This document shows, piece after piece, positions 1 to 64,000 of a DNA stretch of 64,000 nt. Within the stretch, counting starts at the first letter, position 1, and every line of letters begins with the position of its first letter. The stretch is from a virus: IMG/VR virus record IMGVR_UViG_3300010371_000030, positions 41,833 through 105,832 of that record. One strand, written 5' to 3'. The notes under the pieces were generated by a model. It was not told the DNA's origin. It saw nothing but the letters and a program-made list of their open reading frames with translations, and did not search any database. A program made the position numbers and the translations under genes.

Positions 1-1503
1 CGAGTCCGGATCCAGCTTGGAAGTGATCGGGTTGTATCTGTCAGTCCATCCAACGATGTTCTTGACGTATACCAGCAGTTGATCGGGCACGGCGTCCAGA
101 TTCCAGATGTTCGGGATCTCCAACGCCAGCTGCGTAGTCTGCTCCCACATCTGCTGCGGACCGCCGAACAAACGCTGAATGAACTGCCCTCCATTCGCTT
201 GATCCTCGTCACGGATGCTCTGAAGGATGAAGCGATACATGTCCAGAACTTGCGCCGGAGCCGGGAGCGGCGACGCCGTGAATCCGAGCATGGCCACCAT
301 ATACGGCTGTGCGAGCAAGTTGCCCACCAGATCACGGATCGTCGCGCCGTTGATCGTCAGCTGATACAGCTCGCCCTCGGTCTGGTCGGACGTTGAGAGG
401 ATGATCGTGTCCGACTCCACTTGCATGATCTTGGTGGTCGTCAGTCCGTTGTCCCACGTGAAGTTGGACACGTCCAGGGACAACAGCTTGGAGTCGGTCG
501 CGATGGGCTCGCTGAAGTAGATGGAGACCGTGTTCGCATCGGTCGCGATGACCATCTTGACGAACGGCTTGACCCCCACGCCATAGAACGCGGCCGCATC
601 CTTTGACACCGGGTTGCCAAAGGAAGTGATCAGGGAGCCCGAGGATGAACCGTACCCAAAGACGGGCTGCGCAATCACCTCCGTCCACCAGCCCTCGGCC
701 GTCCCGGCAGGGTCGTACACGATGAACTCGAACCACCCCGGACCTTCGGGCAGGTAGAACAACGCCGTGTTGCCGTTGCTAGGCAATACATCGTTCCAAG
801 TCCCGGGAGCAGGGGGCGAGCTATCCTGCCAGATGACTACGGGCGGACCGCCTACCGGCCTGTACTGGACGATGAAGTTGGGCGCGAACGCGTTCTGGTA
901 CTTGGCCTGGATTTGATAGCACTGCCCGTATCCGGCATTGTACTGCTGGAAGATGCCGCCCTGTTTGCCCGATACAGTCGTCTGTGCCTGGATGTAGTTG
1001 AACGTCCCATCGAAGCCGGTCAGGAGCGTGGCGAAGCCCGCAATGGACCAGTACGTGCCAATCGTGCCCACCTGGGACATGTCGCTGTCCAGGAACGCGT
1101 CGGCGCCGATGAGAAGCTGCTCGCTGTTCACCGTGAGCAGATACGCCGCGCTGTCGAGCATCGGAGACACGATCACGATCACGTACTTGGTCGTGGTGCC
1201 AGCCGAGGAAGGAACCTCCACGGCCAGCACGGCAGGCGTCGACAACTCCGCATCGTTGAACCCGTACATGTTCCAGTTGTCCGGGTTGACGAGCGCCGCA
1301 TTGTTATCGACGGGCGCAGTGAAGTCGACGCGAATGCGCGTGTTCGACGTGGGCTTGGCTCGCTTGATCCGAGTGATCTTCTGTAGATCGCCCGTCATCG
1401 TCAGCGACAGCGCCATCGTCTCGGACGATGACATATGTTCGGTGCCTTCGCCGAACAGCTTCAGCTTGAGCGCGACGGTCGCCGATGACGAGATGAAGGC
1501 CAT
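1..1503 (-). CDS. Baseplate/tail protein I-like protein with Ig-like modules (partial)
   Basis: The reading frame is open from an ATG to the left edge, so at least 501 residues are present and the C-terminus is missing. The N-terminal ~110 residues (VDFTAPVD, NPDNWNMYG) and a second stretch near residue 320 (VSIYFSEPIATDSK) look like bacterial Ig-like adhesion modules. The last visible part (IWNLDAVPDQLLVYVK, about residue 463) resembles the start of P2 gpI-type tail proteins, which join the baseplate wedge to the tail fibre. It is the most downstream visible gene of the baseplate cluster, which fits that role. The assignment rests on position and one motif, so the exact family is tentative. 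Confidence 0.6.
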   Translation of the reverse strand, partial: MAFISSSATVALKLKLFGEGTEHMSSSETMALSLTMTGDLQKITRIKRAKPTSNTRIRVDFTAPVDNNAALVNPDNWNMYGFNDAELSTPAVLAVEVPSSAGTTTKYVIVIVSPMLDSAAYLLTVNSEQLLIGADAFLDSDMSQVGTIGTYWSIAGFATLLTGFDGTFNYIQAQTTVSGKQGGIFQQYNAGYGQCYQIQAKYQNAFAPNFIVQYRPVGGPPVVIWQDSSPPAPGTWNDVLPSNGNTALFYLPEGPGWFEFIVYDPAGTAEGWWTEVIAQPVFGYGSSSGSLITSFGNPVSKDAAAFYGVGVKPFVKMVIATDANTVSIYFSEPIATDSKLLSLDVSNFTWDNGLTTTKIMQVESDTIILSTSDQTEGELYQLTINGATIRDLVGNLLAQPYMVAMLGFTASPLPAPAQVLDMYRFILQSIRDEDQANGGQFIQRLFGGPQQMWEQTTQLALEIPNIWNLDAVPDQLLVYVKNIVGWTDRYNPITSKLDPDS

Positions 1504-1516
1504 GTCAGACTCGCGA

Positions 1517-1933
1517 TCAGATGGTGATGGTCAGCGGAGTGACGCCGGCCTGGAACCTGTACACGTCCGTATCCAGCACGGTCCGAGGATTGGCCAGCGG
1601 GTCGGCCGTCAGCAGGTTGCCACCCGATGGCGCATCGAAGATGCCCACCCAGGTAATCAGCCCCCACGGACCGCCCGAGGCGGCAGGGAACACGATGTCA
1701 GCCGCGTGAGACTTGGCTCGCCCGGCTGCGGCGGGCCAATGCCCTGCATCGTTCGTCACGGCCACACGCGCGTAGTTGTTCCCGGACGGCTCGACAACGC
1801 CTGTGCCATCGCTGTTGGGAGCGGCGGTCATGAGACCCACGTACACGGTCGCCGGGAAGATGCTCGTGGAGCCGAGGAGCGAGTCCAGCACCTCGTTTGC
1901 GTACAGATCGATCAGCCCATTCGCAATAGCCAT
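1517..1933 (-). CDS. Tail-fibre-like structural protein
   Basis: A 138-residue protein without signal peptide or membrane segment. The stretch VYVGLMTAAPNSDGTGVVEP followed by NNYARVAVTND and a Trp-Pro-Ala-Ala segment is typical of short phage tail-fibre-like proteins that share a Y.GL.T..P..GTG..V....YAR..V pattern. It sits between the wedge protein J and the gpI-like gene, as expected for a fibre or adaptor component. Its attachment partner and receptor role are inferred. Confidence 0.55.
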   Translation of the reverse strand: MAIANGLIDLYANEVLDSLLGSTSIFPATVYVGLMTAAPNSDGTGVVEPSGNNYARVAVTNDAGHWPAAAGRAKSHAADIVFPAASGGPWGLITWVGIFDAPSGGNLLTADPLANPRTVLDTDVYRFQAGVTPLTITI

Positions 1934-1940
1934 GACGCGC

Positions 1941-4109
1941 TCAGCTGTGGATGGTGATGGTGAAGTTTCCCGCCGTCGGAAGCTGGCGCGAAGTCAGGGT
2001 GATATCTGCCCATCCGTTCAGAACCACCTTGGTAATCGTCGGATCCACGGAGTGGATCTGGAAGTCGATGAAGCTGAGAGCAATCACGCCCCCGAAAGAC
2101 CACAGGAACGTCACGCCGTCCGGCCCCAGCGCTTCCGGTTGGAGGACCGCCGCCAACTGGTTGATGATCATCTGGCTGGTCACCTCCACAGGCGCCCAGA
2201 CGTCGGCATTGATGTTCACGGCCAACGGGCTGTAGTTGGTCGCGACCACCTGCTGATTCGCGACAAGGCGCTTGCGGACCGGCGGCACCACGGTCTTGTC
2301 GCCATTGAAGTAGGTGGACAGGTTTCCGAGCTGAAGTGCCGTCGCGAGCCCTCCGCCCTTCGCCACACAGATGAGCTCAACCGTCTTGGGTCCGAATCCC
2401 TCTTCCACCGAGAAAGCGCGGCTGAACGGACTAGCGCCGGTGGAGTCGACGTAGTTGAGCGTCATGTCCGCGAGGTCATCCGGACCCAGCGCCACGTCAC
2501 GATCACGGAGCGACGCGGGCCCTTCCTGCTTCGCTTGGGCGAGGCTCGCCGCGCTAGCGCTCTGCGCTTCTGCCCACCCGCTGGCCACGCGCGGATTCCA
2601 GAACTTGTTGATGAACGTCATTCCGGTCTTGTCGACCGAGATGGCCAGCGCGCCGACGTTTCCGTTGTCGTCGGCGCCATAGCGATAGTTGACCTGGATA
2701 TTGCCCTGCCCGATGTCCGGGATGGCGCCGTTTTTGCCATCTCCGAACACGAACTGCGCCACGTTATCCGGTCCGAGCTGGACGCGGTACACCAGGTCTG
2801 CTCCGGCCGACGTCAGTAGCTGTAGAACATTCGTCCACGGTACGGCGTCGACCGTCAGCGCGTCGCTATTGAGGATGAAGCCAGTCTGCGATGACGTAAA
2901 CATCTGTCCGGGCGCACCCGTGGAGCTGCCCAACGTCTCGCCCAGCACCGACTTGCCCTGTACCACCTGCCCAATGACGTACTGCTTGCCTTGGTCGATG
3001 CGGATACGGCCGAACGTTCGGCCAGGCGTGGGCGAGCCCGAGACCGACACGACGCGAATGCGAAGCCAGAACGCCTTGATACCATTCACCGTGAATGGAT
3101 TCCAGTCGTGCGTCAGGTCCTGAGGGAGCGTGTACCCCCACTGCGTCTCGGACTGCGAGACGGTGAACGGCAACTCGCGCCAATCGGTCCCAATACCATA
3201 GTCAGATACATTGGTCGACGGCACCGACTGCCCGAGGAGTCCCGTGGTGACGATGTTGGTAGTGCCGTTCCAAGTGCTGACCACATCCTGATACGACGCG
3301 TTGGTCTGGAGCTGAACACGCACAGTCGCGCCGGCTCGGTTGTTCGGACCGAGGAGCGACGTGACATCGAACTGGAGCTGGCCACCGCCGATGTTGGTAA
3401 CGGAAGTGGGCTGCGCGTTCTGGAAGTCTCCATCGTAATACTCCAGGATCTCAATGGAGACAGCAGGTCCTGTAGTAACGCTGCCCGTTCCGGCCACGAG
3501 ATTGACCTGGTCCCACATGACCGTGCTATGGCCGATGTAGAGCATGTCGCCAGCCTTCTCGGTGCCAATCCAGTTCCAGTTGGCACCGCCGATGGCGTTG
3601 GCGTTCGTAGTATTGTCTGTATACGTGAGCGCCGTTCCATCGAACGTGAGCACGCTCGTAAGCTGATCGGAACGGTCGATGGTGATGCCGGCCAAGCACT
3701 CGTATGGAACGGCCGGAGTGGTGCCCGACTGCTGCGTGGCGACTTGAGCGAGCTGCGGCACGACGGTCGTGGAAGTGTTGAACGGACGCGTGAGCTGGAA
3801 CACGACGTCGGCCTGCGCCGGTGTCGCCGGGCGCATCTCGTAACCGATCAGCCGCAGCATGTTGCGGATGGTCTCGGGCAGCTGCGCGGTCGGCAGCGTG
3901 CACTCGTTGGCGATCATGTCGATCAGCGTGTTGTTCAGATGCCCGACGAGTGCGGCCGCGCGCAGGAACTGGATGAAGGGTTCAAAGTCGGATTCGTCGG
4001 TCAGCTCCGGCAGGTTCTCCCTCTTGTAGAGGATGAGCGCCTCCAGAATCTCACCATAGTAGAACACCGACCAGTTGAACGACGGGACCTTGATCACATT
4101 GGCAGCCAT
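1941..4109 (-). CDS. Baseplate wedge protein J-like
   Basis: At 722 residues this is a large member of the gpJ/gp47 (T4 gp6-like) wedge family. The helical N-terminus (FLRAAALVGHLNNTLIDMIA, then PETIRNMLRLIGYEMRPA) is characteristic of the longer wedge proteins of contractile injection systems. The middle is beta-rich. It includes an Ile-Gln-Val-Asn-Tyr-Arg-Tyr-Gly segment and a later AGPASLRDRDVALGPDDLAD-like stretch, as in 'putative baseplate assembly protein' sequences. It follows the gp25-like gene with a one-base gap. Role (known for the family): dimers form the wedge that transmits contraction to the sheath. Confidence 0.8.
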   Translation of the reverse strand: MAANVIKVPSFNWSVFYYGEILEALILYKRENLPELTDESDFEPFIQFLRAAALVGHLNNTLIDMIANECTLPTAQLPETIRNMLRLIGYEMRPATPAQADVVFQLTRPFNTSTTVVPQLAQVATQQSGTTPAVPYECLAGITIDRSDQLTSVLTFDGTALTYTDNTTNANAIGGANWNWIGTEKAGDMLYIGHSTVMWDQVNLVAGTGSVTTGPAVSIEILEYYDGDFQNAQPTSVTNIGGGQLQFDVTSLLGPNNRAGATVRVQLQTNASYQDVVSTWNGTTNIVTTGLLGQSVPSTNVSDYGIGTDWRELPFTVSQSETQWGYTLPQDLTHDWNPFTVNGIKAFWLRIRVVSVSGSPTPGRTFGRIRIDQGKQYVIGQVVQGKSVLGETLGSSTGAPGQMFTSSQTGFILNSDALTVDAVPWTNVLQLLTSAGADLVYRVQLGPDNVAQFVFGDGKNGAIPDIGQGNIQVNYRYGADDNGNVGALAISVDKTGMTFINKFWNPRVASGWAEAQSASAASLAQAKQEGPASLRDRDVALGPDDLADMTLNYVDSTGASPFSRAFSVEEGFGPKTVELICVAKGGGLATALQLGNLSTYFNGDKTVVPPVRKRLVANQQVVATNYSPLAVNINADVWAPVEVTSQMIINQLAAVLQPEALGPDGVTFLWSFGGVIALSFIDFQIHSVDPTITKVVLNGWADITLTSRQLPTAGNFTITIHS

Positions 4110-4110
4110 G

Positions 4111-4515
4111 TCACACCGTCCCAGTCGTCGTCGTGGTCGAGATGGTTTGTGGGAAGCTCATCTCAAAGTCCCGTTCGTTATCAGACTCCATGTTCCAGTA
4201 CACGAACGAAAGCACCAGTTCGCCCGCGGTAGTCGTCGCCCAGTTCACGGAGCCTTGGACGAGCTTGTATCGCTTCTGCGCCTCAAAGCTCTGGAAGATG
4301 GTCACCAGCCTCGACATGATCCTGGACTTCGACACGGTGTCTGAGATGGTGAAGATTGGAGTCAATCCCAAGCCTGGATTCTGCTGGAAGGCGTTGTCGT
4401 TACTATCGTCCAGCATGGCCGTGCGAATGATCTTCCGGTCGTTGTCATCGCCAGAAACCATCGCGGCCCCGCCACCGGGACCGACGCCAACAGGGATTGC
4501 CAATCCAGTCGCCAT
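4111..4515 (-). CDS. Baseplate wedge gp25/gpW-like protein (by position)
   Basis: A 134-residue protein immediately upstream of the J-like wedge gene, where gp25/gpW homologues are found in Mu, P2 and injection systems. It has a Gly-rich N-terminus, then a central segment (DDNDRKIIRTAMLDDSNDNA) and a C-terminal beta-rich half (GELVLSFVYWNMESDNE). The usual gp25 signature is not clearly visible, so the call leans on synteny. gp25 nucleates sheath assembly on the baseplate. Confidence 0.45.
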   Translation of the reverse strand: MATGLAIPVGVGPGGGAAMVSGDDNDRKIIRTAMLDDSNDNAFQQNPGLGLTPIFTISDTVSKSRIMSRLVTIFQSFEAQKRYKLVQGSVNWATTTAGELVLSFVYWNMESDNERDFEMSFPQTISTTTTTGTV

Positions 4516-4518
4516 GTA

Positions 4519-4935
4519 TCACCGAGGCAGGCCAGGGTTGGAGCCGCCCGAGCCGGGGATGGAGCCCATGGACGAGCGATGCGGGCCGGTCGCCTCCACG
4601 TCAGAGCAGCGGCACATATCCAGGCCACGAGGCTTCTCGTCCTGCTCGCCGAACCATCCGCCGCACTCCTCGCACAGGAGCACTTGCGGCGCGAGCCGTC
4701 GGAGCGCGCGACGGATACGAACCAGCTGGCCAGGGATGGTATCCACCACAGTATTGGTTTCTTGGTGGATACGCATCGCGTCCTGTAGGATGGGCAGAAG
4801 CTGTCTTGTGATGGAAGCCTGCTCTTCCAGAGTCTGTACGTGCTTGTTCGTGATGACCTTGATCGCCCACACGATGGCAGCGGCGACGGTCATGATCGCA
4901 CTGGCGGCGGCGGCATCGGGGAATGTAATCGTCAT
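4519..4935 (-). CDS. Membrane-anchored Cys-motif protein inside the baseplate operon
   Basis: A 138-residue protein of unknown function. Residues 11-28 form a hydrophobic helix (SAIMTVAAAIVWAIKVI). Residues 33-80 look like an amphipathic helix. A C-terminal cluster, CEEC at 88-91 and CRC at 108-110, could bind zinc. The tail is Gly/Ser/Pro-rich. It lies between the spike gene and the gp25-like gene, where a membrane protein is not expected. It could be a holin-like or lysis-timing protein, or a minor virion component. No family recognised. Confidence 0.6.
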   Translation of the reverse strand: MTITFPDAAAASAIMTVAAAIVWAIKVITNKHVQTLEEQASITRQLLPILQDAMRIHQETNTVVDTIPGQLVRIRRALRRLAPQVLLCEECGGWFGEQDEKPRGLDMCRCSDVEATGPHRSSMGSIPGSGGSNPGLPR

Positions 4936-4956
4936 GGTGCTTCCTATCCTACGATG

Positions 4957-5856
4957 TCACCCGCATTTCACCACGGTCGACTCCAGCCCGGAAGGCGGAG
5001 TGATTGGCGGCCCCGTAGGCGAGCCCGGACCCGAGGTGGAGTGGGTATGGTTGGTGAGGTAATTGGTGATCTCATCGCCAAGTCCTACGCCGTGCGCGTT
5101 GCCTCCCAGGTCCACCTCGTCGGCATTCACGACGCATTTGGCGCCGCTGGCGACGTTGACCGTGACTCCGCTGCTATCCAGCGTGACGGTGTTTCCGTTC
5201 TTGTCGGTAACGGTGATGCCGTTCTCATCGAGCTTGATGGAGTTTTGGTTCTGATCGGTGACCGTGATAGCAGGCGTGCTATCCATCACGATGCTGTTCT
5301 GGTTTTCGTCGGACACCGTCAGCTGCTTTTGATCGGCATCCATGGTGACTGTCGCCCCGTTCTTGTTCGTGAGCGACACGGAACCATTCTGGTCCACCTG
5401 AAGGCTCGCCTGGTCGCCGCCTTTGTTCTGCCACTGAACGGTGAGCGCCTCTTGCCCCTCGGTGTCATCGAACCAAATGATATGGCCTACGGGCGTGGCG
5501 AAGCCACGTCGCTTGCCGTAGTTGGTCAGGAACGGCGACGGAACAGGGGTTGGCGTGTCGCCGTCGGTATTGCCCCATAGACGCGTACCGCGCCACCGAA
5601 GGTTCATGCTCACGATGGAGACGGTGCCGGGCTGCTCGTCGTCGCTCGCCCCGGTCACGGCGACAATCTCCACCAGCTCGCCCACATCCGGTACCACAAA
5701 CCATCCCCACGGAAGGTACGGCTTGATCCATTGGGGCAGGTCCTGGTCCTCGCCATCGAGTAGCGCCTGGCACGCTACCCTGATCTGCCCGAGCTGATCA
5801 GGGTCCTCATTGGCAGTAACGACGGCCAGATGGCACTCTTCAACAACTACAGACAT
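4957..5856 (-). CDS. Baseplate spike protein gpV-like (OB fold plus beta-helix)
   Basis: Phage baseplate assembly protein V / gp5-like central spike, 299 residues. The first ~130 residues look like the gpV OB domain (QLGQIRVACQALL, then VPDVGELVEIVAVTGA). Residues ~150-250 are a run of short Asp/Asn/Thr-rich repeats (SLTNKNGATVTMDADQKQL, GITVTDKNGNTVTLDSSGV), as in a triple-stranded beta-helix. The end has His-Thr-His at ~270-272 in NHTHSTSGPG, matching the HxH iron-binding tip of P2-type spikes. It follows the hub gene with a 2-base gap. Role: membrane-piercing tip below the hub. Confidence 0.85.
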   Translation of the reverse strand: MSVVVEECHLAVVTANEDPDQLGQIRVACQALLDGEDQDLPQWIKPYLPWGWFVVPDVGELVEIVAVTGASDDEQPGTVSIVSMNLRWRGTRLWGNTDGDTPTPVPSPFLTNYGKRRGFATPVGHIIWFDDTEGQEALTVQWQNKGGDQASLQVDQNGSVSLTNKNGATVTMDADQKQLTVSDENQNSIVMDSTPAITVTDQNQNSIKLDENGITVTDKNGNTVTLDSSGVTVNVASGAKCVVNADEVDLGGNAHGVGLGDEITNYLTNHTHSTSGPGSPTGPPITPPSGLESTVVKCG

Positions 5857-5858
5857 GG

Positions 5859-7196
5859 CTAGCTGGTCTCCCCAAACACGCTGTTCGCAGGCGATTGAAC
5901 CTGAGTCGCCGACACATCCGGGAGCGAGGGGACCACACGCCGTGCGCTGAAGTCCAGCTCATATCCGCTCCCTGGATTCATGATGTGGCGAACGCGGGTG
6001 AAGTAGTACGACCCATCGAACAAGGTTCCAAGGCCGTGCAGATTGTGAGTCTGGCGCGCCATGATATCCTCGATGCCGATGATTCGCCCGTTGCCGATGA
6101 TGAACAGCTCCCGATAGCGCCTGAACCAGTTGTTCGCCCAGAGGGCGAGCGCTTGCGGGCTGTCGAAAAAGCGGTTGGTCTTGACCTCAAAGCTGTACTC
6201 TTCCAAGAACAGCTTGACGGTTGAGCCGGAGCCGGCCGCCGTGAGAATCTCGTTGCCTTGTGGCACGAGGGTGGCAGGCGCCGACTTGTTCGCAGACGGA
6301 TTGGGAGTCGTCGGATCCACGAACACGTCGGGGGAATCGTCGTTTTCCTCTTCCAAGACGGCCGTGATCAGCTTTCCAGTCTTCCAGTCCTTGGTCTCAG
6401 CCTTCATCTTGGTGACGGCGTGCTGGATGGCCAGCTCGGCGTCGAAGGACATGAGCGTGCTGTAGTCCTGCTGGTTGTACTCGAATGTATACACCTTGTC
6501 TTGGACGTCGGACTGCTGGAGCTTGTCTGGGTCCTTGAAATGGAGCGTCCAGTTGCCTTGGTCGTCGCCGTCTACCCAGAACAGGAAGCCACACAGATTG
6601 GCGAGCCCGCGCACAAAGTCATAGTCCTTCATGTGCGCCTTCTGGATGAAGTCGCTGGGCGGGTCTGGCGTCTGGTCGATGTCGAGGATGAAGCCATAGT
6701 CGGCTGCGCGAGCAGACACAGCGTCGCTGTACGTGAACTGCTTGAACCGACGTCCAGCCTTGGACTTGACCACCTTGAGCTTTGGATTCTTCTTTCCGAC
6801 CACCTTCTGGTCCTTCAGATTCTCCGGCGCGGTATCGGACATCATCGAGTCCTTGGTGTACGCGATGACTTCCATCGACGGAAGCGCGTTGGCCGGGAAG
6901 CTGGGCCGGATGCGGCGGATGATCGCCCGTCCGATGTGGTTCAGCATCGGTCCGTAACCCAGCCAGAGGTCCAGCTCGTTGCCAGGTACGAACAACTTGC
7001 TGTCCCGGACAAGGAGCCGGCCAGTGCTGTCCGTCTGCGGGTCAGAAACTGTCAGCTTGAGCTGATCGTGCATTCCATCTGCGGATTCGTACTCCAGCGA
7101 CTGAATACACGCCCTGATACCGTCTGCGATTCGGTTGCCGTTGACAGCCAAATCGAAGTTGGGGGCATTGACTCCGAGGTCAGAAGGGCCCGGCAT
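5859..7196 (-). CDS. Baseplate hub gpD-like (late control protein D family)
   Basis: A 445-residue homologue of the P2 gpD / T4 gp27 / VgrG-base hub that joins the tail tube to the spike. Supporting segments are ELDLWLGYGPMLNHIGRAII near residue 75, the AADYGFILDIDQTPDPPSDF stretch near 165, and KDYDFVRGLANLCGFLFWVD near 190, which matches the gpD '..D..FL..LA...G....' pattern. The C-terminal SYYFTRVRHIMNPGSGYELDF segment is also family-like. The gene lies directly upstream of the spike and downstream of the LysM protein. Confidence 0.82.
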   Translation of the reverse strand: MPGPSDLGVNAPNFDLAVNGNRIADGIRACIQSLEYESADGMHDQLKLTVSDPQTDSTGRLLVRDSKLFVPGNELDLWLGYGPMLNHIGRAIIRRIRPSFPANALPSMEVIAYTKDSMMSDTAPENLKDQKVVGKKNPKLKVVKSKAGRRFKQFTYSDAVSARAADYGFILDIDQTPDPPSDFIQKAHMKDYDFVRGLANLCGFLFWVDGDDQGNWTLHFKDPDKLQQSDVQDKVYTFEYNQQDYSTLMSFDAELAIQHAVTKMKAETKDWKTGKLITAVLEEENDDSPDVFVDPTTPNPSANKSAPATLVPQGNEILTAAGSGSTVKLFLEEYSFEVKTNRFFDSPQALALWANNWFRRYRELFIIGNGRIIGIEDIMARQTHNLHGLGTLFDGSYYFTRVRHIMNPGSGYELDFSARRVVPSLPDVSATQVQSPANSVFGETS

Positions 7197-7199
7197 GGT

Positions 7200-8027
7200 T
7201 CACTCGCCGCTCCGAGGAGTGATGTTGACCACGAAGGATGTATATGGCGTGCTACGAAGCTTGAACCAGGCAATGCGATGGTCTCGCGTGTCGCTCTGCT
7301 TCCGGCCGAAGGCTCCCGCGAGCTGGATGGACTGCTGCTGTGGCACCGACGTTCGGATGCCCTCGATGGAGGGCAGCACGACGATGTCACCGGTACCAAT
7401 CAGCGGCACGTTGATACTCCGCTGCCGGAGTACCACACCCAGCATTGGGTTGCCATACTCTTGCTGCGCGAGCAGCTCATAGTAGTCGCCCTCTTTCGCT
7501 CGGGCGTAGCGCGTGTCCGTGTTCTGCGTATCATCGACGCTGAACGGCACATACACGATCATGTTCATCGTGAACGTGACGTGCCGGACGTCGCCCAGGA
7601 ACGTTGGCTGGTTGTATTCGATGTCGGTGACGGACTCGATGATCACCTGCTTGGTCAGGCTGCTCGACGTTCCAAGCATGAACAAGCACACGGGCGGCCG
7701 ACGCACGATGCTATCGAGCTGGGACCAACTCACCAGCTTGTCGACCTTCGCGGCCGGGTCCGACGACGTGATGTCGCGCATGTAAAAGCGCGACTTGAGC
7801 GACAGCGTCTCTTCCTTGCCGTTCAGGAACTGGAGGATGGGATTCTGGCGATTGAGCGACGTAGTGCGCGAGATGTTGCTGCCAGTGTTCCGGGTGAAGC
7901 CGTCGTGCGGGAAGTCACCGATGAACACCTCGCCAGTTTCGGTGTTGGTGATCGTCCACGTCGCCGTCTTGAGCAACGCCTCCAGAACGGTTGCGCCGAC
8001 GCCAATTGCTGCCGCTGCGACTCCCAT
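7200..8027 (-). CDS. LysM-containing tube-initiator/baseplate protein (CIS tube, gp53-like)
   Basis: A 275-residue protein similar in layout to Afp7/PVC7-type proteins of contractile injection systems and gp53-type baseplate proteins. The middle (DVRHVTFTMNMIVYVPF) is typical of the N-terminal tube domain. Around residues 190-240 (YYELLAQQEYGNPMLGVVLR, then PLIGTGDIVVLPS) a LysM fold is recognisable. The ATG given leaves a 2-base gap to the tape measure stop. An upstream in-frame start would overlap that gene by 64 bases and is less likely. Role: connects hub to tube. Confidence 0.72.
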   Translation of the reverse strand: MGVAAAAIGVGATVLEALLKTATWTITNTETGEVFIGDFPHDGFTRNTGSNISRTTSLNRQNPILQFLNGKEETLSLKSRFYMRDITSSDPAAKVDKLVSWSQLDSIVRRPPVCLFMLGTSSSLTKQVIIESVTDIEYNQPTFLGDVRHVTFTMNMIVYVPFSVDDTQNTDTRYARAKEGDYYELLAQQEYGNPMLGVVLRQRSINVPLIGTGDIVVLPSIEGIRTSVPQQQSIQLAGAFGRKQSDTRDHRIAWFKLRSTPYTSFVVNITPRSGE

Positions 8028-8029
8028 GG

Positions 8030-10510
8030 CTACATCGTCCCCAATCCACCGACCGGGACAGCTCCCTGCTCGGCAATCGCGCGCCGCTGCCACGGCGTCG
8101 TTTTGAAGCCATTACGCTCGTGGATCTCTTGGGTGTGCTTGGCGCTGGCCAGAGCCACCTCGCGCCCGTCGATCTTGGTACAAGCGTTGACATCGATCTT
8201 GCGCTTGTCTTCCAAGTTGACCTTCACATCGACGTTGGGCGTCTTGTTCTTGTCCGCCTCCTTGTCGGCGAACGCCTGCTGGATCTTGTCGAGGAAGCTG
8301 CCCTTGTCGTCCTTGGCAACCGAAGGCTGCTTGCCCAGAGCGTTGAAGTCGGCGCTCGCCACCTGGTCTTGGATGCTGAAGCTCCCTTGTGCGGCGAATT
8401 CTCGGAAGCCCTTTGGCACCCAATCGCTCTTGCCCACGGCATCGGCGAGCATCACCATCGCTTTCACCGTCTCGTGGATGTTGTTCACCACGTTTTCGAT
8501 GATCCATAGAGCGATGGACTTGATCAGACGAAACACCGGAGTCAGCGCGTCCAGCAGCATATCGAAGGCGACGATGGCCTTGGATACGAACCAACCAACG
8601 ATGGAGCCCAGTACGCTGAACAGACCCTTCATGAAGGGTGTGAGGAAGCGGAACGCCTCGATGACTCCGCCGATGGCCTGTGCGGCAATCTCTCGGAACG
8701 TAGTCATGAACGTCTTGAGTTTCTCCCACGCATACATGGCATAGGGCAGCACGTAGTCGATGAAGGACTTGGCGAACGGCTGGATGGCCGTATCATATAC
8801 CCAGTTGATCAAGTCGCCGATGGCGTTGAAGATGCGCTTGAACGTGTCCCAGACGCTCTCTCCCTGGTTCCGGAAAAGCAGGAAGACCGCCACGGCGATC
8901 AGCCCCCATCCGGTCATCGCGGTGGCGATGAACTCGATAACAGTAGCGATGGCGCTAACGGCCGGGATGACGACCGAGGTTACGAACGCGGCGACGCCCG
9001 CGAAGGCGATGAGAATGGGCGCGATGAGCCCGCCGACGAGCACGAGGATGGTCACGACCTTGGCGATGGAACGAACAATCTCCGGGCTGGCCGTGCCCGC
9101 CACCTGCTGCATGAAGGCCATGAACTCCGCCTTCACTTCGCCGATGGTCGTGATCACCCAGTCGAATCCATCCTTGATCCCGACGGCGACGTTGAACGTC
9201 GTGGCACCATACTTCTTGATGAGCGCTTCGTCAGTCTCCGTCTTGGAGTTGAGCGCTTGCATCACGAGGATGACGTTGTTGAGCGCGTCGGTGATGATGT
9301 CGAACGTGCCCGACATCGGCTTGAGGAAGGCACCAAACGCCTCGATGAAGAACACCTGGACCGACGACGCAAGGAGCGTCATACGCCCGGCCAGGTTGTC
9401 GAGGCGCCGTTTGGCCATCTGGTCGGCCGTCCCCTCCGCGTGGGACAGCTGGTCAAACAGCTTGTCGATCTTGCCGGACTCGATGCCCGCCTGGAAGGCG
9501 TTGAACGCCTTCATGCCACGGTCGCCGAACAGCTCTTGTGCCAGAGCGGCTTTCTTGACCACGTCCGTCTCGCCGGACATGGCCTTGTCGATCTGCTTGA
9601 CGACATTGATGATGTCCAGACCGCCATCCGCGGTCTTGGCCATCTCGATGTTGTGCGCCTTGAGCCAGTGAGTTGCCTCCTGCGACGGCTTGGCCAGCTT
9701 CTTGAGCATGGCGGCAAACGAAGTACCGCCCACAGAGCCTCGGTTGCCCGCGTCGGCGGCAAGACCGAGCATGGTCGCCGTGGTCGCCAGATCAATCTTC
9801 ATGATCCGAGCGTTGGCGGAGGCGTATTTGAACGCCTCGCCCAGGGAGACCATGTCCGTGTTGGTCTTGGTGCTGGTCATCGCGAGCACGTCAGACACAG
9901 AGCTGGCTTCCTTGAAGTCCATGCCCATGCCACGGATGACCTTAGAAACGATGTCCGCCGACGTCGCCAGGTCGATGGAGCCGGCCGCCGCCGCGTCGAG
10001 CACGCCCTTGATGCCAGACATGGTCTCCGGGACCGTCGCGCCCGCTCGGGCCATATTCTCCATGGCCTGGCCGACCGACGTGGCAGAGAACACAGTCTCG
10101 ACACCGAGCTGCTTGGCTTTGTTCGTCAGCGTCGTCATGTCGGTGGCAGAGGCAAGCGAGACGGCGCCCACGGCGCTCATCTGCTTCTCAAAGTCCATTG
10201 CGTCTTTGATGCCAAGACCAAAGCCCGCGGACAGCGGAGCGAGCGCCATGCCGAGGGAGCCCGCGATGCCACCTACCTTGCTCACGGCGTTGCTGATCGA
10301 CGCGGTGGCGCTCTCGGTCTGCCGCCCGGCTGCGGCAGCTTTCTTGCCAAGAGCGTCCACCGCGTCACCAGCCTGCTGCGCCTTCGGGGGAAGCTGTTCA
10401 GTCGCCTGGCTCAGGAACTGCGACGCTTGACCGGCCTGTCCCATCCCCTGGACGGCCTGATTGACGTCCATCGTCATCACCGCACCCAGGCCCATCTTGT
10501 CAAGCGCCAT
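8030..10510 (-). CDS. Tail tape measure protein (TP901 type)
   Basis: An 826-residue tape measure protein that sets tail length and is ejected ahead of DNA. The conserved core lies at ~100-330 (DFEKQMSAVGAVSLASATDM, QAMENMARAGATVPETMSGI, LFGDRGMKAFNAF). A long hydrophobic stretch at ~485-550 probably inserts in the host membrane. The C-terminal 150 residues are charged. It follows the frameshifted assembly chaperone by 6 bases, the classic order. By the usual tape-measure rule 826 residues suggests a tail of roughly 120 nm (inference). Confidence 0.92.
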   Translation of the reverse strand: MALDKMGLGAVMTMDVNQAVQGMGQAGQASQFLSQATEQLPPKAQQAGDAVDALGKKAAAAGRQTESATASISNAVSKVGGIAGSLGMALAPLSAGFGLGIKDAMDFEKQMSAVGAVSLASATDMTTLTNKAKQLGVETVFSATSVGQAMENMARAGATVPETMSGIKGVLDAAAAGSIDLATSADIVSKVIRGMGMDFKEASSVSDVLAMTSTKTNTDMVSLGEAFKYASANARIMKIDLATTATMLGLAADAGNRGSVGGTSFAAMLKKLAKPSQEATHWLKAHNIEMAKTADGGLDIINVVKQIDKAMSGETDVVKKAALAQELFGDRGMKAFNAFQAGIESGKIDKLFDQLSHAEGTADQMAKRRLDNLAGRMTLLASSVQVFFIEAFGAFLKPMSGTFDIITDALNNVILVMQALNSKTETDEALIKKYGATTFNVAVGIKDGFDWVITTIGEVKAEFMAFMQQVAGTASPEIVRSIAKVVTILVLVGGLIAPILIAFAGVAAFVTSVVIPAVSAIATVIEFIATAMTGWGLIAVAVFLLFRNQGESVWDTFKRIFNAIGDLINWVYDTAIQPFAKSFIDYVLPYAMYAWEKLKTFMTTFREIAAQAIGGVIEAFRFLTPFMKGLFSVLGSIVGWFVSKAIVAFDMLLDALTPVFRLIKSIALWIIENVVNNIHETVKAMVMLADAVGKSDWVPKGFREFAAQGSFSIQDQVASADFNALGKQPSVAKDDKGSFLDKIQQAFADKEADKNKTPNVDVKVNLEDKRKIDVNACTKIDGREVALASAKHTQEIHERNGFKTTPWQRRAIAEQGAVPVGGLGTM

Positions 10511-10516
10511 GACCGT

Positions 10517-10729
10517 TCACCTTCTCTTGCGCCGGGCGCGCTCGTTGGCGGCTTTCTCCGCCTTCTGTTCCTTCTCCAGCTGTTGCCCGAGACGTTGGAT
10601 GTACCACGCTCGCTCAGCCGAGTCCATGTTCATGACGTCCGTCCAGTTGAATGCTCCCTTCGAACAGTACGTCAGGGTGAAGATGTCTTCCCGCAGCTCC
10701 TTGAGGTCTGCTAGCGGGAAGAATTGGAG
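10517..10729 (-). CDS. -1 frameshift extension of the tail assembly chaperone
   Basis: Open -1 frame of 70 codons that continues the upstream gene past its TAG. It is entered at the slippery T TTT TTC and ends 6 bases before the tape measure ATG. The product runs LQFFPLADLKELRED..., contains a KGAFNWTDVMNM segment and ends in a Lys/Arg-rich helix. There is no upstream ATG with a good ribosome site to start it alone. The motif 'G.F.W.DV..M...ER.WYI..L' is typical of tail chaperone C-termini. The full fusion would be about 393 residues. Confidence 0.75.
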   Translation of the reverse strand, partial: LQFFPLADLKELREDIFTLTYCSKGAFNWTDVMNMDSAERAWYIQRLGQQLEKEQKAEKAANERARRKRR

Positions 10730-11697
10730 AAAAAAGCGTCATATCTCCAATCGATGGGCTGGAGAGATTCCTTCTCACACCGCTCGCACGTCAGCTCCAG
10801 CGCCATCTTCGGGCCCACGTTCATGTCGTCCACCGCGGACACGAGCCCCTCCAGGTCGCGCTTGTGGATGTAGTCCATATCAGCCTCGGTCATGGCGGTG
10901 TTCTGCGGGTTGTCGACGAAGCCGACGATGGCCCCGCGAAGGACAGCCAGCTTGGACGTCGCGTCGGTGATCACGCCGGTGGCAGCCATCTCGACGGAGT
11001 GCCACGGGGTCGGCCCCATCCGGAAGCCGGTGACCTTCTTGCCCCGGATGTCGACGGGGCGCTGGAGCGTGTACGTCCAGTACAGAGCATCGGGATGCTC
11101 GACGGTGATCACCTCCAGCGTGTCCAGGTCGGCCGGGAAGAGCCACTTGTGCTGGCAGAACGGGCACTGGACGTTCATCTTGATGATGTTGCCCATAGCC
11201 TCGCGACGCAGGTAGCAGTAGGCGTAAAGCACGTCGCCCATCGACATCTGAGCGAGCTGGACGCGCCGCTCGGTGACGTCGCTCTGCTTCGCCGGCATGT
11301 CCGGCCACGTGAGCGCACCGAATTCCGAACACATGCACGCGACCACGAGCGTGACGTGCTGGGCCATGTTGTCGCCCTTTTTCTTGAACTTGGCGATGGC
11401 CTTCTCCTCCAGCGTACGCCAGGGCCGCGCGTCGATGCGCTTGACCAACGGCTCGCCCGACGTCGCGACGATACCGCCGACGGTCGTGGTGCCTCCGGCG
11501 TGGACGATGGAGCCGACCGGAAGGCGCGGCCCCAGCTGCCCGAGGGTGGTCTTGCCGCGCGTCTTCTTGGTGTCTTCGGCCGGCTTGTCGCCGTCGCCCT
11601 CGGGCTTGGCCGGAGGGGCGAAGACAGCGCGCCCCGGAAGCGGGGCGGCGGTCGTGGTCGGAGCGTCTTTCTTGGTATCGGTCTTGTCGGTCGGCAT
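10711..11697 (-). CDS. Tail assembly chaperone (short form, gpG-like)
   Basis: A 328-residue product with a Pro/Lys-rich N-terminal 45 residues and a mixed alpha/beta body. Four cysteines, CPFC at 178-181 and CERC at 304-307, could bind zinc. It ends right after a slippery heptamer, as lambda gpG does, and lies between the tube and tape measure genes. A TTG codon 7 codons upstream is an alternative start; ATG was preferred with GGAGG about 15 bases upstream. Role (family): coats the tape measure and recruits tube subunits. Confidence 0.75.
   Translation of the reverse strand: MPTDKTDTKKDAPTTTAAPLPGRAVFAPPAKPEGDGDKPAEDTKKTRGKTTLGQLGPRLPVGSIVHAGGTTTVGGIVATSGEPLVKRIDARPWRTLEEKAIAKFKKKGDNMAQHVTLVVACMCSEFGALTWPDMPAKQSDVTERRVQLAQMSMGDVLYAYCYLRREAMGNIIKMNVQCPFCQHKWLFPADLDTLEVITVEHPDALYWTYTLQRPVDIRGKKVTGFRMGPTPWHSVEMAATGVITDATSKLAVLRGAIVGFVDNPQNTAMTEADMDYIHKRDLEGLVSAVDDMNVGPKMALELTCERCEKESLQPIDWRYDAFFSNSSR
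10729..10735 (-). promoter_or_regulatory. Programmed -1 ribosomal frameshift site T TTT TTC
   Basis: On the coding strand the zero-frame codons are GCT TTT TTC, giving T TTT TTC, which fits the X XXY YYZ rule. The zero frame stops 6 codons later. The -1 frame stays open for 70 codons to just before the tape measure gene. The position is exactly where lambda-like G/GT frameshifts occur. I did not identify a downstream pseudoknot. Confidence 0.8.
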
Positions 11698-11761
11698 GAT
11701 GTTTTCGGTCGCCTCCAATTGGCTTTCGCCTTGTTAGGCCCACCTGGTGGATTGGTGTCGA

Positions 11762-12199
11762 TCAGAGCGGGATGATGTCGTCGATGGAGATGGGGAACGT
11801 GATCACCTGCATGTTGCCTTCGTCGCCCATCTTCATGCCGGGGATGCCGCGGCCGGTGACCCAGACGCCCACGAGCGTGTAGGAGCGGCCTGCCGCGCCG
11901 GAGAGCCGCGGCATGACGAGGGTGCAGGGAATCTTGTACGTCGGCAGCACGGGGTCCTGCCCCGACTTGTACCACAGCTCCATCGCGATGATGTCGGCAT
12001 CGTGGTGTGCGGGGATGCTGATCTCCGTGGTCGTCGGGGGACGGACGCCGCCAGTGGCCGCCGTACGGTCGGGCAGCTCGATGCGAGTGAGCTCTTCTTT
12101 CAGCTCGCCAATCTCGACGGCAGTGATGGGCGCGATGCCCACCGGCAGGAACTGGAACTGGTTGTCTGCGATGTGGTCGGGTTGGATCGCGCCCTTCAT
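11762..12199 (-). CDS. Tail tube protein
   Basis: A 145-residue beta-rich protein, the size of gp19/FII-type tube subunits. The C-terminal half (SYTLVGVWVTGRGIPGMKMG, then VITFPISIDDIIPL) fits the tube fold, where an alpha-loop is followed by terminal strands. It sits between the sheath region and the chaperone/tape measure genes. One unrecognised gene separates it from the sheath. Role: hexameric rings forming the DNA channel inside the sheath. Confidence 0.65.
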   Translation of the reverse strand: MKGAIQPDHIADNQFQFLPVGIAPITAVEIGELKEELTRIELPDRTAATGGVRPPTTTEISIPAHHDADIIAMELWYKSGQDPVLPTYKIPCTLVMPRLSGAAGRSYTLVGVWVTGRGIPGMKMGDEGNMQVITFPISIDDIIPL

Positions 12200-12233
12200 G
12201 GCCTCTCCTCCATCCTTCTGGCTTGATGCGAGA

Positions 12234-12281
12234 TGCTGGCCCCTGCGTGCCGCCGGAAGGGCGACGAGCTAGGGGCCAGCA
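12234..12281. repeat. Intergenic stem-loop, 11-bp perfect arms
   Basis: TGCTGGCCCCT and AGGGGCCAGCA are perfect complements around a 26-base loop. A further GATGCG/CGCATC pair lies outside. It lies 3' of the structural gene ending at 12318. There is no U-tract, so it may be a transcript-end stabiliser or a factor-dependent stop. Confidence 0.6.
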
Positions 12282-12317
12282 CGGGACGCATCGGTCATTC
12301 CTCGTGTCAGCGGCGTG

Positions 12318-13022
12318 TCAGGGCGCCGTGGGCTTCACCTTCGTGTAGAAGAACAGGAGCGAGTTCACCAGCGCGTCGTCGGTGCCCAGCGTCCCGTTGT
12401 GGGGCTGCAGCGACACGGTGGCGGTGGCGGGGCCGCCGTTGGTGGGCAGGGCGAACGTTCCGCCCTCCACCGACACCAAGACGTCCTGGATCGTGTTGGC
12501 GGTGGCGGTGGCGTTGAAGGCATTGGTCGTGCCCGAGAACGTGGGGCCGGCGCCGTCGGCGTCGCCCGGCAGCTGCTCCCACACCGAGATGTCGAAGGTG
12601 GTCGCGTCGCCCATCGTGGCGCCGGTCTTGGATCCGCGCACGAGGAAGCCGGCCGGCTGCGTGACGTCCATGTCGGCGGGAAGCAGCAGATCCATGAAGA
12701 TGGCCGTCTGGGTGGCGGCATCGTTCCACCTGACGGCCATGTTCTTGCCGCCGTTCACCACCAGACCGGGGCTGCTCGTCGCCTGGTCGGTGAACTTGGC
12801 GAGCGGGGTGCCGTCCGCCAGGAGCGCTCCGCGGAGCCCGACCTTGAGCAGCGAGCCCGACAGATACAGCGCATCGATTGCCTCCACGACTGCGCCCAGA
12901 AACTCCTTGAGCGGCGATTCGCCCGTGTGGCTGTAGTCGTTGCCGGCGCCCGCCTCGCCGATGTCGTCCGGAACCTGGAGCCCGGAGGTGCCCGCGATGT
13001 TCGTCTCACCCTGATCCAGCAT
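12318..13022 (-). CDS. Virion structural protein candidate between sheath and tube
   Basis: A 234-residue protein without signal or membrane segment, rich in Gly, Ala, Thr and Asp. It has a beta-strand/loop pattern (TFDISVWEQLPGD, LVSVEGGTFALPTN) like phage tail or head decoration proteins. It starts 59 bases after the sheath stop and is followed by a strong stem-loop. It could be a second tube-like or sheath-associated subunit. No family recognised. Confidence 0.6.
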   Translation of the reverse strand: MLDQGETNIAGTSGLQVPDDIGEAGAGNDYSHTGESPLKEFLGAVVEAIDALYLSGSLLKVGLRGALLADGTPLAKFTDQATSSPGLVVNGGKNMAVRWNDAATQTAIFMDLLLPADMDVTQPAGFLVRGSKTGATMGDATTFDISVWEQLPGDADGAGPTFSGTTNAFNATATANTIQDVLVSVEGGTFALPTNGGPATATVSLQPHNGTLGTDDALVNSLLFFYTKVKPTAP

Positions 13023-13081
13023 GTCTCTTCCACCCTGTCGAGGCGCCTATGGCGCGTTGAATGCCGATGTTCCCTTGGCGC

Positions 13082-15418
13082 TCACGAAGCCGGCGCCGTG
13101 AAGATGCCCTGCTTGCCGATGCGGATGATGAGGCGCTCGGTGGTGTCGGCCAGCCACAGCGTCACCGAAGCGATCTTGTTCCCCGCGGCGCGCACGGCAG
13201 GCGTGTTGAGCTCGCTGTCGACCTTGATCACGGCAGCGTCGGTGAACTTGGTCCCCTGGAGAGCCCGCTTGTTCCACTCCGGGAGAAAGAAGTTGTTGAG
13301 CGCCGTCTTGACGGAGTTGTCCGACTGGCTGTCGTTGATGGCGAACACGATCCAGTCGAAGTTCTCCAGGAACACGTGTTCGTAGTACGACATCTGCTCA
13401 CGCTGATGCTTCCACGTCCACGTCGTGTCGATGCAGATGGTACGGTCACCCCAGAGCACGTAGTTGCCGGCGGACTTCTTGATGATGCCGATGCCGACCG
13501 GGTTCAGGTCTTCCTCGTCCAGCTTCCGCGTGCCGGTGGGGAGCCTCAGAAGCCGGGGCAACGTCGCGTCCTGGCCCGCCTCTGCCTTGTGGTAGCCCTG
13601 CCAGTTGGCGGCCATCGACGCCTCGCGACCGTGGATCATGCCGGTGAGCGAGATGAGCTTCATCTTGCCTGCGTTGGCAGCGATGGGGTCCGGATCGGGC
13701 ACGTAACCATACGACGGGTGCGTCACCACGCCCATGTCGCTACGCCCGAGCGTATCGTTGATGTACTCGATGACCTGGAAGTCGTCGTTCACGCCGATGT
13801 TGGACGGCACCTCGACTCTGTACTGGTAATTCTTGGCCTCGCAGTACGCCTTGCCCGCGTTCTGCACGGTGGTCGAGGTGATGCCCGGCGTGGCCATCTT
13901 CACGAGACCCAGATTCAGCCCGATCAGGTCGTTGTAGGGCGAAGCGTTGGTGTCCCACGGCACGGAGGTGTACGCCGCGTCGGAGATGTCCGCGTTGCCG
14001 TCGCGACCGCCGGTGAACTCCTGCGGCGCGACCACCATGAACTCGGTCGCCTCCGAGCCGGCGTTGCCGGTCATGGTCATGTCGTTGCCGCCCGCGATGG
14101 TGATGGTGTTGTGATCGTTGGCGACGATGCGGAATTTGGTGCGCTTGGCGTTCACCTTGTCGGGGTACAGGTAGCCGCCCACGAGAGTGTTCGCCATGAG
14201 CGGCTTGAACACGATGGTGATCGTGTCGTTGGCGGCGAGCGCCGTGCCTCCGGCGGTGAGCGTGAACGGAGGCGCCCACGCGACATCCGGAGTGAAGAGT
14301 GTGCCCAGGTGGAGCGTTCCGGTGAAGGATCCATAGCGGTCGGACTTGACCGTGCCCTGGGTGGCGCTGGTCATCGTCACCGTGATGATCTGCGGCAGGT
14401 GGGCATCGGTGACGGTGCCGAGCGCGAAGGTGGGATCACCGCCGCCGACGCTGTTGACGCTGAACTCGTTGATGACCGCCGTGAGCACCGTCGGCTGCGA
14501 CAGCGCGGCGGTCGTCATGCCGTACACGTTCGCCGGACGGACCGACGGCGTGTAAGCACCAGTCCACTCGTCGGTGACCGTGATCTCGTCGTTGCCCTGG
14601 TCGTTGTTGATGACGTTGACCCAGTAGTTGGGGGACGATGGATCGCAGTTCAGGTTGTCGTAGTTGTCCACGAGAGAACCATCGACGTACACCTGGAAGC
14701 TGAACTCTCCATCGCTGTCGTTCTGCCCATCTGCGATTGCGAGCGACAGCGCCTTGCTTCCGGTGAAGTTGGCCGCTTGCCCGTCGGTGTTATCCAACGT
14801 CAGGTAGTACCGCAGATCGGTCTGGGTGGCCATCGCAGTGGCCATCGTCGAATCGGCGGACACCGTGATGACGCCTGCCGAAGTGTTGCCCACGATGGCG
14901 AACTTGGCGTTGGGGAGCGCATCGAAGATGAGCCAACCGCCCTTCCACTCGTCGGTCTTCCACGCGTTGGTGAGGTTGGTCGTGAGCGTGGTCTGTGCCA
15001 CCTGGGAGAGATTGCTGATCTTGGCGGTCCAGCGCTTCCACTTGCCACCCCATCGGCCGCCGTTCGCGGCTTGCACGAGGCCCATCACGGTCTGCGTACC
15101 GGCGATGCGCGCGTACAGCACCATCTGTGCCGGCACCTCGTTGCCGTCCGTGACACGAACGGTGGCGATGCCGCCCGCTCCGTTGGCCAGGTTGTAGAAG
15201 TCCTGCGCGGCGTCGGGCAGCAGCGACTCCGGGATGATCCCGCCATGTCGCTTCGCCCACAGCGTGCTCGTCGCGCAGATGGACAGCTTGTTGACGGGGC
15301 CCTTCTCCAGCAGGCCGGTGTAGCCGACCCAACCGAGCGCGGCCGGCGTGATGCCGGCGCCGTCGCTCTGTTCCTCCACCCGGACGCCTGCGGCACGGAC
15401 TGCTCCAAACGTTCTCAT
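13082..15418 (-). CDS. Tail sheath protein
   Basis: A 778-residue contractile sheath subunit. The N-terminus (AAGVRVEEQSDGAGITPAAL) and the C-terminal domain match the family. The latter has VLWGDRTICIDTTWTWKHQR near 655, NFDWIVFAINDSQSDNSVK, and an ending in LIIRIGKQGIFTAP-type strands. These strands form the handshake with neighbouring subunits. It is longer than Mu/P2 sheaths, with a large variable insertion at ~200-450 that probably forms surface domains. An 18-base gap separates it from the next gene upstream. Confidence 0.88.
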   Translation of the reverse strand: MRTFGAVRAAGVRVEEQSDGAGITPAALGWVGYTGLLEKGPVNKLSICATSTLWAKRHGGIIPESLLPDAAQDFYNLANGAGGIATVRVTDGNEVPAQMVLYARIAGTQTVMGLVQAANGGRWGGKWKRWTAKISNLSQVAQTTLTTNLTNAWKTDEWKGGWLIFDALPNAKFAIVGNTSAGVITVSADSTMATAMATQTDLRYYLTLDNTDGQAANFTGSKALSLAIADGQNDSDGEFSFQVYVDGSLVDNYDNLNCDPSSPNYWVNVINNDQGNDEITVTDEWTGAYTPSVRPANVYGMTTAALSQPTVLTAVINEFSVNSVGGGDPTFALGTVTDAHLPQIITVTMTSATQGTVKSDRYGSFTGTLHLGTLFTPDVAWAPPFTLTAGGTALAANDTITIVFKPLMANTLVGGYLYPDKVNAKRTKFRIVANDHNTITIAGGNDMTMTGNAGSEATEFMVVAPQEFTGGRDGNADISDAAYTSVPWDTNASPYNDLIGLNLGLVKMATPGITSTTVQNAGKAYCEAKNYQYRVEVPSNIGVNDDFQVIEYINDTLGRSDMGVVTHPSYGYVPDPDPIAANAGKMKLISLTGMIHGREASMAANWQGYHKAEAGQDATLPRLLRLPTGTRKLDEEDLNPVGIGIIKKSAGNYVLWGDRTICIDTTWTWKHQREQMSYYEHVFLENFDWIVFAINDSQSDNSVKTALNNFFLPEWNKRALQGTKFTDAAVIKVDSELNTPAVRAAGNKIASVTLWLADTTERLIIRIGKQGIFTAPAS

Positions 15419-15436
15419 GGCCTGTTAACTCCTCTG

Positions 15437-16705
15437 TCAGCCTGGAATCTTGAGGTTGCCCGAGCCACCGAATTGAAGTGGGTTGATCGTGGCGAACACC
15501 TGCTCAGCTTCTACCAAGTAGAATACTGCGTTGGTGATTCGGACAGCGACCCGCGCACCATGAAGACCAGCGGCGCTCGGGACAGTTTTCTGCTCGACGT
15601 CTCGATCAACGATCATGGTGAACTCTTCATCGAGACCCACGACCGTCAGAAGCGTGTTGTTCCAGAAGAATGAAGTGAATGCCTCCGCCATCCGCTGTGC
15701 ATCCTTCTCCTTGTCCGTGATCATGCGGATGTCCATCGCCAAATCGACTTGGGTGCCCAACGGCAACTTCCAGCCCGCCCCCGTCGCCCGATTGAAGCAC
15801 GTGTCCGAACCAAGAATGTAACGCATGTTTTCTTGGTTGACGTTCTCAATGTTGAGCGCCGGGAGCCGCGCGACCTGGCTGAACTCTTGGTCCGTCGTCA
15901 GCGACACGACAGGACTGTAGATGAACCTCACATGGAGACGGTCGCCCACGCTTCCTGGCGTCGTCAGAGCGACCGTCATCGTGGTCGGATTCCACGCGCC
16001 CGAGATGTCCGTGAGCATCGTCGGGTCCGTGGTCAGGTTATACACGGAATCGATGCCAGTAATGACGTACTTCGTGGGCGTTTTGATGGTTACTTGGCCA
16101 AGATTGTCACTCTGCTGGAGCGCGTAGGTGTAGTCAGCGATAGGCTGGACTCCGGCCTGGAGCGCAGGCATGAAGGACCTGACCACATAGCTCTCGATGT
16201 ATTCGATGTCAGAGAGCCACAGGACCTTGATCCAGAACACCTGCGGGGTGTACGCCGGATTGGTCGTGGACAGATTGATGACCACTTGGATGCCGCCGTT
16301 GGCCATCGGAAACGAGGCGATGTTGTTCGCCACGTCCGCCTCGGTGTTCCACTCGCCCGTATTCGCCGCGCGCCAGCTCGCTCCGTCCCAATAGAGTTCA
16401 TCGGTGCCATCGGTAGACAGCCTGAACTTAGCGAATGTAACCTGTGCCTTGTTCACCGTGAACTGATTGTCATTGAGCTCAAATCCAATACACTGCTTCA
16501 TCGTCGTGGGACGCACGAGACGCGTCTTCACATACAAGCCGGAGGTGGTCGGGAACACCCCGGGCGCCGTCGGGACCAGCTCCAGGCGCGGCTGCGACAG
16601 CGGATCATCGGCGTTCAACCGAGTATTCGGCCCCAGCGTGAGCTTGGGCAAGCTGTTCGGATTGAACGTGTGGGTGGTGATCAGCTTCTTGAGTCGCCTG
16701 CTCAT
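15437..16705 (-). CDS. Virion structural protein upstream of sheath
   Basis: A 422-residue beta-rich protein with a basic N-terminus (MSRRLKKLITTHTFNPN) and no membrane segment. It overlaps the upstream morphogenesis gene by ATGA and precedes the sheath gene. This suggests a tail terminator or neck component, or a protein with two barrel-like modules (PTKYVITGIDSVYNLTTDP in the middle). No family recognised; position only. Confidence 0.6.
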   Translation of the reverse strand: MSRRLKKLITTHTFNPNSLPKLTLGPNTRLNADDPLSQPRLELVPTAPGVFPTTSGLYVKTRLVRPTTMKQCIGFELNDNQFTVNKAQVTFAKFRLSTDGTDELYWDGASWRAANTGEWNTEADVANNIASFPMANGGIQVVINLSTTNPAYTPQVFWIKVLWLSDIEYIESYVVRSFMPALQAGVQPIADYTYALQQSDNLGQVTIKTPTKYVITGIDSVYNLTTDPTMLTDISGAWNPTTMTVALTTPGSVGDRLHVRFIYSPVVSLTTDQEFSQVARLPALNIENVNQENMRYILGSDTCFNRATGAGWKLPLGTQVDLAMDIRMITDKEKDAQRMAEAFTSFFWNNTLLTVVGLDEEFTMIVDRDVEQKTVPSAAGLHGARVAVRITNAVFYLVEAEQVFATINPLQFGGSGNLKIPG

Positions 16706-17568
16706 TTGAACGCCTTGCGGATGGAACGATTGACCACCTTAGTCACGCGACGACCGACCTTCTTGCCCGTACGCGTGACGGTCCTGTTGGCTCTCTTGCC
16801 GAACTTTGCCACCGACTTGCCCGCCTTCTTGGCGCGCCTGGCTAGAGTCCTGCGGAGACCGCGCGTGCTGCGCTCTAGGCGCTTCGCCGTCTTGGCTGCC
16901 TTCTTGGCGGCCTTGATCGCTTTGCCAACGATGGTCTTGTCGGCGGCTCTACCGGCCAGCTCGGCAAACACGGCTTCGATGGCCTGCTCCCAATTGAGCA
17001 TGATCTTAGCCTTGAAACTGGCATCGTTGAGTGTAATTGACACCCAAGGACGGCCAGGAGTGGTGATAACGGTCGTGCCATCTTCCAGCGGATACCAACC
17101 GCCGGGGCGACGATTCCACAACTCCGCGGCTCGCCCGGTCAGCTGGTCCGGGCGAATGGCCCCCGTGCTCGCCTTCCAGAGGTAGAAGAACATGCCGCGC
17201 ATCGCAGGCGTGACCTTTGTTTGGAATCCATCGTGGAGCGCCTGTGCGAGATTGAAGCCTTCCTCGTCTTGCTTGAGGACTCCGGCAAACACCGTGTACT
17301 CGTCAACCACTTCGTACGTCTGGCTACCGTACAGATCGGCGAAGTCCACGAGCGGCTTGCTGGAGCCCTTGATAAACACCGTCAATGCCGCGTTCGCGGC
17401 CATCCCCCTGCTCGTCGCGATGGTCTCTCGGAGCGCCTTGGCCGCGGTCATTCCATTGAGCTCGGTGGCTTTGGCCATGTGCCTCTTGAGCACACGCTCG
17501 AATCGCCGCGGATCGCACGCTGCTTGGTACTCCTTGAACCCAAACTTCACCACCCGAGCGGGCATCAC
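16702..17568 (-). CDS. Virion morphogenesis/tail completion protein with basic tail
   Basis: A 288-residue protein. Residues 1-200 fit the broad gpS/HK97-gp10-like tail completion group (MTAAKALRETIATSRGMAAN, VDFADLYGSQTYEV, GFQTKVTPAMRGMFFYLW). The last ~85 residues are extremely Lys/Arg/Ala-rich (RRTLARRAKKAGKSVAKFGK) and could contact DNA or RNA at the neck. Overlaps both neighbours by 4 bases. The domain call is moderate; the basic tail is plain to see. Confidence 0.6.
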   Translation of the reverse strand: MMPARVVKFGFKEYQAACDPRRFERVLKRHMAKATELNGMTAAKALRETIATSRGMAANAALTVFIKGSSKPLVDFADLYGSQTYEVVDEYTVFAGVLKQDEEGFNLAQALHDGFQTKVTPAMRGMFFYLWKASTGAIRPDQLTGRAAELWNRRPGGWYPLEDGTTVITTPGRPWVSITLNDASFKAKIMLNWEQAIEAVFAELAGRAADKTIVGKAIKAAKKAAKTAKRLERSTRGLRRTLARRAKKAGKSVAKFGKRANRTVTRTGKKVGRRVTKVVNRSIRKAFK

Positions 17569-17978
17569 GTGCCTCGGACGGGTTGGCGATCCTTGAAGAA
17601 TGCCTTGACCATGGCCGCTCCGAACGCACTGGGATAGTGCGCCATCGGCTCCAGCCGGGCGATGTACACCTCGCGCGTCACCATGTTGGGCCCATCCCCG
17701 AAGGTGACAAAACGATCGTCAATGTGTAGGGTGATGTTCAGGAAGCGCAGATCCAGCGTACGAAAGACCACATAGCCGTCGGAATCGTCCTGCGTACCAA
17801 TACGAGTGATGTCCAGACCGGCTTCCGTTCCCCAGAACACCTGTCCTTGGCAGTAGACCGTGTCGCCGAACGTCCCGCCCTGGACGGGCTCCCGATAGCC
17901 AGGATCTTCCTCGGCCACGCCCCTCTGAAAGGACTGGATGCCAATTCGGACGGGGTGCTGAAGGTTGGGCGAGGTCAT
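17565..17978 (-). CDS. Head-tail joining/neck protein candidate
   Basis: A 137-residue beta-rich protein (TFGDTVYCQGQVFWGTEAGL, FRTLDLRFLNITLHIDDRF). The ATG chosen overlaps the previous stop as ATGA; a longer start would overrun that gene by 99 bases. Its place between connector and completion genes suggests a minor neck or stopper protein. No family recognised. Confidence 0.6.
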   Translation of the reverse strand: MTSPNLQHPVRIGIQSFQRGVAEEDPGYREPVQGGTFGDTVYCQGQVFWGTEAGLDITRIGTQDDSDGYVVFRTLDLRFLNITLHIDDRFVTFGDGPNMVTREVYIARLEPMAHYPSAFGAAMVKAFFKDRQPVRGT

Positions 17979-18772
17979 CGGATGTAACTGACGTTGGCTG
18001 GCGCGGCCATCGCGATGGGCGAACGGTAAGCCTTCATCGTGAGGAGCACCTCTGGATTGTTCGTCCACCCGGCCCATGCCGACGGCCGGACAGTCTTGGT
18101 GTTCCCACCGGCGAGCACATACTTGATGTAGTGCCCATCGGTCCCTTCCTCCTGGATGTTCCCGAGCACCGGAGGAAGGGGCGGAGCGGGGCTGGCCGGA
18201 TTCACGTACACCGGGGTGAGCAGTTTCTCCAGCGTCAGAAGCAGCATCGCACGCTTGATGGGCTCGGGCACAGAGCCGTCCGGCTCTGTGTAGCCGAAGG
18301 TGCCATTGACCACCTGGTTCTGACGCCCTTTGCGGAACAGCATCCGACCAATCTGCATCGGCGCGACATAGATGTCCATGTCGCCGTGCCTATTGTCGAG
18401 CAGCTTGATCCGCGGGTTGTCCCGGTCTGCAGGGTTGTTGTACACTCGATAGTACATGCGATCCAGCGGGCATTCGCCCGGCACGTCCCACATCGAGTTG
18501 AGCCAGAGTTGGTCGACAGAGATGATCGCGACGGGCAGATGAAGCGCGTCGCTGTCAGTCCCATCGAACACCATCTGAAGTCGCTGTGGATAGAACCACT
18601 GGCGAGTCGCGCGCTCGATGTACGCCTGCGCCAGGCGAATGGCGCCCACGATCTGTAGGTCGGTGACCGTGTCCGGAATGCCCACCGCCCGTACATCCGA
18701 CACATCGATGTACGGGAGCGGCGGAAACGGCGCCGGAGCGGGCGGAGGGAACGGAGGCACGGACCCGCTCAT
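17975..18772 (-). CDS. Head-tail connector (gp6-like)
   Basis: A 265-residue protein with a Pro-rich N-terminal 20 residues, then the connector helix pattern VTDLQIVGAIRLAQAYIERA at ~36-55. This is followed by a RQWFYPQRLQMVFDG strand typical of HK97 gp6/SPP1 gp15-like adaptors that sit under the portal. A second alpha/beta segment ends in a basic region. Good match of motif and position. Confidence 0.65.
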   Translation of the reverse strand: MSGSVPPFPPPAPAPFPPLPYIDVSDVRAVGIPDTVTDLQIVGAIRLAQAYIERATRQWFYPQRLQMVFDGTDSDALHLPVAIISVDQLWLNSMWDVPGECPLDRMYYRVYNNPADRDNPRIKLLDNRHGDMDIYVAPMQIGRMLFRKGRQNQVVNGTFGYTEPDGSVPEPIKRAMLLLTLEKLLTPVYVNPASPAPPLPPVLGNIQEEGTDGHYIKYVLAGGNTKTVRPSAWAGWTNNPEVLLTMKAYRSPIAMAAPANVSYIR

Positions 18773-18775
18773 GGC

Positions 18776-19246
18776 TCAGAGCACTCCGGACCAGAGCGCC
18801 TTGTTCACCGGCGCCCAACCATCGGCGCCCTGCCCCGGGATGGGCTCCGCGTGCTCCACGGGGCCGCCTTTGCCCTTGTACGTCTTGACGACCGTCTTGG
18901 GCTTGTAAGTGGTGACGCGCTGAACTTCGGACAGGTTGCTGAAGGTGAACACGCCCGTTTCGGCGTCGCGTTCGTACGTAGCGGCGCTGTACATGTACTT
19001 GCCGCGCTTGTCCTCGCTCTTGCTGTAGATGTTGACGCTGAGGACGACCACCGAGGAATACACGTCCACCACGTACGCGTAATCCTGCTTGGGGTCCATC
19101 TTCAGCTGATCCATCACCCACTTGCGCGCGGCGTCGCTCATCGCCTGGGTGAAGTCCTGAACGGACTCCCCTGTCACGAGCGGGATGTTGGCCTTGTGGA
19201 CCACCGTCTCGTGCGTTACCTGCTTCTGTTCACCTTGGTCGCTCAT
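18776..19246 (-). CDS. Head-cluster protein with conserved C-terminal peptide
   Basis: A 156-residue alpha/beta protein of unknown function. Its last 11 residues, PVNKALWSGVL, nearly repeat the last residues of the scaffold-like protein encoded 3 kb away (PVKKSLWNGVL). This suggests both tails bind the same partner in the prohead. The body includes YAYVVDVYSSVVVLSVNIYS. It lies between small head genes and the connector. Confidence 0.65.
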   Translation of the reverse strand: MSDQGEQKQVTHETVVHKANIPLVTGESVQDFTQAMSDAARKWVMDQLKMDPKQDYAYVVDVYSSVVVLSVNIYSKSEDKRGKYMYSAATYERDAETGVFTFSNLSEVQRVTTYKPKTVVKTYKGKGGPVEHAEPIPGQGADGWAPVNKALWSGVL

Positions 19247-19319
19247 GGTCGCTTCCCTTCGCTTGTCGATTGTCGCCTAAACAGTGGCGACGGACAAGCC
19301 GCGGAGCGCCGGGAGCGAG

Positions 19320-19658
19320 CTAGCGCGGGCGACCTACACGAGACATGGCGATGCGCATGGACGCGCAATTCTTGTGAGACATGACTACCAACTTGACGCC
19401 ATTGGCAACGATGGTCAATCGTTCGCCGCCGTTCTGCCCGACGTCAGGCGCTACACACTCCATCCGAATAGACGGGTGATCGAAGCCAACGGGGCGAATG
19501 ATGCTGGCTTGGTATCCGTGTGGTGACACCATCGTTACGGCCGTCAACGACAGCTGTACTTCAGAACGCGCGAGCTTTGGAAGCCACTCGCGCGCCTGAT
19601 CCTCGCTGGCTAGGTCGACCGCTACGGTGCGGCCATCGTCGTGGTGGAGCTTGAACAT
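19320..19658 (-). CDS. Small hypothetical protein in head cluster
   Basis: A 112-residue protein starting MFKLHHDDGRTVAVDLASED. The first half resembles short phage proteins that modify or sense a small domain (acidic/amphipathic helix followed by strands). No motif recognised. The ATG is 25 bases from the next upstream stop. Confidence 0.55.
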   Translation of the reverse strand: MFKLHHDDGRTVAVDLASEDQAREWLPKLARSEVQLSLTAVTMVSPHGYQASIIRPVGFDHPSIRMECVAPDVGQNGGERLTIVANGVKLVVMSHKNCASMRIAMSRVGRPR

Positions 19659-19683
19659 CGCGCAACCGGATGCGCGCGGCGAG

Positions 19684-20241
19684 TCACTTCTTGTGGAACG
19701 GGTTGCCGTCCGACTTGGCCTCCGGCGCAGTCGGCGAAGCGGCGACCGGGGCAGGCGTCGAGACGGCCGGAGCGGGCTCGGGCTGCGCCGGAGGCGTGGC
19801 GGGAGCGACTGCGGTGGACTCGGGCTTGGCCGCGGCGGCCGGACCGCCGGACTGCGCCGGAGGCGTGGCGGGACGCACGATGTCGAGGATCACGACCTGC
19901 TTGGCCATGCCCGGCGCCTTCTGGAGCAGGTTCAGCTCGTCCTTGGTCACGGTGCGCGTGGAGTTGGGCTGAACGTGAAAGGCGCCAGTCCGCCCCTCCG
20001 CCCGCTTGATCTTCGCCGGCATCTCCACCTGGATCACCGGCGCCGTCGGGCGGAACTGGATGTGATACAGCTGGTCGGGCGTGTGGTCCGCGGCCACGCG
20101 CGACACGCGCTCCATCACCGGCCTGTGACGACCGCCGCCGCCGCTCATCGTGTAGGTTCCACCACCGCTCTCCTGTACGACGTCGACACCATCGACGCAC
20201 AGGACCGCACCCACCGCCACGCTGTTCACGTTCGCCGACAT
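19684..20241 (-). CDS. Head-cluster protein with Ala/Pro-rich tail
   Basis: A 185-residue protein. Residues 1-125 are a compact beta-rich domain (YHIQFRPTAPVIQVEMPAKI). Residues 125-175 are a Pro/Ala linker ending in SDGNPFHKK. It is six bases downstream of the acidic-linker gene. A decoration or head-fibre-type protein is possible. No family recognised. Confidence 0.6.
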   Translation of the reverse strand: MSANVNSVAVGAVLCVDGVDVVQESGGGTYTMSGGGGRHRPVMERVSRVAADHTPDQLYHIQFRPTAPVIQVEMPAKIKRAEGRTGAFHVQPNSTRTVTKDELNLLQKAPGMAKQVVILDIVRPATPPAQSGGPAAAAKPESTAVAPATPPAQPEPAPAVSTPAPVAASPTAPEAKSDGNPFHKK

Positions 20242-20247
20242 GGCCCC

Positions 20248-20781
20248 TCACTCCTCGGCCGGAGTCACCGCCGCCATCATGGCGTCGATGATGGCCGTCT
20301 TGGTCATGCTGAGGTTGATCTTGACGCCCATGGCGGGCAACCCGTCCGCCTGGGCTCGCTGGATGAGTTGGCTCTTGTTGAGCACTTCCAGCTCCGCGCG
20401 AGCGTACGACGGCAGCGCCGTGGGCTCGCCCTCCGTGGTCTCCTCGGCCGGCTCCTCGCCCTCGGACGCCTCGGGCTCTCCCTCGGCCGGCTCCTCGGAC
20501 TCGTCTGCTGCCTCGGTGCCACCCTCCTGCTCCTCGGAATCGGGCGCGGCTTCGTCGGCCTGCTCGACAGGCTCGGGCGCCTTCGTGCTGGCAGCGCGCG
20601 CGTCGAGGGAGCCCGACAGGATCGTGATCTCCACGCACCCACAGGACATGTAATGCCTGATCTCGGCGGGGTTGGCGGAGATGATGGACGAGCCCTTGAG
20701 GAGGGTGCGCCCATTGCTGGTGAACGACTGCGGGCCCGTCTCCTTGATCTGGATACGGGCGCTGAGAGGTGCATGTGCCAT
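20248..20781 (-). CDS. Head-cluster protein with acidic linker and SAP-like C-terminus
   Basis: A 177-residue protein. The N-terminal 60 residues are compact. Residues 65-120 are nearly all Glu/Ala/Pro/Ser (EEPAEGEPEASEGEEPAEE). The last 45 residues form a helix-extended-helix (LNKSQLIQRAQADGLPAMGV) similar to SAP/Rho-N folds that bind nucleic acid. Its ribosome site is GGAGATCAGCC-ATG, seen before several other genes. It follows the capsid gene after a stem-loop. Confidence 0.6.
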   Translation of the reverse strand: MAHAPLSARIQIKETGPQSFTSNGRTLLKGSSIISANPAEIRHYMSCGCVEITILSGSLDARAASTKAPEPVEQADEAAPDSEEQEGGTEAADESEEPAEGEPEASEGEEPAEETTEGEPTALPSYARAELEVLNKSQLIQRAQADGLPAMGVKINLSMTKTAIIDAMMAAVTPAEE

Positions 20782-20808
20782 GGCTGATCTCCCGGGGCGC
20801 TCGGGCGA

Positions 20809-20834
20809 CGCCCCGCCATTACGTCAGCGGGGCG
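20809..20834. repeat. Stem-loop after the major capsid gene
   Basis: CGCCCCGC and GCGGGGCG form an 8-bp stem with a 10-base loop, directly 3' of the capsid gene. There is no U-tract. It may moderate read-through or protect the capsid transcript end. Confidence 0.5.
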
Positions 20835-20853
20835 CCGTCGCGAGCAGCGGAGG

Positions 20854-22059
20854 CTACAGGTTGAGACCGATGTTGTGCCCGTAGGCCACGGCGTCGACTT
20901 CCTCCAGCTGGACGTCGACCTTGGTGGTGATGGCGTACTGGTTCACGCCCTTGAAGATGTCGCGATCCTTCTCGATGCGGACGTCGCGACCGATGCCGAT
21001 GATCATGTTGTCCTTGTGGGTCAGCATGATCGTCGGGTTGGACTGGTAGGTGACCTTGACGGTCGCCCCGCTGCTGATGCCGCCGCCGACGCGCGTGATG
21101 CCGCCGCCGCTGTAGTCCACCGTGTAGTCGGTGTTCTCCACGTACGGCGTGACGGGCGTGTTCCCGAGCGTCACGGGGGTGACGACCACGTTGGTCACGG
21201 GCCCGTGGAGGAGCGACGTCTTGGTGGTGCCGGTGAGGACGATGTGCTCCACGACGATGGGCTGGAGCGCCCAGAGCGGGACGGGCACCGCCTTGATCCC
21301 GAACGGGCCCTGGAGCTGATCGGGCGTCTGGGTGGCCGCGTCGTCACCGAGCTTGCCGATGCGCGTGGCCATCTTCTCCTGGAACATCTGCCACAGGTCC
21401 GGGCTGAGGAACCAGCGCAGGTCCTGGAGGCGCCGACGGAACTTGATCGGCAGAGCGCGCATGATCTTGCCGAACACGCTCAGACCGATGTTCTGCCCCT
21501 GGAGGTCCACGACGTGGCCGGTCATGCCCAGCTTCTGCCAACCGTCGACCAGCGCCACGAAGGTGTCCTTGATGTAGCGCGTGCTGTCGCCGCCGTCGAT
21601 GAGGTCGGACTCCAGGCGAGCGGGACCGAGCTTGTTGCCGGTGATGTACTGCTCCTCCAGGTCGTTGCCCGTCTGGGTCGCCATGAGGCGCACGATGGTG
21701 TCTTCGACATCGCGCCCCTCGATGTTGATCTCCGCGAAGATGTCGCTGATCTCGAAAGGCGTCATGACCTCGTGCGGCTGGAGGGTCACCTTGGAGGTGG
21801 TGACGCCGCGACGGCGGCGCGGATCGGTCGCCTCCGACTTGGCCATGGCCGCGCGCTTCCCGACGCCGATCTTGTCGATCTCCAACGTCTCGTTGGTGAA
21901 GCGCACCACGCGAGCGTTGTTGCGAAGGATGGTGATGTCGATGACGTAATCGATGAACTTGTTCGACTGCGCCGGGTTGAGCTTGCCTGCCGTGGCCAGC
22001 GCGTCGGTGGTGACCACCGCCTTGTTGACCAACTCTTCGTTCGTGACGCCCGTGCTCAT
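20854..22059 (-). CDS. Major capsid protein
   Basis: A 401-residue HK97-fold capsid protein of the P2 gpN-like group. Typical parts are an N-terminal helix (SNKFIDYVIDITILRNNARV), the conserved EIDKIGVGKRAAMAKSEATD segment, an E-loop/P-domain stretch (EVMTPFEISDIFAEINIEGR) and RWFLSPDLWQMF near 225. A C-terminal insertion (~270-340) is Thr/Gly-rich and resembles an added beta domain. The preceding scaffold-like and protease genes complete the head module. Confidence 0.85.
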   Translation of the reverse strand: MSTGVTNEELVNKAVVTTDALATAGKLNPAQSNKFIDYVIDITILRNNARVVRFTNETLEIDKIGVGKRAAMAKSEATDPRRRRGVTTSKVTLQPHEVMTPFEISDIFAEINIEGRDVEDTIVRLMATQTGNDLEEQYITGNKLGPARLESDLIDGGDSTRYIKDTFVALVDGWQKLGMTGHVVDLQGQNIGLSVFGKIMRALPIKFRRRLQDLRWFLSPDLWQMFQEKMATRIGKLGDDAATQTPDQLQGPFGIKAVPVPLWALQPIVVEHIVLTGTTKTSLLHGPVTNVVVTPVTLGNTPVTPYVENTDYTVDYSGGGITRVGGGISSGATVKVTYQSNPTIMLTHKDNMIIGIGRDVRIEKDRDIFKGVNQYAITTKVDVQLEEVDAVAYGHNIGLNL

Positions 22060-22114
22060 GATCGGTCTCTCCTCTTGGTCTATCGTCCTGTGTCCGCTGC
22101 CCCTGGTCGCCTGG

Positions 22115-23074
22115 TTACAGGACGCCGTTCCAGAGGGACTTCTTCACCGGCGTGGCGCCGCCCTCGCCTCCGCCCTCGGAGTTGCCGGCGGGGCGCGCCT
22201 TCTTGACGTCGGCCACCTCGCCTTCGATCTTGGCGAAGCGCGGCTCCAGCCCCTTGGCGACCGCCGCGGCGATGTCCTCGACGGTGAGGCTCTTGGACAC
22301 CTCCATGCCGCCCGGAGCCGGCTTGATCTCGCTGGGGGTCGACACCGAGGTGGCATTGGGCAAGTTCTTGCCCGGACCGCCCGCGATGGGGTGGTCGCTG
22401 TCCGGGGCGACGTCGCCCACCAGCTCGTCCAGGAGCCCCTTGAGCGCCTTGAGCTTGCCCACGCGCTCGGGCGTCATGTGCTTGGCCTTGACGATGAGCG
22501 CAGCGAGACCATCCATGGTGAGCGGCGCGTCGCCCTCGTCGCCCTTCTTGGTCTTGGCCTCTTTGGTGTCCTTGTTCTTGGCGCCGTCCACGTCGGTCGC
22601 CGCGCCGCCCGGCCCGGAGCCCGCGTTGGGCTTCTTGTTCGGCTTGGGCGCGGTCTCCTCGTCCGTCTCGTTGGGCGACACGAGCTTCATCGTGAGGTCC
22701 ACGCCGGACTTCTTGGCCTTCTCCTCCATGTCCTTCATCTGCTCGTCGGACATGCCCGCGGCCTTGAGGAACGCCTTGAGCGTCGTGCCCTTGGACTTGT
22801 CGACGTTGACCGTGTCCGGAGGCGAGACGCCGGCCAGCGCCGCGACGTTGGCGACGATGGCGGTGACCTCCTTGAGGATGTCGACCGTTGCATCGCCACC
22901 GCCTGCCGCCTTGACCACGACCTTCTCCGTGCCCTGTTCCTGGGTGCCCATCTCTGCCTCCGTCTGGCCCTTGTCTTTGGTGACGAGCCATTCCTGTTCA
23001 TTGGCTGGCTCGCCAACCAGGCTCACCTCGCCCACCGCGAGCTTCAAGAATCGCCTGGCTGCTTTCTCGCTCAT
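22115..23074 (-). CDS. Scaffold-like head protein with conserved C-terminal peptide
   Basis: A 319-residue charged protein between the protease and the capsid gene, the usual place for a scaffold. It starts with LKLAVGEVSLVGEPANEQEW, a segment related to the N-terminal pattern of XkdF/prohead-protease proteins ('VSLV..PAN...'). The long middle is Lys/Glu/Gly/Pro-rich with short helices. It ends in PVKKSLWNGVL, shared with another head-cluster protein. Overlaps the protease gene by ATGA. Confidence 0.6.
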   Translation of the reverse strand: MSEKAARRFLKLAVGEVSLVGEPANEQEWLVTKDKGQTEAEMGTQEQGTEKVVVKAAGGGDATVDILKEVTAIVANVAALAGVSPPDTVNVDKSKGTTLKAFLKAAGMSDEQMKDMEEKAKKSGVDLTMKLVSPNETDEETAPKPNKKPNAGSGPGGAATDVDGAKNKDTKEAKTKKGDEGDAPLTMDGLAALIVKAKHMTPERVGKLKALKGLLDELVGDVAPDSDHPIAGGPGKNLPNATSVSTPSEIKPAPGGMEVSKSLTVEDIAAAVAKGLEPRFAKIEGEVADVKKARPAGNSEGGGEGGATPVKKSLWNGVL

Positions 23075-23901
23075 AGAAGTTGCGTCCCGTTGGTGCCCGC
23101 GTTGGATGCATCGGCGGGCAGCTTCTTGACCGTCGCCTTACCACCGATGCTGAAGCCCTTGATCTTGCCAGCCTTGACCAGTTTCCACACCGCGGCGTCG
23201 AGCACCTTGACCGTCATGATCCAGGAGCCAGCCTTGATCTGTGTCGTTCCGATGGTCAGGTCCAGAGGTGCGATCCAACTCTCCACGAGCGCGAATCGCC
23301 CCTGCCAATTCTTGAAGTCCTTGTGCTGGAAGCCGAGTTTGGTGACGACGTTGTAGCCCGCCACGAAGGCATGGGCCGCCTCCTGGATGACATCCGCGTC
23401 ATAGATGTCAGCTTGGGCGTCGGTTTTCTCCGGGGCGAGGACCAGCCCCGTGACCAGCTGTTTTTCGTCGTTGGACTTGATGATACTGACGTCCAGAACG
23501 ACATCCACGCTCTTAGTTGTGGCAGCCTCGCTCTCCCGGATGGCGTTCTCCTGGTCGATGGCGCCTTGTTTGGAGTCGTGCTTGCCGAGCACGCGCGAAC
23601 CGTCTTGGGTGTACAGCACCCACTTGTCGCCTTCGTGCTTGATGTGCTTGGTCACCGCGTCGGCGCCGTCGTCGGCCGGCTCGCCCCATGGCTCGTCGCA
23701 CTTACACGTCCCCGCATCGGACTTGGCACAGTCGCACTTCTTGGTCGGCGGGTTGACCCCGGAGGCGCCCATGCCCTGCTTGGGCAGCAGCTTGCCAGCC
23801 TCGGCCAGCGAATCCGACGTGGCTCCACCGCCCTTCGTGATATCCACGATGCGTAGGAGTCCGCCGACGATGTTCTGGTACAGGGTTTCCGCCGTCTCCA
23901 C
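23071..23901 (-). CDS. Prohead protease, XkdF-like
   Basis: A 276-residue protein with the XkdF-like putative serine protease region at ~135-255. Diagnostic pieces are KQLVTGLVLAPEKTDAQADI, FVAGYNVVTKLGFQHKDF with a candidate catalytic His, VESWIAPLD with a candidate Ser, and GKIKGFSIGG. The N-terminal 60 residues carry a Cys cluster (CDCAKSDAGTCKCDEP) that may bind metal. Residues 80-125 (KWVLYTQDGSRVLGKHDS) resemble a small phage-associated domain. It probably cleaves the scaffold and capsid during maturation. Confidence 0.75.
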   Translation of the reverse strand: METAETLYQNIVGGLLRIVDITKGGGATSDSLAEAGKLLPKQGMGASGVNPPTKKCDCAKSDAGTCKCDEPWGEPADDGADAVTKHIKHEGDKWVLYTQDGSRVLGKHDSKQGAIDQENAIRESEAATTKSVDVVLDVSIIKSNDEKQLVTGLVLAPEKTDAQADIYDADVIQEAAHAFVAGYNVVTKLGFQHKDFKNWQGRFALVESWIAPLDLTIGTTQIKAGSWIMTVKVLDAAVWKLVKAGKIKGFSIGGKATVKKLPADASNAGTNGTQLL

Positions 23902-23935
23902 GAGATGGAGGATACGGCGATGTGGTAGCAGACAC

Positions 23936-25015
23936 CTAGTCGTCGGCCAGATCTGCGTACGTCGTATCAGAGGCGATGTCCACGGTCGACCGGCAGCGGA
24001 AGTGGTACGGTGGAAGTGCCAACCCTTTGTCCGCCAACGCCTTGGACCCGCCCTTGGCCCGGATGGCGCTCATCTTCGCGCTTGATACCCACGGATGGGC
24101 GGCGCGTACTTCGTCGGGCGTCTTGGCCGCTCGGAGCGCCGCCATCTGATTCACACCATCCTGGACGGCGAACGTCGTGCCATTCATGTCCTCACAGAAT
24201 GGCGTCGTGCGACTGTCCATTGGGTTGACAATCTCATACGTCGTCACCTTGATACGTGCGAACGATTCCAGCTGCCCCTGAACACGAGCGTTCGTAACAG
24301 AGTTGGCCGCCAACCCCTCAAAGTAATCCTCGTCTGTACCGCGCCAGCCACCGGGAGCGAAGACACCCTTGAGCTTCTGCTCCACGATGTCTTGAACCAG
24401 CTTACCGGCCGCCTGCCTTCCAAGTCCTTCCAGGAGGGCTTCGCCCACGCCTTCCTTGATGGCCGCGGCGACGTTCTCACCGTAATGCTCGCCAATCCAG
24501 AGCATCTCCTGATTCTGTAGAGCCTCGATGGCGCGCTTGTCTTGGAGATCAAACGACATCTCCAGATTGGCGTCCGGCAACGGCTTCTTGGCCGCTTTAG
24601 CCACCTTGGTCTCGGGCAGAACGTACTGGAGGGAGGCGGACGTCTTGCCCGTGGCCTTCTTGAATCCGGCGATGCGGGCAAGTCTGTACGTCTTGGCGAG
24701 CGACTGTACGTACACCTCCTGTACGTCGCGCGGCCACTTGTCCATCACGGCGTTCACCCGTGACGATGCTTGCGCCCGGGAGCCTCCGCCGATGATGACA
24801 GACTTCGCGGCCAGCGCGGCTTCCTTGGAACGGATTCGCCACTTGGCGAGCAGATACTCACGAAGGCGTTGTTCACCACGAGCGATTCGGGCCACCTCCG
24901 AGATGGCCAGCGCCTTGGCGACCAGCTCGTCTGATCGCTCCACATAGGCGTGTACGATGTCGATGTGCTTGGAACCGCACTCGCACACCAAACGTTCGCG
25001 CACATCCATGGTCAT
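23936..25015 (-). CDS. Phage head morphogenesis protein (SPP1 gp7/Mu gpF-like)
   Basis: A 359-residue minor head protein, normally bound to the portal. The C-terminal family motif is clear: EIVNPMDSRTTPFCEDMNGT near 255 and LPPYHFRCRSTVD near 335. An N-terminal CECGSKH may bind metal. Overlaps the portal gene by ATGA. Confidence 0.85.
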   Translation of the reverse strand: MTMDVRERLVCECGSKHIDIVHAYVERSDELVAKALAISEVARIARGEQRLREYLLAKWRIRSKEAALAAKSVIIGGGSRAQASSRVNAVMDKWPRDVQEVYVQSLAKTYRLARIAGFKKATGKTSASLQYVLPETKVAKAAKKPLPDANLEMSFDLQDKRAIEALQNQEMLWIGEHYGENVAAAIKEGVGEALLEGLGRQAAGKLVQDIVEQKLKGVFAPGGWRGTDEDYFEGLAANSVTNARVQGQLESFARIKVTTYEIVNPMDSRTTPFCEDMNGTTFAVQDGVNQMAALRAAKTPDEVRAAHPWVSSAKMSAIRAKGGSKALADKGLALPPYHFRCRSTVDIASDTTYADLADD

Positions 25016-26931
25016 GCCGCCTTGGCTTGCCTACGAAACAGATCTTCCACCACGCCCTGGAGCGTCAGAAGCTTCTTGGCAACAGACACGTTGTCTTCGT
25101 CGTCGCCGATGACCAACGACAGATCGTCGCCCAGAATCCCCAGCGCCTTCAGCGCGGTGACTTGTTGCCCAGGCTCTGAAGGATCAGCTTCGTTCTTGAC
25201 CGCCTGTGCCATAGTGAGACTGAACGGAACATCGGCCGGGAAGGCATCCGGGAACGGCGGAAGGTCCTGCCCCAGAATCTCTTCCAGCGCCTGACGGGCG
25301 ATACGGGGCGTCATGCCGCCGGTCTTCTCGGCGCCAGCCACGATCTTCACGAGCGCCATGTTGTCGGTCGTGTTGGGCGTGTTCGACTTGAACTGATGGA
25401 AGACCACGCCCATCTCCGGGAAGATGTCCCGGTTCATCATGTCGTCGATGAGCGCGCGCTCCGGCGAGAACACCTGCTCATCGCCCAGCGAGCGCGACGC
25501 CTGGATGGTCGCATAGCTGTAGTCCTGGCTCACGCCGATGAACGCCGGAGGGAGCCGGAACGCCCGGCGAACGCGCTCCGCGTTCTTTTCACGGTACGTG
25601 GTGAATAGCTCATCCGTGCGTTGCGTCTTGACCAGTTCTTTGGCGTCGATCTTCACCTGCCCACCGTCCACGCCGGTGTCCGTCTCGAATGGCTCGCCCT
25701 CCATGATGATGAACTTGGAGTAATTGTCGCTGCCCTGGATGTTCGAGTCGGTGAACGACATCAGGCGATCGATGGTGCCCTGTGTCAGCACGCCGTTGGA
25801 CACCATGATGAGCATCGACGGGATGTTGTTGTTCCTGAACGTGACGTAATTGATCTCCTCGGCCGCCCGGTCGCCAAAGATGGAGAGCAGGTTGCCGATG
25901 TATCGAGGGAGACCATACGGTGTACGGGCGCTGTACAACTTCAGATGGATGATCTCGGTGGCGGGCTTGCGCCCCGCCGGCAGCGGAGGGTACTTGTCGC
26001 CCTTCGGGTCCATGGTTCCATCGGGCCATTTGGCAAACTCGCCCGTCTCACGGTCCATGTTCCTCGGATCCAGGTGCTCCTTGAACCACCTGATCCGGTA
26101 TCCCATCGTCGTGAAGCGCAGGTTAGACGCGGGCCAGACGGCGCGCGTCTGCACGAACGGCCGAAAGCGCCGCCACTCCTTGCGCTTCTTTGCCACCACG
26201 CTGCCATCGAGCTGCAGCTCCAACACAGGACGGTCCACCAGCATCTCATCGAGGTCCAGAATGCCCATCCTCATCTGATACGACGGGATGTGTACGAATC
26301 CGACGATGTTGCCATCAACGTCCCGCAGAACTTCGATGTAGGCGTTGCCCGTCGCTTCCAAGTCGCGCCGGACGCGGCGGCGAAACGCGGTGAATGACTC
26401 CCGCGTGGCGTACGTGAAGAAGTTGGTGAGCATGACGCGCTCGGCATCCGCCTGCTTGCCCAGGTCGCCCGCGCCTTCCGCGTTGCCTTTCGCGTCCATC
26501 TTCAGACGCGACACGTAGCGATGCCCCGTCGCTTCGCAGTTGACCTCCATCGCCTCGATACACTGTCCCAGCTCGGAGTTGTGCTCCACGAGCATAGTCA
26601 GCGTCAGCATGTCAAACGGAGGCTCGATGATCTTGCCGTTGAGAGCCAGTCCGCTCCAAGGATCTTCGGGCAGCACGTTGGACGGCTCCGGGGTGGCCGC
26701 CTTGGTGACGCTCGTCTCCTCCACCATCGAGCGCTCGGCATCGGAGCCCGCCCCGCCCGGCTTACGCTTGACGACATCGATGATCCGAACGCGCACTTGG
26801 CGCACCGCGTCCTGATTGGTCGCGTTGGCCCGAAGAGTTGGACCGCTCGTTTGACCCGGCACCTCCAGGTCAATCGTTTTGTCCTTGATGACCGTAGTCT
26901 CGCTGGCGCCCTTGCTCTTGTCGTCGCTCAT
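25012..26931 (-). CDS. Portal protein
   Basis: A 639-residue portal of the PBSX/Mu-like group. Indicators are MLVEHNSELGQCIEAMEVNC near 115, the NAYIEVLRDVDGNIVGFVHI strand near 205, YGLPRYIGNLLSIFGDRAAE near 340, and RRAFRLPPAFIGVSQDYSYA near 455. The N-terminal 100 residues are a charged extension. It forms the dodecameric DNA channel at one capsid vertex. The start codon shares one base with the terminase stop. Confidence 0.9.
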   Translation of the reverse strand: MSDDKSKGASETTVIKDKTIDLEVPGQTSGPTLRANATNQDAVRQVRVRIIDVVKRKPGGAGSDAERSMVEETSVTKAATPEPSNVLPEDPWSGLALNGKIIEPPFDMLTLTMLVEHNSELGQCIEAMEVNCEATGHRYVSRLKMDAKGNAEGAGDLGKQADAERVMLTNFFTYATRESFTAFRRRVRRDLEATGNAYIEVLRDVDGNIVGFVHIPSYQMRMGILDLDEMLVDRPVLELQLDGSVVAKKRKEWRRFRPFVQTRAVWPASNLRFTTMGYRIRWFKEHLDPRNMDRETGEFAKWPDGTMDPKGDKYPPLPAGRKPATEIIHLKLYSARTPYGLPRYIGNLLSIFGDRAAEEINYVTFRNNNIPSMLIMVSNGVLTQGTIDRLMSFTDSNIQGSDNYSKFIIMEGEPFETDTGVDGGQVKIDAKELVKTQRTDELFTTYREKNAERVRRAFRLPPAFIGVSQDYSYATIQASRSLGDEQVFSPERALIDDMMNRDIFPEMGVVFHQFKSNTPNTTDNMALVKIVAGAEKTGGMTPRIARQALEEILGQDLPPFPDAFPADVPFSLTMAQAVKNEADPSEPGQQVTALKALGILGDDLSLVIGDDEDNVSVAKKLLTLQGVVEDLFRRQAKAA

Positions 26932-28412
26932 CAGATCAACCCCGGCTCTTTGTCCCTTGTTCGACGTCGCTTGCCGAGCTTACTAGCCAGCACGGCCAAG
27001 TCAAAAGCGTCGAACAGATCATCGTGTTGATGATTTGGGAAGAGCACGAGGTGTTCGATCAGGAGCAACTGTGACTCCCTGAAAAACATCTTCTTTTCCT
27101 CGAACAGCGAGGACAGCTTCCAAGCCCGAGTCACCTTGTCCTTGTCGGTGATAACCGGGCGAAGCCTGATGTCTGGGTCGGTGTCCTTGAGCGTTTGGTA
27201 TTGGGCCGCTTGATACGCGTTGGTCTCAATCGCGATACGGATTGGGTCCCAACGCTTCGCATACTCCTTGATCTTGGCCGTTTGGGCGCCGAACCTCAGT
27301 TGGTCCTCGTAATGGTCCAAGACATAGAACGCAGTGCGGTCCTTGTTGACGCCAATCACCACGATGGCGAACTTGTCGTTGGTTTCATCTTCTCCAATCG
27401 CCAAGTCGACGCCCATGAACACCTGAAGTCCCTGGGCGTCAGGCCATTCCGTGTCGGGAACGCGCTGGCAATCGTCGTACTGGAAGATTTCACCCTTCAT
27501 GGCGTCAGTATCATTCTGATACTGGGCGTTGAAGATGATCAGGCCGCTCTTCTCTCGCTTCGCCGTGAACCACTTGGGCGGATACTTCTCGGGCCACGGC
27601 GACCGACCGAGTTCATCCAGCGCCTTGATGATATGCACGTGGTTCTTGAGCTCGTGAGAGATCAAGTGCCCATAGTAGTCCAGGTGGTGATAACGCGTCC
27701 CAAGCCGATGACGCTCACCGCGGTGCGGCACCTTCGGGTCAGGCGGCTCCAGCGTCGGGTCCAGCGTGGTATACGCCCAAGACACCAGCTTGTCGCGCTG
27801 GTGCTGCGTACGGCTGTTCTCCTCATCGACAATGTCATCCTCGATGATGACATCGTAATGCTTGGACACGATGGTTCCGTCAGCCCCGACGCACGTGATG
27901 GAAGCCTCCTTGTTAGGGCTCCGCCGGGGCAGGACCTCAATCTCACGATTGTCCCACTTGGTGACCTTGCGAGCATCGTAGTACTGGCCGAACACCTCGG
28001 CCAGACGTTCGTTCTGCTCAAAGTGTTTCTTGATACCACGCAAGAATCCCTCCGCGTTCTGCGCCGTCTTGGAGGCGATCAGGATACGCAGGTTTGGATC
28101 CTTGAGAAGTAGATGAATACACTTCGTTTCCGTACAGAGCGTGGACTTGCCCGCTCCTCGGAAGATCAGCTGTAGGTTGTCGGGGTGGGCGAACTGCCAC
28201 TTGAGCATGGCCACGTGGAACGGCATCACCGTCAGGCCAAGCACCGCCGCCGCCAGGATATCAATGCGATTGTTCTGGATGACTTGCCGTCGAATCCACT
28301 CGTTGTTCATCGAGCGGCAACGGCGGTAATACTCCACCAGTTCGCCGTGGTCGGCTACTGCCAGCGCGCTGGCAGATAGCATGCCCGGCGAGGCGGCCTT
28401 GGCCGGGACCAT
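26931..28412 (-). CDS. terL: Terminase large subunit
   Basis: A 493-residue packaging motor. The ATPase part shows a Walker A-like FRGAGKST at 84-91 and a Walker B YDVIIEDD at 186-193, with the catalytic Glu at 191. The RNase H-like nuclease shows Asp336 in GVDLAIGEDET, Glu396 in IAIETNAYQ, and an Asp pair in HDDLFDAF at 463-470. The N-terminal ~30 residues are variable. It directly precedes the portal gene. The nuclease and ATPase motifs are complete, so it should be active. Confidence 0.95.
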   Translation of the reverse strand: MVPAKAASPGMLSASALAVADHGELVEYYRRCRSMNNEWIRRQVIQNNRIDILAAAVLGLTVMPFHVAMLKWQFAHPDNLQLIFRGAGKSTLCTETKCIHLLLKDPNLRILIASKTAQNAEGFLRGIKKHFEQNERLAEVFGQYYDARKVTKWDNREIEVLPRRSPNKEASITCVGADGTIVSKHYDVIIEDDIVDEENSRTQHQRDKLVSWAYTTLDPTLEPPDPKVPHRGERHRLGTRYHHLDYYGHLISHELKNHVHIIKALDELGRSPWPEKYPPKWFTAKREKSGLIIFNAQYQNDTDAMKGEIFQYDDCQRVPDTEWPDAQGLQVFMGVDLAIGEDETNDKFAIVVIGVNKDRTAFYVLDHYEDQLRFGAQTAKIKEYAKRWDPIRIAIETNAYQAAQYQTLKDTDPDIRLRPVITDKDKVTRAWKLSSLFEEKKMFFRESQLLLIEHLVLFPNHQHDDLFDAFDLAVLASKLGKRRRTRDKEPGLI

Positions 28413-28421
28413 GGCCGACGC

Positions 28422-28853
28422 TCAGGCCGTCTCGACGGCGTGGGAAGCGCTGACGAAGAAAGCCACGCCCTGACCGGACGAAGGCGCGTTCTTGAGCAGG
28501 ACGATGAAAGGCATCTCGTCCATCTCCACGTTGATCTGGAAAGCCTTGCCGGCCCCCGCGCCCGGATCGCCCTGCGCGTCCCAGCTGCTGTTCAGCACGT
28601 ACAGCTTGGCGTACGGATTCCAGACGTAGATGTCGAAGGCGCCATCGCTGTTTCCGAGCCCGACTGGAACGCTCGGCCAGTCGGACGGATCGGGCGGCGG
28701 ATCGTCGGTGTTGATCGGGATGGCTTGGATGGTGGCGTAACGGAAGCCCACCATGTTGACGGCCAGCGTGTTGTCCGTGAAGGTGGTGGGATCATCCGCG
28801 GCGGTCGCCACGCGATGAAGGGACAGCGTGCCTTTGGTTGCCGGACTCTGCAT
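28422..28853 (-). CDS. Small beta-rich structural candidate 1
   Basis: A 143-residue protein with beta-strand character (AFDIYVWNPYAKLYVLNSSW, PFIVLLKNAPSSGQG). It has no signal or membrane segment. It lies between the terminase and another small protein, so it may be a late decoration or fibre protein inserted in the packaging cluster. No family recognised. Confidence 0.55.
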   Translation of the reverse strand: MQSPATKGTLSLHRVATAADDPTTFTDNTLAVNMVGFRYATIQAIPINTDDPPPDPSDWPSVPVGLGNSDGAFDIYVWNPYAKLYVLNSSWDAQGDPGAGAGKAFQINVEMDEMPFIVLLKNAPSSGQGVAFFVSASHAVETA

Positions 28854-28877
28854 GGTTCCCTCGCGTCCAGAGGAGTC

Positions 28878-28902
28878 GGGCGCTGGCCCGTCGCCAGCGC
28901 CC
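28878..28902. repeat. Intergenic stem-loop, 10-bp perfect stem
   Basis: GGGCGCTGGC and GCCAGCGCCC pair perfectly around a 5-base loop, just 3' of the 111-residue gene. No U-tract follows on the minus strand. This is a likely transcript-end or processing structure. Confidence 0.6.
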
Positions 28903-28915
28903 TACCAGCCGCCGC

Positions 28916-29251
28916 TCACTCCTCGGCCCACCAGTAGACGACGTGGTTGGAGCCCGGGTTGAGGTCGCTGTCGGTGCCGACCACGAACTGATCGTTGACG
29001 CCGGGCGACGGCGACGCGCTCTGGCTCGCCGACACCGTGATGCCGGAAGCACCCGTGATGACCGAGCCCGTGCCGCCCGCGGTGCGCTTGAAGGTGGTGT
29101 TGGTGGACGACATCGCGTCCTGGTATTCGCCCTCCGCTCCGGTGTCGACCTTCAGCGTGACCCTGGTCGCCGGGAAGCCCAGCTGGACCGTTCGCGCCGT
29201 CCCGTCGCTCTGGAAAGACCCCGACAGTGCCTGCCTGTATCCGCTCGCCAT
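28916..29251 (-). CDS. Small beta-rich structural candidate 2
   Basis: A 111-residue Gly/Ser/Thr-rich protein (VTLKVDTGAEGEYQDAMSST, SSTNTTFKRTAGG) ending NHVVYWWAEE. It looks like a single beta-sandwich, as in capsid decoration or tail-tip proteins. No family recognised; it sits with the previous small gene upstream of the terminase. Confidence 0.55.
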   Translation of the reverse strand: MASGYRQALSGSFQSDGTARTVQLGFPATRVTLKVDTGAEGEYQDAMSSTNTTFKRTAGGTGSVITGASGITVSASQSASPSPGVNDQFVVGTDSDLNPGSNHVVYWWAEE

Positions 29252-29325
29252 GTGCGCTCTCCGTTGTCGATGCGGCCTTGCCGCTGCTTTCGACTTCAGA
29301 GCCTACGCCGGAGCGGCCGGGGTGC

Positions 29326-30054
29326 CTAGCGCGCTGGCTTGACGGGCGGCTTGGGCGCCGGCTTGGCTGGCATAGCCGTCGCCTTCTTGCGCACGACGAT
29401 TGGCGCCTTGGCGACGGGCGGAGGGGGCGGCGCGGGCTCGGGCTCCTCCACGGCCAGAAGGGCTTCGTCATCCTCTTCCACGGCGTCGATCAAGCCAGGG
29501 CCGCGGTGGAGCGGTCCAGTCTCGACTCTGGACATGTCCACGTCACCGAACTTGGACATCAGTTCCGCTGTACTGCCGGTCATCTCGGCAATCTCTTTGC
29601 GCAGCTCATCGTCGGTCAGGCCTGCCACGCCTTTGGTTCCAACGGTAGTATCGGTTGGAGCGGAGCCTTGCTGTGTCTTGCGGAAGATACCCAGGTCAAA
29701 ACCACGCTCCAGCACGCGGTCCGTAATGTCCACACGAAGTCGAATGGCACCAACGAAAGCGTTGTAGTGCGCTTTGCCGCTACCGCCCGAGCTGGCCGGA
29801 TCCAGCTTGGTAAGCAGATTGTCCACCAACCTCAGGTTGTGCTTCTGATCGAGCAGGTACTCCACATACACGTGCTCGCGCGACTTGCCACGGAAGTCGG
29901 CCGCCTTGGCCTCCAGCATGAAGCGTTTAGCTTCCGCAAACGCTTCGGCATCCAGTCCCAGCGTCGCCATGATAACGTCGTCGGACTCGCCCGCGATCCA
30001 AGCCTCGATGATGGTAGCAGCCAGCTCCACCTTCTCTGCTTTGCTGAGCGCCAT
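29326..30054 (-). CDS. Terminase-associated protein (small-subunit candidate)
   Basis: A 242-residue protein. The helical N-terminal half (AATIIEAWIAGESDDVIMAT, EHVYVEYLLDQKHNLRLVDN) precedes an acidic segment and a Pro/Ala/Lys-rich tail (VRKKATAMPAKPAPKPPVK) likely to touch DNA or the large subunit. Located between the HTH gene and the large terminase. One of the two upstream genes should be the small subunit; this one is second choice. Confidence 0.5.
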   Translation of the reverse strand: MALSKAEKVELAATIIEAWIAGESDDVIMATLGLDAEAFAEAKRFMLEAKAADFRGKSREHVYVEYLLDQKHNLRLVDNLLTKLDPASSGGSGKAHYNAFVGAIRLRVDITDRVLERGFDLGIFRKTQQGSAPTDTTVGTKGVAGLTDDELRKEIAEMTGSTAELMSKFGDVDMSRVETGPLHRGPGLIDAVEEDDEALLAVEEPEPAPPPPPVAKAPIVVRKKATAMPAKPAPKPPVKPAR

Positions 30055-30055
30055 T

Positions 30056-30550
30056 TCAATCCTCGGCCGCCTCGATGGCGAGATGTGGCGGAAGCGTCTG
30101 TGCGTCTGCCAAAGCCAAAAGCTGGTCCAACTCCGCGGGCTTCAGCTTGTATTGTTTGGCGGCCATCAGATTGCTCCCCGAAGTCAGAAGCATACGCTGA
30201 ACCCGTGCGGCCATCAGCGCCCGGCCATCCCGAATCGCTCGGGCCACCATCGACTCCGACAGTCCCAGATCATTAGCAATCTTCAGATTGGACTTGTCGG
30301 GATGCGCGCGTTTGACGGCATACACCTTGTCCCGAAGCGCCCGGGTGTACTTGGTCTCTCGCTGTGGTAGCACACGCCCTTTGGAAGCTAGAACATGTTT
30401 CCAAGTCAACCCGGCCGCTACCTTGTAGACCAGGTTGTATGGCTTTCGTAGCTCACGCGCCAAGTCGGCGGGCGTCCTGCCTTGCAAGACCGCCTGCTTG
30501 ATGTACTTGGCTTCGCGCTCGGTGATGTCGGCTTGAACTGGCGAAGGCAT
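30056..30550 (-). CDS. Terminase small subunit candidate (two helix-turn-helix segments)
   Basis: A 164-residue protein with two HTH-like segments. One is near 18-46 (AVLQGRTPADLARELRKPYN) and one near 75-108 (KSNLKIANDLGLSESMVARA). A C-terminal helical part follows (LKPAELDQLLALADAQT). The ATG gives a good fit to the cluster; a longer start would overlap the next gene. DNA-binding proteins in this place are usually small terminase subunits that recognise the packaging site. It could also be a late regulator. Confidence 0.6.
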   Translation of the reverse strand: MPSPVQADITEREAKYIKQAVLQGRTPADLARELRKPYNLVYKVAAGLTWKHVLASKGRVLPQRETKYTRALRDKVYAVKRAHPDKSNLKIANDLGLSESMVARAIRDGRALMAARVQRMLLTSGSNLMAAKQYKLKPAELDQLLALADAQTLPPHLAIEAAED

Positions 30551-30566
30551 GACCCGTCCCGGAGCG

Positions 30567-31010
30567 TTACCGCCCCGCGGGCTCGGGCGATGGCTTGATC
30601 GAACGCTTGGCCGCGCGCACATGAGCACGTGCGGCGCGCTCCACGGAAACGACAGCCATCCGAAGGTCACCACGCTTGCGCTTCAGCTTGAAGCACGCAT
30701 CATAGATGAACAACGTGGCAGTCCACCGACGCTGCCCGACGGTACGGCACACCAGAAGCCGAAAGATGCCCCGTTGTGCGGCGTATTCCACGCCGGTGTC
30801 GTACACTCGCTCCTGGACCGGAGCGCCCAGGAACAAGAGCGGAGCGACTTGGTAGACCACGGACATGCCGCGGTAGCGCGGCATCCGAGACGCCATGTTC
30901 TTGGCTGCTCGCGCCGTAGACATCGTCACGTAGTACCCCGCCGCGTTCGCCGTGACGTCGAGCACCGCCCTGTTCCGCTTCAGCAACGCTCTCAGATCAT
31001 CGCCCAGCAT
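30567..31010 (-). CDS. Hypothetical protein at the head of the late cluster
   Basis: A 147-residue basic protein (SMSVVYQVAPLLFLGAPVQ-like hydrophobic centre, then FKLKRKRGDLRMAVVSVERA). It may have a short hydrophobic strand or helix at ~50-62 but no clear membrane segment. It is the first gene after the terminator at ~31.15 kb and so opens the leftward late transcript. No family recognised. Confidence 0.55.
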   Translation of the reverse strand: MLGDDLRALLKRNRAVLDVTANAAGYYVTMSTARAAKNMASRMPRYRGMSVVYQVAPLLFLGAPVQERVYDTGVEYAAQRGIFRLLVCRTVGQRRWTATLFIYDACFKLKRKRGDLRMAVVSVERAARAHVRAAKRSIKPSPEPAGR

Positions 31011-31127
31011 GTTATGCCCTCGCCTGCCCCCGTTGATCGTACGTGGCAGAGACGCTCGCCCTGGACCGTCGCTTGGACAGCGGAACGCGAGCAGCTTCCT
31101 GCCTGGGCCCGGTGTGAAGAAAGTGGA

Positions 31128-31163
31128 ACGGCTTCGCCCCCATCCGGTGAAGGGCGAAGCCGT
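31128..31163 (-). terminator. Rho-independent terminator between accessory and late blocks
   Basis: ACGGCTTCGCCC and GGGCGAAGCCGT form a perfect 12-bp stem with a 12-base loop. On the minus strand a pyrimidine-rich run (TCCACTTTCTTC) follows. It ends transcripts of the dCMP deaminase gene. Confidence 0.75.
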
Positions 31164-31190
31164 CCAAGGTACATCGAGGTGGCGGTGTGA

Positions 31191-31499
31191 TCAGCGCCGC
31201 GCGGCGGCGGCCGGGGTGGCGGCCGGGGCGCCGGCACCAGGATCGGTGTCGAGCTGCTGGGCGAGGGCGACGAGCGCCTGGATGTCCGTGTCGAGCTTGG
31301 CGTGCGCGGCCACCAGGGCGTCGTGGGCCTGCTGCGCGGCGGTGGAGGCGGCGGTGTAGGCGGCCATCTTGCTGGTGGCGTCGGACCAGTCGGCCTGGAC
31401 GGTGGTGGCCAGGTCGGACAGCGACGGCGTGCTGGAAGCGGGCGGAGCGGCCGGGGTGTCTGCCGCGGGTGGTGCCTGGGTCGGGTCGGTCGTGCTCAT
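31191..31499 (-). CDS. Nested short protein from internal start in the deaminase gene
   Basis: ATG at codon 165 of the longer gene is preceded by AAAGGAG 8 bases upstream, a far better ribosome site than most here. The product (102 residues, MSTTDPTQAPPAADTPAAPP...) is Ala/Pro-rich, then a helical AAYTAASTAAQQAHDALVAA segment likely to form a coiled coil. It may be the original separate gene, joined by loss of the deaminase stop. Function unknown. Confidence 0.6.
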   Translation of the reverse strand: MSTTDPTQAPPAADTPAAPPASSTPSLSDLATTVQADWSDATSKMAAYTAASTAAQQAHDALVAAHAKLDTDIQALVALAQQLDTDPGAGAPAATPAAAARR

Positions 31500-31991
31500 G
31501 GGCGAATCTCCTTTGGTCTGGCTTCCCTGTTCGGGCGAAGCGCAAGGATACCCTACCACAGGCGCGCCAAATGGGCTGAGCTCGATGCAGAGTCGGCGCG
31601 CCAACTCCGACACGCGGCTGTCGGGCCGATAGCTCTCACCGAACACCACGCGCTTGATGCCCACGTTGACGATTGCCTTGAAGCACTGCCAACAGGGCAT
31701 AGCAGTCACATAGATGTCGGCACCATCGACTCTGACGCCGTTCCGAGCGGCCAGGATGATCGCATTCCACTCCGCGTGATTGACACGGACGCAATGCCCA
31801 TCCTCCATCATGTGTCCGTGTTCGTCACAGTGTAGGTCGCCCCGAACGGCGCCGTTGTATCCAGTCGACAGGATGGCCTTGTCGCGAACGATGACCGCCC
31901 CCACGTGCTTCCGGTCGCACGTCGCTCGGGTGGAAGCCGCGACGGCCATGTACATGAAGTATTGGTCCCAGCCAGAACGCGCCACGACCAC
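31191..31991 (-). CDS. dCMP deaminase fused in frame to an Ala/Pro-rich tail
   Basis: Residues 1-~150 are a deoxycytidylate deaminase, which makes dUMP for dTTP synthesis. It has His72-Ala-Glu74 and PCWQC at 99-103 for the catalytic zinc, plus a Cys/His insertion (GDLHCDEHGHMMEDGHC) like the extra zinc site of T4-type enzymes. No stop separates it from a following 102-residue low-complexity part. A GTG start 3 bases after the upstream stop is used. The fusion is longer than the usual ~150-190 residues. A strong internal ribosome site suggests the tail is also made alone. Confidence 0.85.
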   Translation of the reverse strand: MVVARSGWDQYFMYMAVAASTRATCDRKHVGAVIVRDKAILSTGYNGAVRGDLHCDEHGHMMEDGHCVRVNHAEWNAIILAARNGVRVDGADIYVTAMPCWQCFKAIVNVGIKRVVFGESYRPDSRVSELARRLCIELSPFGAPVVGYPCASPEQGSQTKGDSPMSTTDPTQAPPAADTPAAPPASSTPSLSDLATTVQADWSDATSKMAAYTAASTAAQQAHDALVAAHAKLDTDIQALVALAQQLDTDPGAGAPAATPAAAARR

Positions 31992-31994
31992 GCC

Positions 31995-32168
31995 TCACTT
32001 CTTGGAAAGCTTGGAGATGTTGGTGTGAACTTCACGACCGTCACGAAGCACGTGGACGTTGCCGCCCTTGTCCGGCTCGGTGAGCACCTTGACATCGACA
32101 GCCTTGCCGGCTCCGAGGTCCATCCTGACGATCTTGTCTTTGTGGTCGATGACTTGCTGTCTTCGCAT
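31995..32168 (-). CDS. 57-residue basic protein
   Basis: A short gene ATG to TGA encoding MRRQQVIDHKDKIVRMDLGA..., ending HTNISKLSKK. It has a beta-rich look with many charged residues. Its stop is 3 bases before the deaminase GTG, so the two are probably co-translated. No family recognised. Confidence 0.55.
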   Translation of the reverse strand: MRRQQVIDHKDKIVRMDLGAGKAVDVKVLTEPDKGGNVHVLRDGREVHTNISKLSKK

Positions 32169-32206
32169 GATTGGCTCGCTACAGCGACCGGGCGAGCCTA
32201 CGCTGA

Positions 32207-32530
32207 TCAGTGCTTCTGGTCATCGGGCGGCATGGGCTCGCCTTCGGCCGCCGCCTCGTTGGCGACTTCACCGATGTCTCTGGCCATGCGCGCGGCGGCC
32301 GACTTCCACTTGGCTTGCTCTTGGAGGCTCATGATGAGCCACACATTCATGATGATCTCGCGATCAGCCGCCGTCGTCGCGCCGCTGGCGATGATCAGCG
32401 CCTCCACGCGATTCACGACCGCATCGATCCACTCCGCCGTCGTGCGCTTCTCTTCACGCGTCGACAGCGCCATCTGCGCCTCCTGAATCATCGTCCAAAT
32501 GTTGGCCGCGTCATCCATGTTCAGCTTCAT
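32207..32530 (-). CDS. Small helical hypothetical protein
   Basis: A 107-residue all-helical acidic protein (NIWTMIQEAQMALSTREEKR, WIDAVVNRVEALIIASG). The ATG shares one base with the upstream stop. No family recognised. Confidence 0.6.
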   Translation of the reverse strand: MKLNMDDAANIWTMIQEAQMALSTREEKRTTAEWIDAVVNRVEALIIASGATTAADREIIMNVWLIMSLQEQAKWKSAAARMARDIGEVANEAAAEGEPMPPDDQKH

Positions 32531-33240
32531 CAGATCTGCTCCTCTCGTACACGTCTCATCCAGCGTTCTCTATCGTCATCGTCATACTCTGGATACATCT
32601 TCAGCAGTCGGCAAAGACACACGCCGCGCGCCTCCAGGTCGCGCCTCATCGGACCGTTGTTCCACGCCAAGATACAGATGTTGCGCACCATCTCAGTCGC
32701 GCCTTGAGGAGTGATCATGTTCCTGGACATGGCGTAGTCGACCAGTCGATGGTGCGGTGGTCCGTGGTTCGTTCGTACCGTGATGTGCTCCATCGAGCGC
32801 CCGTGCTCCAGATAGCGATGTGGCGTCGTCGTGCCCCAAGTCCATTTGATGTCGTCGTGGACGAAGCCAAACTCCAGCAGACGAGTCCTGACGTACTCCC
32901 TGAATCCACGCACCATCAACACTGCATCCCAAAGCTGAAGCGGCGCCGCTCTCAGGCTAGTCTCGATGGCATCCAGTTGCTCGCCACGCACCCTGATCTC
33001 TTTGTCGACCGAACGCACCAACCCATCGACAGTTCGATTGACAATCTCCAACGTGCGTGACGTCGCCGGTCGGCAATCCGGGGCGAGCCCGAGTGCGCGT
33101 CTGACCTTGGTCATCTTGACGTTGGCAGTCTGCGAGATGAGCTTGAGATCCCGCATGACACGGGCTCGTGCCTCCATCGACGGCTCACGCGACTTGTAAG
33201 GCTTCGCCCGCTCGAAAGTACGAATGAGATCAGTTGCCAT
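32530..33240 (-). CDS. Hypothetical helical protein
   Basis: A 236-residue charged protein (TDLIRTFERAKPYKSREPSM, EIVNRTVDGLVRSVDKEIRV, LLKMYPEYDDDDRERWMRR). The chosen ATG overlaps the upstream gene by 11 bases; a longer start would overlap by 70. The N-terminal 75 residues could hold a small DNA-binding helix bundle (ISQTANVKMTKVRRALGL). No family recognised. Confidence 0.55.
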   Translation of the reverse strand: MATDLIRTFERAKPYKSREPSMEARARVMRDLKLISQTANVKMTKVRRALGLAPDCRPATSRTLEIVNRTVDGLVRSVDKEIRVRGEQLDAIETSLRAAPLQLWDAVLMVRGFREYVRTRLLEFGFVHDDIKWTWGTTTPHRYLEHGRSMEHITVRTNHGPPHHRLVDYAMSRNMITPQGATEMVRNICILAWNNGPMRRDLEARGVCLCRLLKMYPEYDDDDRERWMRRVREEQI

Positions 33241-33448
33241 TATCGTCCTCACGAAGGTCGAATGGTCGCTGTGGGTTAGTTTCAGGGTCGAACAATCCAT
33301 CGTAGTCGCCTCTGTCGATGTCGATGAACTTGTCCTCCCATCCGGAGCGAAGGCGCAACGCGTACTGCTGGGTGGAGCAGCTCCAGGTGATGGTAATCAC
33401 CGCCCACTTCCTGCCTTCGTACTCAATCACCGGGAAACCAACCCACAT
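33230..33448 (-). CDS. Small hypothetical protein (first gene after the repeat gap)
   Basis: A 72-residue beta-rich acidic protein (YEGRKWAVITITWSCSTQQY). It overlaps the next gene by 11 bases. It is the first gene downstream of the gap with four 22-bp repeats, so it may be controlled from there. No family recognised. Confidence 0.5.
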   Translation of the reverse strand: MWVGFPVIEYEGRKWAVITITWSCSTQQYALRLRSGWEDKFIDIDRGDYDGLFDPETNPQRPFDLREDDNGN

Positions 33449-33655
33449 CGGCGTACGCCTCCGGCCGTTGGATACCGGGGCGCGCCTCGGCTAGCTGGCG
33501 CTTGGATCGCTCTTGCCTTGCCGACATGCCGGCGCCGACTCGCTACGCTCGTCTGGAGTAGAGACTTCGTTACTTTGTAAGATCCCCTATAAGTGCGCAC
33601 CATATGCCTTGTCTGGACGGCAAGCGTGCCAGAATCTTCCAAGGCAGGTCGCGTC

Positions 33656-33676
33656 TGCTGCCCCGTAGGGGCAGCA
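33656..33676. repeat. Hairpin in the repeat gap
   Basis: TGCTGCCCC-GTA-GGGGCAGCA, a perfect 9-bp stem with a 3-base loop. CCCCTTTT follows on the plus strand, so it could weakly terminate plus-strand transcripts. Confidence 0.55.
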
Positions 33677-33801
33677 CCCCTTTTGCCGTTGTGCCCTTTC
33701 GGCGTCGCCCGGCCTGTCAGATCCAGCACGTATGTAATGCTACAGGGAATTCCACTTTGTGCCCGTCGGACGTCAAAACCACAAACGGACATGTGGAGCG
33801 G

Positions 33802-33889
33802 CTGGGAAAGTCCGACTGGACCCCTGGGAAAGTCCGAATCCTGGCCTGGGAAAGTCCGAATCCTGGCCTGGGAAAGTCCGACTGACACA
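33802..33889. repeat. Four 22-bp tandem direct repeats (iteron-like)
   Basis: Copies start at 33802, 33824, 33846 and 33868, all exactly 22 bases apart. Each begins CTGGGAAAGTCCGA; the remaining 8 bases vary, though copies 2 and 3 are identical. A period of two helical turns puts all sites on one DNA face, as in replication iterons or operator arrays. There are no spacers, so it is not a CRISPR. Confidence 0.8.
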
Positions 33890-33914
33890 ACTTTCGTGTC
33901 GCGGAACGATGTGT

Positions 33915-34139
33915 CTACGCCTTGAGGCGAGGCGGCCGCAGCCCGGACAGGGAGGCGAGCTTGAACGGCCGGATGGCGCCAGGGCCGGGGCGGCGGCCAT
34001 TGGGGTTGATCTCTCGGAGCGTCCGAGCCGTGGCCGCAGCGGCTGCCGACTGTTGGAAGTGTCCGTGGGCGTGGTGACGGCGTGCTTCCTGTTCCATCGT
34101 CTCGGCCAAGTCCAGATGGATAGGGATCTGTTTGTCCAC
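33915..34139 (-). CDS. Small basic hypothetical protein next to the lysozyme gene
   Basis: A 74-residue protein (MDKQIPIHLDLAETMEQEAR..., ending SGLRPPRLKA) with an Ala-rich helix then a basic Pro/Arg-rich end. It starts 9 bases after the lysozyme stop. It could be a lysis accessory, but it has no membrane segment. Confidence 0.5.
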   Translation of the reverse strand: MDKQIPIHLDLAETMEQEARRHHAHGHFQQSAAAAATARTLREINPNGRRPGPGAIRPFKLASLSGLRPPRLKA

Positions 34140-34148
34140 GTTCGCCTC

Positions 34149-35033
34149 CTACGCGGTCGGAGCTGCCGGGATCAGCCCGAGGAGCAGCGAGACGTTCACC
34201 TTGTTCCGAGCGGTCCACGCGACGTTTCCGCGTGCGGGGATGACACACTCCGTCGCAGCGGTAGCCCAATCCCTCGCCCGGACGGCGGTGGTGAACTTCG
34301 GCCACGTGCGCGGGAAGCCCGCGCCGAGAGCCCAAGCCATGGACATGATCGCGCGTTGCGCCGCCTCCGGCAAGCTCGCCAGGTCCGGGAAGAATCCCAG
34401 GAGCACCTCTGCGTCCTGATCGAAGCGCTTGAGGCACTCATTGTCGATGTCGCGATCATCGAGGTACAGCGCGCCCGGCACGTGGTAGTACGTCGCCAGC
34501 TCGCCCTTCTTCATCGAATGGACGCGATTCCACTCGATGGTGATCTGTTCGTCGGTCGCCAACCCTTGATCGGTCGGCCGACGCCAGTTGTAGGACATCG
34601 CCGCCTGTGCCGTGAGCAGAAGGAAGCCGATGCCCGTGGTGACGTACCCTTCGACATCCAGGTACATCTCGTGCTCGCGCCCTTCCCACTTTGCGTTCCA
34701 GTCCAGCCAGTCGTTACGGACCGCGGGGCACGGGTTGGAAGCGGGCTTGATCGCCAACGCGCGCTCGATGGCGGGGCGAACGTCGATGGCCGGGCGGCCG
34801 GGCGCGAGGCGTTCCATCGCCCTCTTCAGCTCTTCGCAGCGTTCGATGGCCTCATCGCGCTGCGCCGTACGCTCGCCCACGCGCTCTGCGAGGGCCAAGT
34901 TGGACCTGACCGCCGCCGCTCGGTCGCTCTCCAGAGTCCTGACCTCTCGTCTCAGCTCCACCACCAGCTCGGACTCGGCCGGCCGAGGCGAGCGCCTGAG
35001 GAAGTCGTGTAGAAAGTTGCGCATGGCTCCCAT
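34149..35033 (-). CDS. Endolysin, T4-type lysozyme (GH24) with coiled-coil N-terminus
   Basis: A 294-residue muramidase that cleaves the MurNAc-GlcNAc bond. The catalytic triad is visible as Glu117, Asp126 and Thr132 in WEGREHEMYLDVEGYVTTGI, with the same spacing as Glu11/Asp20/Thr26 of T4 lysozyme. Residues 20-80 look like a coiled coil (ESELVVELRREVRTLESDRA), unusual for a simple endolysin, so it could be virion-attached instead. No signal peptide, so a holin would be needed; no certain holin is adjacent. Confidence 0.85.
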   Translation of the reverse strand: MGAMRNFLHDFLRRSPRPAESELVVELRREVRTLESDRAAAVRSNLALAERVGERTAQRDEAIERCEELKRAMERLAPGRPAIDVRPAIERALAIKPASNPCPAVRNDWLDWNAKWEGREHEMYLDVEGYVTTGIGFLLLTAQAAMSYNWRRPTDQGLATDEQITIEWNRVHSMKKGELATYYHVPGALYLDDRDIDNECLKRFDQDAEVLLGFFPDLASLPEAAQRAIMSMAWALGAGFPRTWPKFTTAVRARDWATAATECVIPARGNVAWTARNKVNVSLLLGLIPAAPTA

Positions 35034-35048
35034 TGGTTTGCCCTCCGA

Positions 35049-35663
35049 CTATCGGGTGGTGCGGACGATCAGGAGCAGGTTCAAGAGCGCTGCCGCCTCG
35101 GTCGCCGCCTCGATGTAGTCCTTGTTGCTCTTGCCCGCCGCTCTGTCGAGCCTGTCCAGAGCCTTGCGGGCGTCTCGACGCATCGTCTGGGTGTTGAGCA
35201 CGGTGTTGTAGCGCACCATCAGCGTCGCCATCATCGGCCCGATCAACGCGCTGGCGACATAGTGCGCGTCGATGGTGATGCTCGCGTCGATGTTGCGCTT
35301 GGCCTTGACGGCGCTCTCCATCGCCCTCGGGTTGTCCTTGATCGCTTCGTCCGCCTCCGCCCGGATGGTAGCCCACTGTTCGCACGTGAGCCCTTCCGGA
35401 GCGCCGCACCCCTCGCAGATGCCCGTCTGGACGGAGCGCGTGTGTGCCACCGGCTTGTCCGGAACGGCGCTCCACTCGCCCGGTTGCTCCATCAGCCCCG
35501 GGGCGCACGGGACGCGTTGGACGATGGAAGGGATGGGCGACCAGCAGGACATCATCTGTCCCTCCGCCTCATTCCACTCCACGTATACTTGAGCGTGGAA
35601 GTCCTCACGACGGACCTTCTGCCCCGTCGCCATCGCGTGCATCTGTGCTTCCATTCCGTTCAT
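35049..35663 (-). CDS. Hypothetical protein with DUF2829-like start and CxxC motif
   Basis: A 204-residue protein. The ATG is chosen for GGGAGA 7-8 bases upstream; longer frames lack such a site. The first 50 residues (MHAMATGQKVRREDFHAQVY) resemble the 'A...GKKVRR..W' beginning of DUF2829 proteins, some of which (Tad2) sequester Thoeris signals. The resemblance is weak. CEGC near 108 may bind zinc, and the C-terminal half is helical (SALIGPMMATLMVRYNTVLN). Confidence 0.5.
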   Translation of the reverse strand: MNGMEAQMHAMATGQKVRREDFHAQVYVEWNEAEGQMMSCWSPIPSIVQRVPCAPGLMEQPGEWSAVPDKPVAHTRSVQTGICEGCGAPEGLTCEQWATIRAEADEAIKDNPRAMESAVKAKRNIDASITIDAHYVASALIGPMMATLMVRYNTVLNTQTMRRDARKALDRLDRAAGKSNKDYIEAATEAAALLNLLLIVRTTR

Positions 35664-35878
35664 CGTCCCATCTCCCTTCGGGCACTTCATCCATGTGCCC
35701 ATACCATCTCGGTTGATCATACCAAGGGCCATCCAGCAGCGTTGGAGCGCAGCGCCGAAAGCCCACGAGCGGTTGGACGCCGATGCCCATAGGCGTACCG
35801 ACCCACCATCCAGGCGAGCACTCTCGCAACCAGCGAACACTCACCATCGGCCCGAAGCATCGAGCCGGGCGGGCCCCG

Positions 35879-36592
35879 TCAGGGTCGCACTGTAGCAACA
35901 CGCTTGTGCTTCTCCTTGTAGTCGAGGTGCCCGACCTTCCGGCGCAGAACAGGATCCCAGAAACCCCAACTGTTCTTGTACACGCCGGTTGCGAGGAGAC
36001 TCCAGCACGCGCCCGACTCCAGCTTGTCGATGCGATGGAACTGCCCCGCTTCCATCCTGTATACGTCACCGGGACGGCGCGTGATCGGGTTGGGGATGGT
36101 CTTGTAGGCGGGGCCCCAATCGTGGTGGTTATCCTTGTCGTCGCCCGCGCCACAGTACTTCTGCCTAGGCATCTGGTCTCCGAATCGGCCGCACTTGCCG
36201 CATCGAGTCCCGCTCTCCACGACGTCGTACTGCCAGTCCACGTATGTGTTGACGAGACGAAGCACCGTACAGTCCCATGGATGATCGTGCGGGTCGTCAT
36301 CGACGTCGGCCCGATGGATGTGATCGAGGTAGATGTGTCCACCGCCGTGTGGAGCGCCGCGACACTCGATGAGCGTGTAGCGCGTCATGTACACGGAGTT
36401 GTCCGAGCCCGTGAACGTGGTCGACCGCAGACCGCCGTCGTACACGCCAACGATGTACGACAGGAACGCGTTGATGTCGCGCTCCTCCCTGTTCTGGCCG
36501 AGCCAATGAACGTCCGAGAAGGCTCCGTCCAAGATGGTCGACAGCAACGGAACGTTCACCAGCTCATCCAACGTGGGATCAACAATCACCAT
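35879..36592 (-). CDS. Cupin-like protein with Cys-motif insertion
   Basis: A 237-residue single-domain cupin. Candidate metal ligands are His102 and His104 in PHDHPWD and His186 in GQFHR; the end (WSLLATGVYKNSWGFWDP) fits phage cupins. Between the two cupin halves is an insertion with CGKCG (131-135), a further Cys near 147, and an Asp/His-rich patch, probably a zinc knuckle. ATG with GGAGG 5 bases upstream starts 1 base after the previous stop. Substrate unknown. Confidence 0.6.
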   Translation of the reverse strand: MVIVDPTLDELVNVPLLSTILDGAFSDVHWLGQNREERDINAFLSYIVGVYDGGLRSTTFTGSDNSVYMTRYTLIECRGAPHGGGHIYLDHIHRADVDDDPHDHPWDCTVLRLVNTYVDWQYDVVESGTRCGKCGRFGDQMPRQKYCGAGDDKDNHHDWGPAYKTIPNPITRRPGDVYRMEAGQFHRIDKLESGACWSLLATGVYKNSWGFWDPVLRRKVGHLDYKEKHKRVATVRP

Positions 36593-36593
36593 C

Positions 36594-36788
36594 TCATCCT
36601 CCATCCGGGCAACCGACGCCCGCGTCAGGGCAGTACCACTCGCCATCGGGCGACCGGCACGCCGTCGCGTCACCGCACCCATCCAACTCGGGCTCGCCGC
36701 CGCTACACGTGGCGCAGACGATGGCGGCGGCGAGCGTCGCCAACGCCACGATCAACGCGAACCAGTTCTCAATCGGGGTCCATCGCAT
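36594..36788 (-). CDS. Exported Cys-rich small protein (myxobacterial style)
   Basis: A 64-residue protein with a hydrophobic helix at ~10-26 (FALIVALATLAAAIVCATC). A Cys/Gly/Asp-rich outer part follows (CGDATACRSPDGEWYCPDAG, ending CPDGG). No clean lipobox is seen, so it is probably a membrane-anchored peptide outside the inner membrane. A GGAGGG ribosome site is 7 bases upstream. It could be a spanin-like or superinfection-exclusion factor. Confidence 0.55.
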   Translation of the reverse strand: MRWTPIENWFALIVALATLAAAIVCATCSGGEPELDGCGDATACRSPDGEWYCPDAGVGCPDGG

Positions 36789-36792
36789 CTCA

Positions 36793-37029
36793 TCACCCTC
36801 CCTCGCCGCACCATCCCGTGAAGTGGAACTCAGCGCTTGCCTGTTCCATGTACGCCTGCGCTTCGTCGTCGGGCACGGACATGGCATGGCGTTCGCTTCC
36901 CCGGGCCAACGTCAGCTCGGTGAAGCCCTCGTATCCATCGGAGGGCGCCGTGGCGATGACGGCCCACAGTTGTCCTTCGATGTCTACAGCCTTGAAGTGT
37001 ACGGTGAATCCGACGGTCGATGCGCTCAT
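36793..37029 (-). CDS. Small hypothetical protein
   Basis: A 78-residue protein with strands at the start (GFTVHFKAVDIEGQLWAVIA) and an acidic helix (DDEAQAYMEQASAEFHFTG). Similar in style to other small proteins here such as the 72-residue one at 33.2-33.4 kb. No family recognised. Confidence 0.55.
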   Translation of the reverse strand: MSASTVGFTVHFKAVDIEGQLWAVIATAPSDGYEGFTELTLARGSERHAMSVPDDEAQAYMEQASAEFHFTGWCGEGG

Positions 37030-37065
37030 GTCGGCCCTTACTGTAGAGCCGGAGCGCAGCGATGG

Positions 37066-37635
37066 TTAGCGCTTTGGGCGCGCTTCGTACGTGGTCTCGC
37101 AGTTCAGACGGTTGGCCTTCCGTCTCGCGTCCATCTCGGACATGCCGCTGTCGTACCAATGCCCGCCGTCTTTGCCGGCGCACCATACGCCCCATCCGCC
37201 ACGTTCCAGCAGCGGGAACGATTCAGACGGGGCGAACATCGACCAGCAGCGGACGGCGTTCAACGCCTCTGCCAGCTCGTGCTGCCCGGCGGAGTCGGAC
37301 GTGTCCCGGGCTGCCCGAGCGTAGATGCCGAGCGCCTTTGCCAGCGCCGTCACCGCCGTGGACACCTCGCGTCGGACGTCGGCCGCCTCGGTCTCCGTGA
37401 GCGGAACGGGCGGCCCAGGCGGCGACTTCGGGCAGCCATCGAAGTGCCCGAGATGCGGCGAAGCCAGATGTCGCAGCAGCCACTCCATCGCCGCTTCCAG
37501 ATCCTCACGTGAAGCCGGAGTCATGGTAATGTACGGCTTGCGTTCGTGTCGCATACTTTGGAGCATGCTACGAAGGGCTACCAACGTTTGGATGTGCTGA
37601 CGAATGGCCCGAGGGAAGCGTGTAGTGGCCTTCAT
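37066..37635 (-). CDS. Hypothetical protein
   Basis: A 189-residue protein. The helical N-terminus (RQHIQTLVALRSMLQSMRHE) leads to a middle helix pair (VSTAVTALAKALGIYARAAR). The C-terminal 55 residues (ERGGWGVWCAGKDGGHWYDS) resemble a small 'W.V......W...F....A...A' repeat-type domain found in phage accessory proteins. Overlaps the upstream gene by 4 bases. Confidence 0.55.
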   Translation of the reverse strand: MKATTRFPRAIRQHIQTLVALRSMLQSMRHERKPYITMTPASREDLEAAMEWLLRHLASPHLGHFDGCPKSPPGPPVPLTETEAADVRREVSTAVTALAKALGIYARAARDTSDSAGQHELAEALNAVRCWSMFAPSESFPLLERGGWGVWCAGKDGGHWYDSGMSEMDARRKANRLNCETTYEARPKR

Positions 37636-38000
37636 CGGTCGCCTCCTTCATCGAAACGACGGCGGCCAGCGCGGCCAGGCGGCAGCTTGGATTCATCTAC
37701 CACGATGACACTCGGCCGCAGCCAGCCGTCGCTCTTGCCTCGCGTTCGGATGGAAGCGACACCGTTGGTCGGCACATCCGCCGGGCGCCAGATCATGCCG
37801 CACCCGTGGCACTGGTGAGAGCGGTGCGGAGGGTTGGTCCACCCGTTCGCGGGCTCCGGCGCGTCCACGTGCGGAAGGAAGCAGCGCGGGCACTGGAGCA
37901 AGATGTCGATGGGACGGCCATACATGTAGACCGTCCGAGCGAGGCAGAGCAGCCCGAGCAGGAGCCCGAACAGGGCGATGGCGACATGAGGGAAGTTCAC
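37632..38000 (-). CDS. Membrane-anchored zinc-ribbon protein
   Basis: A 122-residue protein. A GTG start overlapping the previous TGA (GTGA) is preferred. A hydrophobic helix (HVAIALFGLLLGLLCLARTV) at ~5-24 is followed by a four-Cys ribbon CPRC...CHGC at ~38-71 and a basic tail. It is similar in plan to the 138-residue baseplate-operon protein. Function unknown. Confidence 0.6.
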   Translation of the reverse strand: MNFPHVAIALFGLLLGLLCLARTVYMYGRPIDILLQCPRCFLPHVDAPEPANGWTNPPHRSHQCHGCGMIWRPADVPTNGVASIRTRGKSDGWLRPSVIVVDESKLPPGRAGRRRFDEGGDR

Positions 38001-38413
38001 GGCTTCGTTCCCTTCGGACGCGTCTCCACGACCTTGCCGACGCTGGAGACGACGTAGCCACCCGGCAGCTGCCACGAGGCGTGATGGAGCGTGTGCCCGA
38101 CGTCGGTGGTGTCTTCATCCTCGGGCACCTCCAAGTTCAGTACCACCGCCACGCGCTTCGTCGGGCCCGCGGGCGTCGCCTTCGGCCCCTTGGCGATGGC
38201 GGGCGGAGCGTCGATGGCGCCCTTGATGTCGGGGTCCACCTGCCGGTTGTGATGCGCGAGGAGCGCGGCCGTGGTCGCGCGGAAGCTGGCGTTGCCGTCC
38301 ACCTTCGCCAGCTCCGTCAGGAACGTCGTCAGACGCGTCCACGCGATGTACGGCAGAAGCTTCGTACCGATGAGGTTGTAAACGTCGATCACCGTCTTGT
38401 TCGATGCTGCCAT
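37997..38413 (-). CDS. Hypothetical protein with GGAGATCAGCC leader
   Basis: A 138-residue protein starting MAASNKTVIDVYNLIGTKLL with a helical first half and a beta-rich second half (RVAVVLNLEVPEDEDTTDVG). The ribosome site AAGGAGATCAGCC-ATG is shared with several other genes in the window. No family recognised. Confidence 0.6.
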   Translation of the reverse strand: MAASNKTVIDVYNLIGTKLLPYIAWTRLTTFLTELAKVDGNASFRATTAALLAHHNRQVDPDIKGAIDAPPAIAKGPKATPAGPTKRVAVVLNLEVPEDEDTTDVGHTLHHASWQLPGGYVVSSVGKVVETRPKGTKP

Positions 38414-38424
38414 GGCTGATCTCC

Positions 38425-38958
38425 TTACTGTAGAGCCTGAAGCGAGTCCAAGAGCGACGACATGACCGCCTCCACAGCGGGCTCGATGTCGATGCGAGCG
38501 TTGCCCGCGATGTTGATCACCAGCGGACGCTTCAGCAAGTGTCGATAACGCACGATGTCGAACACGGCTGCGCCGATGTGGCCTTCCAGCGCGACATACA
38601 GACGGTCCGCGTCGTGACGATACAACGGGATGTCGACCATCCGACGCTTCGTGGAACGGCACGCCGTCGCCGTCAGGCGCTCGCCCGGCGAGTTGTAGTC
38701 CACGGCGATGCGGATGGTCATGTCGCTGTCGCGAACGTTCGCCCAAGTGCGCGGAGGGTAATTGGGCGAATGGGACTCGGCCAGACCAAACTCCTCGGCC
38801 CAATCGGGGCGAGGGCCGTCTTTGGTCCTGAATCCCTTCGGCATCGTGCCGCCAGTCGGATACCCTCGACGGGCAACGGCCCGGAGCGCGGCGATGTCGG
38901 CGCCTACTTGAGCACCGCTGATGAACTTGTCGATGAAGTAGCGGCTCATGGAGTCCAC
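38425..38958 (-). CDS. SLOG/molybdenum-carrier-like nucleotide-fold protein
   Basis: A 177-residue Rossmann-like protein. The start, FISGAQVGADIAALRAVARR (12-31), then GGTMPKGFRTKDGP, and a SPNYPPRTWANVRDSDMTI segment match the 'SGGQTGAD.A.L..A...G....G..PKG......' pattern of the putative molybdenum carrier/YspA-like branch of the SLOG superfamily. Such proteins bind nucleotides or derived ligands. It overlaps the upstream 68-residue gene. A role in handling host signalling nucleotides is possible but unproven. Confidence 0.65.
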   Translation of the reverse strand: MDSMSRYFIDKFISGAQVGADIAALRAVARRGYPTGGTMPKGFRTKDGPRPDWAEEFGLAESHSPNYPPRTWANVRDSDMTIRIAVDYNSPGERLTATACRSTKRRMVDIPLYRHDADRLYVALEGHIGAAVFDIVRYRHLLKRPLVINIAGNARIDIEPAVEAVMSSLLDSLQALQ

Positions 38959-39152
38959 TCCAACGTAGCTACGCCGTCACGTACGTGCAGAGACATTCCA
39001 ACTCCCCACTTCTCGTTCAGGATCCAATCCTTGATCGTTTGGGCGAGCACCTCATTACCTTCGCGCTTCCCCTCCGCGCACAAACGAAGGTGCTCACAAG
39101 CCAGTTCCATAACTTCGCTCTGCCGTTCGTACCTGTAGATGTACCAAGCCAT
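38946..39152 (-). CDS. Small hypothetical protein
   Basis: A 68-residue protein, MAWYIYRYERQSEVMELACE..., with a first helix and a C-terminal strand pair (GMSLHVRDGVATLEWTP). Overlaps the SLOG-like gene by 13 bases, suggesting coupled translation. No family recognised. Confidence 0.5.
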   Translation of the reverse strand: MAWYIYRYERQSEVMELACEHLRLCAEGKREGNEVLAQTIKDWILNEKWGVGMSLHVRDGVATLEWTP

Positions 39153-39153
39153 G

Positions 39154-39396
39154 CTACACCAGTTGGCAGAGGATGGACTTGATCGTCGACATACGCGGGT
39201 CACACGACATCCCGCTCACACCCATCAGGACCGGCAGCGGCTCCAGCCTGAGAGCGGCACGACAACCGGGACACGTGACGCGCGCGTTGTCTTCGTACTG
39301 CCCCAGGATGATGTCGCGACCGTATGCGTTCAAGTCGTCGCACGCCGGTCTACAGTTCCAATTGATCGCGCCGTACTTGTGGACATCGCCGCTCAT
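39154..39396 (-). CDS. Small Cys-motif protein
   Basis: An 80-residue protein with several Cys (NCRPAC near 13-18, CPGC near 43-46), probably a zinc-binding fold. The terminator is just upstream, so this gene begins a new transcript or is read through. No family recognised. Confidence 0.5.
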   Translation of the reverse strand: MSGDVHKYGAINWNCRPACDDLNAYGRDIILGQYEDNARVTCPGCRAALRLEPLPVLMGVSGMSCDPRMSTIKSILCQLV

Positions 39397-39427
39397 CGTC
39401 GTCTCCGTGGGTGTGTGCCCTAAAAGC

Positions 39428-39466
39428 AACCGGGGTAGCGCACCTGTCTCGACGGCTACCCCGGTT
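39428..39466 (-). terminator. Rho-independent terminator
   Basis: AACCGGGGTAGC and GCTACCCCGGTT form a perfect 12-bp stem around a 15-base loop. GCTTTTAG follows on the minus strand. It ends the transcript of the Gly-rich membrane protein gene. Confidence 0.8.
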
Positions 39467-39583
39467 GGGCGTCCCTGTCTTACATTCCTGCCTCGCCGCG
39501 TTGGGCCTCCGCCACTACCACCGAGACGCCTGGACGGCGGCCTGTCCTCCCCTCCCTACGCGCGGCGCGGCCAACCGGCTGGG

Positions 39584-40153
39584 CTACGCTCCGCCAGCCC
39601 CGCTGACGCTGGACGTCGCCACGCCGATGCCCGTGGAGTCGACGCCTGTCCCGAAGTTGCCGCCCAGCCCTGTGCCCGACGACGCACCGCCGAATCCGCT
39701 CGTGGAGGAGCCTCCGCCCGCTCCGAGTCCGCCACCGACACCGCCGACTTCGGAGCACAGGTTGTTCCCACCGCCCGAGCCCGTCAGGCCCTGCGGCAGC
39801 GGACCCATCGAGCACGCGTTGGAGCACAGCGTCGAGGTACACGAGGAAGGATCCACGTACACGCTGTTGGGCTGGTACTTGTACTTGGACGGACTGACCG
39901 CGCTCGGGCTCGGTGTCTTCCGCACGATGGAGCCGATGAGGATGACCGCAGTCGATTCGTTCGCCGCAGGGATGGAGTACGTGCCCCGCTCCACCGTGGC
40001 GCCAACCACCGTCGTGGCCTGCCACTTACACGTATACCACAGCTGTTCGTACGGTGTACACGCCGTCCAGAGCGCTCCGACAGCCCCGAAGATCAGCGGC
40101 GTCAGGATACACGCCAGAGCCGCCCGAAGCACCTTCTTGTCTCTTGATCGCAT
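39584..40153 (-). CDS. Membrane-anchored Gly-rich exported protein
   Basis: A 189-residue protein with a hydrophobic N-terminal helix (LRAALACILTPLIFGAVGAL) followed by an outer domain. The last ~65 residues are almost all Gly/Ser/Thr/Ala (GGVGGGLGAGGGSSTSGFGG). It may be a lipoprotein-like or surface protein, or a spanin-type factor. It is alone in its transcription unit, ending at the terminator. No family recognised. Confidence 0.55.
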   Translation of the reverse strand: MRSRDKKVLRAALACILTPLIFGAVGALWTACTPYEQLWYTCKWQATTVVGATVERGTYSIPAANESTAVILIGSIVRKTPSPSAVSPSKYKYQPNSVYVDPSSCTSTLCSNACSMGPLPQGLTGSGGGNNLCSEVGGVGGGLGAGGGSSTSGFGGASSGTGLGGNFGTGVDSTGIGVATSSVSGAGGA

Positions 40154-40237
40154 CGTCTCGTTTCCGTTCTCCCCCAGTCCACTCGTTCGGTAAGGGCGCC
40201 GACGTCGTGGGGCTGACGATGCGTAGGGCGAATGTGA

Positions 40238-40741
40238 CTATGCGGTGGTGATCAGATGCCACTGGTACTTCGGCCGGGAGAGGCGGAGCGCTCCGCAGGC
40301 CCGGTCCAGACACTGTCTAGCACCCACCACGGCGTCCGCCATCATCTCGTTTGGAGACACATCGTTGGGGCTAGGGTCGCGCAGTCTCACGCTCCACGCG
40401 GGCTTCTCTGCTACCAAGAGCCAGTAGCCTTCGGGCCCCTGCCGAACCAGTCGGCATCCCGCCCTACGTACCAAGTCTACATCGAACATTGCCGCCGCCG
40501 CCGTCTCTCCGACGACCACGAAGCCATAGACCAGCTCGGCGCTCGGCTCCTCGCCGGTCGCCAACGGCACGCCCAGCTTCCGCAGAAGGTCCCGGGCGGC
40601 ATCTTCCGGGGTGGCGCCCTCGCCGGTCTCCGTGAACTGCGGCGTGTCTACGAAGGCGATGGCCCACCAGCGCTTCTCGGACACGTGGAGGAGCATATGG
40701 AAGTTGGAGAGACGAAGCGCCTGGTTGAGTGCGGTGTTCAT
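40238..40741 (-). CDS. Hypothetical alpha/beta protein
   Basis: A 167-residue protein. The first 60 residues (KRWWAIAFVDTPQFTETGEG, PEDAARDLLRKLG) recall HicB-like antitoxin folds, but the match is loose. The rest (RLVRQGPEGYWLLVAEKPAW) is beta-rich. It is the last leftward gene before the 1.1-kb gap. No firm family. Confidence 0.5.
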   Translation of the reverse strand: MNTALNQALRLSNFHMLLHVSEKRWWAIAFVDTPQFTETGEGATPEDAARDLLRKLGVPLATGEEPSAELVYGFVVVGETAAAAMFDVDLVRRAGCRLVRQGPEGYWLLVAEKPAWSVRLRDPSPNDVSPNEMMADAVVGARQCLDRACGALRLSRPKYQWHLITTA

Positions 40742-40962
40742 GCGTTGGACGTACGGGGCGACGGACCCGTGGGGCTGACCGACCGACGGGCGAATGGACC
40801 TGCTGTGATGTCGAGCATCTGAATGACGGGTGGATGTGGCGACGTGCCGACGGACCTATGCGGTGTGATGTGCACCCAACCATAGCCAGCAGGCAGTGGG
40901 GGCGAAGACATTACACACACAGTGGGGCCCCTGGGGTGGCGCCCTTTGGCTGGCAGCCAATC

Positions 40963-40992
40963 GTGCTATGGTGTCGACGGATTCCATAGCAC
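40963..40992. repeat. Dyad GTGCTATGG/CCATAGCAC
   Basis: A perfect 9-bp inverted repeat with a 12-base spacer, two bases after another dyad (TTGGCTGgCAGCCAA). No U-tract on either side, so operator or origin structure is more likely than terminator. Confidence 0.55.
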
Positions 40993-41324
40993 CCCACATC
41001 CATCGACCAATGTTCTGGCGACGACATACGCGCGACACTGATTGATGTAGTATCGATGAACGCGCTTCCATAGGGCGACGTATGTATATGTAAGCATTGG
41101 ATAGGTCCAACACTACATAGCACTATGGATTGGTATGCTGTCTGGTGTGCTCACGACTGTATGGCTGCTGTGGTGGTGTGTGCCATGCGTGTGTGCGGGG
41201 TTGGTCACACAACACAAACACATCGGTCTCTACTCCATTGGGCAAGACCGGGAAGCTAGCTAACATGGTGTACCAATAACATATCGTTCCCTAAGTATTC
41301 CATACCCATCGTATACGCGAGATG

Positions 41325-41350
41325 TTCCCCCTTTATTACGTACGGGGGAA
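41325..41350. repeat. Dyad TTCCCCC/GGGGGAA
   Basis: A 7-bp inverted repeat around an AT-rich 12-base loop (TTTATTACGTAC), followed 5 bases later by the palindrome CTGGGCCCAG. Confidence 0.45.
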
Positions 41351-41789
41351 GAATTCTGGGCCCAGGTATTAGGACACACCGGGCGCCTCGGTCTCTATAG
41401 GGGGCGCTACTAGGGCTCTGGCTCGTATGGTTCGGGCGGGGGATGTGGTTTGGCACGGTGTGGGTTCGCCGAATGGTGTTGGGAAGCGAACAACGAGGAT
41501 TGGCCACTTACATAGGCTCGGTGGCTCCATCCCGGAGATGTAATCTGCCAAGCCGTATTGGACACAGCCGGAGCGCGCTCGGAACACTGTCTGAGCTTGT
41601 CGGCTTACGTCGTCGCGAGTGGATACGCGGCAAGACGCGGATTGTGGCCATAGGCGGATGCCGAATTTGGCATGCTCCGCGGGCTGGCTCCGGAGGGGCG
41701 CGCTACGGGGCGTTGGCTACGCTTTCGTGGTCGGAGCTGTTCGTGTCAGCTGTGGGTCGAAAGCGTCGTGGGTTTTGGCGACTGGCCCC

Positions 41790-41818
41790 TTTACTTGTGC
41801 CAGGGGACAGGTTAGACT
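41790..41818 (+). promoter_or_regulatory. Plus-strand promoter
   Basis: TTTACT, a 17-base spacer and TAGACT. The CAGGGGACAGGTTAGACT core nearly repeats the CAGGGACAGGTTAGGTT core of minus-strand modules at 61-62 kb, so the same polymerase holoenzyme probably reads both. Confidence 0.6.
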
Positions 41819-41858
41819 ATCCGAGCTGGTCCGAAGGGCCAGCGGAAGGATGACGACG

Positions 41859-42059
41859 ATGAACATCGAGCCGGGCGTGGTGGTGATCAAGCTCTCGGAG
41901 CACGGCCCCATCTGGGAGGCGACCTGGTGGCACACGAAGTTCCACCTGGAGTCGACGGCGGAGAACCTGGAGAAGCCGCTGCTGCTGGCGGACTTGCGCC
42001 GGAGGGACCCAGGGCTGACCCACTACAGGGACATCAACGGGACGTTGAAGAAGCTGTAG
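41859..42059 (+). CDS. Only plus-strand gene, 66-residue protein
   Basis: A small protein, MNIEPGVVVIKLSEHGPIWE..., rich in Trp and charged residues (WWHTKFHLESTAENLEKPLL), ending NGTLKKL. GGAAGG lies 9 bases upstream of this ATG; another ATG 3 codons earlier is too close to it. With its own promoter and terminator it is an independent unit inverted against all neighbours, the layout of a moron or a regulator. No family recognised. Confidence 0.6.
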   Translation: MNIEPGVVVIKLSEHGPIWEATWWHTKFHLESTAENLEKPLLLADLRRRDPGLTHYRDINGTLKKL

Positions 42060-42084
42060 CGCGACGTCCGAACGGAGCGCGCGG

Positions 42085-42122
42085 AGGGCCGACCGCCTCG
42101 ATGGGGGTCGGCCCTTTCTTTT
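42085..42122 (+). terminator. Terminator of the plus-strand gene
   Basis: AGGGCCGACC and GGTCGGCCCT, a perfect 10-bp stem with an 11-base loop, followed by TTCTTTT. It sits between the convergent ends of the plus gene and the 184-residue minus gene. Confidence 0.85.
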
Positions 42123-42123
42123 G

Positions 42124-42678
42124 TCACCGAGGCAGCGGCAGGACGCGGTAGCGCAGCCACTTGCCGAGCGGCGCGGCCACCTGGATGATGAGGCCAGCGT
42201 CGGACAGCTCGTGGAGACACGCGGCGAGTCCGGAGAGGCGGTCCGTACGCGTGGAGAACTTCGACAGGTGGTACAGACGACCCACAGGATGCTCGCCGGA
42301 AGGCTCCGTCAGCCGCTCGTACATCTGCTCCACGTCCAGATCCTGGGTTGACTTGAGCGTGGACAGCGTCTGAACGATGGCGTCCCGAAGCAGCTTCTTG
42401 CCCTTGTCGACGTCCTTGAACAGCTCGTCTTCCCACGCGTGGAGATCCACGAATTCGGTGCGCTCCTCCACGGGAAGCACCGAGCGACCGGCGCGTGCGC
42501 GCAGGTCCTGAAGGCGGAGCGCCTTCACGCCGTGGCTGGCGTTGGCTTGTCGCGACGCCCACACGAGCCACTCTTCCATGTGTCCGAGCAGCCGCGCGTC
42601 GCGGAGGGTGAGGGCGACGTCTTGCTGGTGCCCTCGCAACATCAACAGCATCGACAAACGGATGACTTCATCGTTCAT
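42124..42678 (-). CDS. Hypothetical helical protein
   Basis: A 184-residue, mostly helical protein (FKDVDKGKKLLRDAIVQTLS, LSGLAACLHELSDAGLIIQV). The C-terminal 80 residues resemble a winged-helix arrangement (helices then a hairpin with AAPLGKWLRYRVLPL). DNA binding is possible. No family recognised. Confidence 0.55.
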   Translation of the reverse strand: MNDEVIRLSMLLMLRGHQQDVALTLRDARLLGHMEEWLVWASRQANASHGVKALRLQDLRARAGRSVLPVEERTEFVDLHAWEDELFKDVDKGKKLLRDAIVQTLSTLKSTQDLDVEQMYERLTEPSGEHPVGRLYHLSKFSTRTDRLSGLAACLHELSDAGLIIQVAAPLGKWLRYRVLPLPR

Positions 42679-42746
42679 GGCTGGTCTCTCCTGGCGCCGG
42701 GTTGGCGCGTCGGGAGCTTATGCTGCCCCGGGTGAGCGGTCGCTGC

Positions 42747-42956
42747 TTACGCTTGAGGGGTGGAAAGGATGGACGCCAGGAGACGCGGCGTGACGTCTGC
42801 GAGGAAGTGATCCTGACAGCAGTAGAACGTCGTCCAGCGTTGGATGAGCCGCGCTCCGCACGTAGGGCACAAGCCGGCTCCGATGGCACTGTCGATGAGC
42901 AGGCAATGGGCTTCCCACGGAGGCTCGCGCGGCGGGTCGACTACCTCTAGTGCCAT
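42747..42956 (-). CDS. Small zinc-ribbon protein
   Basis: A 69-residue protein with CPTC and a following CC pair (GAGLCPTCGARLIQRWTTFY), the pattern of a short zinc ribbon. The start is uncertain; an ATG overlapping the upstream gene by 10 bases is taken. No family recognised. Confidence 0.5.
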   Translation of the reverse strand: MALEVVDPPREPPWEAHCLLIDSAIGAGLCPTCGARLIQRWTTFYCCQDHFLADVTPRLLASILSTPQA

Positions 42957-43132
42957 CTGTCGCCCGACAGGAGCTTGAGGAAGTGGAACGCCTCGCTTCC
43001 AGCGTAGCGTGCTCGTCGCGCTTGCTTGTCGATCCAGCACCGCACCAACCATCGCCTCCGCTTCCACGGAGACCAGGCCGAAGTAGGCGTGTCGTTGCGA
43101 GGCGTCACAGGCATGACGTCAACGACGTCCAT
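42947..43132 (-). CDS. Small basic hypothetical protein
   Basis: A 61-residue Arg/Trp-rich protein (WSPWKRRRWLVRCWIDKQAR). ATG has GGAGG 7 bases upstream, inside the end of the preceding gene, which it overlaps by 14 bases. No family recognised. Confidence 0.5.
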   Translation of the reverse strand: MDVVDVMPVTPRNDTPTSAWSPWKRRRWLVRCWIDKQARRARYAGSEAFHFLKLLSGDRWH

Positions 43133-43367
43133 GCACACCTCCGGCCGGCAGGGGCTCGGGCGAGGGCAGGCACGCGTACAGCGTCGTGAGCGCCGCTGCC
43201 ACCGAGATGAGCACGCCGGCCGTCACGCGGCGTCTAGCTCGTCGGGCCTGGATCAGGGCGAGGCTCGCCCGTTTCCGGCGCATGATCTCCGGATCATTGG
43301 GCGCCACGGGCAGGTTGTAGAAGTCGTCAGGGTGAAACTTGAGGCTGGTCGTCGGCTGAACTCCCAT
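43119..43367 (-). CDS. Small single-span membrane protein
   Basis: An 82-residue protein with a basic patch (RRKRASLALIQARRARRR) and then a hydrophobic helix at ~47-66 (VTAGVLISVAAALTTLYACL) and a short tail. The orientation is probably N-in. Possible holin/pinholin or membrane sensor; no lysin gene is adjacent. Confidence 0.55.
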   Translation of the reverse strand: MGVQPTTSLKFHPDDFYNLPVAPNDPEIMRRKRASLALIQARRARRRVTAGVLISVAAALTTLYACLPSPEPLPAGGVHGRR

Positions 43368-43432
43368 GCCCCCTTACATAGAGCTGGCAGCCGAGGCGCC
43401 GCAAGCGGGCGAACAGAGAATCCGGGGCTGCC

Positions 43433-43864
43433 CTACTCGTCTTGGCCGGGGATGGGCTCGGGCTTGTCGTCGCTGAACAGGCGCTCGACATCGGTGCCGT
43501 TGATCGTCGTCAGGGGCGCGTCGGACATGGACAGGAGCGCGATCAGCTTCTGGATCTCGCGGATGACCGCATCGTTCGGATACATCGGAGGCTCCGGCGC
43601 GCCCTTGAAGAACTCGATGGTGCCGAAGCGCATTCGGTGCCCGCGCTCGTGCTCGTATCGCGGCTGGTAGCGGCGCAGCTCGTTGATGTTGATGTTCACG
43701 AGACGTTGGTTGACGTGCGCACGGACCCATCGTTCCATGTCCGTCTTCCACACGGAGACATCGTGCTTGTATCTGGCGATGTCCTTCTCGCGACGCTTCT
43801 TGAGGACGGCCAAACGCTTCTTGAGCTTGACGATGTATGCCTTGGTCTTGATCTTCGTCTCCAT
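43433..43864 (-). CDS. Coiled-coil hypothetical protein
   Basis: A 143-residue protein. Lys/Arg-rich helix at 1-45 (KLKKRLAVLKKRREKDIARY), then a mixed middle (EHERGHRMRFGTIEFFKG) and an acidic end. The first ATG of a long frame is out of place; this ATG fits the 14-base gap to the upstream gene. No family recognised. Confidence 0.6.
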   Translation of the reverse strand: METKIKTKAYIVKLKKRLAVLKKRREKDIARYKHDVSVWKTDMERWVRAHVNQRLVNININELRRYQPRYEHERGHRMRFGTIEFFKGAPEPPMYPNDAVIREIQKLIALLSMSDAPLTTINGTDVERLFSDDKPEPIPGQDE

Positions 43865-43878
43865 GGTCGTTTGCCTCT

Positions 43879-44394
43879 CTACGGCCTGATGGCGTGGGTG
43901 TGGGCCGTGCCATCTTCGCACAGCGGGCAGTCGACGCCCTGGACGCGCCGGGACTCGACCGGGACCGCGCGAAGATGCTCGATGCCCTTGTAGCAGGCTT
44001 CCAGCTGGACGCGAGCCTCGTTGAGCGCCAGCTGCTCCTCGGCCATCTTGGCGGCTCGATTGGCCAGAACCTCTTCCAGAGTCCTGATGTTGGCCTTGAT
44101 GTGGTTCGCCTCGATGGACAGCGTGTCGATGGCCTTGGAGAACGGATGGTGCCCCTCCATCCACGCGACCTTCGCGCGAGCGGCCTTGTCGGCGTCGTTC
44201 AGGCCCTCTTCATAGCTGTGCGCGCCTCGATTCTTGAAGCCATCGTGTGCGGCGGCGAGCACCTGCTTGGCGTCCGCCTCGGTGAAATGCTTGCCGTCGA
44301 TGGCGGCACGAACGATGTTGTCGATGTCGGCGTTGTACGCGTCGCGGGTGCGATGGCTGCGCGGCGCGTGTACCTCGTCCATTCCACTTCCCAT
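43879..44394 (-). CDS. Hypothetical protein with coiled coil and CPLC
   Basis: A 171-residue helical protein (SIEANHIKANIRTLEEVLAN, QLALNEARVQLEACYKGIEH) ending in CPLCEDGTAHTHAIRP, which might hold a metal with His. It pairs in style with the coiled-coil protein just downstream. No family recognised. Confidence 0.6.
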   Translation of the reverse strand: MGSGMDEVHAPRSHRTRDAYNADIDNIVRAAIDGKHFTEADAKQVLAAAHDGFKNRGAHSYEEGLNDADKAARAKVAWMEGHHPFSKAIDTLSIEANHIKANIRTLEEVLANRAAKMAEEQLALNEARVQLEACYKGIEHLRAVPVESRRVQGVDCPLCEDGTAHTHAIRP

Positions 44395-44410
44395 GGCTGT
44401 CTCTCCTGTT

Positions 44411-44593
44411 CTACTGCTGAGCGTGGCGCGCCTTCGGAGGCATCGTTTGGCACCAGCAATACATCTCATACTCGAATGCCGCGGCGTCACGTCCGACTGG
44501 ATCCACGTGCCGAAGCATCCACGCGGCGGACGCTGCCCGGAAGCCGCGCCGCGCCGACTCCTGCCGCTTCTCTTGCTTGGCCTCCTCCTTCAC
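44411..44593 (-). CDS. Small hypothetical protein
   Basis: A 60-residue protein begun by GTG overlapping the previous TGA. Basic helix (VKEEAKQEKRQESARRGFRA), ending MPPKARHAQQ. Contains CWC. No family recognised. Confidence 0.45.
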   Translation of the reverse strand: MKEEAKQEKRQESARRGFRAASAAWMLRHVDPVGRDAAAFEYEMYCWCQTMPPKARHAQQ

Positions 44594-44703
44594 TGATACA
44601 CCACGAGCCCGAAGATGAGCAGGATGGCCCAGAGGATCATCGCCGCCAGGATCAGCGTATCCGAGATGACCCACGAGCGCATACGCTTGCTAAGCGTCGC
44701 CAC
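44590..44703 (-). CDS. 37-residue single-span membrane peptide
   Basis: A GTG-started mini-gene with basic N-terminus (VATLSKRMRSW) and one hydrophobic helix (TLILAAMILWAILLIFGLVV). Overlaps the next gene by GTGA and follows the MazG-like gene by 2 bases. A holin-like or regulatory membrane peptide is possible. Confidence 0.55.
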   Translation of the reverse strand: MATLSKRMRSWVISDTLILAAMILWAILLIFGLVVYQ

Positions 44704-44705
44704 GG

Positions 44706-45191
44706 CTACAGCTTCCGACCGTGCTTGATCGGTCGCGTCTCGTTGTACGCCATCTTCTCCCTGAACACTCGCTCGATGTCGATGTGGTGCTTGCCGCAGA
44801 AGTGGAGAACACGGATGAGCTCATCGGCCATCTCGCTCGGCACGCCGCACGGCTTGTACGGGTGATTGACGTCCCATCCGCCGCCCGGCAGCTTCGGATA
44901 TGGATGGTCATGGCGGATGGTTCGCCACATCGGTTTGCCATCCATCACCACCTGCCTGTCGGGCTGCCCTTCGCCCATGAACATGATGTCCGAAACCATC
45001 AACGGCACCTTCTCTTCGTACCAGACGGCCGTCAAGTCGACGCCATCGCGGATGTCCTCCATTGCCTCGCTCAGCTCGGTGTGCATGAGCGCAACGTCTT
45101 CCCCGGGCGTGGCGTCGGTGAACTGGTGTGCGACCGCGATGGACAAGCACTCGTCGCGCAGCTCGTTGAGGCTCTTGCTCCCGTATCCCAT
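44706..45191 (-). CDS. MazG-like nucleotide pyrophosphohydrolase
   Basis: A 161-residue all-alpha NTP pyrophosphatase. The family's metal-binding helices are visible as HTELSEAMEDIRDG (37-50) and PSEMADELIRVLHF (118-131), giving ExxE and ExxD-type ligands. A ~60-residue insertion lies between them (VSDIMFMGEGQPDRQVVMDG). Such phage enzymes hydrolyse (d)NTPs or alarmones. The ATG follows the transglycosylase stop by one base. Confidence 0.75.
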   Translation of the reverse strand: MGYGSKSLNELRDECLSIAVAHQFTDATPGEDVALMHTELSEAMEDIRDGVDLTAVWYEEKVPLMVSDIMFMGEGQPDRQVVMDGKPMWRTIRHDHPYPKLPGGGWDVNHPYKPCGVPSEMADELIRVLHFCGKHHIDIERVFREKMAYNETRPIKHGRKL

Positions 45192-45192
45192 G

Positions 45193-45801
45193 TCACTTCT
45201 CTCCTTGTTCCTTCCACACCAAGTCTTCCCAGGCGTGGGGAGCCTTCTTGGCCCGCTCGATGTAACGATACAGCTCCTGTGAACGAATGACAGCCATGCG
45301 ATACTGACAGCCGCCGCCAGCATACACGGCATACTGGTCTTCCTTCGGCCGAAGGCGACACTCATGAAGCGAGCGAACAACGATGCCCATGGCCGCTCTC
45401 ACGGCTTCATAGCGGCTGTTGTCGAAGCGCGCCCCGTCGCCCGGCTCCATCGGGTGTACTTGCCAGATGGAATGTGCGTTACCGCTGTCGCAGCGGAGGC
45501 TCTTGCCGTCCTTGCCTCGATAGCACTTCCCGGCATCGACATCCGGGGCAAAGTCGCTCTCGTGGTGCGCGATGGCGAGTGCTACGTTGATGTACCACCT
45601 GGCGCAGACGCGCGGCTTGGCATGCTTCTGGCACGCGTCCAACGCCGCTCGGGCGACATCGTACGCGATGAGGTTGTACCGCGACAGGCGCTCGCCAGGC
45701 GTTTCGGCCCATCCCGGTACCGCCTCGTGACGCCAAGTGACCGGCGACAAGTAGGTGATCACCGAGAGTGCGAACGCGAACAGATACTGTGAGAGAGTCA
45801 T
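45193..45801 (-). CDS. Exported lytic transglycosylase-like protein
   Basis: A 202-residue protein with a hydrophobic N-terminal signal/anchor (YLFAFALSVITYLSP). The SLT-type pattern ALAIAHHESDFAPDV places the catalytic Glu at 81, and SGNAHSIWQVHP (106-117) is the second family motif. It could open peptidoglycan from the outside (lysis) or in the periplasm during infection. Confidence 0.65.
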   Translation of the reverse strand: MTLSQYLFAFALSVITYLSPVTWRHEAVPGWAETPGERLSRYNLIAYDVARAALDACQKHAKPRVCARWYINVALAIAHHESDFAPDVDAGKCYRGKDGKSLRCDSGNAHSIWQVHPMEPGDGARFDNSRYEAVRAAMGIVVRSLHECRLRPKEDQYAVYAGGGCQYRMAVIRSQELYRYIERAKKAPHAWEDLVWKEQGEK

Positions 45802-45847
45802 CGCGGCCCGAAGATACCGCCGCGGCGTGGGCGAGCGCTGGCTTGCG

Positions 45848-46435
45848 TCAGGCCTCTTGGCCTTGGTTGTAGTAGGCGTACATGCGCTGCGTGTCGACGA
45901 TGCCAGCCACGAGACGGCCGGTGTCCATCTCCATCCAGTAGACGCCGTGGCGGATCATCGCGTGCGCCTTCCTCAGCACCGTCTCGCGACCGGGCGGAGG
46001 ATTGGAAGCGTCGGTGCGCTGGCCGCCGTCGATGCGGATGCCATCGCCGATGATGGTGCCGATGTGCTCGACGTGATCGCCGTTGGGAGCGAGGTGGATC
46101 TGGTTGCCGCGCACCAGGAGCGTGGCATAGTCCGGATGCGACGGCTCGATGTACGCAGCTGCCTGCTTTGCTGCGTCGATCAGGTTGGTGATGGCGGCGC
46201 CGTACTTGTACTTGCCGCGTGGAGGGAGCGCGATGCCTCCACCCTCCTGAATCGCCCACCCCACCAACGCGCATCCCGACGCGTTGTCGATGGCCGTGAT
46301 GTCGGCGGCATCGTCGTTGGCCACCTCCCATTCGGCCACCAAGCAGCTGTAGCGCTCGTCGGGCGCGCTTACATTCTCGATGCTCTCTGCGTACTCTGCC
46401 ACCGCTTCGCGCGGATCATCGTCGATGAGTGCCAT
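45848..46435 (-). CDS. Hypothetical protein
   Basis: A 195-residue protein, MALIDDDPREAVAEYAESIE..., with a beta-rich middle (CALVGWAIQEGGGIALPPRG, VEHIGTIIGDGIRIDGG). Possibly a small enzyme or fibre-like fold. The ATG is 38 bases from the upstream stop. No family recognised. Confidence 0.55.
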   Translation of the reverse strand: MALIDDDPREAVAEYAESIENVSAPDERYSCLVAEWEVANDDAADITAIDNASGCALVGWAIQEGGGIALPPRGKYKYGAAITNLIDAAKQAAAYIEPSHPDYATLLVRGNQIHLAPNGDHVEHIGTIIGDGIRIDGGQRTDASNPPPGRETVLRKAHAMIRHGVYWMEMDTGRLVAGIVDTQRMYAYYNQGQEA

Positions 46436-46473
46436 GTATCGCCTCCAATCGGGCGATCCTACGGCGGTGGCTG

Positions 46474-46878
46474 CTAACCACCATAGCTGACGTGGCAGAT
46501 GGCTTCGGCCGTGAGCACGAGAGAGAGCGACACCGGGCCGACCGCCGTGCCAGGGAGCCACAGGCGAATCTCGCCGCCCGGCGGAATGGAGACCGACGAC
46601 GTTTGGCTTGCTTGGTCGGTCCACTCGGCGCGTACCGGGCTGGCCGCTCCGGTGCTGTTGAGTGCATCCACGGCGATGCGCATGTACTGGGCGCCAGCGG
46701 GCGGCAGCTCGGACAGGTCCACGACCTTCGTGCCGGCTTCCAGGATCATGCGCCCGTTGGGCTGGAAGACGCTCACCTGGATGGACGGCGGCCGGAACGT
46801 GTCTTGCTCGGGCTCGCCATCCTCCTTGTTCGTGAAGGTCGAATGTACGACGGCCAGCGATTGAGTCGGAGTGGTCAT
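46474..46878 (-). CDS. Small beta-sandwich structural candidate
   Basis: A 134-residue beta-rich protein (QVSVFQPNGRMILEAGTKVV, GGEIRLWLPGTAVGPVSLSL), similar in texture to phage decoration domains. Overlaps the upstream gene by ATGA. No family recognised. Confidence 0.55.
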   Translation of the reverse strand: MTTPTQSLAVVHSTFTNKEDGEPEQDTFRPPSIQVSVFQPNGRMILEAGTKVVDLSELPPAGAQYMRIAVDALNSTGAASPVRAEWTDQASQTSSVSIPPGGEIRLWLPGTAVGPVSLSLVLTAEAICHVSYGG

Positions 46879-47324
46879 GCCTCCGAGTCTAGCGGATTGC
46901 CTGACACGTCTGTGTATCCCTTGACGAACACGGCGATGTCGACGTCGTACCTGGGACGCCAAGTCTGGCTACCGATAGACTCCATTCCCAGCTTCCTACC
47001 TGCCATGCTTACCACGCGCACGTTACGTCTGGTGAGCTTGTCGACGAACACGGAGCCTGGATGGACCACGAGCGTTCCGACGCGCTCCCAAGCGTCATCG
47101 ATTCGTACGTGTATGCCGCCATACGCTGTGGTGATTGAGCCGTCGCCAACCACGGTGTCCTCGAACAGCACGAGGTATGCCGGGTTGGCGGGGTCGCACC
47201 ACGGCGCGCCTCGCCGGATCACCGTCCCCTTCGGCCATCGGTCTTGCGACAGACGCGTTCGGAGCGCTTCCAGCCTCACGTCGGGCACCGAAGCGTACAG
47301 AAGCATCGGCCCGTCAGTCCGCAC
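46875..47324 (-). CDS. Hypothetical beta-rich protein
   Basis: A 149-residue protein (NPAYLVLFEDTVVGDGSITT, FVDKLTRRNVRVVSMAGRKL). An ATG 6 codons further in is an alternative start. It is co-transcribed with the next small gene (ATGA) and overlaps the upstream gene by 49 bases, which suggests tight coupling or a later start. No family recognised. Confidence 0.5.
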   Translation of the reverse strand: MRTDGPMLLYASVPDVRLEALRTRLSQDRWPKGTVIRRGAPWCDPANPAYLVLFEDTVVGDGSITTAYGGIHVRIDDAWERVGTLVVHPGSVFVDKLTRRNVRVVSMAGRKLGMESIGSQTWRPRYDVDIAVFVKGYTDVSGNPLDSEA

Positions 47325-47635
47325 CTAGGCTGGCACAAGTCACACGAGACGATGACGTTGCCGTGGTTACAGATGTTAGCGGCGAGCGCCTTCTGTACGT
47401 CGCCTTCGGCCGCTTGTTCGCTGGCATTCGGACCGGAAGGCGGAGCCGGGCGAGGCGGCCCCGCCGCTGCTGGATCGGCATCGAGCGCCTTGTCGCGGGC
47501 GTCTTCCTCACCCGGCTGTACGCCGTGTGCCTCCGGCACGCCATCTGTCGACATCGTGGGCTTGCCCGTGATCTGGAAGTCGCCCGCCGCGATGCCCTGT
47601 TCGACCGTTTTGACGATGTCTCCAATGTCACCCAT
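47276..47635 (-). CDS. Small protein with Cys-rich end
   Basis: A 119-residue protein with a Pro/Ala/Glu-rich middle and a Cys/His-rich C-terminus (NICNHGNVIVSCDLCQPRCG, then CFCTLRC), likely a zinc knuckle. Overlaps the upstream gene by 8 bases. No family recognised. Confidence 0.5.
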   Translation of the reverse strand: MGDIGDIVKTVEQGIAAGDFQITGKPTMSTDGVPEAHGVQPGEEDARDKALDADPAAAGPPRPAPPSGPNASEQAAEGDVQKALAANICNHGNVIVSCDLCQPRCGLTGRCFCTLRCPT

Positions 47636-48194
47636 GGTATCCTCGCGCACATCCATCCACCGTCAGGGACGTAGGATTGTGTTCACAGTAGATGGCGACA
47701 TTCTCGTACACGACACCAGGCCCATACACGAAATGTCGATACAGACGAAACTGACGATGTCGTTCAAACATGTGGAACTTCGCTTGATCGTCGGCCCAAT
47801 CCAGGCTTCGACGATTCGAGCGGCCATCGGGCAGCGCCATCATTTCACCATAGTATCCACAACGCTCGATGTGCCCATCGAATTCGATGAAGCACGGGAT
47901 TCCGCTCGGCTCGGGCGTGACCGCCGGGAAGCGCCGTCCCGGCAGCTCGTGAGGGAGGAATACGATGCTGACGCCCGGTGGAACCACGAATGCGTTGCTG
48001 TAAGTTTCTGTGTATGCCCGATGTACCTTGTGGATGTAGTCCGTGTCTTCAAAACTCTGCGAACCACTGAGCACGAACGCAGGCAGCGGTCTGTTAATGT
48101 CGATGCGAGCATCGTTCGGACCGACGGGGTTGTCATCCTCGTCATCGGTCTGCGCTGCCGCGGCAGCGCGTCGGCGGAGCTCATCGAGGTCCAT
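47628..48194 (-). CDS. Hypothetical protein
   Basis: A 188-residue protein with an acidic N-terminus (AAAAAQTDDEDDNPVGPNDA) and a beta-rich body (AFVVPPGVSIVFLPHELPGR, GPGVVYENVAIYCEHN). No catalytic motif seen. No family recognised. Confidence 0.55.
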   Translation of the reverse strand: MDLDELRRRAAAAAQTDDEDDNPVGPNDARIDINRPLPAFVLSGSQSFEDTDYIHKVHRAYTETYSNAFVVPPGVSIVFLPHELPGRRFPAVTPEPSGIPCFIEFDGHIERCGYYGEMMALPDGRSNRRSLDWADDQAKFHMFERHRQFRLYRHFVYGPGVVYENVAIYCEHNPTSLTVDGCARGYHG

Positions 48195-48227
48195 CGATCA
48201 CGAGGCCATAGCGGCGGTGTCGGGTTG

Positions 48228-48285
48228 ACAGCAGGAGGGGCGCGGGCCCATCGGGCGCTCCCTACGCGTGGAGCGCTCGGGAGGC
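48228..48285. repeat. Nested stem-loop after the lipoprotein gene
   Basis: An inner stem GCGCTCC/GGAGCGC with an 8-base loop, and an outer pair TGACAGC/GCTGTCA. It lies 3' of the lipoprotein gene. No U-tract, as with several other intergenic stems here. Confidence 0.5.
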
Positions 48286-48306
48286 TGTCACGGCGGTGTC
48301 ACGCCG

Positions 48307-48816
48307 TCAGAAGGATGTACAGATGCGCAGAACGTTGGCGCACGGCGGCGGCCAGATGTCGGGGCCCCAGCATTCCACCCCGCCGCCACCGCCCATCGGG
48401 CAGCACTGGCCACATTCCATGCCGAGAACACAATCGCAGGCCGACGTACACGTGTTGGCGTTCATCGTCGGCCTGGCGCAAGCGTCGGGCGATTCGTCGA
48501 TGCTCGCATCGCCTGCGTCCATCGGGTCGCCCGCGTCACTTCCGCCATCCGCCTCATCAGCGGCATCGCTGGAGGCATCGACAGCGGAGGCATCCGACTC
48601 TTCCATTCCAGCGTCGCCCGCGTCGGCGCTCGCCTTCCCGGCATCGACCACAGGAGCGGCATCCACCTCGGGCTCGCCGCCGTCGTTGTGCTCGTGTACG
48701 CCCGCGCCGTGCGTTGTGCTTGGCGGAGCAAACAGAGCGTCGATGTCGCCAGACAGCCCGCAGCCGACCAACGACATCGTGAGGAGCAGCGAGAGTGCGA
48801 ATGGCTTGTGGTTCAT
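48307..48816 (-). CDS. Asp-Ala-Gly-rich lipoprotein (myxobacterial style)
   Basis: A 169-residue lipoprotein. Signal peptide with lipobox LVGC (Cys at 19 of MNHKPFALSLLLTMSLVGCG). Then a long flexible linker of Asp, Ala, Gly and Ser (GMEESDASAVDASSDAADEA). A C-terminal Cys-rich knot follows (CTSACDCVLGMECGQCC). This plan is common among Myxococcota lipoproteins. In a phage it may alter the cell surface (superinfection exclusion) or be host-derived cargo. Confidence 0.7.
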   Translation of the reverse strand: MNHKPFALSLLLTMSLVGCGLSGDIDALFAPPSTTHGAGVHEHNDGGEPEVDAAPVVDAGKASADAGDAGMEESDASAVDASSDAADEADGGSDAGDPMDAGDASIDESPDACARPTMNANTCTSACDCVLGMECGQCCPMGGGGGVECWGPDIWPPPCANVLRICTSF

Positions 48817-48857
48817 ACGCGTCCCCTACGGCCAATTGGGACGCGTCGCTGAGTGTG

Positions 48858-49094
48858 TCAGCTTTTACGTTCGCGACGTACGCTCAACGGAACCACGTTT
48901 GGTGGCGGAGCGCGCATCTCTGCCGACTCGGAATCGAGCCCGCGTTGTAGATACTGTCTGGCCAAGACAGCCACGGTTACGCCGCGGCGTGCGGCCACTC
49001 GCATGAGCAGCCGATCCATGTCTTCTGTGAGGCAGATCGTTCGCGCTTCGGGATAGCGCTCGGGCGACGCCTTGGCCAGCCCGGGGCGCCTCAT
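48858..49094 (-). CDS. Ribbon-helix-helix DNA-binding protein
   Basis: A 78-residue protein. The strand ARTICLTEDM (17-26) followed by two helices (DRLLMRVAARRGVTVAVLAR, RQYLQRGL) is the CopG/Arc-type fold. ATGA overlap with the upstream membrane peptide gene. Probably a repressor, of its own operon or of host genes. Confidence 0.65.
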   Translation of the reverse strand: MRRPGLAKASPERYPEARTICLTEDMDRLLMRVAARRGVTVAVLARQYLQRGLDSESAEMRAPPPNVVPLSVRRERKS

Positions 49095-49252
49095 CCCCAG
49101 TGCCCGTATCCGTGGACGCGCATCACCTGGATGCCAGCGATGAGCACGGCGACGAACAGGCACATGTACATCACGATGGTTACAGGAAGGAACCACCGAT
49201 TGCCGCGCCATCGCACCCAAGTAGTCACTGCTCGCAGTCTCAGCTCCAGCAT
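49091..49252 (-). CDS. 53-residue single-span membrane peptide
   Basis: MLELRLRAVTTWVRWRGNRW... followed by a hydrophobic helix (FLPVTIVMYMCLFVAVLIAG). Overlaps the ribbon-helix-helix gene by 4 bases, so the two are co-translated. A membrane anchor or sensor for the regulator is conceivable. Confidence 0.55.
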   Translation of the reverse strand: MLELRLRAVTTWVRWRGNRWFLPVTIVMYMCLFVAVLIAGIQVMRVHGYGHWG

Positions 49253-49307
49253 AGCCCCCATCTCCTTTGGTTGGACTGATAGGGCCGTCCGGGGCGGCTC
49301 GCTGTGG

Positions 49308-50453
49308 CTACTCCGCGCCGCAGTTCAAGCGCATGGAGCCGACCCAAATGACGGTGTCGTACGTGTACGTGCCGGCGGTAAGCCCGAACACGGACAGCGA
49401 AGTGGAAGAGCTGATGACGAGGCTGCCGCCGGTCAGCGTGCTATCCGTCAGCACGATCTTGTTCCCGCCCGAGCCTCCGACGGCGGCAGTCATCGACGGC
49501 CACGTGGACTCGATGGCAGCCAATACTGCTGGCCCGTTGGCGGACGTCGTGCTGCCATTGAACGTCAGCGTAGTGCTGCCACCGCCATTGACGTTCATCG
49601 TGAGCGCCTTACCATCGAGCGTTCCGCCCATTCCGAACAGCGAGCCAGACGTGACGTCGTTGGTCCCGGTCGTGCCGATCTTCGGACCCTGGATGGCCGC
49701 GACGAAGTATCCACCGCCATAGGTGATAGCAGCTCCAGCGCCGTATCCGATGTTGTTGATGAGCGTCGGACTTGCGACGGATCCATACGCCGTCATCGAT
49801 CCACCGTCCGATGGATTGATGTCGAAGTATCCATCCGGAGTAGCCAGCGAGATGGCGCCTCCAGTCGACGTATCGACAGCCACCACATCCACACGAGCGG
49901 AGCAGAAGTCACCGCTTGTAGACACGGGCAGGACCATCACGGACTGATTGCTCGCATCCATGGTCGTGACGCGCCCCGACGTACGCCGCTCGGTGCCGTC
50001 GACCAGCGACGCCAGGCCTTCTGTCGGCACCGGGAGCACGAGCTGCTGGGTGATCTCCATCACGCCGGGAACGCCCGCGTCCAGCTCCGTGACGCCCTGG
50101 ATGGACATGGTAGCGTTGGATTGGTCCCAGAGCAGCGGCGCGACTGCCGAGGTAGGCAGACTGTAGTAGCCAGGCGGAAGCGTTCGCGTGGACATGCCGA
50201 TGGGCCGAGGTGACGGCGCTCCGGCATCGGCAGGCTCGGACGGGCACGAGCACGCAGGGCACGACGTCGGCGCCGCAGAGGTGACAGGCGAGGCGGAGGC
50301 GACCGTCAGTTGCGGCGTGCCGTAGCGCGTGTGGAGGATGTTCGAGACGATCGCCAGGATCAGCGCGATGACCGTGCCGACCACGTGGATGAACTGGCGA
50401 CGGCGGGCGATGTCTTCGGGCGAGGGCTTGTTGTCTTCGGGCTTCGTGTCCAT
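49308..50453 (-). CDS. Membrane-anchored protein with flagellin-hook-like repeat
   Basis: A 381-residue protein. An N-terminal anchor (FIHVVGTVIALILAIVSNIL, 21-40) and a CPACSC/Pro-Ser-Ala stretch are followed by a beta-rich ectodomain. Near 300-365 a segment (NGPAVLAAIESTWPSMTAAV, GNKIVLTDSTLTGGSLVISS) fits the flagellin IN-motif pattern found in hook proteins and phage fibres. It may be a surface adhesin. No exact family. Confidence 0.6.
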   Translation of the reverse strand: MDTKPEDNKPSPEDIARRRQFIHVVGTVIALILAIVSNILHTRYGTPQLTVASASPVTSAAPTSCPACSCPSEPADAGAPSPRPIGMSTRTLPPGYYSLPTSAVAPLLWDQSNATMSIQGVTELDAGVPGVMEITQQLVLPVPTEGLASLVDGTERRTSGRVTTMDASNQSVMVLPVSTSGDFCSARVDVVAVDTSTGGAISLATPDGYFDINPSDGGSMTAYGSVASPTLINNIGYGAGAAITYGGGYFVAAIQGPKIGTTGTNDVTSGSLFGMGGTLDGKALTMNVNGGGSTTLTFNGSTTSANGPAVLAAIESTWPSMTAAVGGSGGNKIVLTDSTLTGGSLVISSSTSLSVFGLTAGTYTYDTVIWVGSMRLNCGAE

Positions 50454-50466
50454 CGTACTCTCCTTG

Positions 50467-50955
50467 TCAGCTCAGCGAAGGCGTCTGTGCGATGTTGATC
50501 TCCACGCGCATCGACCAGTTGATGTTCCGACTGGCCATGCCCGTGATCTCAATCTCCAGGGAGCTTTCGCCGTCGCGATTGTAGTACATGTTCGTGACGC
50601 CGGCCGGGACGCTGTCGCCGGTGAACGTGGAAGCCTTCAGCGGCGCTCCGCCCGCTCCCGGGTTGAACGTGCCACCGAACGTGTCGAATGGTCCATAGCT
50701 GTAGTTGGAAAAGCTATGGCTACCATCGTTGCCAGCCAAGTCGATTGCGATCGACCCGCACGCGGAAGCGGGGATGGGAAACTTGGCCATGATGATCGGC
50801 GTAGCATCCGGCGTGCTTGCCTTGGCGATGATCCGGGAAGGGACCGCCGGAATGTCAGCGATGTCGCCGCCATCGCCGAACACGATGTTGCCGAGCGCAT
50901 CGACCCAGACGATGATCTTGCTGCTCCATTGGAGCAGGACGGTAGGAGAGCCCAT
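50467..50955 (-). CDS. Beta-rich structural candidate
   Basis: A 162-residue protein (SKIIVWVDALGNIVFGDGGD, SSLEIEITGMASRNINWSMR) with beta-sandwich character. It precedes the flagellin-like surface protein by 13 bases, so the two may work together. No family recognised. Confidence 0.55.
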   Translation of the reverse strand: MGSPTVLLQWSSKIIVWVDALGNIVFGDGGDIADIPAVPSRIIAKASTPDATPIIMAKFPIPASACGSIAIDLAGNDGSHSFSNYSYGPFDTFGGTFNPGAGGAPLKASTFTGDSVPAGVTNMYYNRDGESSLEIEITGMASRNINWSMRVEINIAQTPSLS

Positions 50956-50988
50956 GACTCCAAGCGTACTTGCCGTGCTCGGAGCGTG

Positions 50989-51852
50989 CTAGCGTCGATG
51001 TAATAAAGGCTCGGAGCGACGCTTGCGATGGAACTCACGCTTGATATGGTGACGTTTCCACGGACGACGCGAGGCAGGGCTGCCCGGGCGAGGCGGCACA
51101 CTAGGACGTCGCCACTTGGCGCGCTCCTCATTCCGAAGCAAGACGAGGTAGCCAAAGTGGAAGTCATCGAACGTCGCATCCATCTCGGTCGCCATCGACA
51201 TCAGCGCTTCGCGCGTCATCGTCGACAGATCCAGCGTCGCCGCCTTGGCCGCCTCCGCCAATCGTAGAAGCATCCTGTCAATCTCTTCCTTGAGATTGTC
51301 GGGCATGCCAATGTCGTGGAGCGCCTTGGCCCACTCATGAATCCATCCAGGCACAGGCATGCCGTACCTATCCAGCTTGCCTACTTCGATGTCACGAGCG
51401 AGCTTGGCATAGGCTTCGGTGATCTCCTTGGAAAGCTCGCTCGTGGTAGTGTATCCACCCGAGTGGATGGCGCCTCGGAGTGCTTCCGTGCGGCCTGAGC
51501 GACGGCTGCCTACACTAACGCTGATAGGCGCCGCATCCCTGATCTTCGCCAGCGTCTCGTCATCGATGTCGAATCTATCCACGATGACGAACGTTCCAGG
51601 GCGTTCGCCCTTGCGTACCATCACAGCCACGGACTTGTCGCTGCTACCAGGCTTGGCGAGATCCACCGCAATCGCGTCCACGGCGCCTTCGGGCCAAACC
51701 ATCCCGTCCCTGGCAACGCGCGCCTTCAGCAACTCTTCCTGCCACGGAAGGAACTGCGGCAGAACGTCGGCCGGAGCCGGGCGCCGCTCGGGCTCCTCGG
51801 CCGCTCCCGGCAAGCCCTCCGATGCCGCCGCTCTGAGCGCTTCCAGCTTCAT
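50989..51852 (-). CDS. Hypothetical protein with basic tail
   Basis: A 287-residue protein. A beta-rich part (DAIAVDLAKPGSSDKSVAVM, GTFVIVDRFDIDDETLAKIR) precedes a helical region and a strongly basic end (RHHIKREFHRKRRSE) likely to bind nucleic acid. Its start overlaps the upstream stop by 4 bases. No family recognised. Confidence 0.55.
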   Translation of the reverse strand: MKLEALRAAASEGLPGAAEEPERRPAPADVLPQFLPWQEELLKARVARDGMVWPEGAVDAIAVDLAKPGSSDKSVAVMVRKGERPGTFVIVDRFDIDDETLAKIRDAAPISVSVGSRRSGRTEALRGAIHSGGYTTTSELSKEITEAYAKLARDIEVGKLDRYGMPVPGWIHEWAKALHDIGMPDNLKEEIDRMLLRLAEAAKAATLDLSTMTREALMSMATEMDATFDDFHFGYLVLLRNEERAKWRRPSVPPRPGSPASRRPWKRHHIKREFHRKRRSEPLLHRR

Positions 51853-52259
51853 CGCTTCCTGCCCGCTCCCGCCAAACGGAAGCCTGACGCCGGTCCGCTC
51901 GCTTCGTCGTCGGGAGCGGGCGTTGGCCGCGTTGGCGCCGTCGCCGCCCACGCCATCGCTTGCCGTACGTTCTCTGCGGCTCCAAGGAAGATGGAGAACA
52001 GGTAGTGCTGATCGCCCGCTCCGGAGCGACGGGAACACGGAGCGACCAGAATCGCGTCGTGCTGGTACTGGTACCAGCCAGGCCCTTTGAAGACAAACGG
52101 TCGCCCGTCTGGATGCAGCGTTTCCTGGGCGTGCGCGATGGTCATCTCTGCCGCCGCGTGCGCCTCCACCAGGAGCGCGGCGACGTCCACGACGATGCGC
52201 CCGCCGTCGGGCCCGTCGATGGTAGCGTCTTGCCACTCGTTGTCACGTTCGTGTGCCAT
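51849..52259 (-). CDS. KGPGWY-domain protein (short paralogue)
   Basis: A 136-residue protein whose centre (FKGPGWYQYQHDAILVAP) matches a segment of the 639-residue XRE-containing protein (YKGPGWYPHPDYLLLVLP). Both follow a 'T.A.A' helix, so they share a domain. It has a Pro/Thr-rich tail. Function unknown. Confidence 0.6.
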   Translation of the reverse strand: MAHERDNEWQDATIDGPDGGRIVVDVAALLVEAHAAAEMTIAHAQETLHPDGRPFVFKGPGWYQYQHDAILVAPCSRRSGAGDQHYLFSIFLGAAENVRQAMAWAATAPTRPTPAPDDEASGPASGFRLAGAGRKR

Positions 52260-52275
52260 GGCGTCGTGAAGCGAG

Positions 52276-52602
52276 CTAGCGGCCGGGCGGAGAGCCCGCT
52301 GGCTTCGTCGGAAAGGCGGGCGCCGTGAACGACACCGAGACGTCGATGCCCGTCGTGGGGTCCAGCGGGATGGGCTCCGCTCCTCTGTCGGCGTTGAGCG
52401 TGATGTACGTCTCGCCCACGTCCGTGACGCGCGTCTGGATGGCGCCAAGCCGCCCGAAGCGCCCGTTGATCGTGATCTCGGGCTTCACCCCGAACATCCC
52501 CTGGAAGGCGCGGGACACTTGAGCGATCTGGGCCGCCGTCGGGGCGTCGAGCATGACGGCTCCGGCGAGCCTCGGGTGTTTCGTCTTCATTCGTCTAGAC
52601 AT
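52276..52602 (-). CDS. Small hypothetical protein
   Basis: A 108-residue protein (QIAQVSRAFQGMFGVKPEIT, ETYITLNADRGAEPIPLDPT), a helix followed by strands and a Pro-rich end. Alternative ATGs lie 4 and 16 codons in. No family recognised. Confidence 0.5.
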   Translation of the reverse strand: MSRRMKTKHPRLAGAVMLDAPTAAQIAQVSRAFQGMFGVKPEITINGRFGRLGAIQTRVTDVGETYITLNADRGAEPIPLDPTTGIDVSVSFTAPAFPTKPAGSPPGR

Positions 52603-52634
52603 TCCCTTCCACCCCCAATCGTTACATCAGATGT

Positions 52635-53030
52635 TTACATACGGCGCGTGGCCTTTGGAGGACATAGCGGCGATGGACGCGTGTTCGTCAGGACGGCGGA
52701 TGCTGATACATCTGAAAACCATGTTCCCGTCCGTCCGCACATCCACAATGCGCCACCTATCGCCGCCAAGAGGGTGGCGGAACACCCGCTCAAGTCGATT
52801 ACCTTGTCGGGCACCCAGCCATCGCACTTCCGAACAGTCGCCCGTTCGCCTCGGGCCATCCACACATGTACTTCGGTATCATCAGATACAAGCGTGGTGT
52901 CTTGTCGCACGAGAGCCAGCCGGTTGCCCTCTTGGTTCCGCATGTTCCACAGGAACGTTCCTGCCTTCCAAACGGCCGGAGGGGGCGGAGGCGGAGGGGC
53001 GAACCTGGACCTGAACGCATCAAGCTTCAC
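52635..53030 (-). CDS. Small hypothetical protein with proline run
   Basis: A 131-residue protein. A run of seven prolines near residue 12 separates a short head from a beta-rich domain (RLALVRQDTTLVSDDTEVHV, SATLLAAIGGALWMCGRTG). No family recognised. Confidence 0.5.
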   Translation of the reverse strand: MKLDAFRSRFAPPPPPPPAVWKAGTFLWNMRNQEGNRLALVRQDTTLVSDDTEVHVWMARGERATVRKCDGWVPDKVIDLSGCSATLLAAIGGALWMCGRTGTWFSDVSASAVLTNTRPSPLCPPKATRRM

Positions 53031-53122
53031 AGAATCACCTTCCTGGAACGGCTTGCCATCATCCTGCTTGGTTTCCGCCCACGACCACCCCGACCTATGA
53101 CGGACGGGGCGCGCGTTGGCAG

Positions 53123-53148
53123 GGGACGCCGCGCTGTCACGGCGTCCC
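53123..53148. repeat. Stem-loop after the XRE-containing gene
   Basis: GGGACGCCG and CGGCGTCCC, a perfect 9-bp stem with an 8-base loop, 3' of the 639-residue gene. No U-tract. Confidence 0.55.
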
Positions 53149-53155
53149 GCCTAGC

Positions 53156-53581
53156 TCACTTCCTGCGGCCGTCGCCCTTCGGGGCGCGCCTCGGAGGCGG
53201 AGGGGGCTTGTCGCTGCGCAGGTAGGTGCTGATCATCGCCAGCGGTTCCTGCGGAGCCACGAGCTCCCTTCCTCGCACATAGTCGTCGACGCTGAGTCCC
53301 GACCAAGCGGCGATCGCCGCGAGGCTGTCGACGTCGGGCCGCTTTCCCTGCGCCATGCGTGTGAGCGTCGACGCGCTGATCCCTGCCTCCTGGGCGAGCT
53401 GCTTCCAGTTCTTCCCCCTGGCGATGCGGACCGCGTCGAGAGCCGAGAAGAACGCATCGGCGTCGAACGCCCCCGCACGGATGGCAGGCGGCTCAGTTGC
53501 AGGCGAGGACGCCGGCGGGCGAGGGGGCGCCGAGGGATGCCCCGACCCGGTGGATTTGACTCTTGCAATTCGGTTCGCCAT
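53156..53581 (-). CDS. Possible separate XRE regulator from internal start
   Basis: A 141-residue product, MANRIARVKSTGSGHPSAPP..., with the XRE domain at ~51-106. TTGC(T/A)AGAGTCAAAT copies lie just before and just after this ATG, as an autoregulated operator might. The upstream frame is open, and no strong ribosome site is seen at this ATG. This start is therefore a hypothesis alongside the fused form. Confidence 0.35.
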   Translation of the reverse strand: MANRIARVKSTGSGHPSAPPRPPASSPATEPPAIRAGAFDADAFFSALDAVRIARGKNWKQLAQEAGISASTLTRMAQGKRPDVDSLAAIAAWSGLSVDDYVRGRELVAPQEPLAMISTYLRSDKPPPPPRRAPKGDGRRK

Positions 53582-55075
53582 GTGCAATTTGACTCTAGCA
53601 ACTGGCCGCTGCGGCAGCAAGCGCCCAGTGAGGAGGGGCGAAGCGGGGCGGTGGCGCAACGCCTCGATGTCCTCAAGCGTCGCTCGGGCCATGTCCGTCG
53701 CGACGGTCGGGTTGGCCAGCAGCCACTCCTCCAGGTGCGCGAGCATCGGGATGTCGCCGTACACGATGGTGCCGTCCGCCTTCTTGGCACGCAGCTCCTG
53801 GAGCAGGATGACCTTGTCCGACAGCGTAGCGCGCGCCTCGGCCGCCCCGGTGGCCGCGTGGAACGGGTTTGGCGTCCGAGCCGGAGCGAGACGCCACGAG
53901 CCGACCTTGGCGTGTCCCACAGTCTTGATGTCGAAGTCCAGCACGCCTGCGTCGCCCATCTTCGTCAGGAGCGCGGCCAGGACGGTGATCTGCTGGCTCC
54001 GCTCCGGGGCGAGTGTGAGCGCCCCCAGACGGTCCGCTCGTGACAGCGCCTCGTGGATCTCCGCCGCGGAGTAACGCTGTGAACCCTTCGACATCTCCGC
54101 CAACGTCACGCGGATGTTGTTACGCATCCCCTCGGTGTCGATGGACGTCTGGCGCTGGTAGCGGCGCGGTCGGATGTCGATGCTCTCCAGGACGGCGCGA
54201 CCATCCTCCACGAGAACCGTGAGCGCCTCCGTCACCAGGACGATGCCGCTGGCACCCAACGCAGCGGCGGTCTCCGCCACGAGTCCGACATCGCGGTGCC
54301 GCATACGGTCGTGGATCTGCTCGGCCGTGGCGTATCCCTCCGCGGGAAGCATCGCCAGCACGGCATCCCGGAAGCGCGCGGTGATCTCCTCGCCCTCGGG
54401 CGTCGCCGGGCGCATCTCTTCCTTCACGGAATCCAGCCCCGTCGTGTCGCGGTGGAAGTCTTCCACGTACAGCGGCCCCTCCCTGCCCATGACGTTGCCG
54501 GGAAGGTCCGTCGAGATGACCAGACGCCCGTCCCCCTTCCAGTCGTACATGACATCGAAGGCGCCATCGCTGTCGGCGGTGATGAGACGGAGGCGAGTGC
54601 CCGGCTGGATGTGGACCTCGATGGGCTTGCCGCCCTCGACATCATCGAGCGAGCGCGACGCGATGACCTCGACGGCGCGACGCTCGCCCGGCTCGTGGAA
54701 CGGAAGCGAAGCGATGTAGGCGAACGTGTCGACGGGCGACGGCCATCCGGGCGCCTCGCCGATGGGGTCGAAGGCAAAGAACCAGAACAGCTGGTCGTTG
54801 TCCTTTGCGTCCGTCCCGTGGAGGCGCGTGGTCCAAGGCACGAGCTCAACGCCAGGCCCCTCCGCCTTGTCCACCTGGATGGCCGGCAACACCAGGAGCA
54901 GGTAGTCTGGATGCGGGTACCACCCCGGCCCCTTGTACATGAAGTCCTTGTAGTTGGCCTCCGCCTGCGCGACGGTGATCCGCTCGTGGCTGTTGGGCCG
55001 GAAGATTCCCGGGTCCACGGACTTGTACCCGAGCATGGTGAAGATGGCCGGAACGATGGAGCTGTGAGGTTTCAT
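53156..55075 (-). CDS. Large multi-domain protein ending in an XRE helix-turn-helix
   Basis: A 639-residue frame. The N-terminus carries a KGPGWY domain (DFMYKGPGWYPHPDYLLLVL, ~44-63) shared with the 136-residue protein nearby. The middle is an alpha/beta region with DVEGGKPIEVHIQPGTRLRL and helical parts. At ~549-604 is a clear XRE/Cro-type domain (KQLAQEAGISASTLTRMAQG) followed by a Pro/Arg tail. GGAGATCAGCC precedes its ATG. An internal ATG at codon 499 could give a separate 141-residue regulator. Function of the large part unknown. Confidence 0.65.
   Translation of the reverse strand: MKPHSSIVPAIFTMLGYKSVDPGIFRPNSHERITVAQAEANYKDFMYKGPGWYPHPDYLLLVLPAIQVDKAEGPGVELVPWTTRLHGTDAKDNDQLFWFFAFDPIGEAPGWPSPVDTFAYIASLPFHEPGERRAVEVIASRSLDDVEGGKPIEVHIQPGTRLRLITADSDGAFDVMYDWKGDGRLVISTDLPGNVMGREGPLYVEDFHRDTTGLDSVKEEMRPATPEGEEITARFRDAVLAMLPAEGYATAEQIHDRMRHRDVGLVAETAAALGASGIVLVTEALTVLVEDGRAVLESIDIRPRRYQRQTSIDTEGMRNNIRVTLAEMSKGSQRYSAAEIHEALSRADRLGALTLAPERSQQITVLAALLTKMGDAGVLDFDIKTVGHAKVGSWRLAPARTPNPFHAATGAAEARATLSDKVILLQELRAKKADGTIVYGDIPMLAHLEEWLLANPTVATDMARATLEDIEALRHRPASPLLTGRLLPQRPVARVKLHMANRIARVKSTGSGHPSAPPRPPASSPATEPPAIRAGAFDADAFFSALDAVRIARGKNWKQLAQEAGISASTLTRMAQGKRPDVDSLAAIAAWSGLSVDDYVRGRELVAPQEPLAMISTYLRSDKPPPPPRRAPKGDGRRK
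53544..53605. promoter_or_regulatory. Operator-like direct repeats around the internal XRE start
   Basis: Two copies of GANTTGC(T/A)AGAGTCAAAT-like sequence (plus-strand ATTTGACTCTTGCAA and ATTTGACTCTAGCAA), about 30 bases apart, flank the ATG. In the fused reading they encode repeated (V/I)ARVK peptides, so a coding duplication is the alternative. Confidence 0.35.
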
Positions 55076-55171
55076 GGCTGATCTCCTCGGGCGCCTTCGG
55101 GCGCCTCTGACGCCGAATGCCGGCGAGCCCGAAGGCTGCCGGCACGCGCGCGTATGGCTGAGACGGCCCAG

Positions 55172-55564
55172 CTAGTCGTGTTCGCCTTCCTCGGCCAGCA
55201 TCGCGGCCGGTCCGTCGAGATTGGACAGGCTGACCACATTCGCCTCCACGAAGCGGTAGCCGTCGGTGGGACGCCCGATGGAGCGGTACATGAACGCGCG
55301 GCGCGGCGCGGCCATCGCCAGCAGCGTAGGAACGGGGTGGATGAGGTCGCCCCAGTTGACGGAGCCGCTGTTCGCGGCCCATCGGCTGTACAGCCGGGCG
55401 AGCCTCGTCATCTCATCCACCCCCATCGGCGCCTTGACGTCGGCCGGGAGCAGGCCGGGCACCGGGGAAGGGACGAGGATGACGCCCGTGTCGAGGTGTT
55501 CTTGGGCGTCGACCAGCCCCACGAGCTTGCCGGTGATGTCTAGAAGCTGCGCTCTCACCTTCAT
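55172..55564 (-). CDS. Hypothetical protein
   Basis: A 130-residue alpha/beta protein (AQLLDITGKLVGLVDAQEHL, PVPTLLAMAAPRRAFMYRS). A stem-loop with GCCGGC arms follows it. No family recognised. Confidence 0.5.
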   Translation of the reverse strand: MKVRAQLLDITGKLVGLVDAQEHLDTGVILVPSPVPGLLPADVKAPMGVDEMTRLARLYSRWAANSGSVNWGDLIHPVPTLLAMAAPRRAFMYRSIGRPTDGYRFVEANVVSLSNLDGPAAMLAEEGEHD

Positions 55565-55568
55565 GGCG

Positions 55569-56192
55569 TTATCTCATGTCGTGCTTGATGATGTAGTCGT
55601 AAGCATCGTCGAACAGCGCCCGGATGGGATCGGCCGCGCTCCGCCCGACGGTCGCGATGCGCGTCCAGGCGGAGTCCTTGCCCATCTCGGAGTCGATGGC
55701 AACTCCGTTGTCGATGGTGTAGAACTTGACCCGACGGTTGAGACCGACCGAGACCACGAAGCGCGCGATGGAGTGCTCCGCCTCGGGCGAGATGTTCACG
55801 TGGCCGAGGCCCACGCACATGATCGCCATCGTCCCGTGCCCCCGAACAGGCGACTGCCGAGGCTCGGACGTCGGCGCGGGCTCCGGGGTGCCGTCGAGGT
55901 CCAAGCCGTCGGAGCGCCGCATCACCTGGACGCTCCGAGAATCGCCGCGCCGGAAGCCGCCCGGTGGAAGCGTCCCAGGCGGGGTGTCCGTTCGGAGGGC
56001 CATGTACTTACGCCAGGCGATGGCCTCATCCTCCGCGCCCGGACCGCCGTGGGGGCCGGACACGCCGGTGCCCTTGTAGTGGTATCCGTGCGCCTCGCTG
56101 GGCTTCTTGGTCCACTCGCCACGAGGGTGCTTCAGATACCACTGCTGGATCTTGATGATCCACTGGTTCCCACGCTGTCTCTCGGTCGCCAT
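55569..56192 (-). CDS. Hypothetical protein
   Basis: A 207-residue protein. A basic helical start (MATERQRGNQWIIKIQQWYL), a Gly-rich KGTGVSGPHGGPG loop and a C-terminal alpha/beta segment (FVVSVGLNRRVKFYTIDNGV). The ATG overlaps the previous TGA (TGATG). No family recognised. Confidence 0.55.
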   Translation of the reverse strand: MATERQRGNQWIIKIQQWYLKHPRGEWTKKPSEAHGYHYKGTGVSGPHGGPGAEDEAIAWRKYMALRTDTPPGTLPPGGFRRGDSRSVQVMRRSDGLDLDGTPEPAPTSEPRQSPVRGHGTMAIMCVGLGHVNISPEAEHSIARFVVSVGLNRRVKFYTIDNGVAIDSEMGKDSAWTRIATVGRSAADPIRALFDDAYDYIIKHDMR

Positions 56193-56326
56193 CAGCGCGC
56201 CTCCATCTTGGAACGAACGACATCCGCCAACTTGGCCTTGGCGTGGGCGTACATCGAAACGAAGTAGCAGAGCCGGCAGAAGCACACCAGGGCGGCGAGC
56301 TTTGCCAGGCAGTAGACCGTCTCCAT
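56192..56326 (-). CDS. 44-residue Cys-rich small protein
   Basis: METVYCLAKLAALVCFCRLC... with a hydrophobic helix and a basic end (KAKLADVVRSKMEAR). The start overlaps the upstream TGA by one base, and its stop overlaps the next ATG. The string of stop-start overlaps argues that it is translated. Possible membrane peptide. Confidence 0.5.
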   Translation of the reverse strand: METVYCLAKLAALVCFCRLCYFVSMYAHAKAKLADVVRSKMEAR

Positions 56327-56793
56327 CAGCCGTTCTCCCGGCCGGGCGTCTCCAGGACGCTCGGCACGGTCCCGGGCGTGTAGCCGAAGGTGGACGCTGC
56401 GGGCTTCCTCCGCTGGTACGCCGGCCGCTTGGCCAGCGGGATGGTGCCCTTGTCGGCGTACGCGCGGATGGCGGCATCCCGCGTCGCCTCGGTCCGCTTC
56501 TTGAGGAGGGCCGTCACCGCCTCCACCGGCACCGAGCGCGCGCCCTTCCGGCCGTAACCCGTCCCGCACCGGGCGAGCCTTCGGCGCAGGCACCTCGGGC
56601 TCGCCTCCATGTTCGGGATGACGCCCTGGTGGAAGGCCTGGCGCGTCGTCGCCCACCGGCAGCTGACGCCGTCGGCCAGCGCGAAGGGCGCCTGGTGGAT
56701 CTCCTGGGTGATGTCCGTGAGGGAGCGGAAGGGCTCGTGGCGGTTGGCGAGGAGCATACGAGGCAGGGAATCGATGTCGCGGTCCTGGTTCAT
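56326..56793 (-). CDS. Hypothetical basic protein
   Basis: A 155-residue protein (MLLANRHEPFRSLTDITQEI, SVPVEAVTALLKKRTEATRD) with helices and a basic loop-rich end. The start is the first ATG with a following open frame and a 103-base leader. No family recognised. Confidence 0.5.
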   Translation of the reverse strand: MNQDRDIDSLPRMLLANRHEPFRSLTDITQEIHQAPFALADGVSCRWATTRQAFHQGVIPNMEASPRCLRRRLARCGTGYGRKGARSVPVEAVTALLKKRTEATRDAAIRAYADKGTIPLAKRPAYQRRKPAASTFGYTPGTVPSVLETPGRENG

Positions 56794-56896
56794 GGCAGTT
56801 CTCCTTGTCGGTTCTTGTCGCAGTCGGCGCTCGCCCCGGATAGGCTCCGAGGCGCGCGGCGGCTGGGGAGCGTTTCGAGCGCGCTCCCGTCGCCCG

Positions 56897-57160
56897 CTAG
56901 CCCTCGCCTCCGCCTTCGGTGATACGGAGCCACGAGACGATGGCGCGGTGTTCGACGCTCGCCCGATCGATGGAGCCCGCGGCGCAGGCGCCGTAGATGA
57001 TGACGTTGGGGTACACGACCTCACCATCGTGGATGTCGTAGATGTTCGCAGGGACGTCCGGATTGTCGACCAACTCGGGCGGGTCCGTGTGGTCGCCGCG
57101 GAGGCGCATCACCTTCCCGTCGGACACGTGGAGCACATACTTGAAGCCGTGGTTGCTCAC
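56897..57160 (-). CDS. Hypothetical protein
   Basis: An 87-residue beta-rich protein (NHGFKYVLHVSDGKVMRLRG, DIHDGEVVYPNVIIYGACAA). GTG overlapping the previous TGA (GTGA) is taken as start. No family recognised. Confidence 0.5.
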   Translation of the reverse strand: MSNHGFKYVLHVSDGKVMRLRGDHTDPPELVDNPDVPANIYDIHDGEVVYPNVIIYGACAAGSIDRASVEHRAIVSWLRITEGGGEG

Positions 57161-58152
57161 TTGGACGCTCCCTTTGCGGCGAGGGCGCGACGCTCGTTGG
57201 CGAGGCGGAGCCACGGCCGCTTGCCGTAGTTGTCAGTCTTGGGCGCTTCGGGTGCCTTCTTGGTGGAAGCGAGCGTGGCTGCGTTTTCCGCGGCCATAGC
57301 GCCCTGGATTACCTCGCCCGCGTACGCCGGAGCGTTCTTGGCCACCTTCGGCTCCAGCACCTTGTGGATCTTGGTGGCCCGAACGCCATACACCACCTGC
57401 CCGGTGCTACGGCGGATGTCGTACTTGGGCGGAAGCTGCCGAGCGTCCGTGGGCCGGGCGGGCGTTTCGTGGCGCTCGATGATGGTCCCGTCGAGGAAGC
57501 CGCTGTTGGAGTTGTTCCAATACTGGACGCGCGTGCCAGGGGTGAGCTGGTCGAAGTCCTTGCCCGGAGGTGTGCCGATGGCCGGCCCGATGGGCGGAGG
57601 CTCGGGCGTAGCGACGGGCGCGGGCTTCGCGCGGTCCCAGGCCTCGTTGATGAGACGGACCACCTTCGCGGGCGTCTTGGCCATCGGGAGCGGCTGGTTG
57701 CCAGGAACGGTCGACCAGTAGAAGCCGCCCACCCGCTCGTCCCGAAAGCCGAAGATGTGGATGCCGCTGCCGCCGTCGTTGGAGCCGTGGACCTTGTAGT
57801 GGGCGTCCGTGAGCGCCGTCCGTACGGCGTCGCGCTGGGGCTGGTCCGCGGCGGCCGGGATGCCCCGGGGCGCCTCCGCCTTGGGAGCGGACGGCGGAGC
57901 CGGAGGCGGGGCGACGGGAGCGGGCGGAGGCTCGGGCGCCTTCGTGGCGGGTGCTTCCGTGGCGACGTTGTCGATGAGCGTGGTGAGCTTGACATAATCG
58001 CCCACGCGCGAGAGGCGCACGAGCGTCCCCTGGAAGCCCAGAACCTTGTATTGGTCGCCCGCCTTGTGGTTGACGCCGCTCGTGGCGGCGCCCGTGCGAA
58101 GGTCAACCTTGAGCCACACCTTGTCGTTCCGCTTCATCGTCTCGATGTCCAT
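57157..58152 (-). CDS. SH3-like/Ala-Pro linker protein, probably leaderless
   Basis: A 331-residue protein. Its first ~70 residues look like an SH3-like barrel (DKVWLKVDLRTGAATSGVNH). Then an Ala/Pro linker, a middle alpha/beta domain (TDAHYKVHGSNDGGSGIHIF), a second SH3-like part (LTPGTRVQYWNNSNSGFLDG) and a helical C-terminus. ATG lies exactly 7 bases after a TAGCTT hexamer of promoter module F. No family recognised. Confidence 0.55.
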   Translation of the reverse strand: MDIETMKRNDKVWLKVDLRTGAATSGVNHKAGDQYKVLGFQGTLVRLSRVGDYVKLTTLIDNVATEAPATKAPEPPPAPVAPPPAPPSAPKAEAPRGIPAAADQPQRDAVRTALTDAHYKVHGSNDGGSGIHIFGFRDERVGGFYWSTVPGNQPLPMAKTPAKVVRLINEAWDRAKPAPVATPEPPPIGPAIGTPPGKDFDQLTPGTRVQYWNNSNSGFLDGTIIERHETPARPTDARQLPPKYDIRRSTGQVVYGVRATKIHKVLEPKVAKNAPAYAGEVIQGAMAAENAATLASTKKAPEAPKTDNYGKRPWLRLANERRALAAKGASK

Positions 58153-58154
58153 GT

Positions 58155-58226
58155 TCCCGAAGCTAACGCCTTCCCATCCACCCGTCGAGAAAAAAGCGAC
58201 CAGCCATCCGTTTTTTCTTCTGAGAT
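58155..58226 (-). promoter_or_regulatory. Promoter module F
   Basis: On the minus strand: ACGGATGGCTGGTCGCTTTTTT, then CTCGACG, a spacer and TAGCTT at 58165-58160, 7 bases before the ATG. A TCGACG -35 with 17-base spacing is plausible. Shares the GGATGG-CTGGTCGCTTTTT block with modules A and B. Confidence 0.5.
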
Positions 58227-58531
58227 GGAAGCGCTCGGGCGGCCTGGCCCGCCGTCCGAGGCGCGTTACAACCCGCCGTGGTGCCACGCTGACACAGGGT
58301 GCCACCGTCCTGCAACCGAGCCCACCTGCCCAGGCCGGAGTCCATCAGGCGTGACAATCGTTGTGCCTGCTGACACAGCATCGGGCGACACAGCCTACCT
58401 GGCACGAGCGCTTCGCCGCCGTTCGCCGGGCGAGCGTTCCGGCGGCAGGTAGGAGGATGGGCGTGGAGGTAGGATAGCGCGACGCGTCGGCGCTTGATAA
58501 CAGGCGCCAAGGTAGGAGCCCGAAACGACAC

Positions 58532-58562
58532 GAGGCGCCTCCGGCCGGAGCCGGGGCGCCTC
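58532..58562 (-). terminator. Probable terminator after the 170-residue gene
   Basis: GAGGCGCC/GGCGCCTC stem (8 bp) with an internal GGCCGG palindrome, followed on the minus strand by GTGTCGTTTC, a weak U-run. Confidence 0.45.
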
Positions 58563-58586
58563 GGAGGGCGGAGCGAGCCGAGCGAG

Positions 58587-59099
58587 CTAGGGGTTGGGGT
58601 CCCAGCCCGCCTTCGCCTCCGCTTCCTCCACCTCCGCAGCCAGGGCGGCGCGGGCGTTGATCTCTTCCACCAGCGCGTCGAGGGCGGGCTTGGCTTTCGC
58701 GGGAACGTCGATGAGGACATAGCCAGGCATCGCGGGCTCCTCGGACGTCGCGGGCAGGATCTCCATCTTCGACACAGCTTCCATCATCCCGGTGTCCGTG
58801 TCATCCGCATCGCGCGCCGTCTGCTCCATGTTTTCCTGGAGATTCGCGGCCATCTCCGGGACGAGGGAAAGCAGCTCCGTCCAGCGCGCCCACACGGCGG
58901 GCAGCTTCCGCGTGAGGCCGAACTTCGCCACGCCGTTGAGGCTCCACCACAAATCGTGGGCGGACTGGTCCTGGAAGCGACGGGCAACGGGCCCGTCCGC
59001 CCGGCCATCGTAGAACGCGAGAATGATGGAGCCGTCCTTGTCCGTCGCGCTGCTGTACTCGCCGCGCCCGATCGTGGTCTTGGTGGTCGTCATTACCAT
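58587..59099 (-). CDS. Hypothetical protein with acidic tail
   Basis: A 170-residue protein (SIILAFYDGRADGPVARRFQ, LSLVPEMAANLQENMEQTAR) ending in an Ala/Glu helix (AALAAEVEEAEAKAGWDPNP). No family recognised. Confidence 0.55.
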   Translation of the reverse strand: MVMTTTKTTIGRGEYSSATDKDGSIILAFYDGRADGPVARRFQDQSAHDLWWSLNGVAKFGLTRKLPAVWARWTELLSLVPEMAANLQENMEQTARDADDTDTGMMEAVSKMEILPATSEEPAMPGYVLIDVPAKAKPALDALVEEINARAALAAEVEEAEAKAGWDPNP

Positions 59100-59188
59100 C
59101 TCTCCTGTTAGAACCTTGGAACCTTCTGACGGCGCGTGCCAGCTCGCCCTTTCGGGCGGCCGGCTCGGAGGCTCGGGAGCGTCGTGTG

Positions 59189-59362
59189 TCAGGCGGGGAT
59201 GTCGACGTCAGCCATCTCATCGGAGAGCTCACGAGCCCAGGCGGCGAGGATGGCGGCATCGATGGGGCCGATCCAGCCATCGCTACGGCGGCGGCTGGCC
59301 TCCTCACGAAGGGCGCGGAGGGCATTGAGGTCGTCGCAAACGATGTCGATGTGGCGGGCCAT
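59189..59362 (-). CDS. Small hypothetical protein (module B gene)
   Basis: A 57-residue protein (MARHIDIVCDDLNALRALRE...) with helices. GGAAAGGA lies 12 bases upstream. It is driven by promoter module B about 40 bases upstream. No family recognised. Confidence 0.55.
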   Translation of the reverse strand: MARHIDIVCDDLNALRALREEASRRRSDGWIGPIDAAILAAWARELSDEMADVDIPA

Positions 59363-59403
59363 CGGGGCGTCCTTTCCGGCGCTCTCTTGCGCCGTCGAGG
59401 GAG

Positions 59404-59491
59404 AACCTAACCTGTACCTGGATCCATAGCTACCAAAAAGCGACCCATCCCCAAAAAAGTTCAGAAGACACAGAATCGATGGACGGCATGT
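59404..59491 (-). promoter_or_regulatory. Promoter module B
   Basis: A -10-like TAGGTT (plus-strand AACCTA at 59404-59409), with TAGCTA 17 bases upstream. Then AAAAAGCGACCCATCCCC, an A6 tract and GTTCAGAAGACACAGAATCG. Over about 57 bases it is nearly identical to module A, 4.1 kb away. Confidence 0.6.
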
Positions 59492-59672
59492 ATGTGCGGA
59501 ACGGAGTGCCACCGTCCTGGTGGCATGCGGCCTGTGATGGGCCCGACGTATGGCCGAGGGCTCGGGAGCGTCAGGGCGGTGGCAAGCCGGCAGGCAGCCA
59601 CGCCGTCCGAGCCTCCGTGGGTCGGAGGCTTAGCGCCGCCTCGGAGCGGAGGCGAGCGCCCGAAAAGCACAA

Positions 59673-59702
59673 CGCCCCGCTCCCTCGTGGGGGAGCGGGG
59701 CG
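59673..59702 (-). terminator. Terminator of the H1-like gene
   Basis: CGCCCCGCTCCC/GGGAGCGGGGCG, a perfect 12-bp stem with a 6-base loop. TTGTGCTTTT follows on the minus strand. Confidence 0.8.
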
Positions 59703-59727
59703 CCGATGGGCCTGGACGAATCCGAGG

Positions 59728-60702
59728 CTACTTCGCCGCCGCGACGGCGGGCTTGGCCGCGGGCTTCGCGGCCACGGCCGGCTTGGCGGCCGGGGTGGCG
59801 GGCTTCGCCGCCGCCGCCGCGCCGGTGGCCTTCGGGGCGGGCGTCGCCGCCGCCGCGGGCTTCGCCGCCGCGACGGCCGGCTTGGCGGCCGGGGTGGCGG
59901 GCTTCGCGGCCACGGCCGGCTTCGCCGCCGCCGCGGGCTTCGCGGCGGGCGTCGCCTTCGGAGCGGCGGCCGGTGCCGCCGCCTCGGCTGCCGCCTTCTT
60001 GGCGGCGCGTGCCGCGTTCGCCGCCGCCAGGTTGGCGGAGCGGTCCACGGGCGGCTTGGCCGCCTTGGCCGCCGCCTTGGCTGCGGCGTCCGACTTGGCC
60101 ATGCCCTCCAGGTGCTCCTTGCCGCGCGTCAGCTCCGCGATGGCCTTGGTCACGGCGTCCGAGCCGAAGCCCTCCATGATCGGCGCGTACTCCGTGAGCT
60201 TGCCGATGACGCCATCGATGGTCCGCTGCGCGTTGACGCGCTTGAGCCAGGGGAACGCCTCCGCGCCCTTCTTGGCGGCGGGCGTCGCCTTCGCGGCCGG
60301 GGCGGGCGTCGCCTCGGGCTCCGCGGCGGTCTCCTCGCCCTCGGTGGCCTCCGCGGTCTCCTCGGCCGGCTCCTCGCCCTCGGCCGCCGCCTCGCCCTCG
60401 GTCGCCTCGGGCTCCGCCTCGGCCGTCTCCTCGGCCGCCTCGGTGGCCTCCGCGGTCTCCTCGCCCTCGGTCGCCTCGGGCTCCGCCTCGGCCGTCTCCT
60501 CGGCCGCCTCGGGCTCCGCGACGGTCTCCTCGGGCTCCGGCTCGGGCGCCGGGGCGGGCTTCGGCGCCACCGCCTTCTTGGCGGCCGGAGCGGCGGCGGC
60601 CGGCTTGGCCGGCGCTGCGGCTGCGGGCTTCGCCGCCGCGGGCTTCGCGGCGGGGGTGGCGGTGGTCTTGGCGGCGGCGACGGGCCTCTTGGTGTCGGTC
60701 AT
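59728..60702 (-). CDS. Nested shorter form of the H1-like protein
   Basis: Starting at MTDTKRPVAAAKTTATPAAK, with AAGGAGAACACGACC upstream, a better ribosome site than that of the full gene. It would lack the first helical domain but keep all H1-like repeats. Same arrangement as the nested frame in the dCMP deaminase gene. Confidence 0.45.
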   Translation of the reverse strand: MTDTKRPVAAAKTTATPAAKPAAAKPAAAAPAKPAAAAPAAKKAVAPKPAPAPEPEPEETVAEPEAAEETAEAEPEATEGEETAEATEAAEETAEAEPEATEGEAAAEGEEPAEETAEATEGEETAAEPEATPAPAAKATPAAKKGAEAFPWLKRVNAQRTIDGVIGKLTEYAPIMEGFGSDAVTKAIAELTRGKEHLEGMAKSDAAAKAAAKAAKPPVDRSANLAAANAARAAKKAAAEAAAPAAAPKATPAAKPAAAAKPAVAAKPATPAAKPAVAAAKPAAAATPAPKATGAAAAAKPATPAAKPAVAAKPAAKPAVAAAK

Positions 60703-61029
60703 GGTCGTGTTCTCCTTGGTCTCGGTCGAAACGCTGGCGGCCGGCTTGGCCGTGGTGGTCTTCTTGGTGGCGGGGGTGGTGCTCTTGCGCGCCTCCGCCT
60801 TGTGGGCGATGGTGGCCTCCGCCCTCGCCTTGAACGTCTTGCCCTCCGGCCCCATCGAGCCGAGGAAGGCGAGCGCCTGCGCGGAGCCCGTGAGCCCGTA
60901 CGCCTCCGGCTTCGTGTCGCACACCGCCACTTCGTACAGGCGGTCCAGGATCGTCGTGTAGTCGGCCTGGTTGTTGTCGGTGAGCTTGGAGGGGAGGGGA
61001 GTGGACTTGGGCGCGGCGGCGGTGTTCAT
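59728..61029 (-). CDS. Histone H1-like Ala/Lys/Pro-rich protein with acidic centre
   Basis: A 433-residue protein. Residues 20-80 are an ordinary helical domain (DYTTILDRLYEVAVCDTKPE). Residues 110-165 and 340-433 are AAKPA-type repeats as in histone H1 (AAKPAVAAAKPAAAATPAPK). The centre (170-245) is Glu/Ala-rich, and a second helical domain lies at ~260-325 (VIGKLTEYAPIMEGFGSDAV). It probably binds DNA. An internal ATG at codon 110 has AAGGAG 10 bases upstream. Confidence 0.65.
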   Translation of the reverse strand: MNTAAAPKSTPLPSKLTDNNQADYTTILDRLYEVAVCDTKPEAYGLTGSAQALAFLGSMGPEGKTFKARAEATIAHKAEARKSTTPATKKTTTAKPAASVSTETKENTTMTDTKRPVAAAKTTATPAAKPAAAKPAAAAPAKPAAAAPAAKKAVAPKPAPAPEPEPEETVAEPEAAEETAEAEPEATEGEETAEATEAAEETAEAEPEATEGEAAAEGEEPAEETAEATEGEETAAEPEATPAPAAKATPAAKKGAEAFPWLKRVNAQRTIDGVIGKLTEYAPIMEGFGSDAVTKAIAELTRGKEHLEGMAKSDAAAKAAAKAAKPPVDRSANLAAANAARAAKKAAAEAAAPAAAPKATPAAKPAAAAKPAVAAKPATPAAKPAVAAAKPAAAATPAPKATGAAAAAKPATPAAKPAVAAKPAAKPAVAAAK

Positions 61030-61132
61030 GGGTTGGCTGATCTCCGTGGTATCTGTCGTTTTTGTCTACGGCGCTGAGCCCGTCCGCCCTGCGCCGTTCC
61101 CCCGCTCGGTCCGTCGATGGACCTGGGAGCGG

Positions 61133-61200
61133 AGTCTAAGGCTGTGTCTACAGAAAGGAAAGCGAAAAAGAGTCCATCGCCAAAAAAAGTGATCTCGTGC
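61133..61200 (-). promoter_or_regulatory. Promoter module E
   Basis: TAGACT at 61138-61133, CTGTAGACACAG dyad, and two A-rich blocks (GCGAAAAAG, CCAAAAAAAGT) as in the other modules. A ~100-base leader with GGAGATCAGCC precedes the H1-like ATG. Confidence 0.5.
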
Positions 61201-61201
61201 T

Positions 61202-61654
61202 TTACTTCGTGGTGCGGAGCGCCAGGAGGCGACGCCCCTCCGCCCGGTCCAGGGGCATCCGGACGGTCTTGCGGATGCGGCGCGCGATGAGGCTGGTGTC
61301 CACGCCGCGGCGACGGAGCGCCCGGAACCACTCGCGGATGCCCTGGCTGCTCTTCCGGACGTTACAGTACATGCAGAGGGTGATGAGGTTGGCGTCGGAG
61401 TTGTCGCCACCGAGCTCAACAGCCAGGAGGTGGTCGACGGTAAGCTGAACGCCTTCCTCCGCACCCTTGCCACAGCAGACGCAGGCGAAACCGTTCCGGT
61501 GGTAGATGGAGAGACGCTTGGAAGGGCGGAGCCACTTCCCACCGGAAGCAGCCGGATGACGCTTGGCGCCGGACTTCTTGGCGGCCTTGCGCGCCTTCGC
61601 GGCCCACGAGGTGATCTTGTTCGTCTTCCGGCCCTGCTTCGTCGCGTCGCTCAT
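61202..61654 (-). CDS. HNH endonuclease, probably leaderless
   Basis: A 150-residue protein with a Lys-rich N-terminus. The HNH core has CxxC pairs C58/C61 (FACVCCGKG) and C94/C97 (LCMYCN), plus Asp74-His75 (TVDHLLAVELGG) and Asn89. Free-standing HNH proteins act in DNA packaging or as selfish nucleases. ATG is exactly 7 bases after a TAGGTT hexamer. A basic C-terminal helix follows. Confidence 0.8.
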   Translation of the reverse strand: MSDATKQGRKTNKITSWAAKARKAAKKSGAKRHPAASGGKWLRPSKRLSIYHRNGFACVCCGKGAEEGVQLTVDHLLAVELGGDNSDANLITLCMYCNVRKSSQGIREWFRALRRRGVDTSLIARRIRKTVRMPLDRAEGRRLLALRTTK

Positions 61655-61655
61655 G

Positions 61656-61735
61656 AGAAGGAACCTAACCTGTCCCTGTCGACAGCGCTAGGAAAAAGTT
61701 GACCATCCCCAAAAAAAGTTCCAGACGACATCTAA
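61656..61735 (-). promoter_or_regulatory. Promoter module C
   Basis: Minus-strand CAACTTTTTCCTAGCGC, 17 bases (with the CTGTCGACAG palindrome), then TAGGTT at 61667-61662. A7 and A5 tracts lie upstream, 19 bases apart centre to centre. Confidence 0.65.
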
Positions 61736-61751
61736 TCGTGGACAGAAAGAA

Positions 61752-61775
61752 GGCGCCCGGCCGGAGCGGGGCGCC
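61752..61775 (-). terminator. Terminator after the 142-residue gene
   Basis: GGCGCCC/GGGCGCC stem with a ~10-base loop, followed on the minus strand by TTCTTTCTGTCC. Confidence 0.6.
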
Positions 61776-61797
61776 TCGTGGAACGCTCGGGCGGAGG

Positions 61798-62226
61798 CTA
61801 GCGCCGGGGCGTCTGGCGGCGCCAAGGTTTCCCCGGCGCCGCGCGCTTCCAGATGTCGTCACCCTCGTCATCGAACTGGACCGTGAGGATGTCGCCGTCG
61901 TATCTGATGGCGTAAACGTGGTCGCCCCTGCCCCTGCTCACGTAGTACGCGGACACGCGCATCGGCAGCTCATCGATGGCCTTCCGGGGCGCCTCTCTGC
62001 CGGCATCGTCCGAGGAAGGCGAACGCCCGCGGCTGGGGTTGGGCGTAGGCTCGGGCTCGCCCATCGCTGCGGCTTCGTCCCTCTTTCGCTTGGCGAAGCC
62101 AGCCAACTGTGCGGCCTGCAACCGGATGGTGTCCCAATCCTTCGCGCTTCGCTCGTGGTCGCCTTCCAGCCGCGCCGCCAGGACGTTGACGATCGCACGC
62201 GCGTTGGTCATGGATTTGCTCGACAT
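61798..62226 (-). CDS. Hypothetical protein
   Basis: A 142-residue protein. A helical start (ARAIVNVLAARLEGDHERSA), a Ser/Pro/Arg-rich middle and a C-terminal beta segment (GDHVYAIRYDGDILTVQFDD), which looks like a small SH3-like fold. No family recognised. Confidence 0.55.
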   Translation of the reverse strand: MSSKSMTNARAIVNVLAARLEGDHERSAKDWDTIRLQAAQLAGFAKRKRDEAAAMGEPEPTPNPSRGRSPSSDDAGREAPRKAIDELPMRVSAYYVSRGRGDHVYAIRYDGDILTVQFDDEGDDIWKRAAPGKPWRRQTPRR

Positions 62227-62302
62227 CTTCGTGCTCCCTTCTGGCGCCGCGTGCCGGCGAGCCGCTAGGGCTGGCCGGCCGGGCGCCTCCGCGAGGCGTG
62301 GG

Positions 62303-62575
62303 CTAGAGGCTGCTGACGAAGGCCTGGACCTCGCCTTTGGCGCGCGCCTTGGCGAGCGCGGCCTGCTGCTGGAGAGTGTTGGGGAAGCCGTGGTGGGCGA
62401 GCGCGGCGTCCACGCTCTTGTGGATGAAGTCGCCCTGCTCCGGCTTCCAATCATTGTATACGTCGCGACGGAAGCGAGCGTGTGCGGCGTAGAAACGCCC
62501 CCGGCACCAGATGTCGACGGCCATACCGTCATGGGTGATGGTCTGGACGAAGCGGTGGTTGGTGTTCTTAAACAT
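62303..62575 (-). CDS. Hypothetical protein
   Basis: A 90-residue protein (FVQTITHDGMAVDIWCRGRF, DFIHKSVDAALAHHGFPNTL) with a C-terminal helix (QQQAALAKARAKGEVQAFVS). AGGAGG upstream. Same transcript as the SAP gene, 17 bases downstream of it. No family recognised. Confidence 0.55.
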   Translation of the reverse strand: MFKNTNHRFVQTITHDGMAVDIWCRGRFYAAHARFRRDVYNDWKPEQGDFIHKSVDAALAHHGFPNTLQQQAALAKARAKGEVQAFVSSL

Positions 62576-62592
62576 GGCTTTCCCTCCTGTTT

Positions 62593-62787
62593 TCAGTTGA
62601 CGCCGGTGTGCCACTCATCCGTAACGTCCACGCCGTATTGCTCCGAAGCGCTTTCGATACGCTCGATGAGCTGCGCCTTGGATCCCTTGCCCGAGACGTC
62701 AAACTCCAACGCGAGCTTGCGGAGCCGAGCGAGGCTGAGACCGTCGAGGTAGGCGCGGCGTTGTTCGTTGTTCACGAGGGAGAACAT
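62593..62787 (-). CDS. SAP-domain DNA-binding protein
   Basis: A 64-residue protein. The SAP pattern is LSLARLRKLALEFDVSGKGS then KAQLIERIES, two helices joined by a loop, which usually binds AT-rich DNA. It starts MFSLVNN at the -10-like TATGTT, so the true start may be the in-frame GTG 12 bases later, 7 bases after the hexamer. The MFSLVNN leader is shared with the 68-residue gene. Confidence 0.65.
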   Translation of the reverse strand: MFSLVNNEQRRAYLDGLSLARLRKLALEFDVSGKGSKAQLIERIESASEQYGVDVTDEWHTGVN

Positions 62788-62850
62788 AACCTGTCCCTGT
62801 CTACAGGGCTAGGGGAAAGTTGACCAAGGACAAAAAAAGTCCAGAGAGCC
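62783..62850 (-). promoter_or_regulatory. Promoter module D
   Basis: TATGTT at 62788-62783, TAGCCC 17 bases upstream, CCCTGTAGACAGGG dyad between, and A-rich blocks upstream as in module C. Confidence 0.6.
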
Positions 62851-62862
62851 ATCGGGCGATGG

Positions 62863-63156
62863 CTACTCGGTGAGCGCCGTACGCTCGCCCGTGGTGTTGT
62901 CGATGAGCTCGGGCTCCCAGAGGTGGGAAGCGGCGCCCGGGATGGCGATGCCCCCGCCACGCGTGTAGCGCGGGTGGTGGACGAGGGTGGTGAGCGGCTT
63001 CGCGGAGCGGTCCACATCCAGCCGAGCTGGAACGGCGCCACAGATGTCGCTGACGTAGTTGGCCACGATGTGCTCGGCCGTGTCCCGGTCGAAGTCTCCA
63101 AGGTTTACGTTGTCCGCGAAGACAGCGAAGAGACGGCCGGAGGGCCGGATGGTCAT
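62863..63156 (-). CDS. Hypothetical protein
   Basis: A 97-residue protein (MTIRPSGRLFAVFADNVNLG..., HIVANYVSDICGAVPARL) with a beta-alpha-beta start. Located between module D and the 44-residue gene. No family recognised. Confidence 0.55.
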   Translation of the reverse strand: MTIRPSGRLFAVFADNVNLGDFDRDTAEHIVANYVSDICGAVPARLDVDRSAKPLTTLVHHPRYTRGGGIAIPGAASHLWEPELIDNTTGERTALTE

Positions 63157-63172
63157 AACGGGCACGGTAGCC

Positions 63173-63307
63173 TCACTTGGTCCAGGGGTTGGGCTTCTTG
63201 GGCGCCTTCGGGGCGGCCGGCTGCTGCCCGAGCGGGCGGATCCACGCGGTCGTGTTCGGCGCGTTCGCCTTGACGGGCTTCGGGTTGGGATTGGGCAGGA
63301 AGGCCAT
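63173..63307 (-). CDS. 44-residue Pro/Asn/Lys-rich peptide
   Basis: MAFLPNPNPKPVKANAPNTT..., no predicted fold; likely unstructured and basic. Gene borders fit between its neighbours (8 and 16 bases). No family recognised. Confidence 0.5.
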   Translation of the reverse strand: MAFLPNPNPKPVKANAPNTTAWIRPLGQQPAAPKAPKKPNPWTK

Positions 63308-63314
63308 GTTTTCC

Positions 63315-63521
63315 TCAGCGCGCCGCGTAGGCGACCTGGTTGCCAACGAACGTCGTGGAGAGCGAGCCGGCCCGGAGAAGGGCCAGGACGCCCGCGCGCG
63401 CCACCTTGATGTTGATCTCCAGCTCGCAGGCCACAAAGTCGACCGTGGTGAGGCGGCGCTCGGAGGTGCGCTTGGAGATCAGCGTCGCGATGTCGTTCGT
63501 GTTGTTCACGAGGGAGAACAT
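63315..63521 (-). CDS. Small helical protein with MFSLVNN leader
   Basis: A 68-residue protein, possibly a winged-helix-like fold (TVDFVACELEINIKVARAGV, LLRAGSLSTTFVGNQVAYAA). As with the SAP gene, an in-frame GTG 7 bases after the TATGTT hexamer may be the real start. No firm family. Confidence 0.55.
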   Translation of the reverse strand: MFSLVNNTNDIATLISKRTSERRLTTVDFVACELEINIKVARAGVLALLRAGSLSTTFVGNQVAYAAR

Positions 63522-63603
63522 AACCTGTCCATGGATCCAGCGCTAGGAAAAAGCGACCCATCCCCAAAAAAAGTTCAGAAGACACAGAATCGATGGACGG
63601 CAT
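63517..63603 (-). promoter_or_regulatory. Promoter module A
   Basis: TATGTT at 63522-63517, TAGCGC at 63545-63540 (17-base spacer with TGGATCCA), then A5 and A7 tracts 19 bases apart. The block from AAAAAGCGACCC to GGCATGT is near identical to module B. Confidence 0.65.
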
Positions 63604-64000
63604 GTCTGCGGGTGGAAGCGCTCGGGCTCGCCCGCGGCCGGCTCTCCTTATAGGCAGGCGACACACGCATCGACGCGGCGCGTCGTGAAAAAAGTTGCTA
63701 CTGTAGGCATCTTTCCGCTTTACTTCCTGCCACAGCAGAACATTTGGGCAGCATGCCATCGTCCTGCACACACCTCCACGCGTCCATGCATCGGCCCATC
63801 AGGCCTGACAAGCGTTGGCAGACGCAAGCCTGGGTCACGCGGCATGGCCATACGTGGGACGGCGCACCCGGGAGCGCTCGCCCTCGGCCGCACAGGTAGG
63901 ATAACGCGCCCCCGCCCCCCCCCCGTCCCCCCCCCCCTCCGCCCCCGTCCCACCCCCCCTCCCGCTTCTGCCCCGCGTTGTGTTGCGCATCTTAAGCCCC
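63604..64000. other. Right-end gene-free region with repeat blocks and C-rich tract
   Basis: No gene supported. Contains GCCATCGTCCTGCA (63755), CCATCAGGCCTGACAAGCG (63797) and CAGGTAGGATAACGCG (63893), in the same order as at 58.3-58.5 kb. From about 63905 to 63962 it is nearly pure C with few other bases. This may be real low-complexity DNA or an assembly end artefact. Confidence 0.55.

Follow-up and report, generated by a model that had tools for sequence, protein, structure and literature searches.

A shared C-terminal peptide in the head gene cluster

Why would two proteins of one phage head gene cluster, unrelated along the rest of their length, end in nearly the same Trp-containing peptide? 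This question is raised by a stretch of viral DNA of 64,000 nucleotides (hereafter the window), in which a scaffold-like protein of 319 aa ends in ...GGATPVKKSLWNGVL (tail PVKKSLWNGVL) and a protein of 156 aa, p156, ends in ...DGWAPVNKALWSGVL (tail PVNKALWSGVL). Both minus-strand ORFs are present with the ends that an earlier note had read from the letters, and its claim that the two proteins are otherwise unrelated holds in BLAST, where the tail is the sole match (11 aa, 73%). Among the C-termini of 82 minus-strand gene calls (3,321 pairs), the two tails form the top pair with 8 of 11 residues identical, the runners-up sharing 7, 6, and 5, and a composition model expects 1.3 × 10−4 pairs at ≥8/11 among the 3,321. 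The DNA coding for the tails is identical at 25 of 33 positions, with synonymous codon differences at G, V, and L (GGC/GGA, GTC/GTG, and CTG/CTC), so the tail is not a recent DNA duplication. The brevity of the shared stretch in the window, only 11 residues, would suit a chance likeness or a recent local duplication of a gene end, but we consider both ruled out by the pair statistics, the codon differences, and the conservation of the tail in homologues described below. No third tail of this type was found in the whole 105.8-kb record, which was searched by pattern only outside the window. A second Trp (in DGW) precedes the tail in p156, as it does in many of its homologues.

The surrounding genes make up an XkdF/XkdG (PBSX-type) head module (Table 1), with an S78_2 (XkdF) protease and, after the scaffold, an XkdG-type capsid protein. 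Searches with the capsid protein or its profiles recover the capsid proteins of phage PBP180 and of further PBSX-type phages. No relative of solved structure was found for the capsid protein by sequence search.

Table 1 Features of the head gene cluster, in positions of the window.
Feature	Position	Strand	Basis
Head-tail adaptor, immediately downstream of p156	17975..18772	-	phrog_442 3.8e-9
p156, founder of the tail-bearing family (domain, linker, and tail); gene immediately upstream of the connector	18776..19246	-	ORF, homologue alignment
p156 tail PVNKALWSGVL	18779..18811	-	ORF translation, homologue alignment
p156 linker, residues 116-145, variable, predicted disordered	18812..18901	-	AlphaFold2 model, alignment
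p156 alpha/beta domain (residues 18-115), predicted to fold into one helix and four strands	18902..19195	-	AlphaFold2 model m5f1054ff5d79 (high confidence), alignment A6
XkdG-type major capsid protein with HK97 fold; the tail is proposed to dock here	20854..22059	-	phrog_1623 3e-66; Foldseek SPO1 capsid E 5e-13
Scaffold-like protein of 319 aa, flanked by the XkdF protease and major capsid genes; tail at its end	22115..23074	-	N-terminal EVSLVGEPAN motif as in phrog_3017
Scaffold tail PVKKSLWNGVL	22118..22150	-	ORF translation, BLAST, C-terminus comparison
Prohead protease, XkdF type (Peptidase_S78_2), without tail	23071..23901	-	PF14550 3e-30
MuF-like minor head protein	23936..25015	-	PF04233 slightly below its cut-off; phrog_9907, phrog_115
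Portal protein	25012..26931	-	PF04860 1.6e-17

Conservation of the tail in scaffolds and in the p156 family

Among phages with an XkdG-type, HK97-fold major capsid protein, almost every scaffold has the motif [KR]xx[LFI]WxG[VI]L at or near its C-terminus, and a tail lies within the last 24 residues of 125 of the 149 distinct proteins encoded directly before the capsid gene. The scaffold tail reads TKPIWDGLL in Bacillus phage PBP180 and KGSKWGGHFL in Streptomyces phages. A clear tail was not seen at the scaffold ends of the distant XkdG-type phages Lactococcus 28201, psiM2, phiH, and Vibrio LV6, and a DNA pattern for KS[LF]WxGV[LF]-TGA gave no matches in viral contigs, its codon choice being too strict. 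Streptomyces-phage-like relatives (L031 and others) encode a 260-aa protein with an F-G-x-L end, which was set aside as the product of a different gene that lacks the Trp.

p156 has no family assignment in Pfam, NCBIfam, or PHROGs, and a single-sequence search of viral contigs and a phage collection returned no relatives; homologues were found through capsid-anchored loci and then aligned. Its AlphaFold2 model predicts a folded domain followed by a disordered linker and the tail. Foldseek with this model found nothing in PDB or among viral structures at E ≤ 0.001; the best viral match (9 × 10−3), to a prohead protease, superposed poorly and was not taken as proof of kinship. Within the p156 family, the tail is present in 20 of 24 distinct homologues, truncated in two (L155 and the L207 group), and wholly missing in only two (L133 and L163), although the earlier note had expected that homologues lacking it would speak against a shared function; at L133, a PNEHAAR protein bears the tail instead. 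Right-aligned identity reaches 0.73 over the last 8 residues vs a mean of 0.09 upstream. In the parts of genomes that were fetched, p156 is absent from many relatives and is therefore accessory.

Other tail-bearing proteins and module shuffling

Standalone small PNEHAAR proteins carry the tail in 17 of 18 cases, and it occurs on one zinc-ribbon protein and on two remote p156-like proteins (L008 and L026). Against this, a background of 2,533 other genes yielded only one or two chance W-type tails (L009 and L012), the remaining matches being the zinc-ribbon protein, the two remote p156-domain proteins, and a misassigned scaffold (L123). The search of related phages for co-occurrence that the earlier note proposed finds the tail kept on scaffolds and on at least two further protein families.

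The linker position of p156 holds inserted modules in relatives. The p156 domain occurs alone, or with an NDLPDAAF module after it (L018, L100, L150, and L158) or before it (L131), and the PNEHAAR module follows the p156 domain at L124 and precedes it at L017; throughout the family alignment, the tail is always last despite changing linkers and module order. Tails resemble the scaffold of their own genome more than shuffled scaffolds (p about 0.003, without correction for phylogeny). At L202, for instance, FWDGVI is common to the scaffold, PNEHAAR, and zinc-ribbon proteins, and at L201 the tails read SLWSGVLFN and SFWAGVLFD.

The tail tracks capsid type across the sequences compared

Thirteen PNEHAAR records have an XkdG capsid. 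Each of them encodes a standalone tailed protein, except that at L207 the PNEHAAR module is fused to p156 and the tail is truncated, and the tailless fused form of PNEHAAR was found in none of the records with this capsid (Fisher's exact test, P = 2.5 × 10−5, with short contigs counted against the hypothesis). In phages without an XkdG capsid, most of the modules are tailless and fused to the prohead protease or to a protease-capsid polyprotein. Furthermore, two phages that combine an XkdF protease with a lambda gpE-type capsid have no tail. In this comparison, the tail tracks the XkdG-type capsid and not the protease.

The earlier note had proposed that both tails dock on one partner, namely the capsid, portal, or protease, or act as a common tag for recruitment into the prohead. 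The general proposal gains strong comparative support from the conservation of the tail, the two further tailed families, its fixed place amid shuffling, and its link to one capsid type. As for the partner, the protease is disfavoured and the XkdG-type capsid favoured, while portal types are not split off from capsid types.

The protease is an unlikely partner because it is also present, without the tail peptide, in the two phages with a gpE-type capsid. A related possibility is that the tail serves as a recognition or cleavage element through which scaffold and p156 are processed alike. PBSX-type phages do join protease and scaffold in one protein ending in the tail (PBP180), and in T4 targeting sequences are removed by the head protease (PMC7411985), but these two phages count against this as well, and cleavage within a conserved part at the extreme end would free only a few residues; we regard such a role as highly improbable.

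Docking on the portal, or on another assembly-initiating protein, would bring scaffold and p156 to the portal vertex. The p156 gene adjoins the head-tail adaptor gene, PNEHAAR genes often lie near portal or MuF genes, and the comparison takes portal and capsid types together. However, the tail is borne by the abundant scaffold itself, it follows the capsid gene in every case examined, and genes for tailed proteins occupy many positions, as far as 8 kb away from the capsid gene, which makes docking on the portal unlikely in our view. Finally, the tail might mediate scaffold-scaffold contacts within the core instead of contacts with the shell, with p156-type proteins as additional core components. 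T4 targeting sequences work via the precursor core (PMC3012670), and modules of the tailed proteins are found elsewhere inside scaffold or protease polyproteins (L021 and THSA-485A). Scaffold bodies are nevertheless highly variable, and the tail is retained even between very distant scaffolds with nothing in common but the capsid type; a core contact therefore seems very unlikely to us.

A proposed prohead-loading signal and its known counterparts

We propose that [KR]xx[LF]WxG[VI]L is the coat-docking peptide of the scaffold in XkdG-type HK97-fold phages and doubles as a C-terminal prohead-loading signal, a reading to which, from sequence comparison, we assign a probability of roughly 0.7. 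The scaffold probably grips the capsid shell by this peptide, and the presence of the peptide on unrelated head-cluster proteins suggests that it acts as a "ticket" with which chosen proteins enter the head as it forms. During prohead assembly, scaffold tails would attach to the major capsid protein on its inner face; p156, and in relatives the PNEHAAR, zinc-ribbon, and composite proteins, would present the same peptide on a flexible linker and occupy some of the scaffold-tail sites, and by sharing these sites would be enclosed together with the scaffold. As for the loaded domains, our guess is that they are internal head proteins that stay with the DNA and are perhaps ejected along with it.

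Several known systems resemble this arrangement in part. In T4, the otherwise diverse internal proteins (IPI-III and Alt) have one short conserved peptide in common, the capsid targeting sequence (CTS), which targets them to the prohead (PMC3012670, PMC7411985). As with the CTS, a short conserved peptide is common here to otherwise unrelated head-cluster proteins, but the CTS lies at the N-terminus, is removed by cleavage, and works on the core, whereas the present tail is always C-terminal and is the end of the scaffold too. With the short N-terminal packaging signal of P1 DarB, a head protein and also a reporter are taken into the capsid (PMC9024508); this is likewise a short terminal signal on a head protein, but differs from the tail in its N-terminal location and in having no consensus common to other head proteins or to the scaffold.

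Encapsulin cargo-loading peptides comprise about 10 C-terminal residues behind a flexible, variable linker and attach to an HK97-fold shell from its luminal side (PMC8229669). The layout here is similar, with a peptide of about 10 residues behind a variable linker, predicted to be flexible, on a folded domain (AlphaFold2 model and alignment), and a capsid protein assigned to the HK97 fold. Encapsulins, however, are nanocompartments of bacteria and have no scaffold, portal, or genome, whereas p156 is encoded among phage genes for portal, protease, scaffold, MuF, and tail proteins and not with an encapsulin shell and enzyme cargo; the likeness drawn here is one of layout.

In the P22 scaffolding protein, the coat-binding element lies at the C-terminus and is the sole part needed for binding (PMC9962691). 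A C-terminal coat-binding element is what we propose here, but that of P22 spans about 36 residues, forms a helix-turn-helix, and includes key basic residues, whereas the tail has about 9 residues centred on Trp. Scaffold-fused cargo of P22 particles is, as far as is known, engineered. Another likeness is to PHROG 3017 and the PBSX XkdF protease-scaffold, since the C-terminal end of this profile (phrog_3017) matches the scaffold ends of relatives and XkdF of PBP180 ends in the tail; protease and scaffold are one chain there, whereas here they are two genes and other proteins are tailed too.

Implications for phage head assembly

The entry of internal proteins into the phage head has been worked out in only a few phages, chiefly T4. 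A tag that such proteins and the scaffold have in common at the C-terminus would offer a one-line sequence rule for recognising them across thousands of uncultured phages of the XkdG capsid type, and the rule is testable in cultured phages of this group. The tail could also act as a short loading tag in engineered phage-derived containers. Going further, a large group of tailed phages may use a modular C-terminal capsid-loading code, in which any domain joined to the coat-binding peptide of the scaffold goes into the prohead, and sets of internal proteins (p156, PNEHAAR, NDLPDAAF, and zinc-ribbon) are collected and exchanged, perhaps for ejection into the host; the case for this broader code appears to us evenly balanced. 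If true, it would be the phage counterpart of encapsulin cargo loading, with the scaffold's own tail as the signal, and would link phage heads to encapsulins by the same logic on the same fold.

Matching tails on two head-cluster proteins

The window lies within a virus record of 105.8 kb, and its head cluster is on the minus strand. The earlier note had claimed that a 319-aa scaffold-like protein (hereafter scaffold) and a 156-aa protein (p156) end in matching C-terminal peptides and are otherwise unrelated, and both points were confirmed. The two tails are identical at 8 of 11 residues, top among 3,321 C-terminus pairs (expected 1.3e-4), and their coding DNA is identical at 25 of 33 positions with three synonymous differences, while BLAST between both proteins found no further similarity outside the tail. 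The modeled capsid protein adopts an HK97 fold, closest in the PDB to the SPO1 capsid (E 5e-13). In the N-terminal half of the protease, residues 80-127 match phrog_3684, a small module of unknown function on prohead protease.

Head-cluster genes in the window
Feature	Position	Strand	Remark
Portal	26931-25012	-	
MuF-like	25015-23936	-	
XkdF-type protease	23901-23071	-	PF14550 3e-30
Scaffold	23074-22115	-	ends PVKKSLWNGVL
Major capsid protein	22059-20854	-	
Three small genes	between major capsid protein and p156	-	
p156	19246-18776	-	ends PVNKALWSGVL
Head-tail adaptor	18772-17975	-	

The tail in related phages

Capsid relatives were gathered from viral contigs and genomes, and the gene preceding the capsid gene was inspected; genes were called with a simple script on partly redundant contigs, and counts refer to distinct sequences. 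The co-occurrence that the earlier note proposed to look for was found on both proteins. Almost everywhere the pre-capsid gene ends in the same motif (EKSFWSGIL, KKSIWAGIL, KKSLWSGVL, NQGLWNGLL), which falls within the last 24 residues in 125 of 149 distinct proteins, misassigned genes counted in. Up to about ten residues follow it in distant groups (KKSKWNGSFLGSVNEIFN; KGSKWGGHFLSVSDIK), and in Bacillus PBP180, where XkdF protease and scaffold form one protein, this protein ends TKPIWDGLL. The motif apparently varies between capsid clades, with F replacing W: scaffolds of one capsid subgroup (L003-L006, L095) end GSFSGVLGL in place of the Trp tail. Relatives' scaffold ends are matched by phrog_3017, a protease-scaffold family. 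The window scaffold opens (23000-23040) with EVSLVGEPANEQEWLV, a motif that also opens the phrog_3017 profile and is retained on the scaffold where protease and scaffold genes split.

A single-sequence search with p156 found no relatives; 24 distinct closed homologues are present in loci with related capsids, usually 1.1-1.6 kb and sometimes 3-8 kb after the capsid gene. The tail ends 20 of them (e.g., KSLWNGVL, KSFWTGVI, KALWNGVL, KSFWSGVL), is truncated in two (KKTLWG, KREKSFWE) and is absent from two (L133, L163). Counted from the C-terminus, family identity peaks at 0.73 in the final 8 residues, against a mean of 0.09 over the 28 residues before position 12. AlphaFold2 predicts a compact p156 domain (residues 18-115, mostly pLDDT above 90), which has no match in the PDB, and disorder elsewhere. 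Two remote members (L008, L026), which likewise end in the tail, are encoded upstream, close to MuF.

A screen of gene ends showed the same tail on small 'PNEHAAR' proteins (87-100 aa), and a dedicated scan placed it on 17 of 18 distinct standalone forms. In one genome, L202, scaffold (KKEFWDGVI) and PNEHAAR protein (EKTFWDGVI) stand beside a zinc-ribbon protein ending KKGFWDGVI, also found in L203. This fourth tailed protein type (76 aa, L202:15187-15417), encoded after the tail sheath gene, shares an identical hexapeptide end with the other two. Of the matches among 2,533 other genes, just two (L009, L012) resemble chance hits. The tail is real and general.

The PNEHAAR module (L158:1581-1847, L259:3780-5552) is similar to BRX, a plant domain (PF08381), and in L259 the match passes the Pfam cut-off (E 2e-6). 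In Streptomyces-phage-like relatives (L031, L034, L060 and similar), a 260-aa protein encoded about 2.8 kb beyond the capsid gene has a conserved end, AFGGAL, faintly tail-like and without Trp.

Module shuffling and the proposed docking partner

Modules are rearranged within the p156 family: a module called NDLPDAAF comes after the domain in L018, L100, L150 and L158 and precedes it in L131, and PNEHAAR follows it in L124 and precedes it in L017, with the tail last in every case. In phages without the window's XkdG-type capsid, PNEHAAR occurs mostly as a fusion to S78-type proteases (phrog_1028, phrog_38466) or as part of protease-capsid polyproteins (S-CBS1, CRP-831), and is tailless there; in THSA-485A, a p156-like domain and NDLPDAAF share a protein that matches an S78 protease. 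These arrangements suggest that the modules belong to the prohead, via fusion or via the tail.

Each of the 13 PNEHAAR records in which the capsid is XkdG-type encodes a tailed protein that stands alone or, in the case of L207, a PNEHAAR-p156 fusion whose tail is truncated, and none of the tailless fused records has this capsid. Tailed records without a capsid match are short contigs; even with these counted against it, the association is significant (Fisher 2.5e-5). In Limnohabitans DC31 and Curvibacter P26059A, which retain the XkdF protease alongside a gpE-type capsid (PF03864), the proteins at the scaffold position carry no tail. Tails from one genome also resemble each other more than shuffled pairs do (p about 0.003, uncorrected for phylogeny). 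Since the tail tracks the XkdG-type capsid, is missing with the gpE-type and is alike within genomes, the evidence points to the capsid protein as docking partner. The single head partner proposed previously can be narrowed in this direction, although the portal may instead fill that role.

A putative capsid-loading signal

With the capsid protein as partner, scaffold tails would bind the inner face of the shell during assembly, and other proteins that present this peptide at the end of a flexible linker would occupy a share of the scaffold's capsid sites and become enclosed. Such binding would resemble encapsulin cargo loading, where about 10 C-terminal residues, preceded by a variable linker, attach to the interior of an HK97-fold shell (PMC8229669). 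The loading of other proteins may be likened to T4 capsid targeting sequences, which are all that is conserved among otherwise varied internal proteins (PMC3012670; PMC7411985), and the proposed role of the scaffold tail to the P22 scaffold, which binds coat via its C-terminus (PMC9962691). We found no description of the tail in a literature search that reached few subscription papers. We infer a capsid-loading signal of a kind already known, new in being C-terminal, Trp-centred and common to the scaffold itself. By analogy with T4 and P1, our guess is that the loaded domains would be ejected with the DNA.
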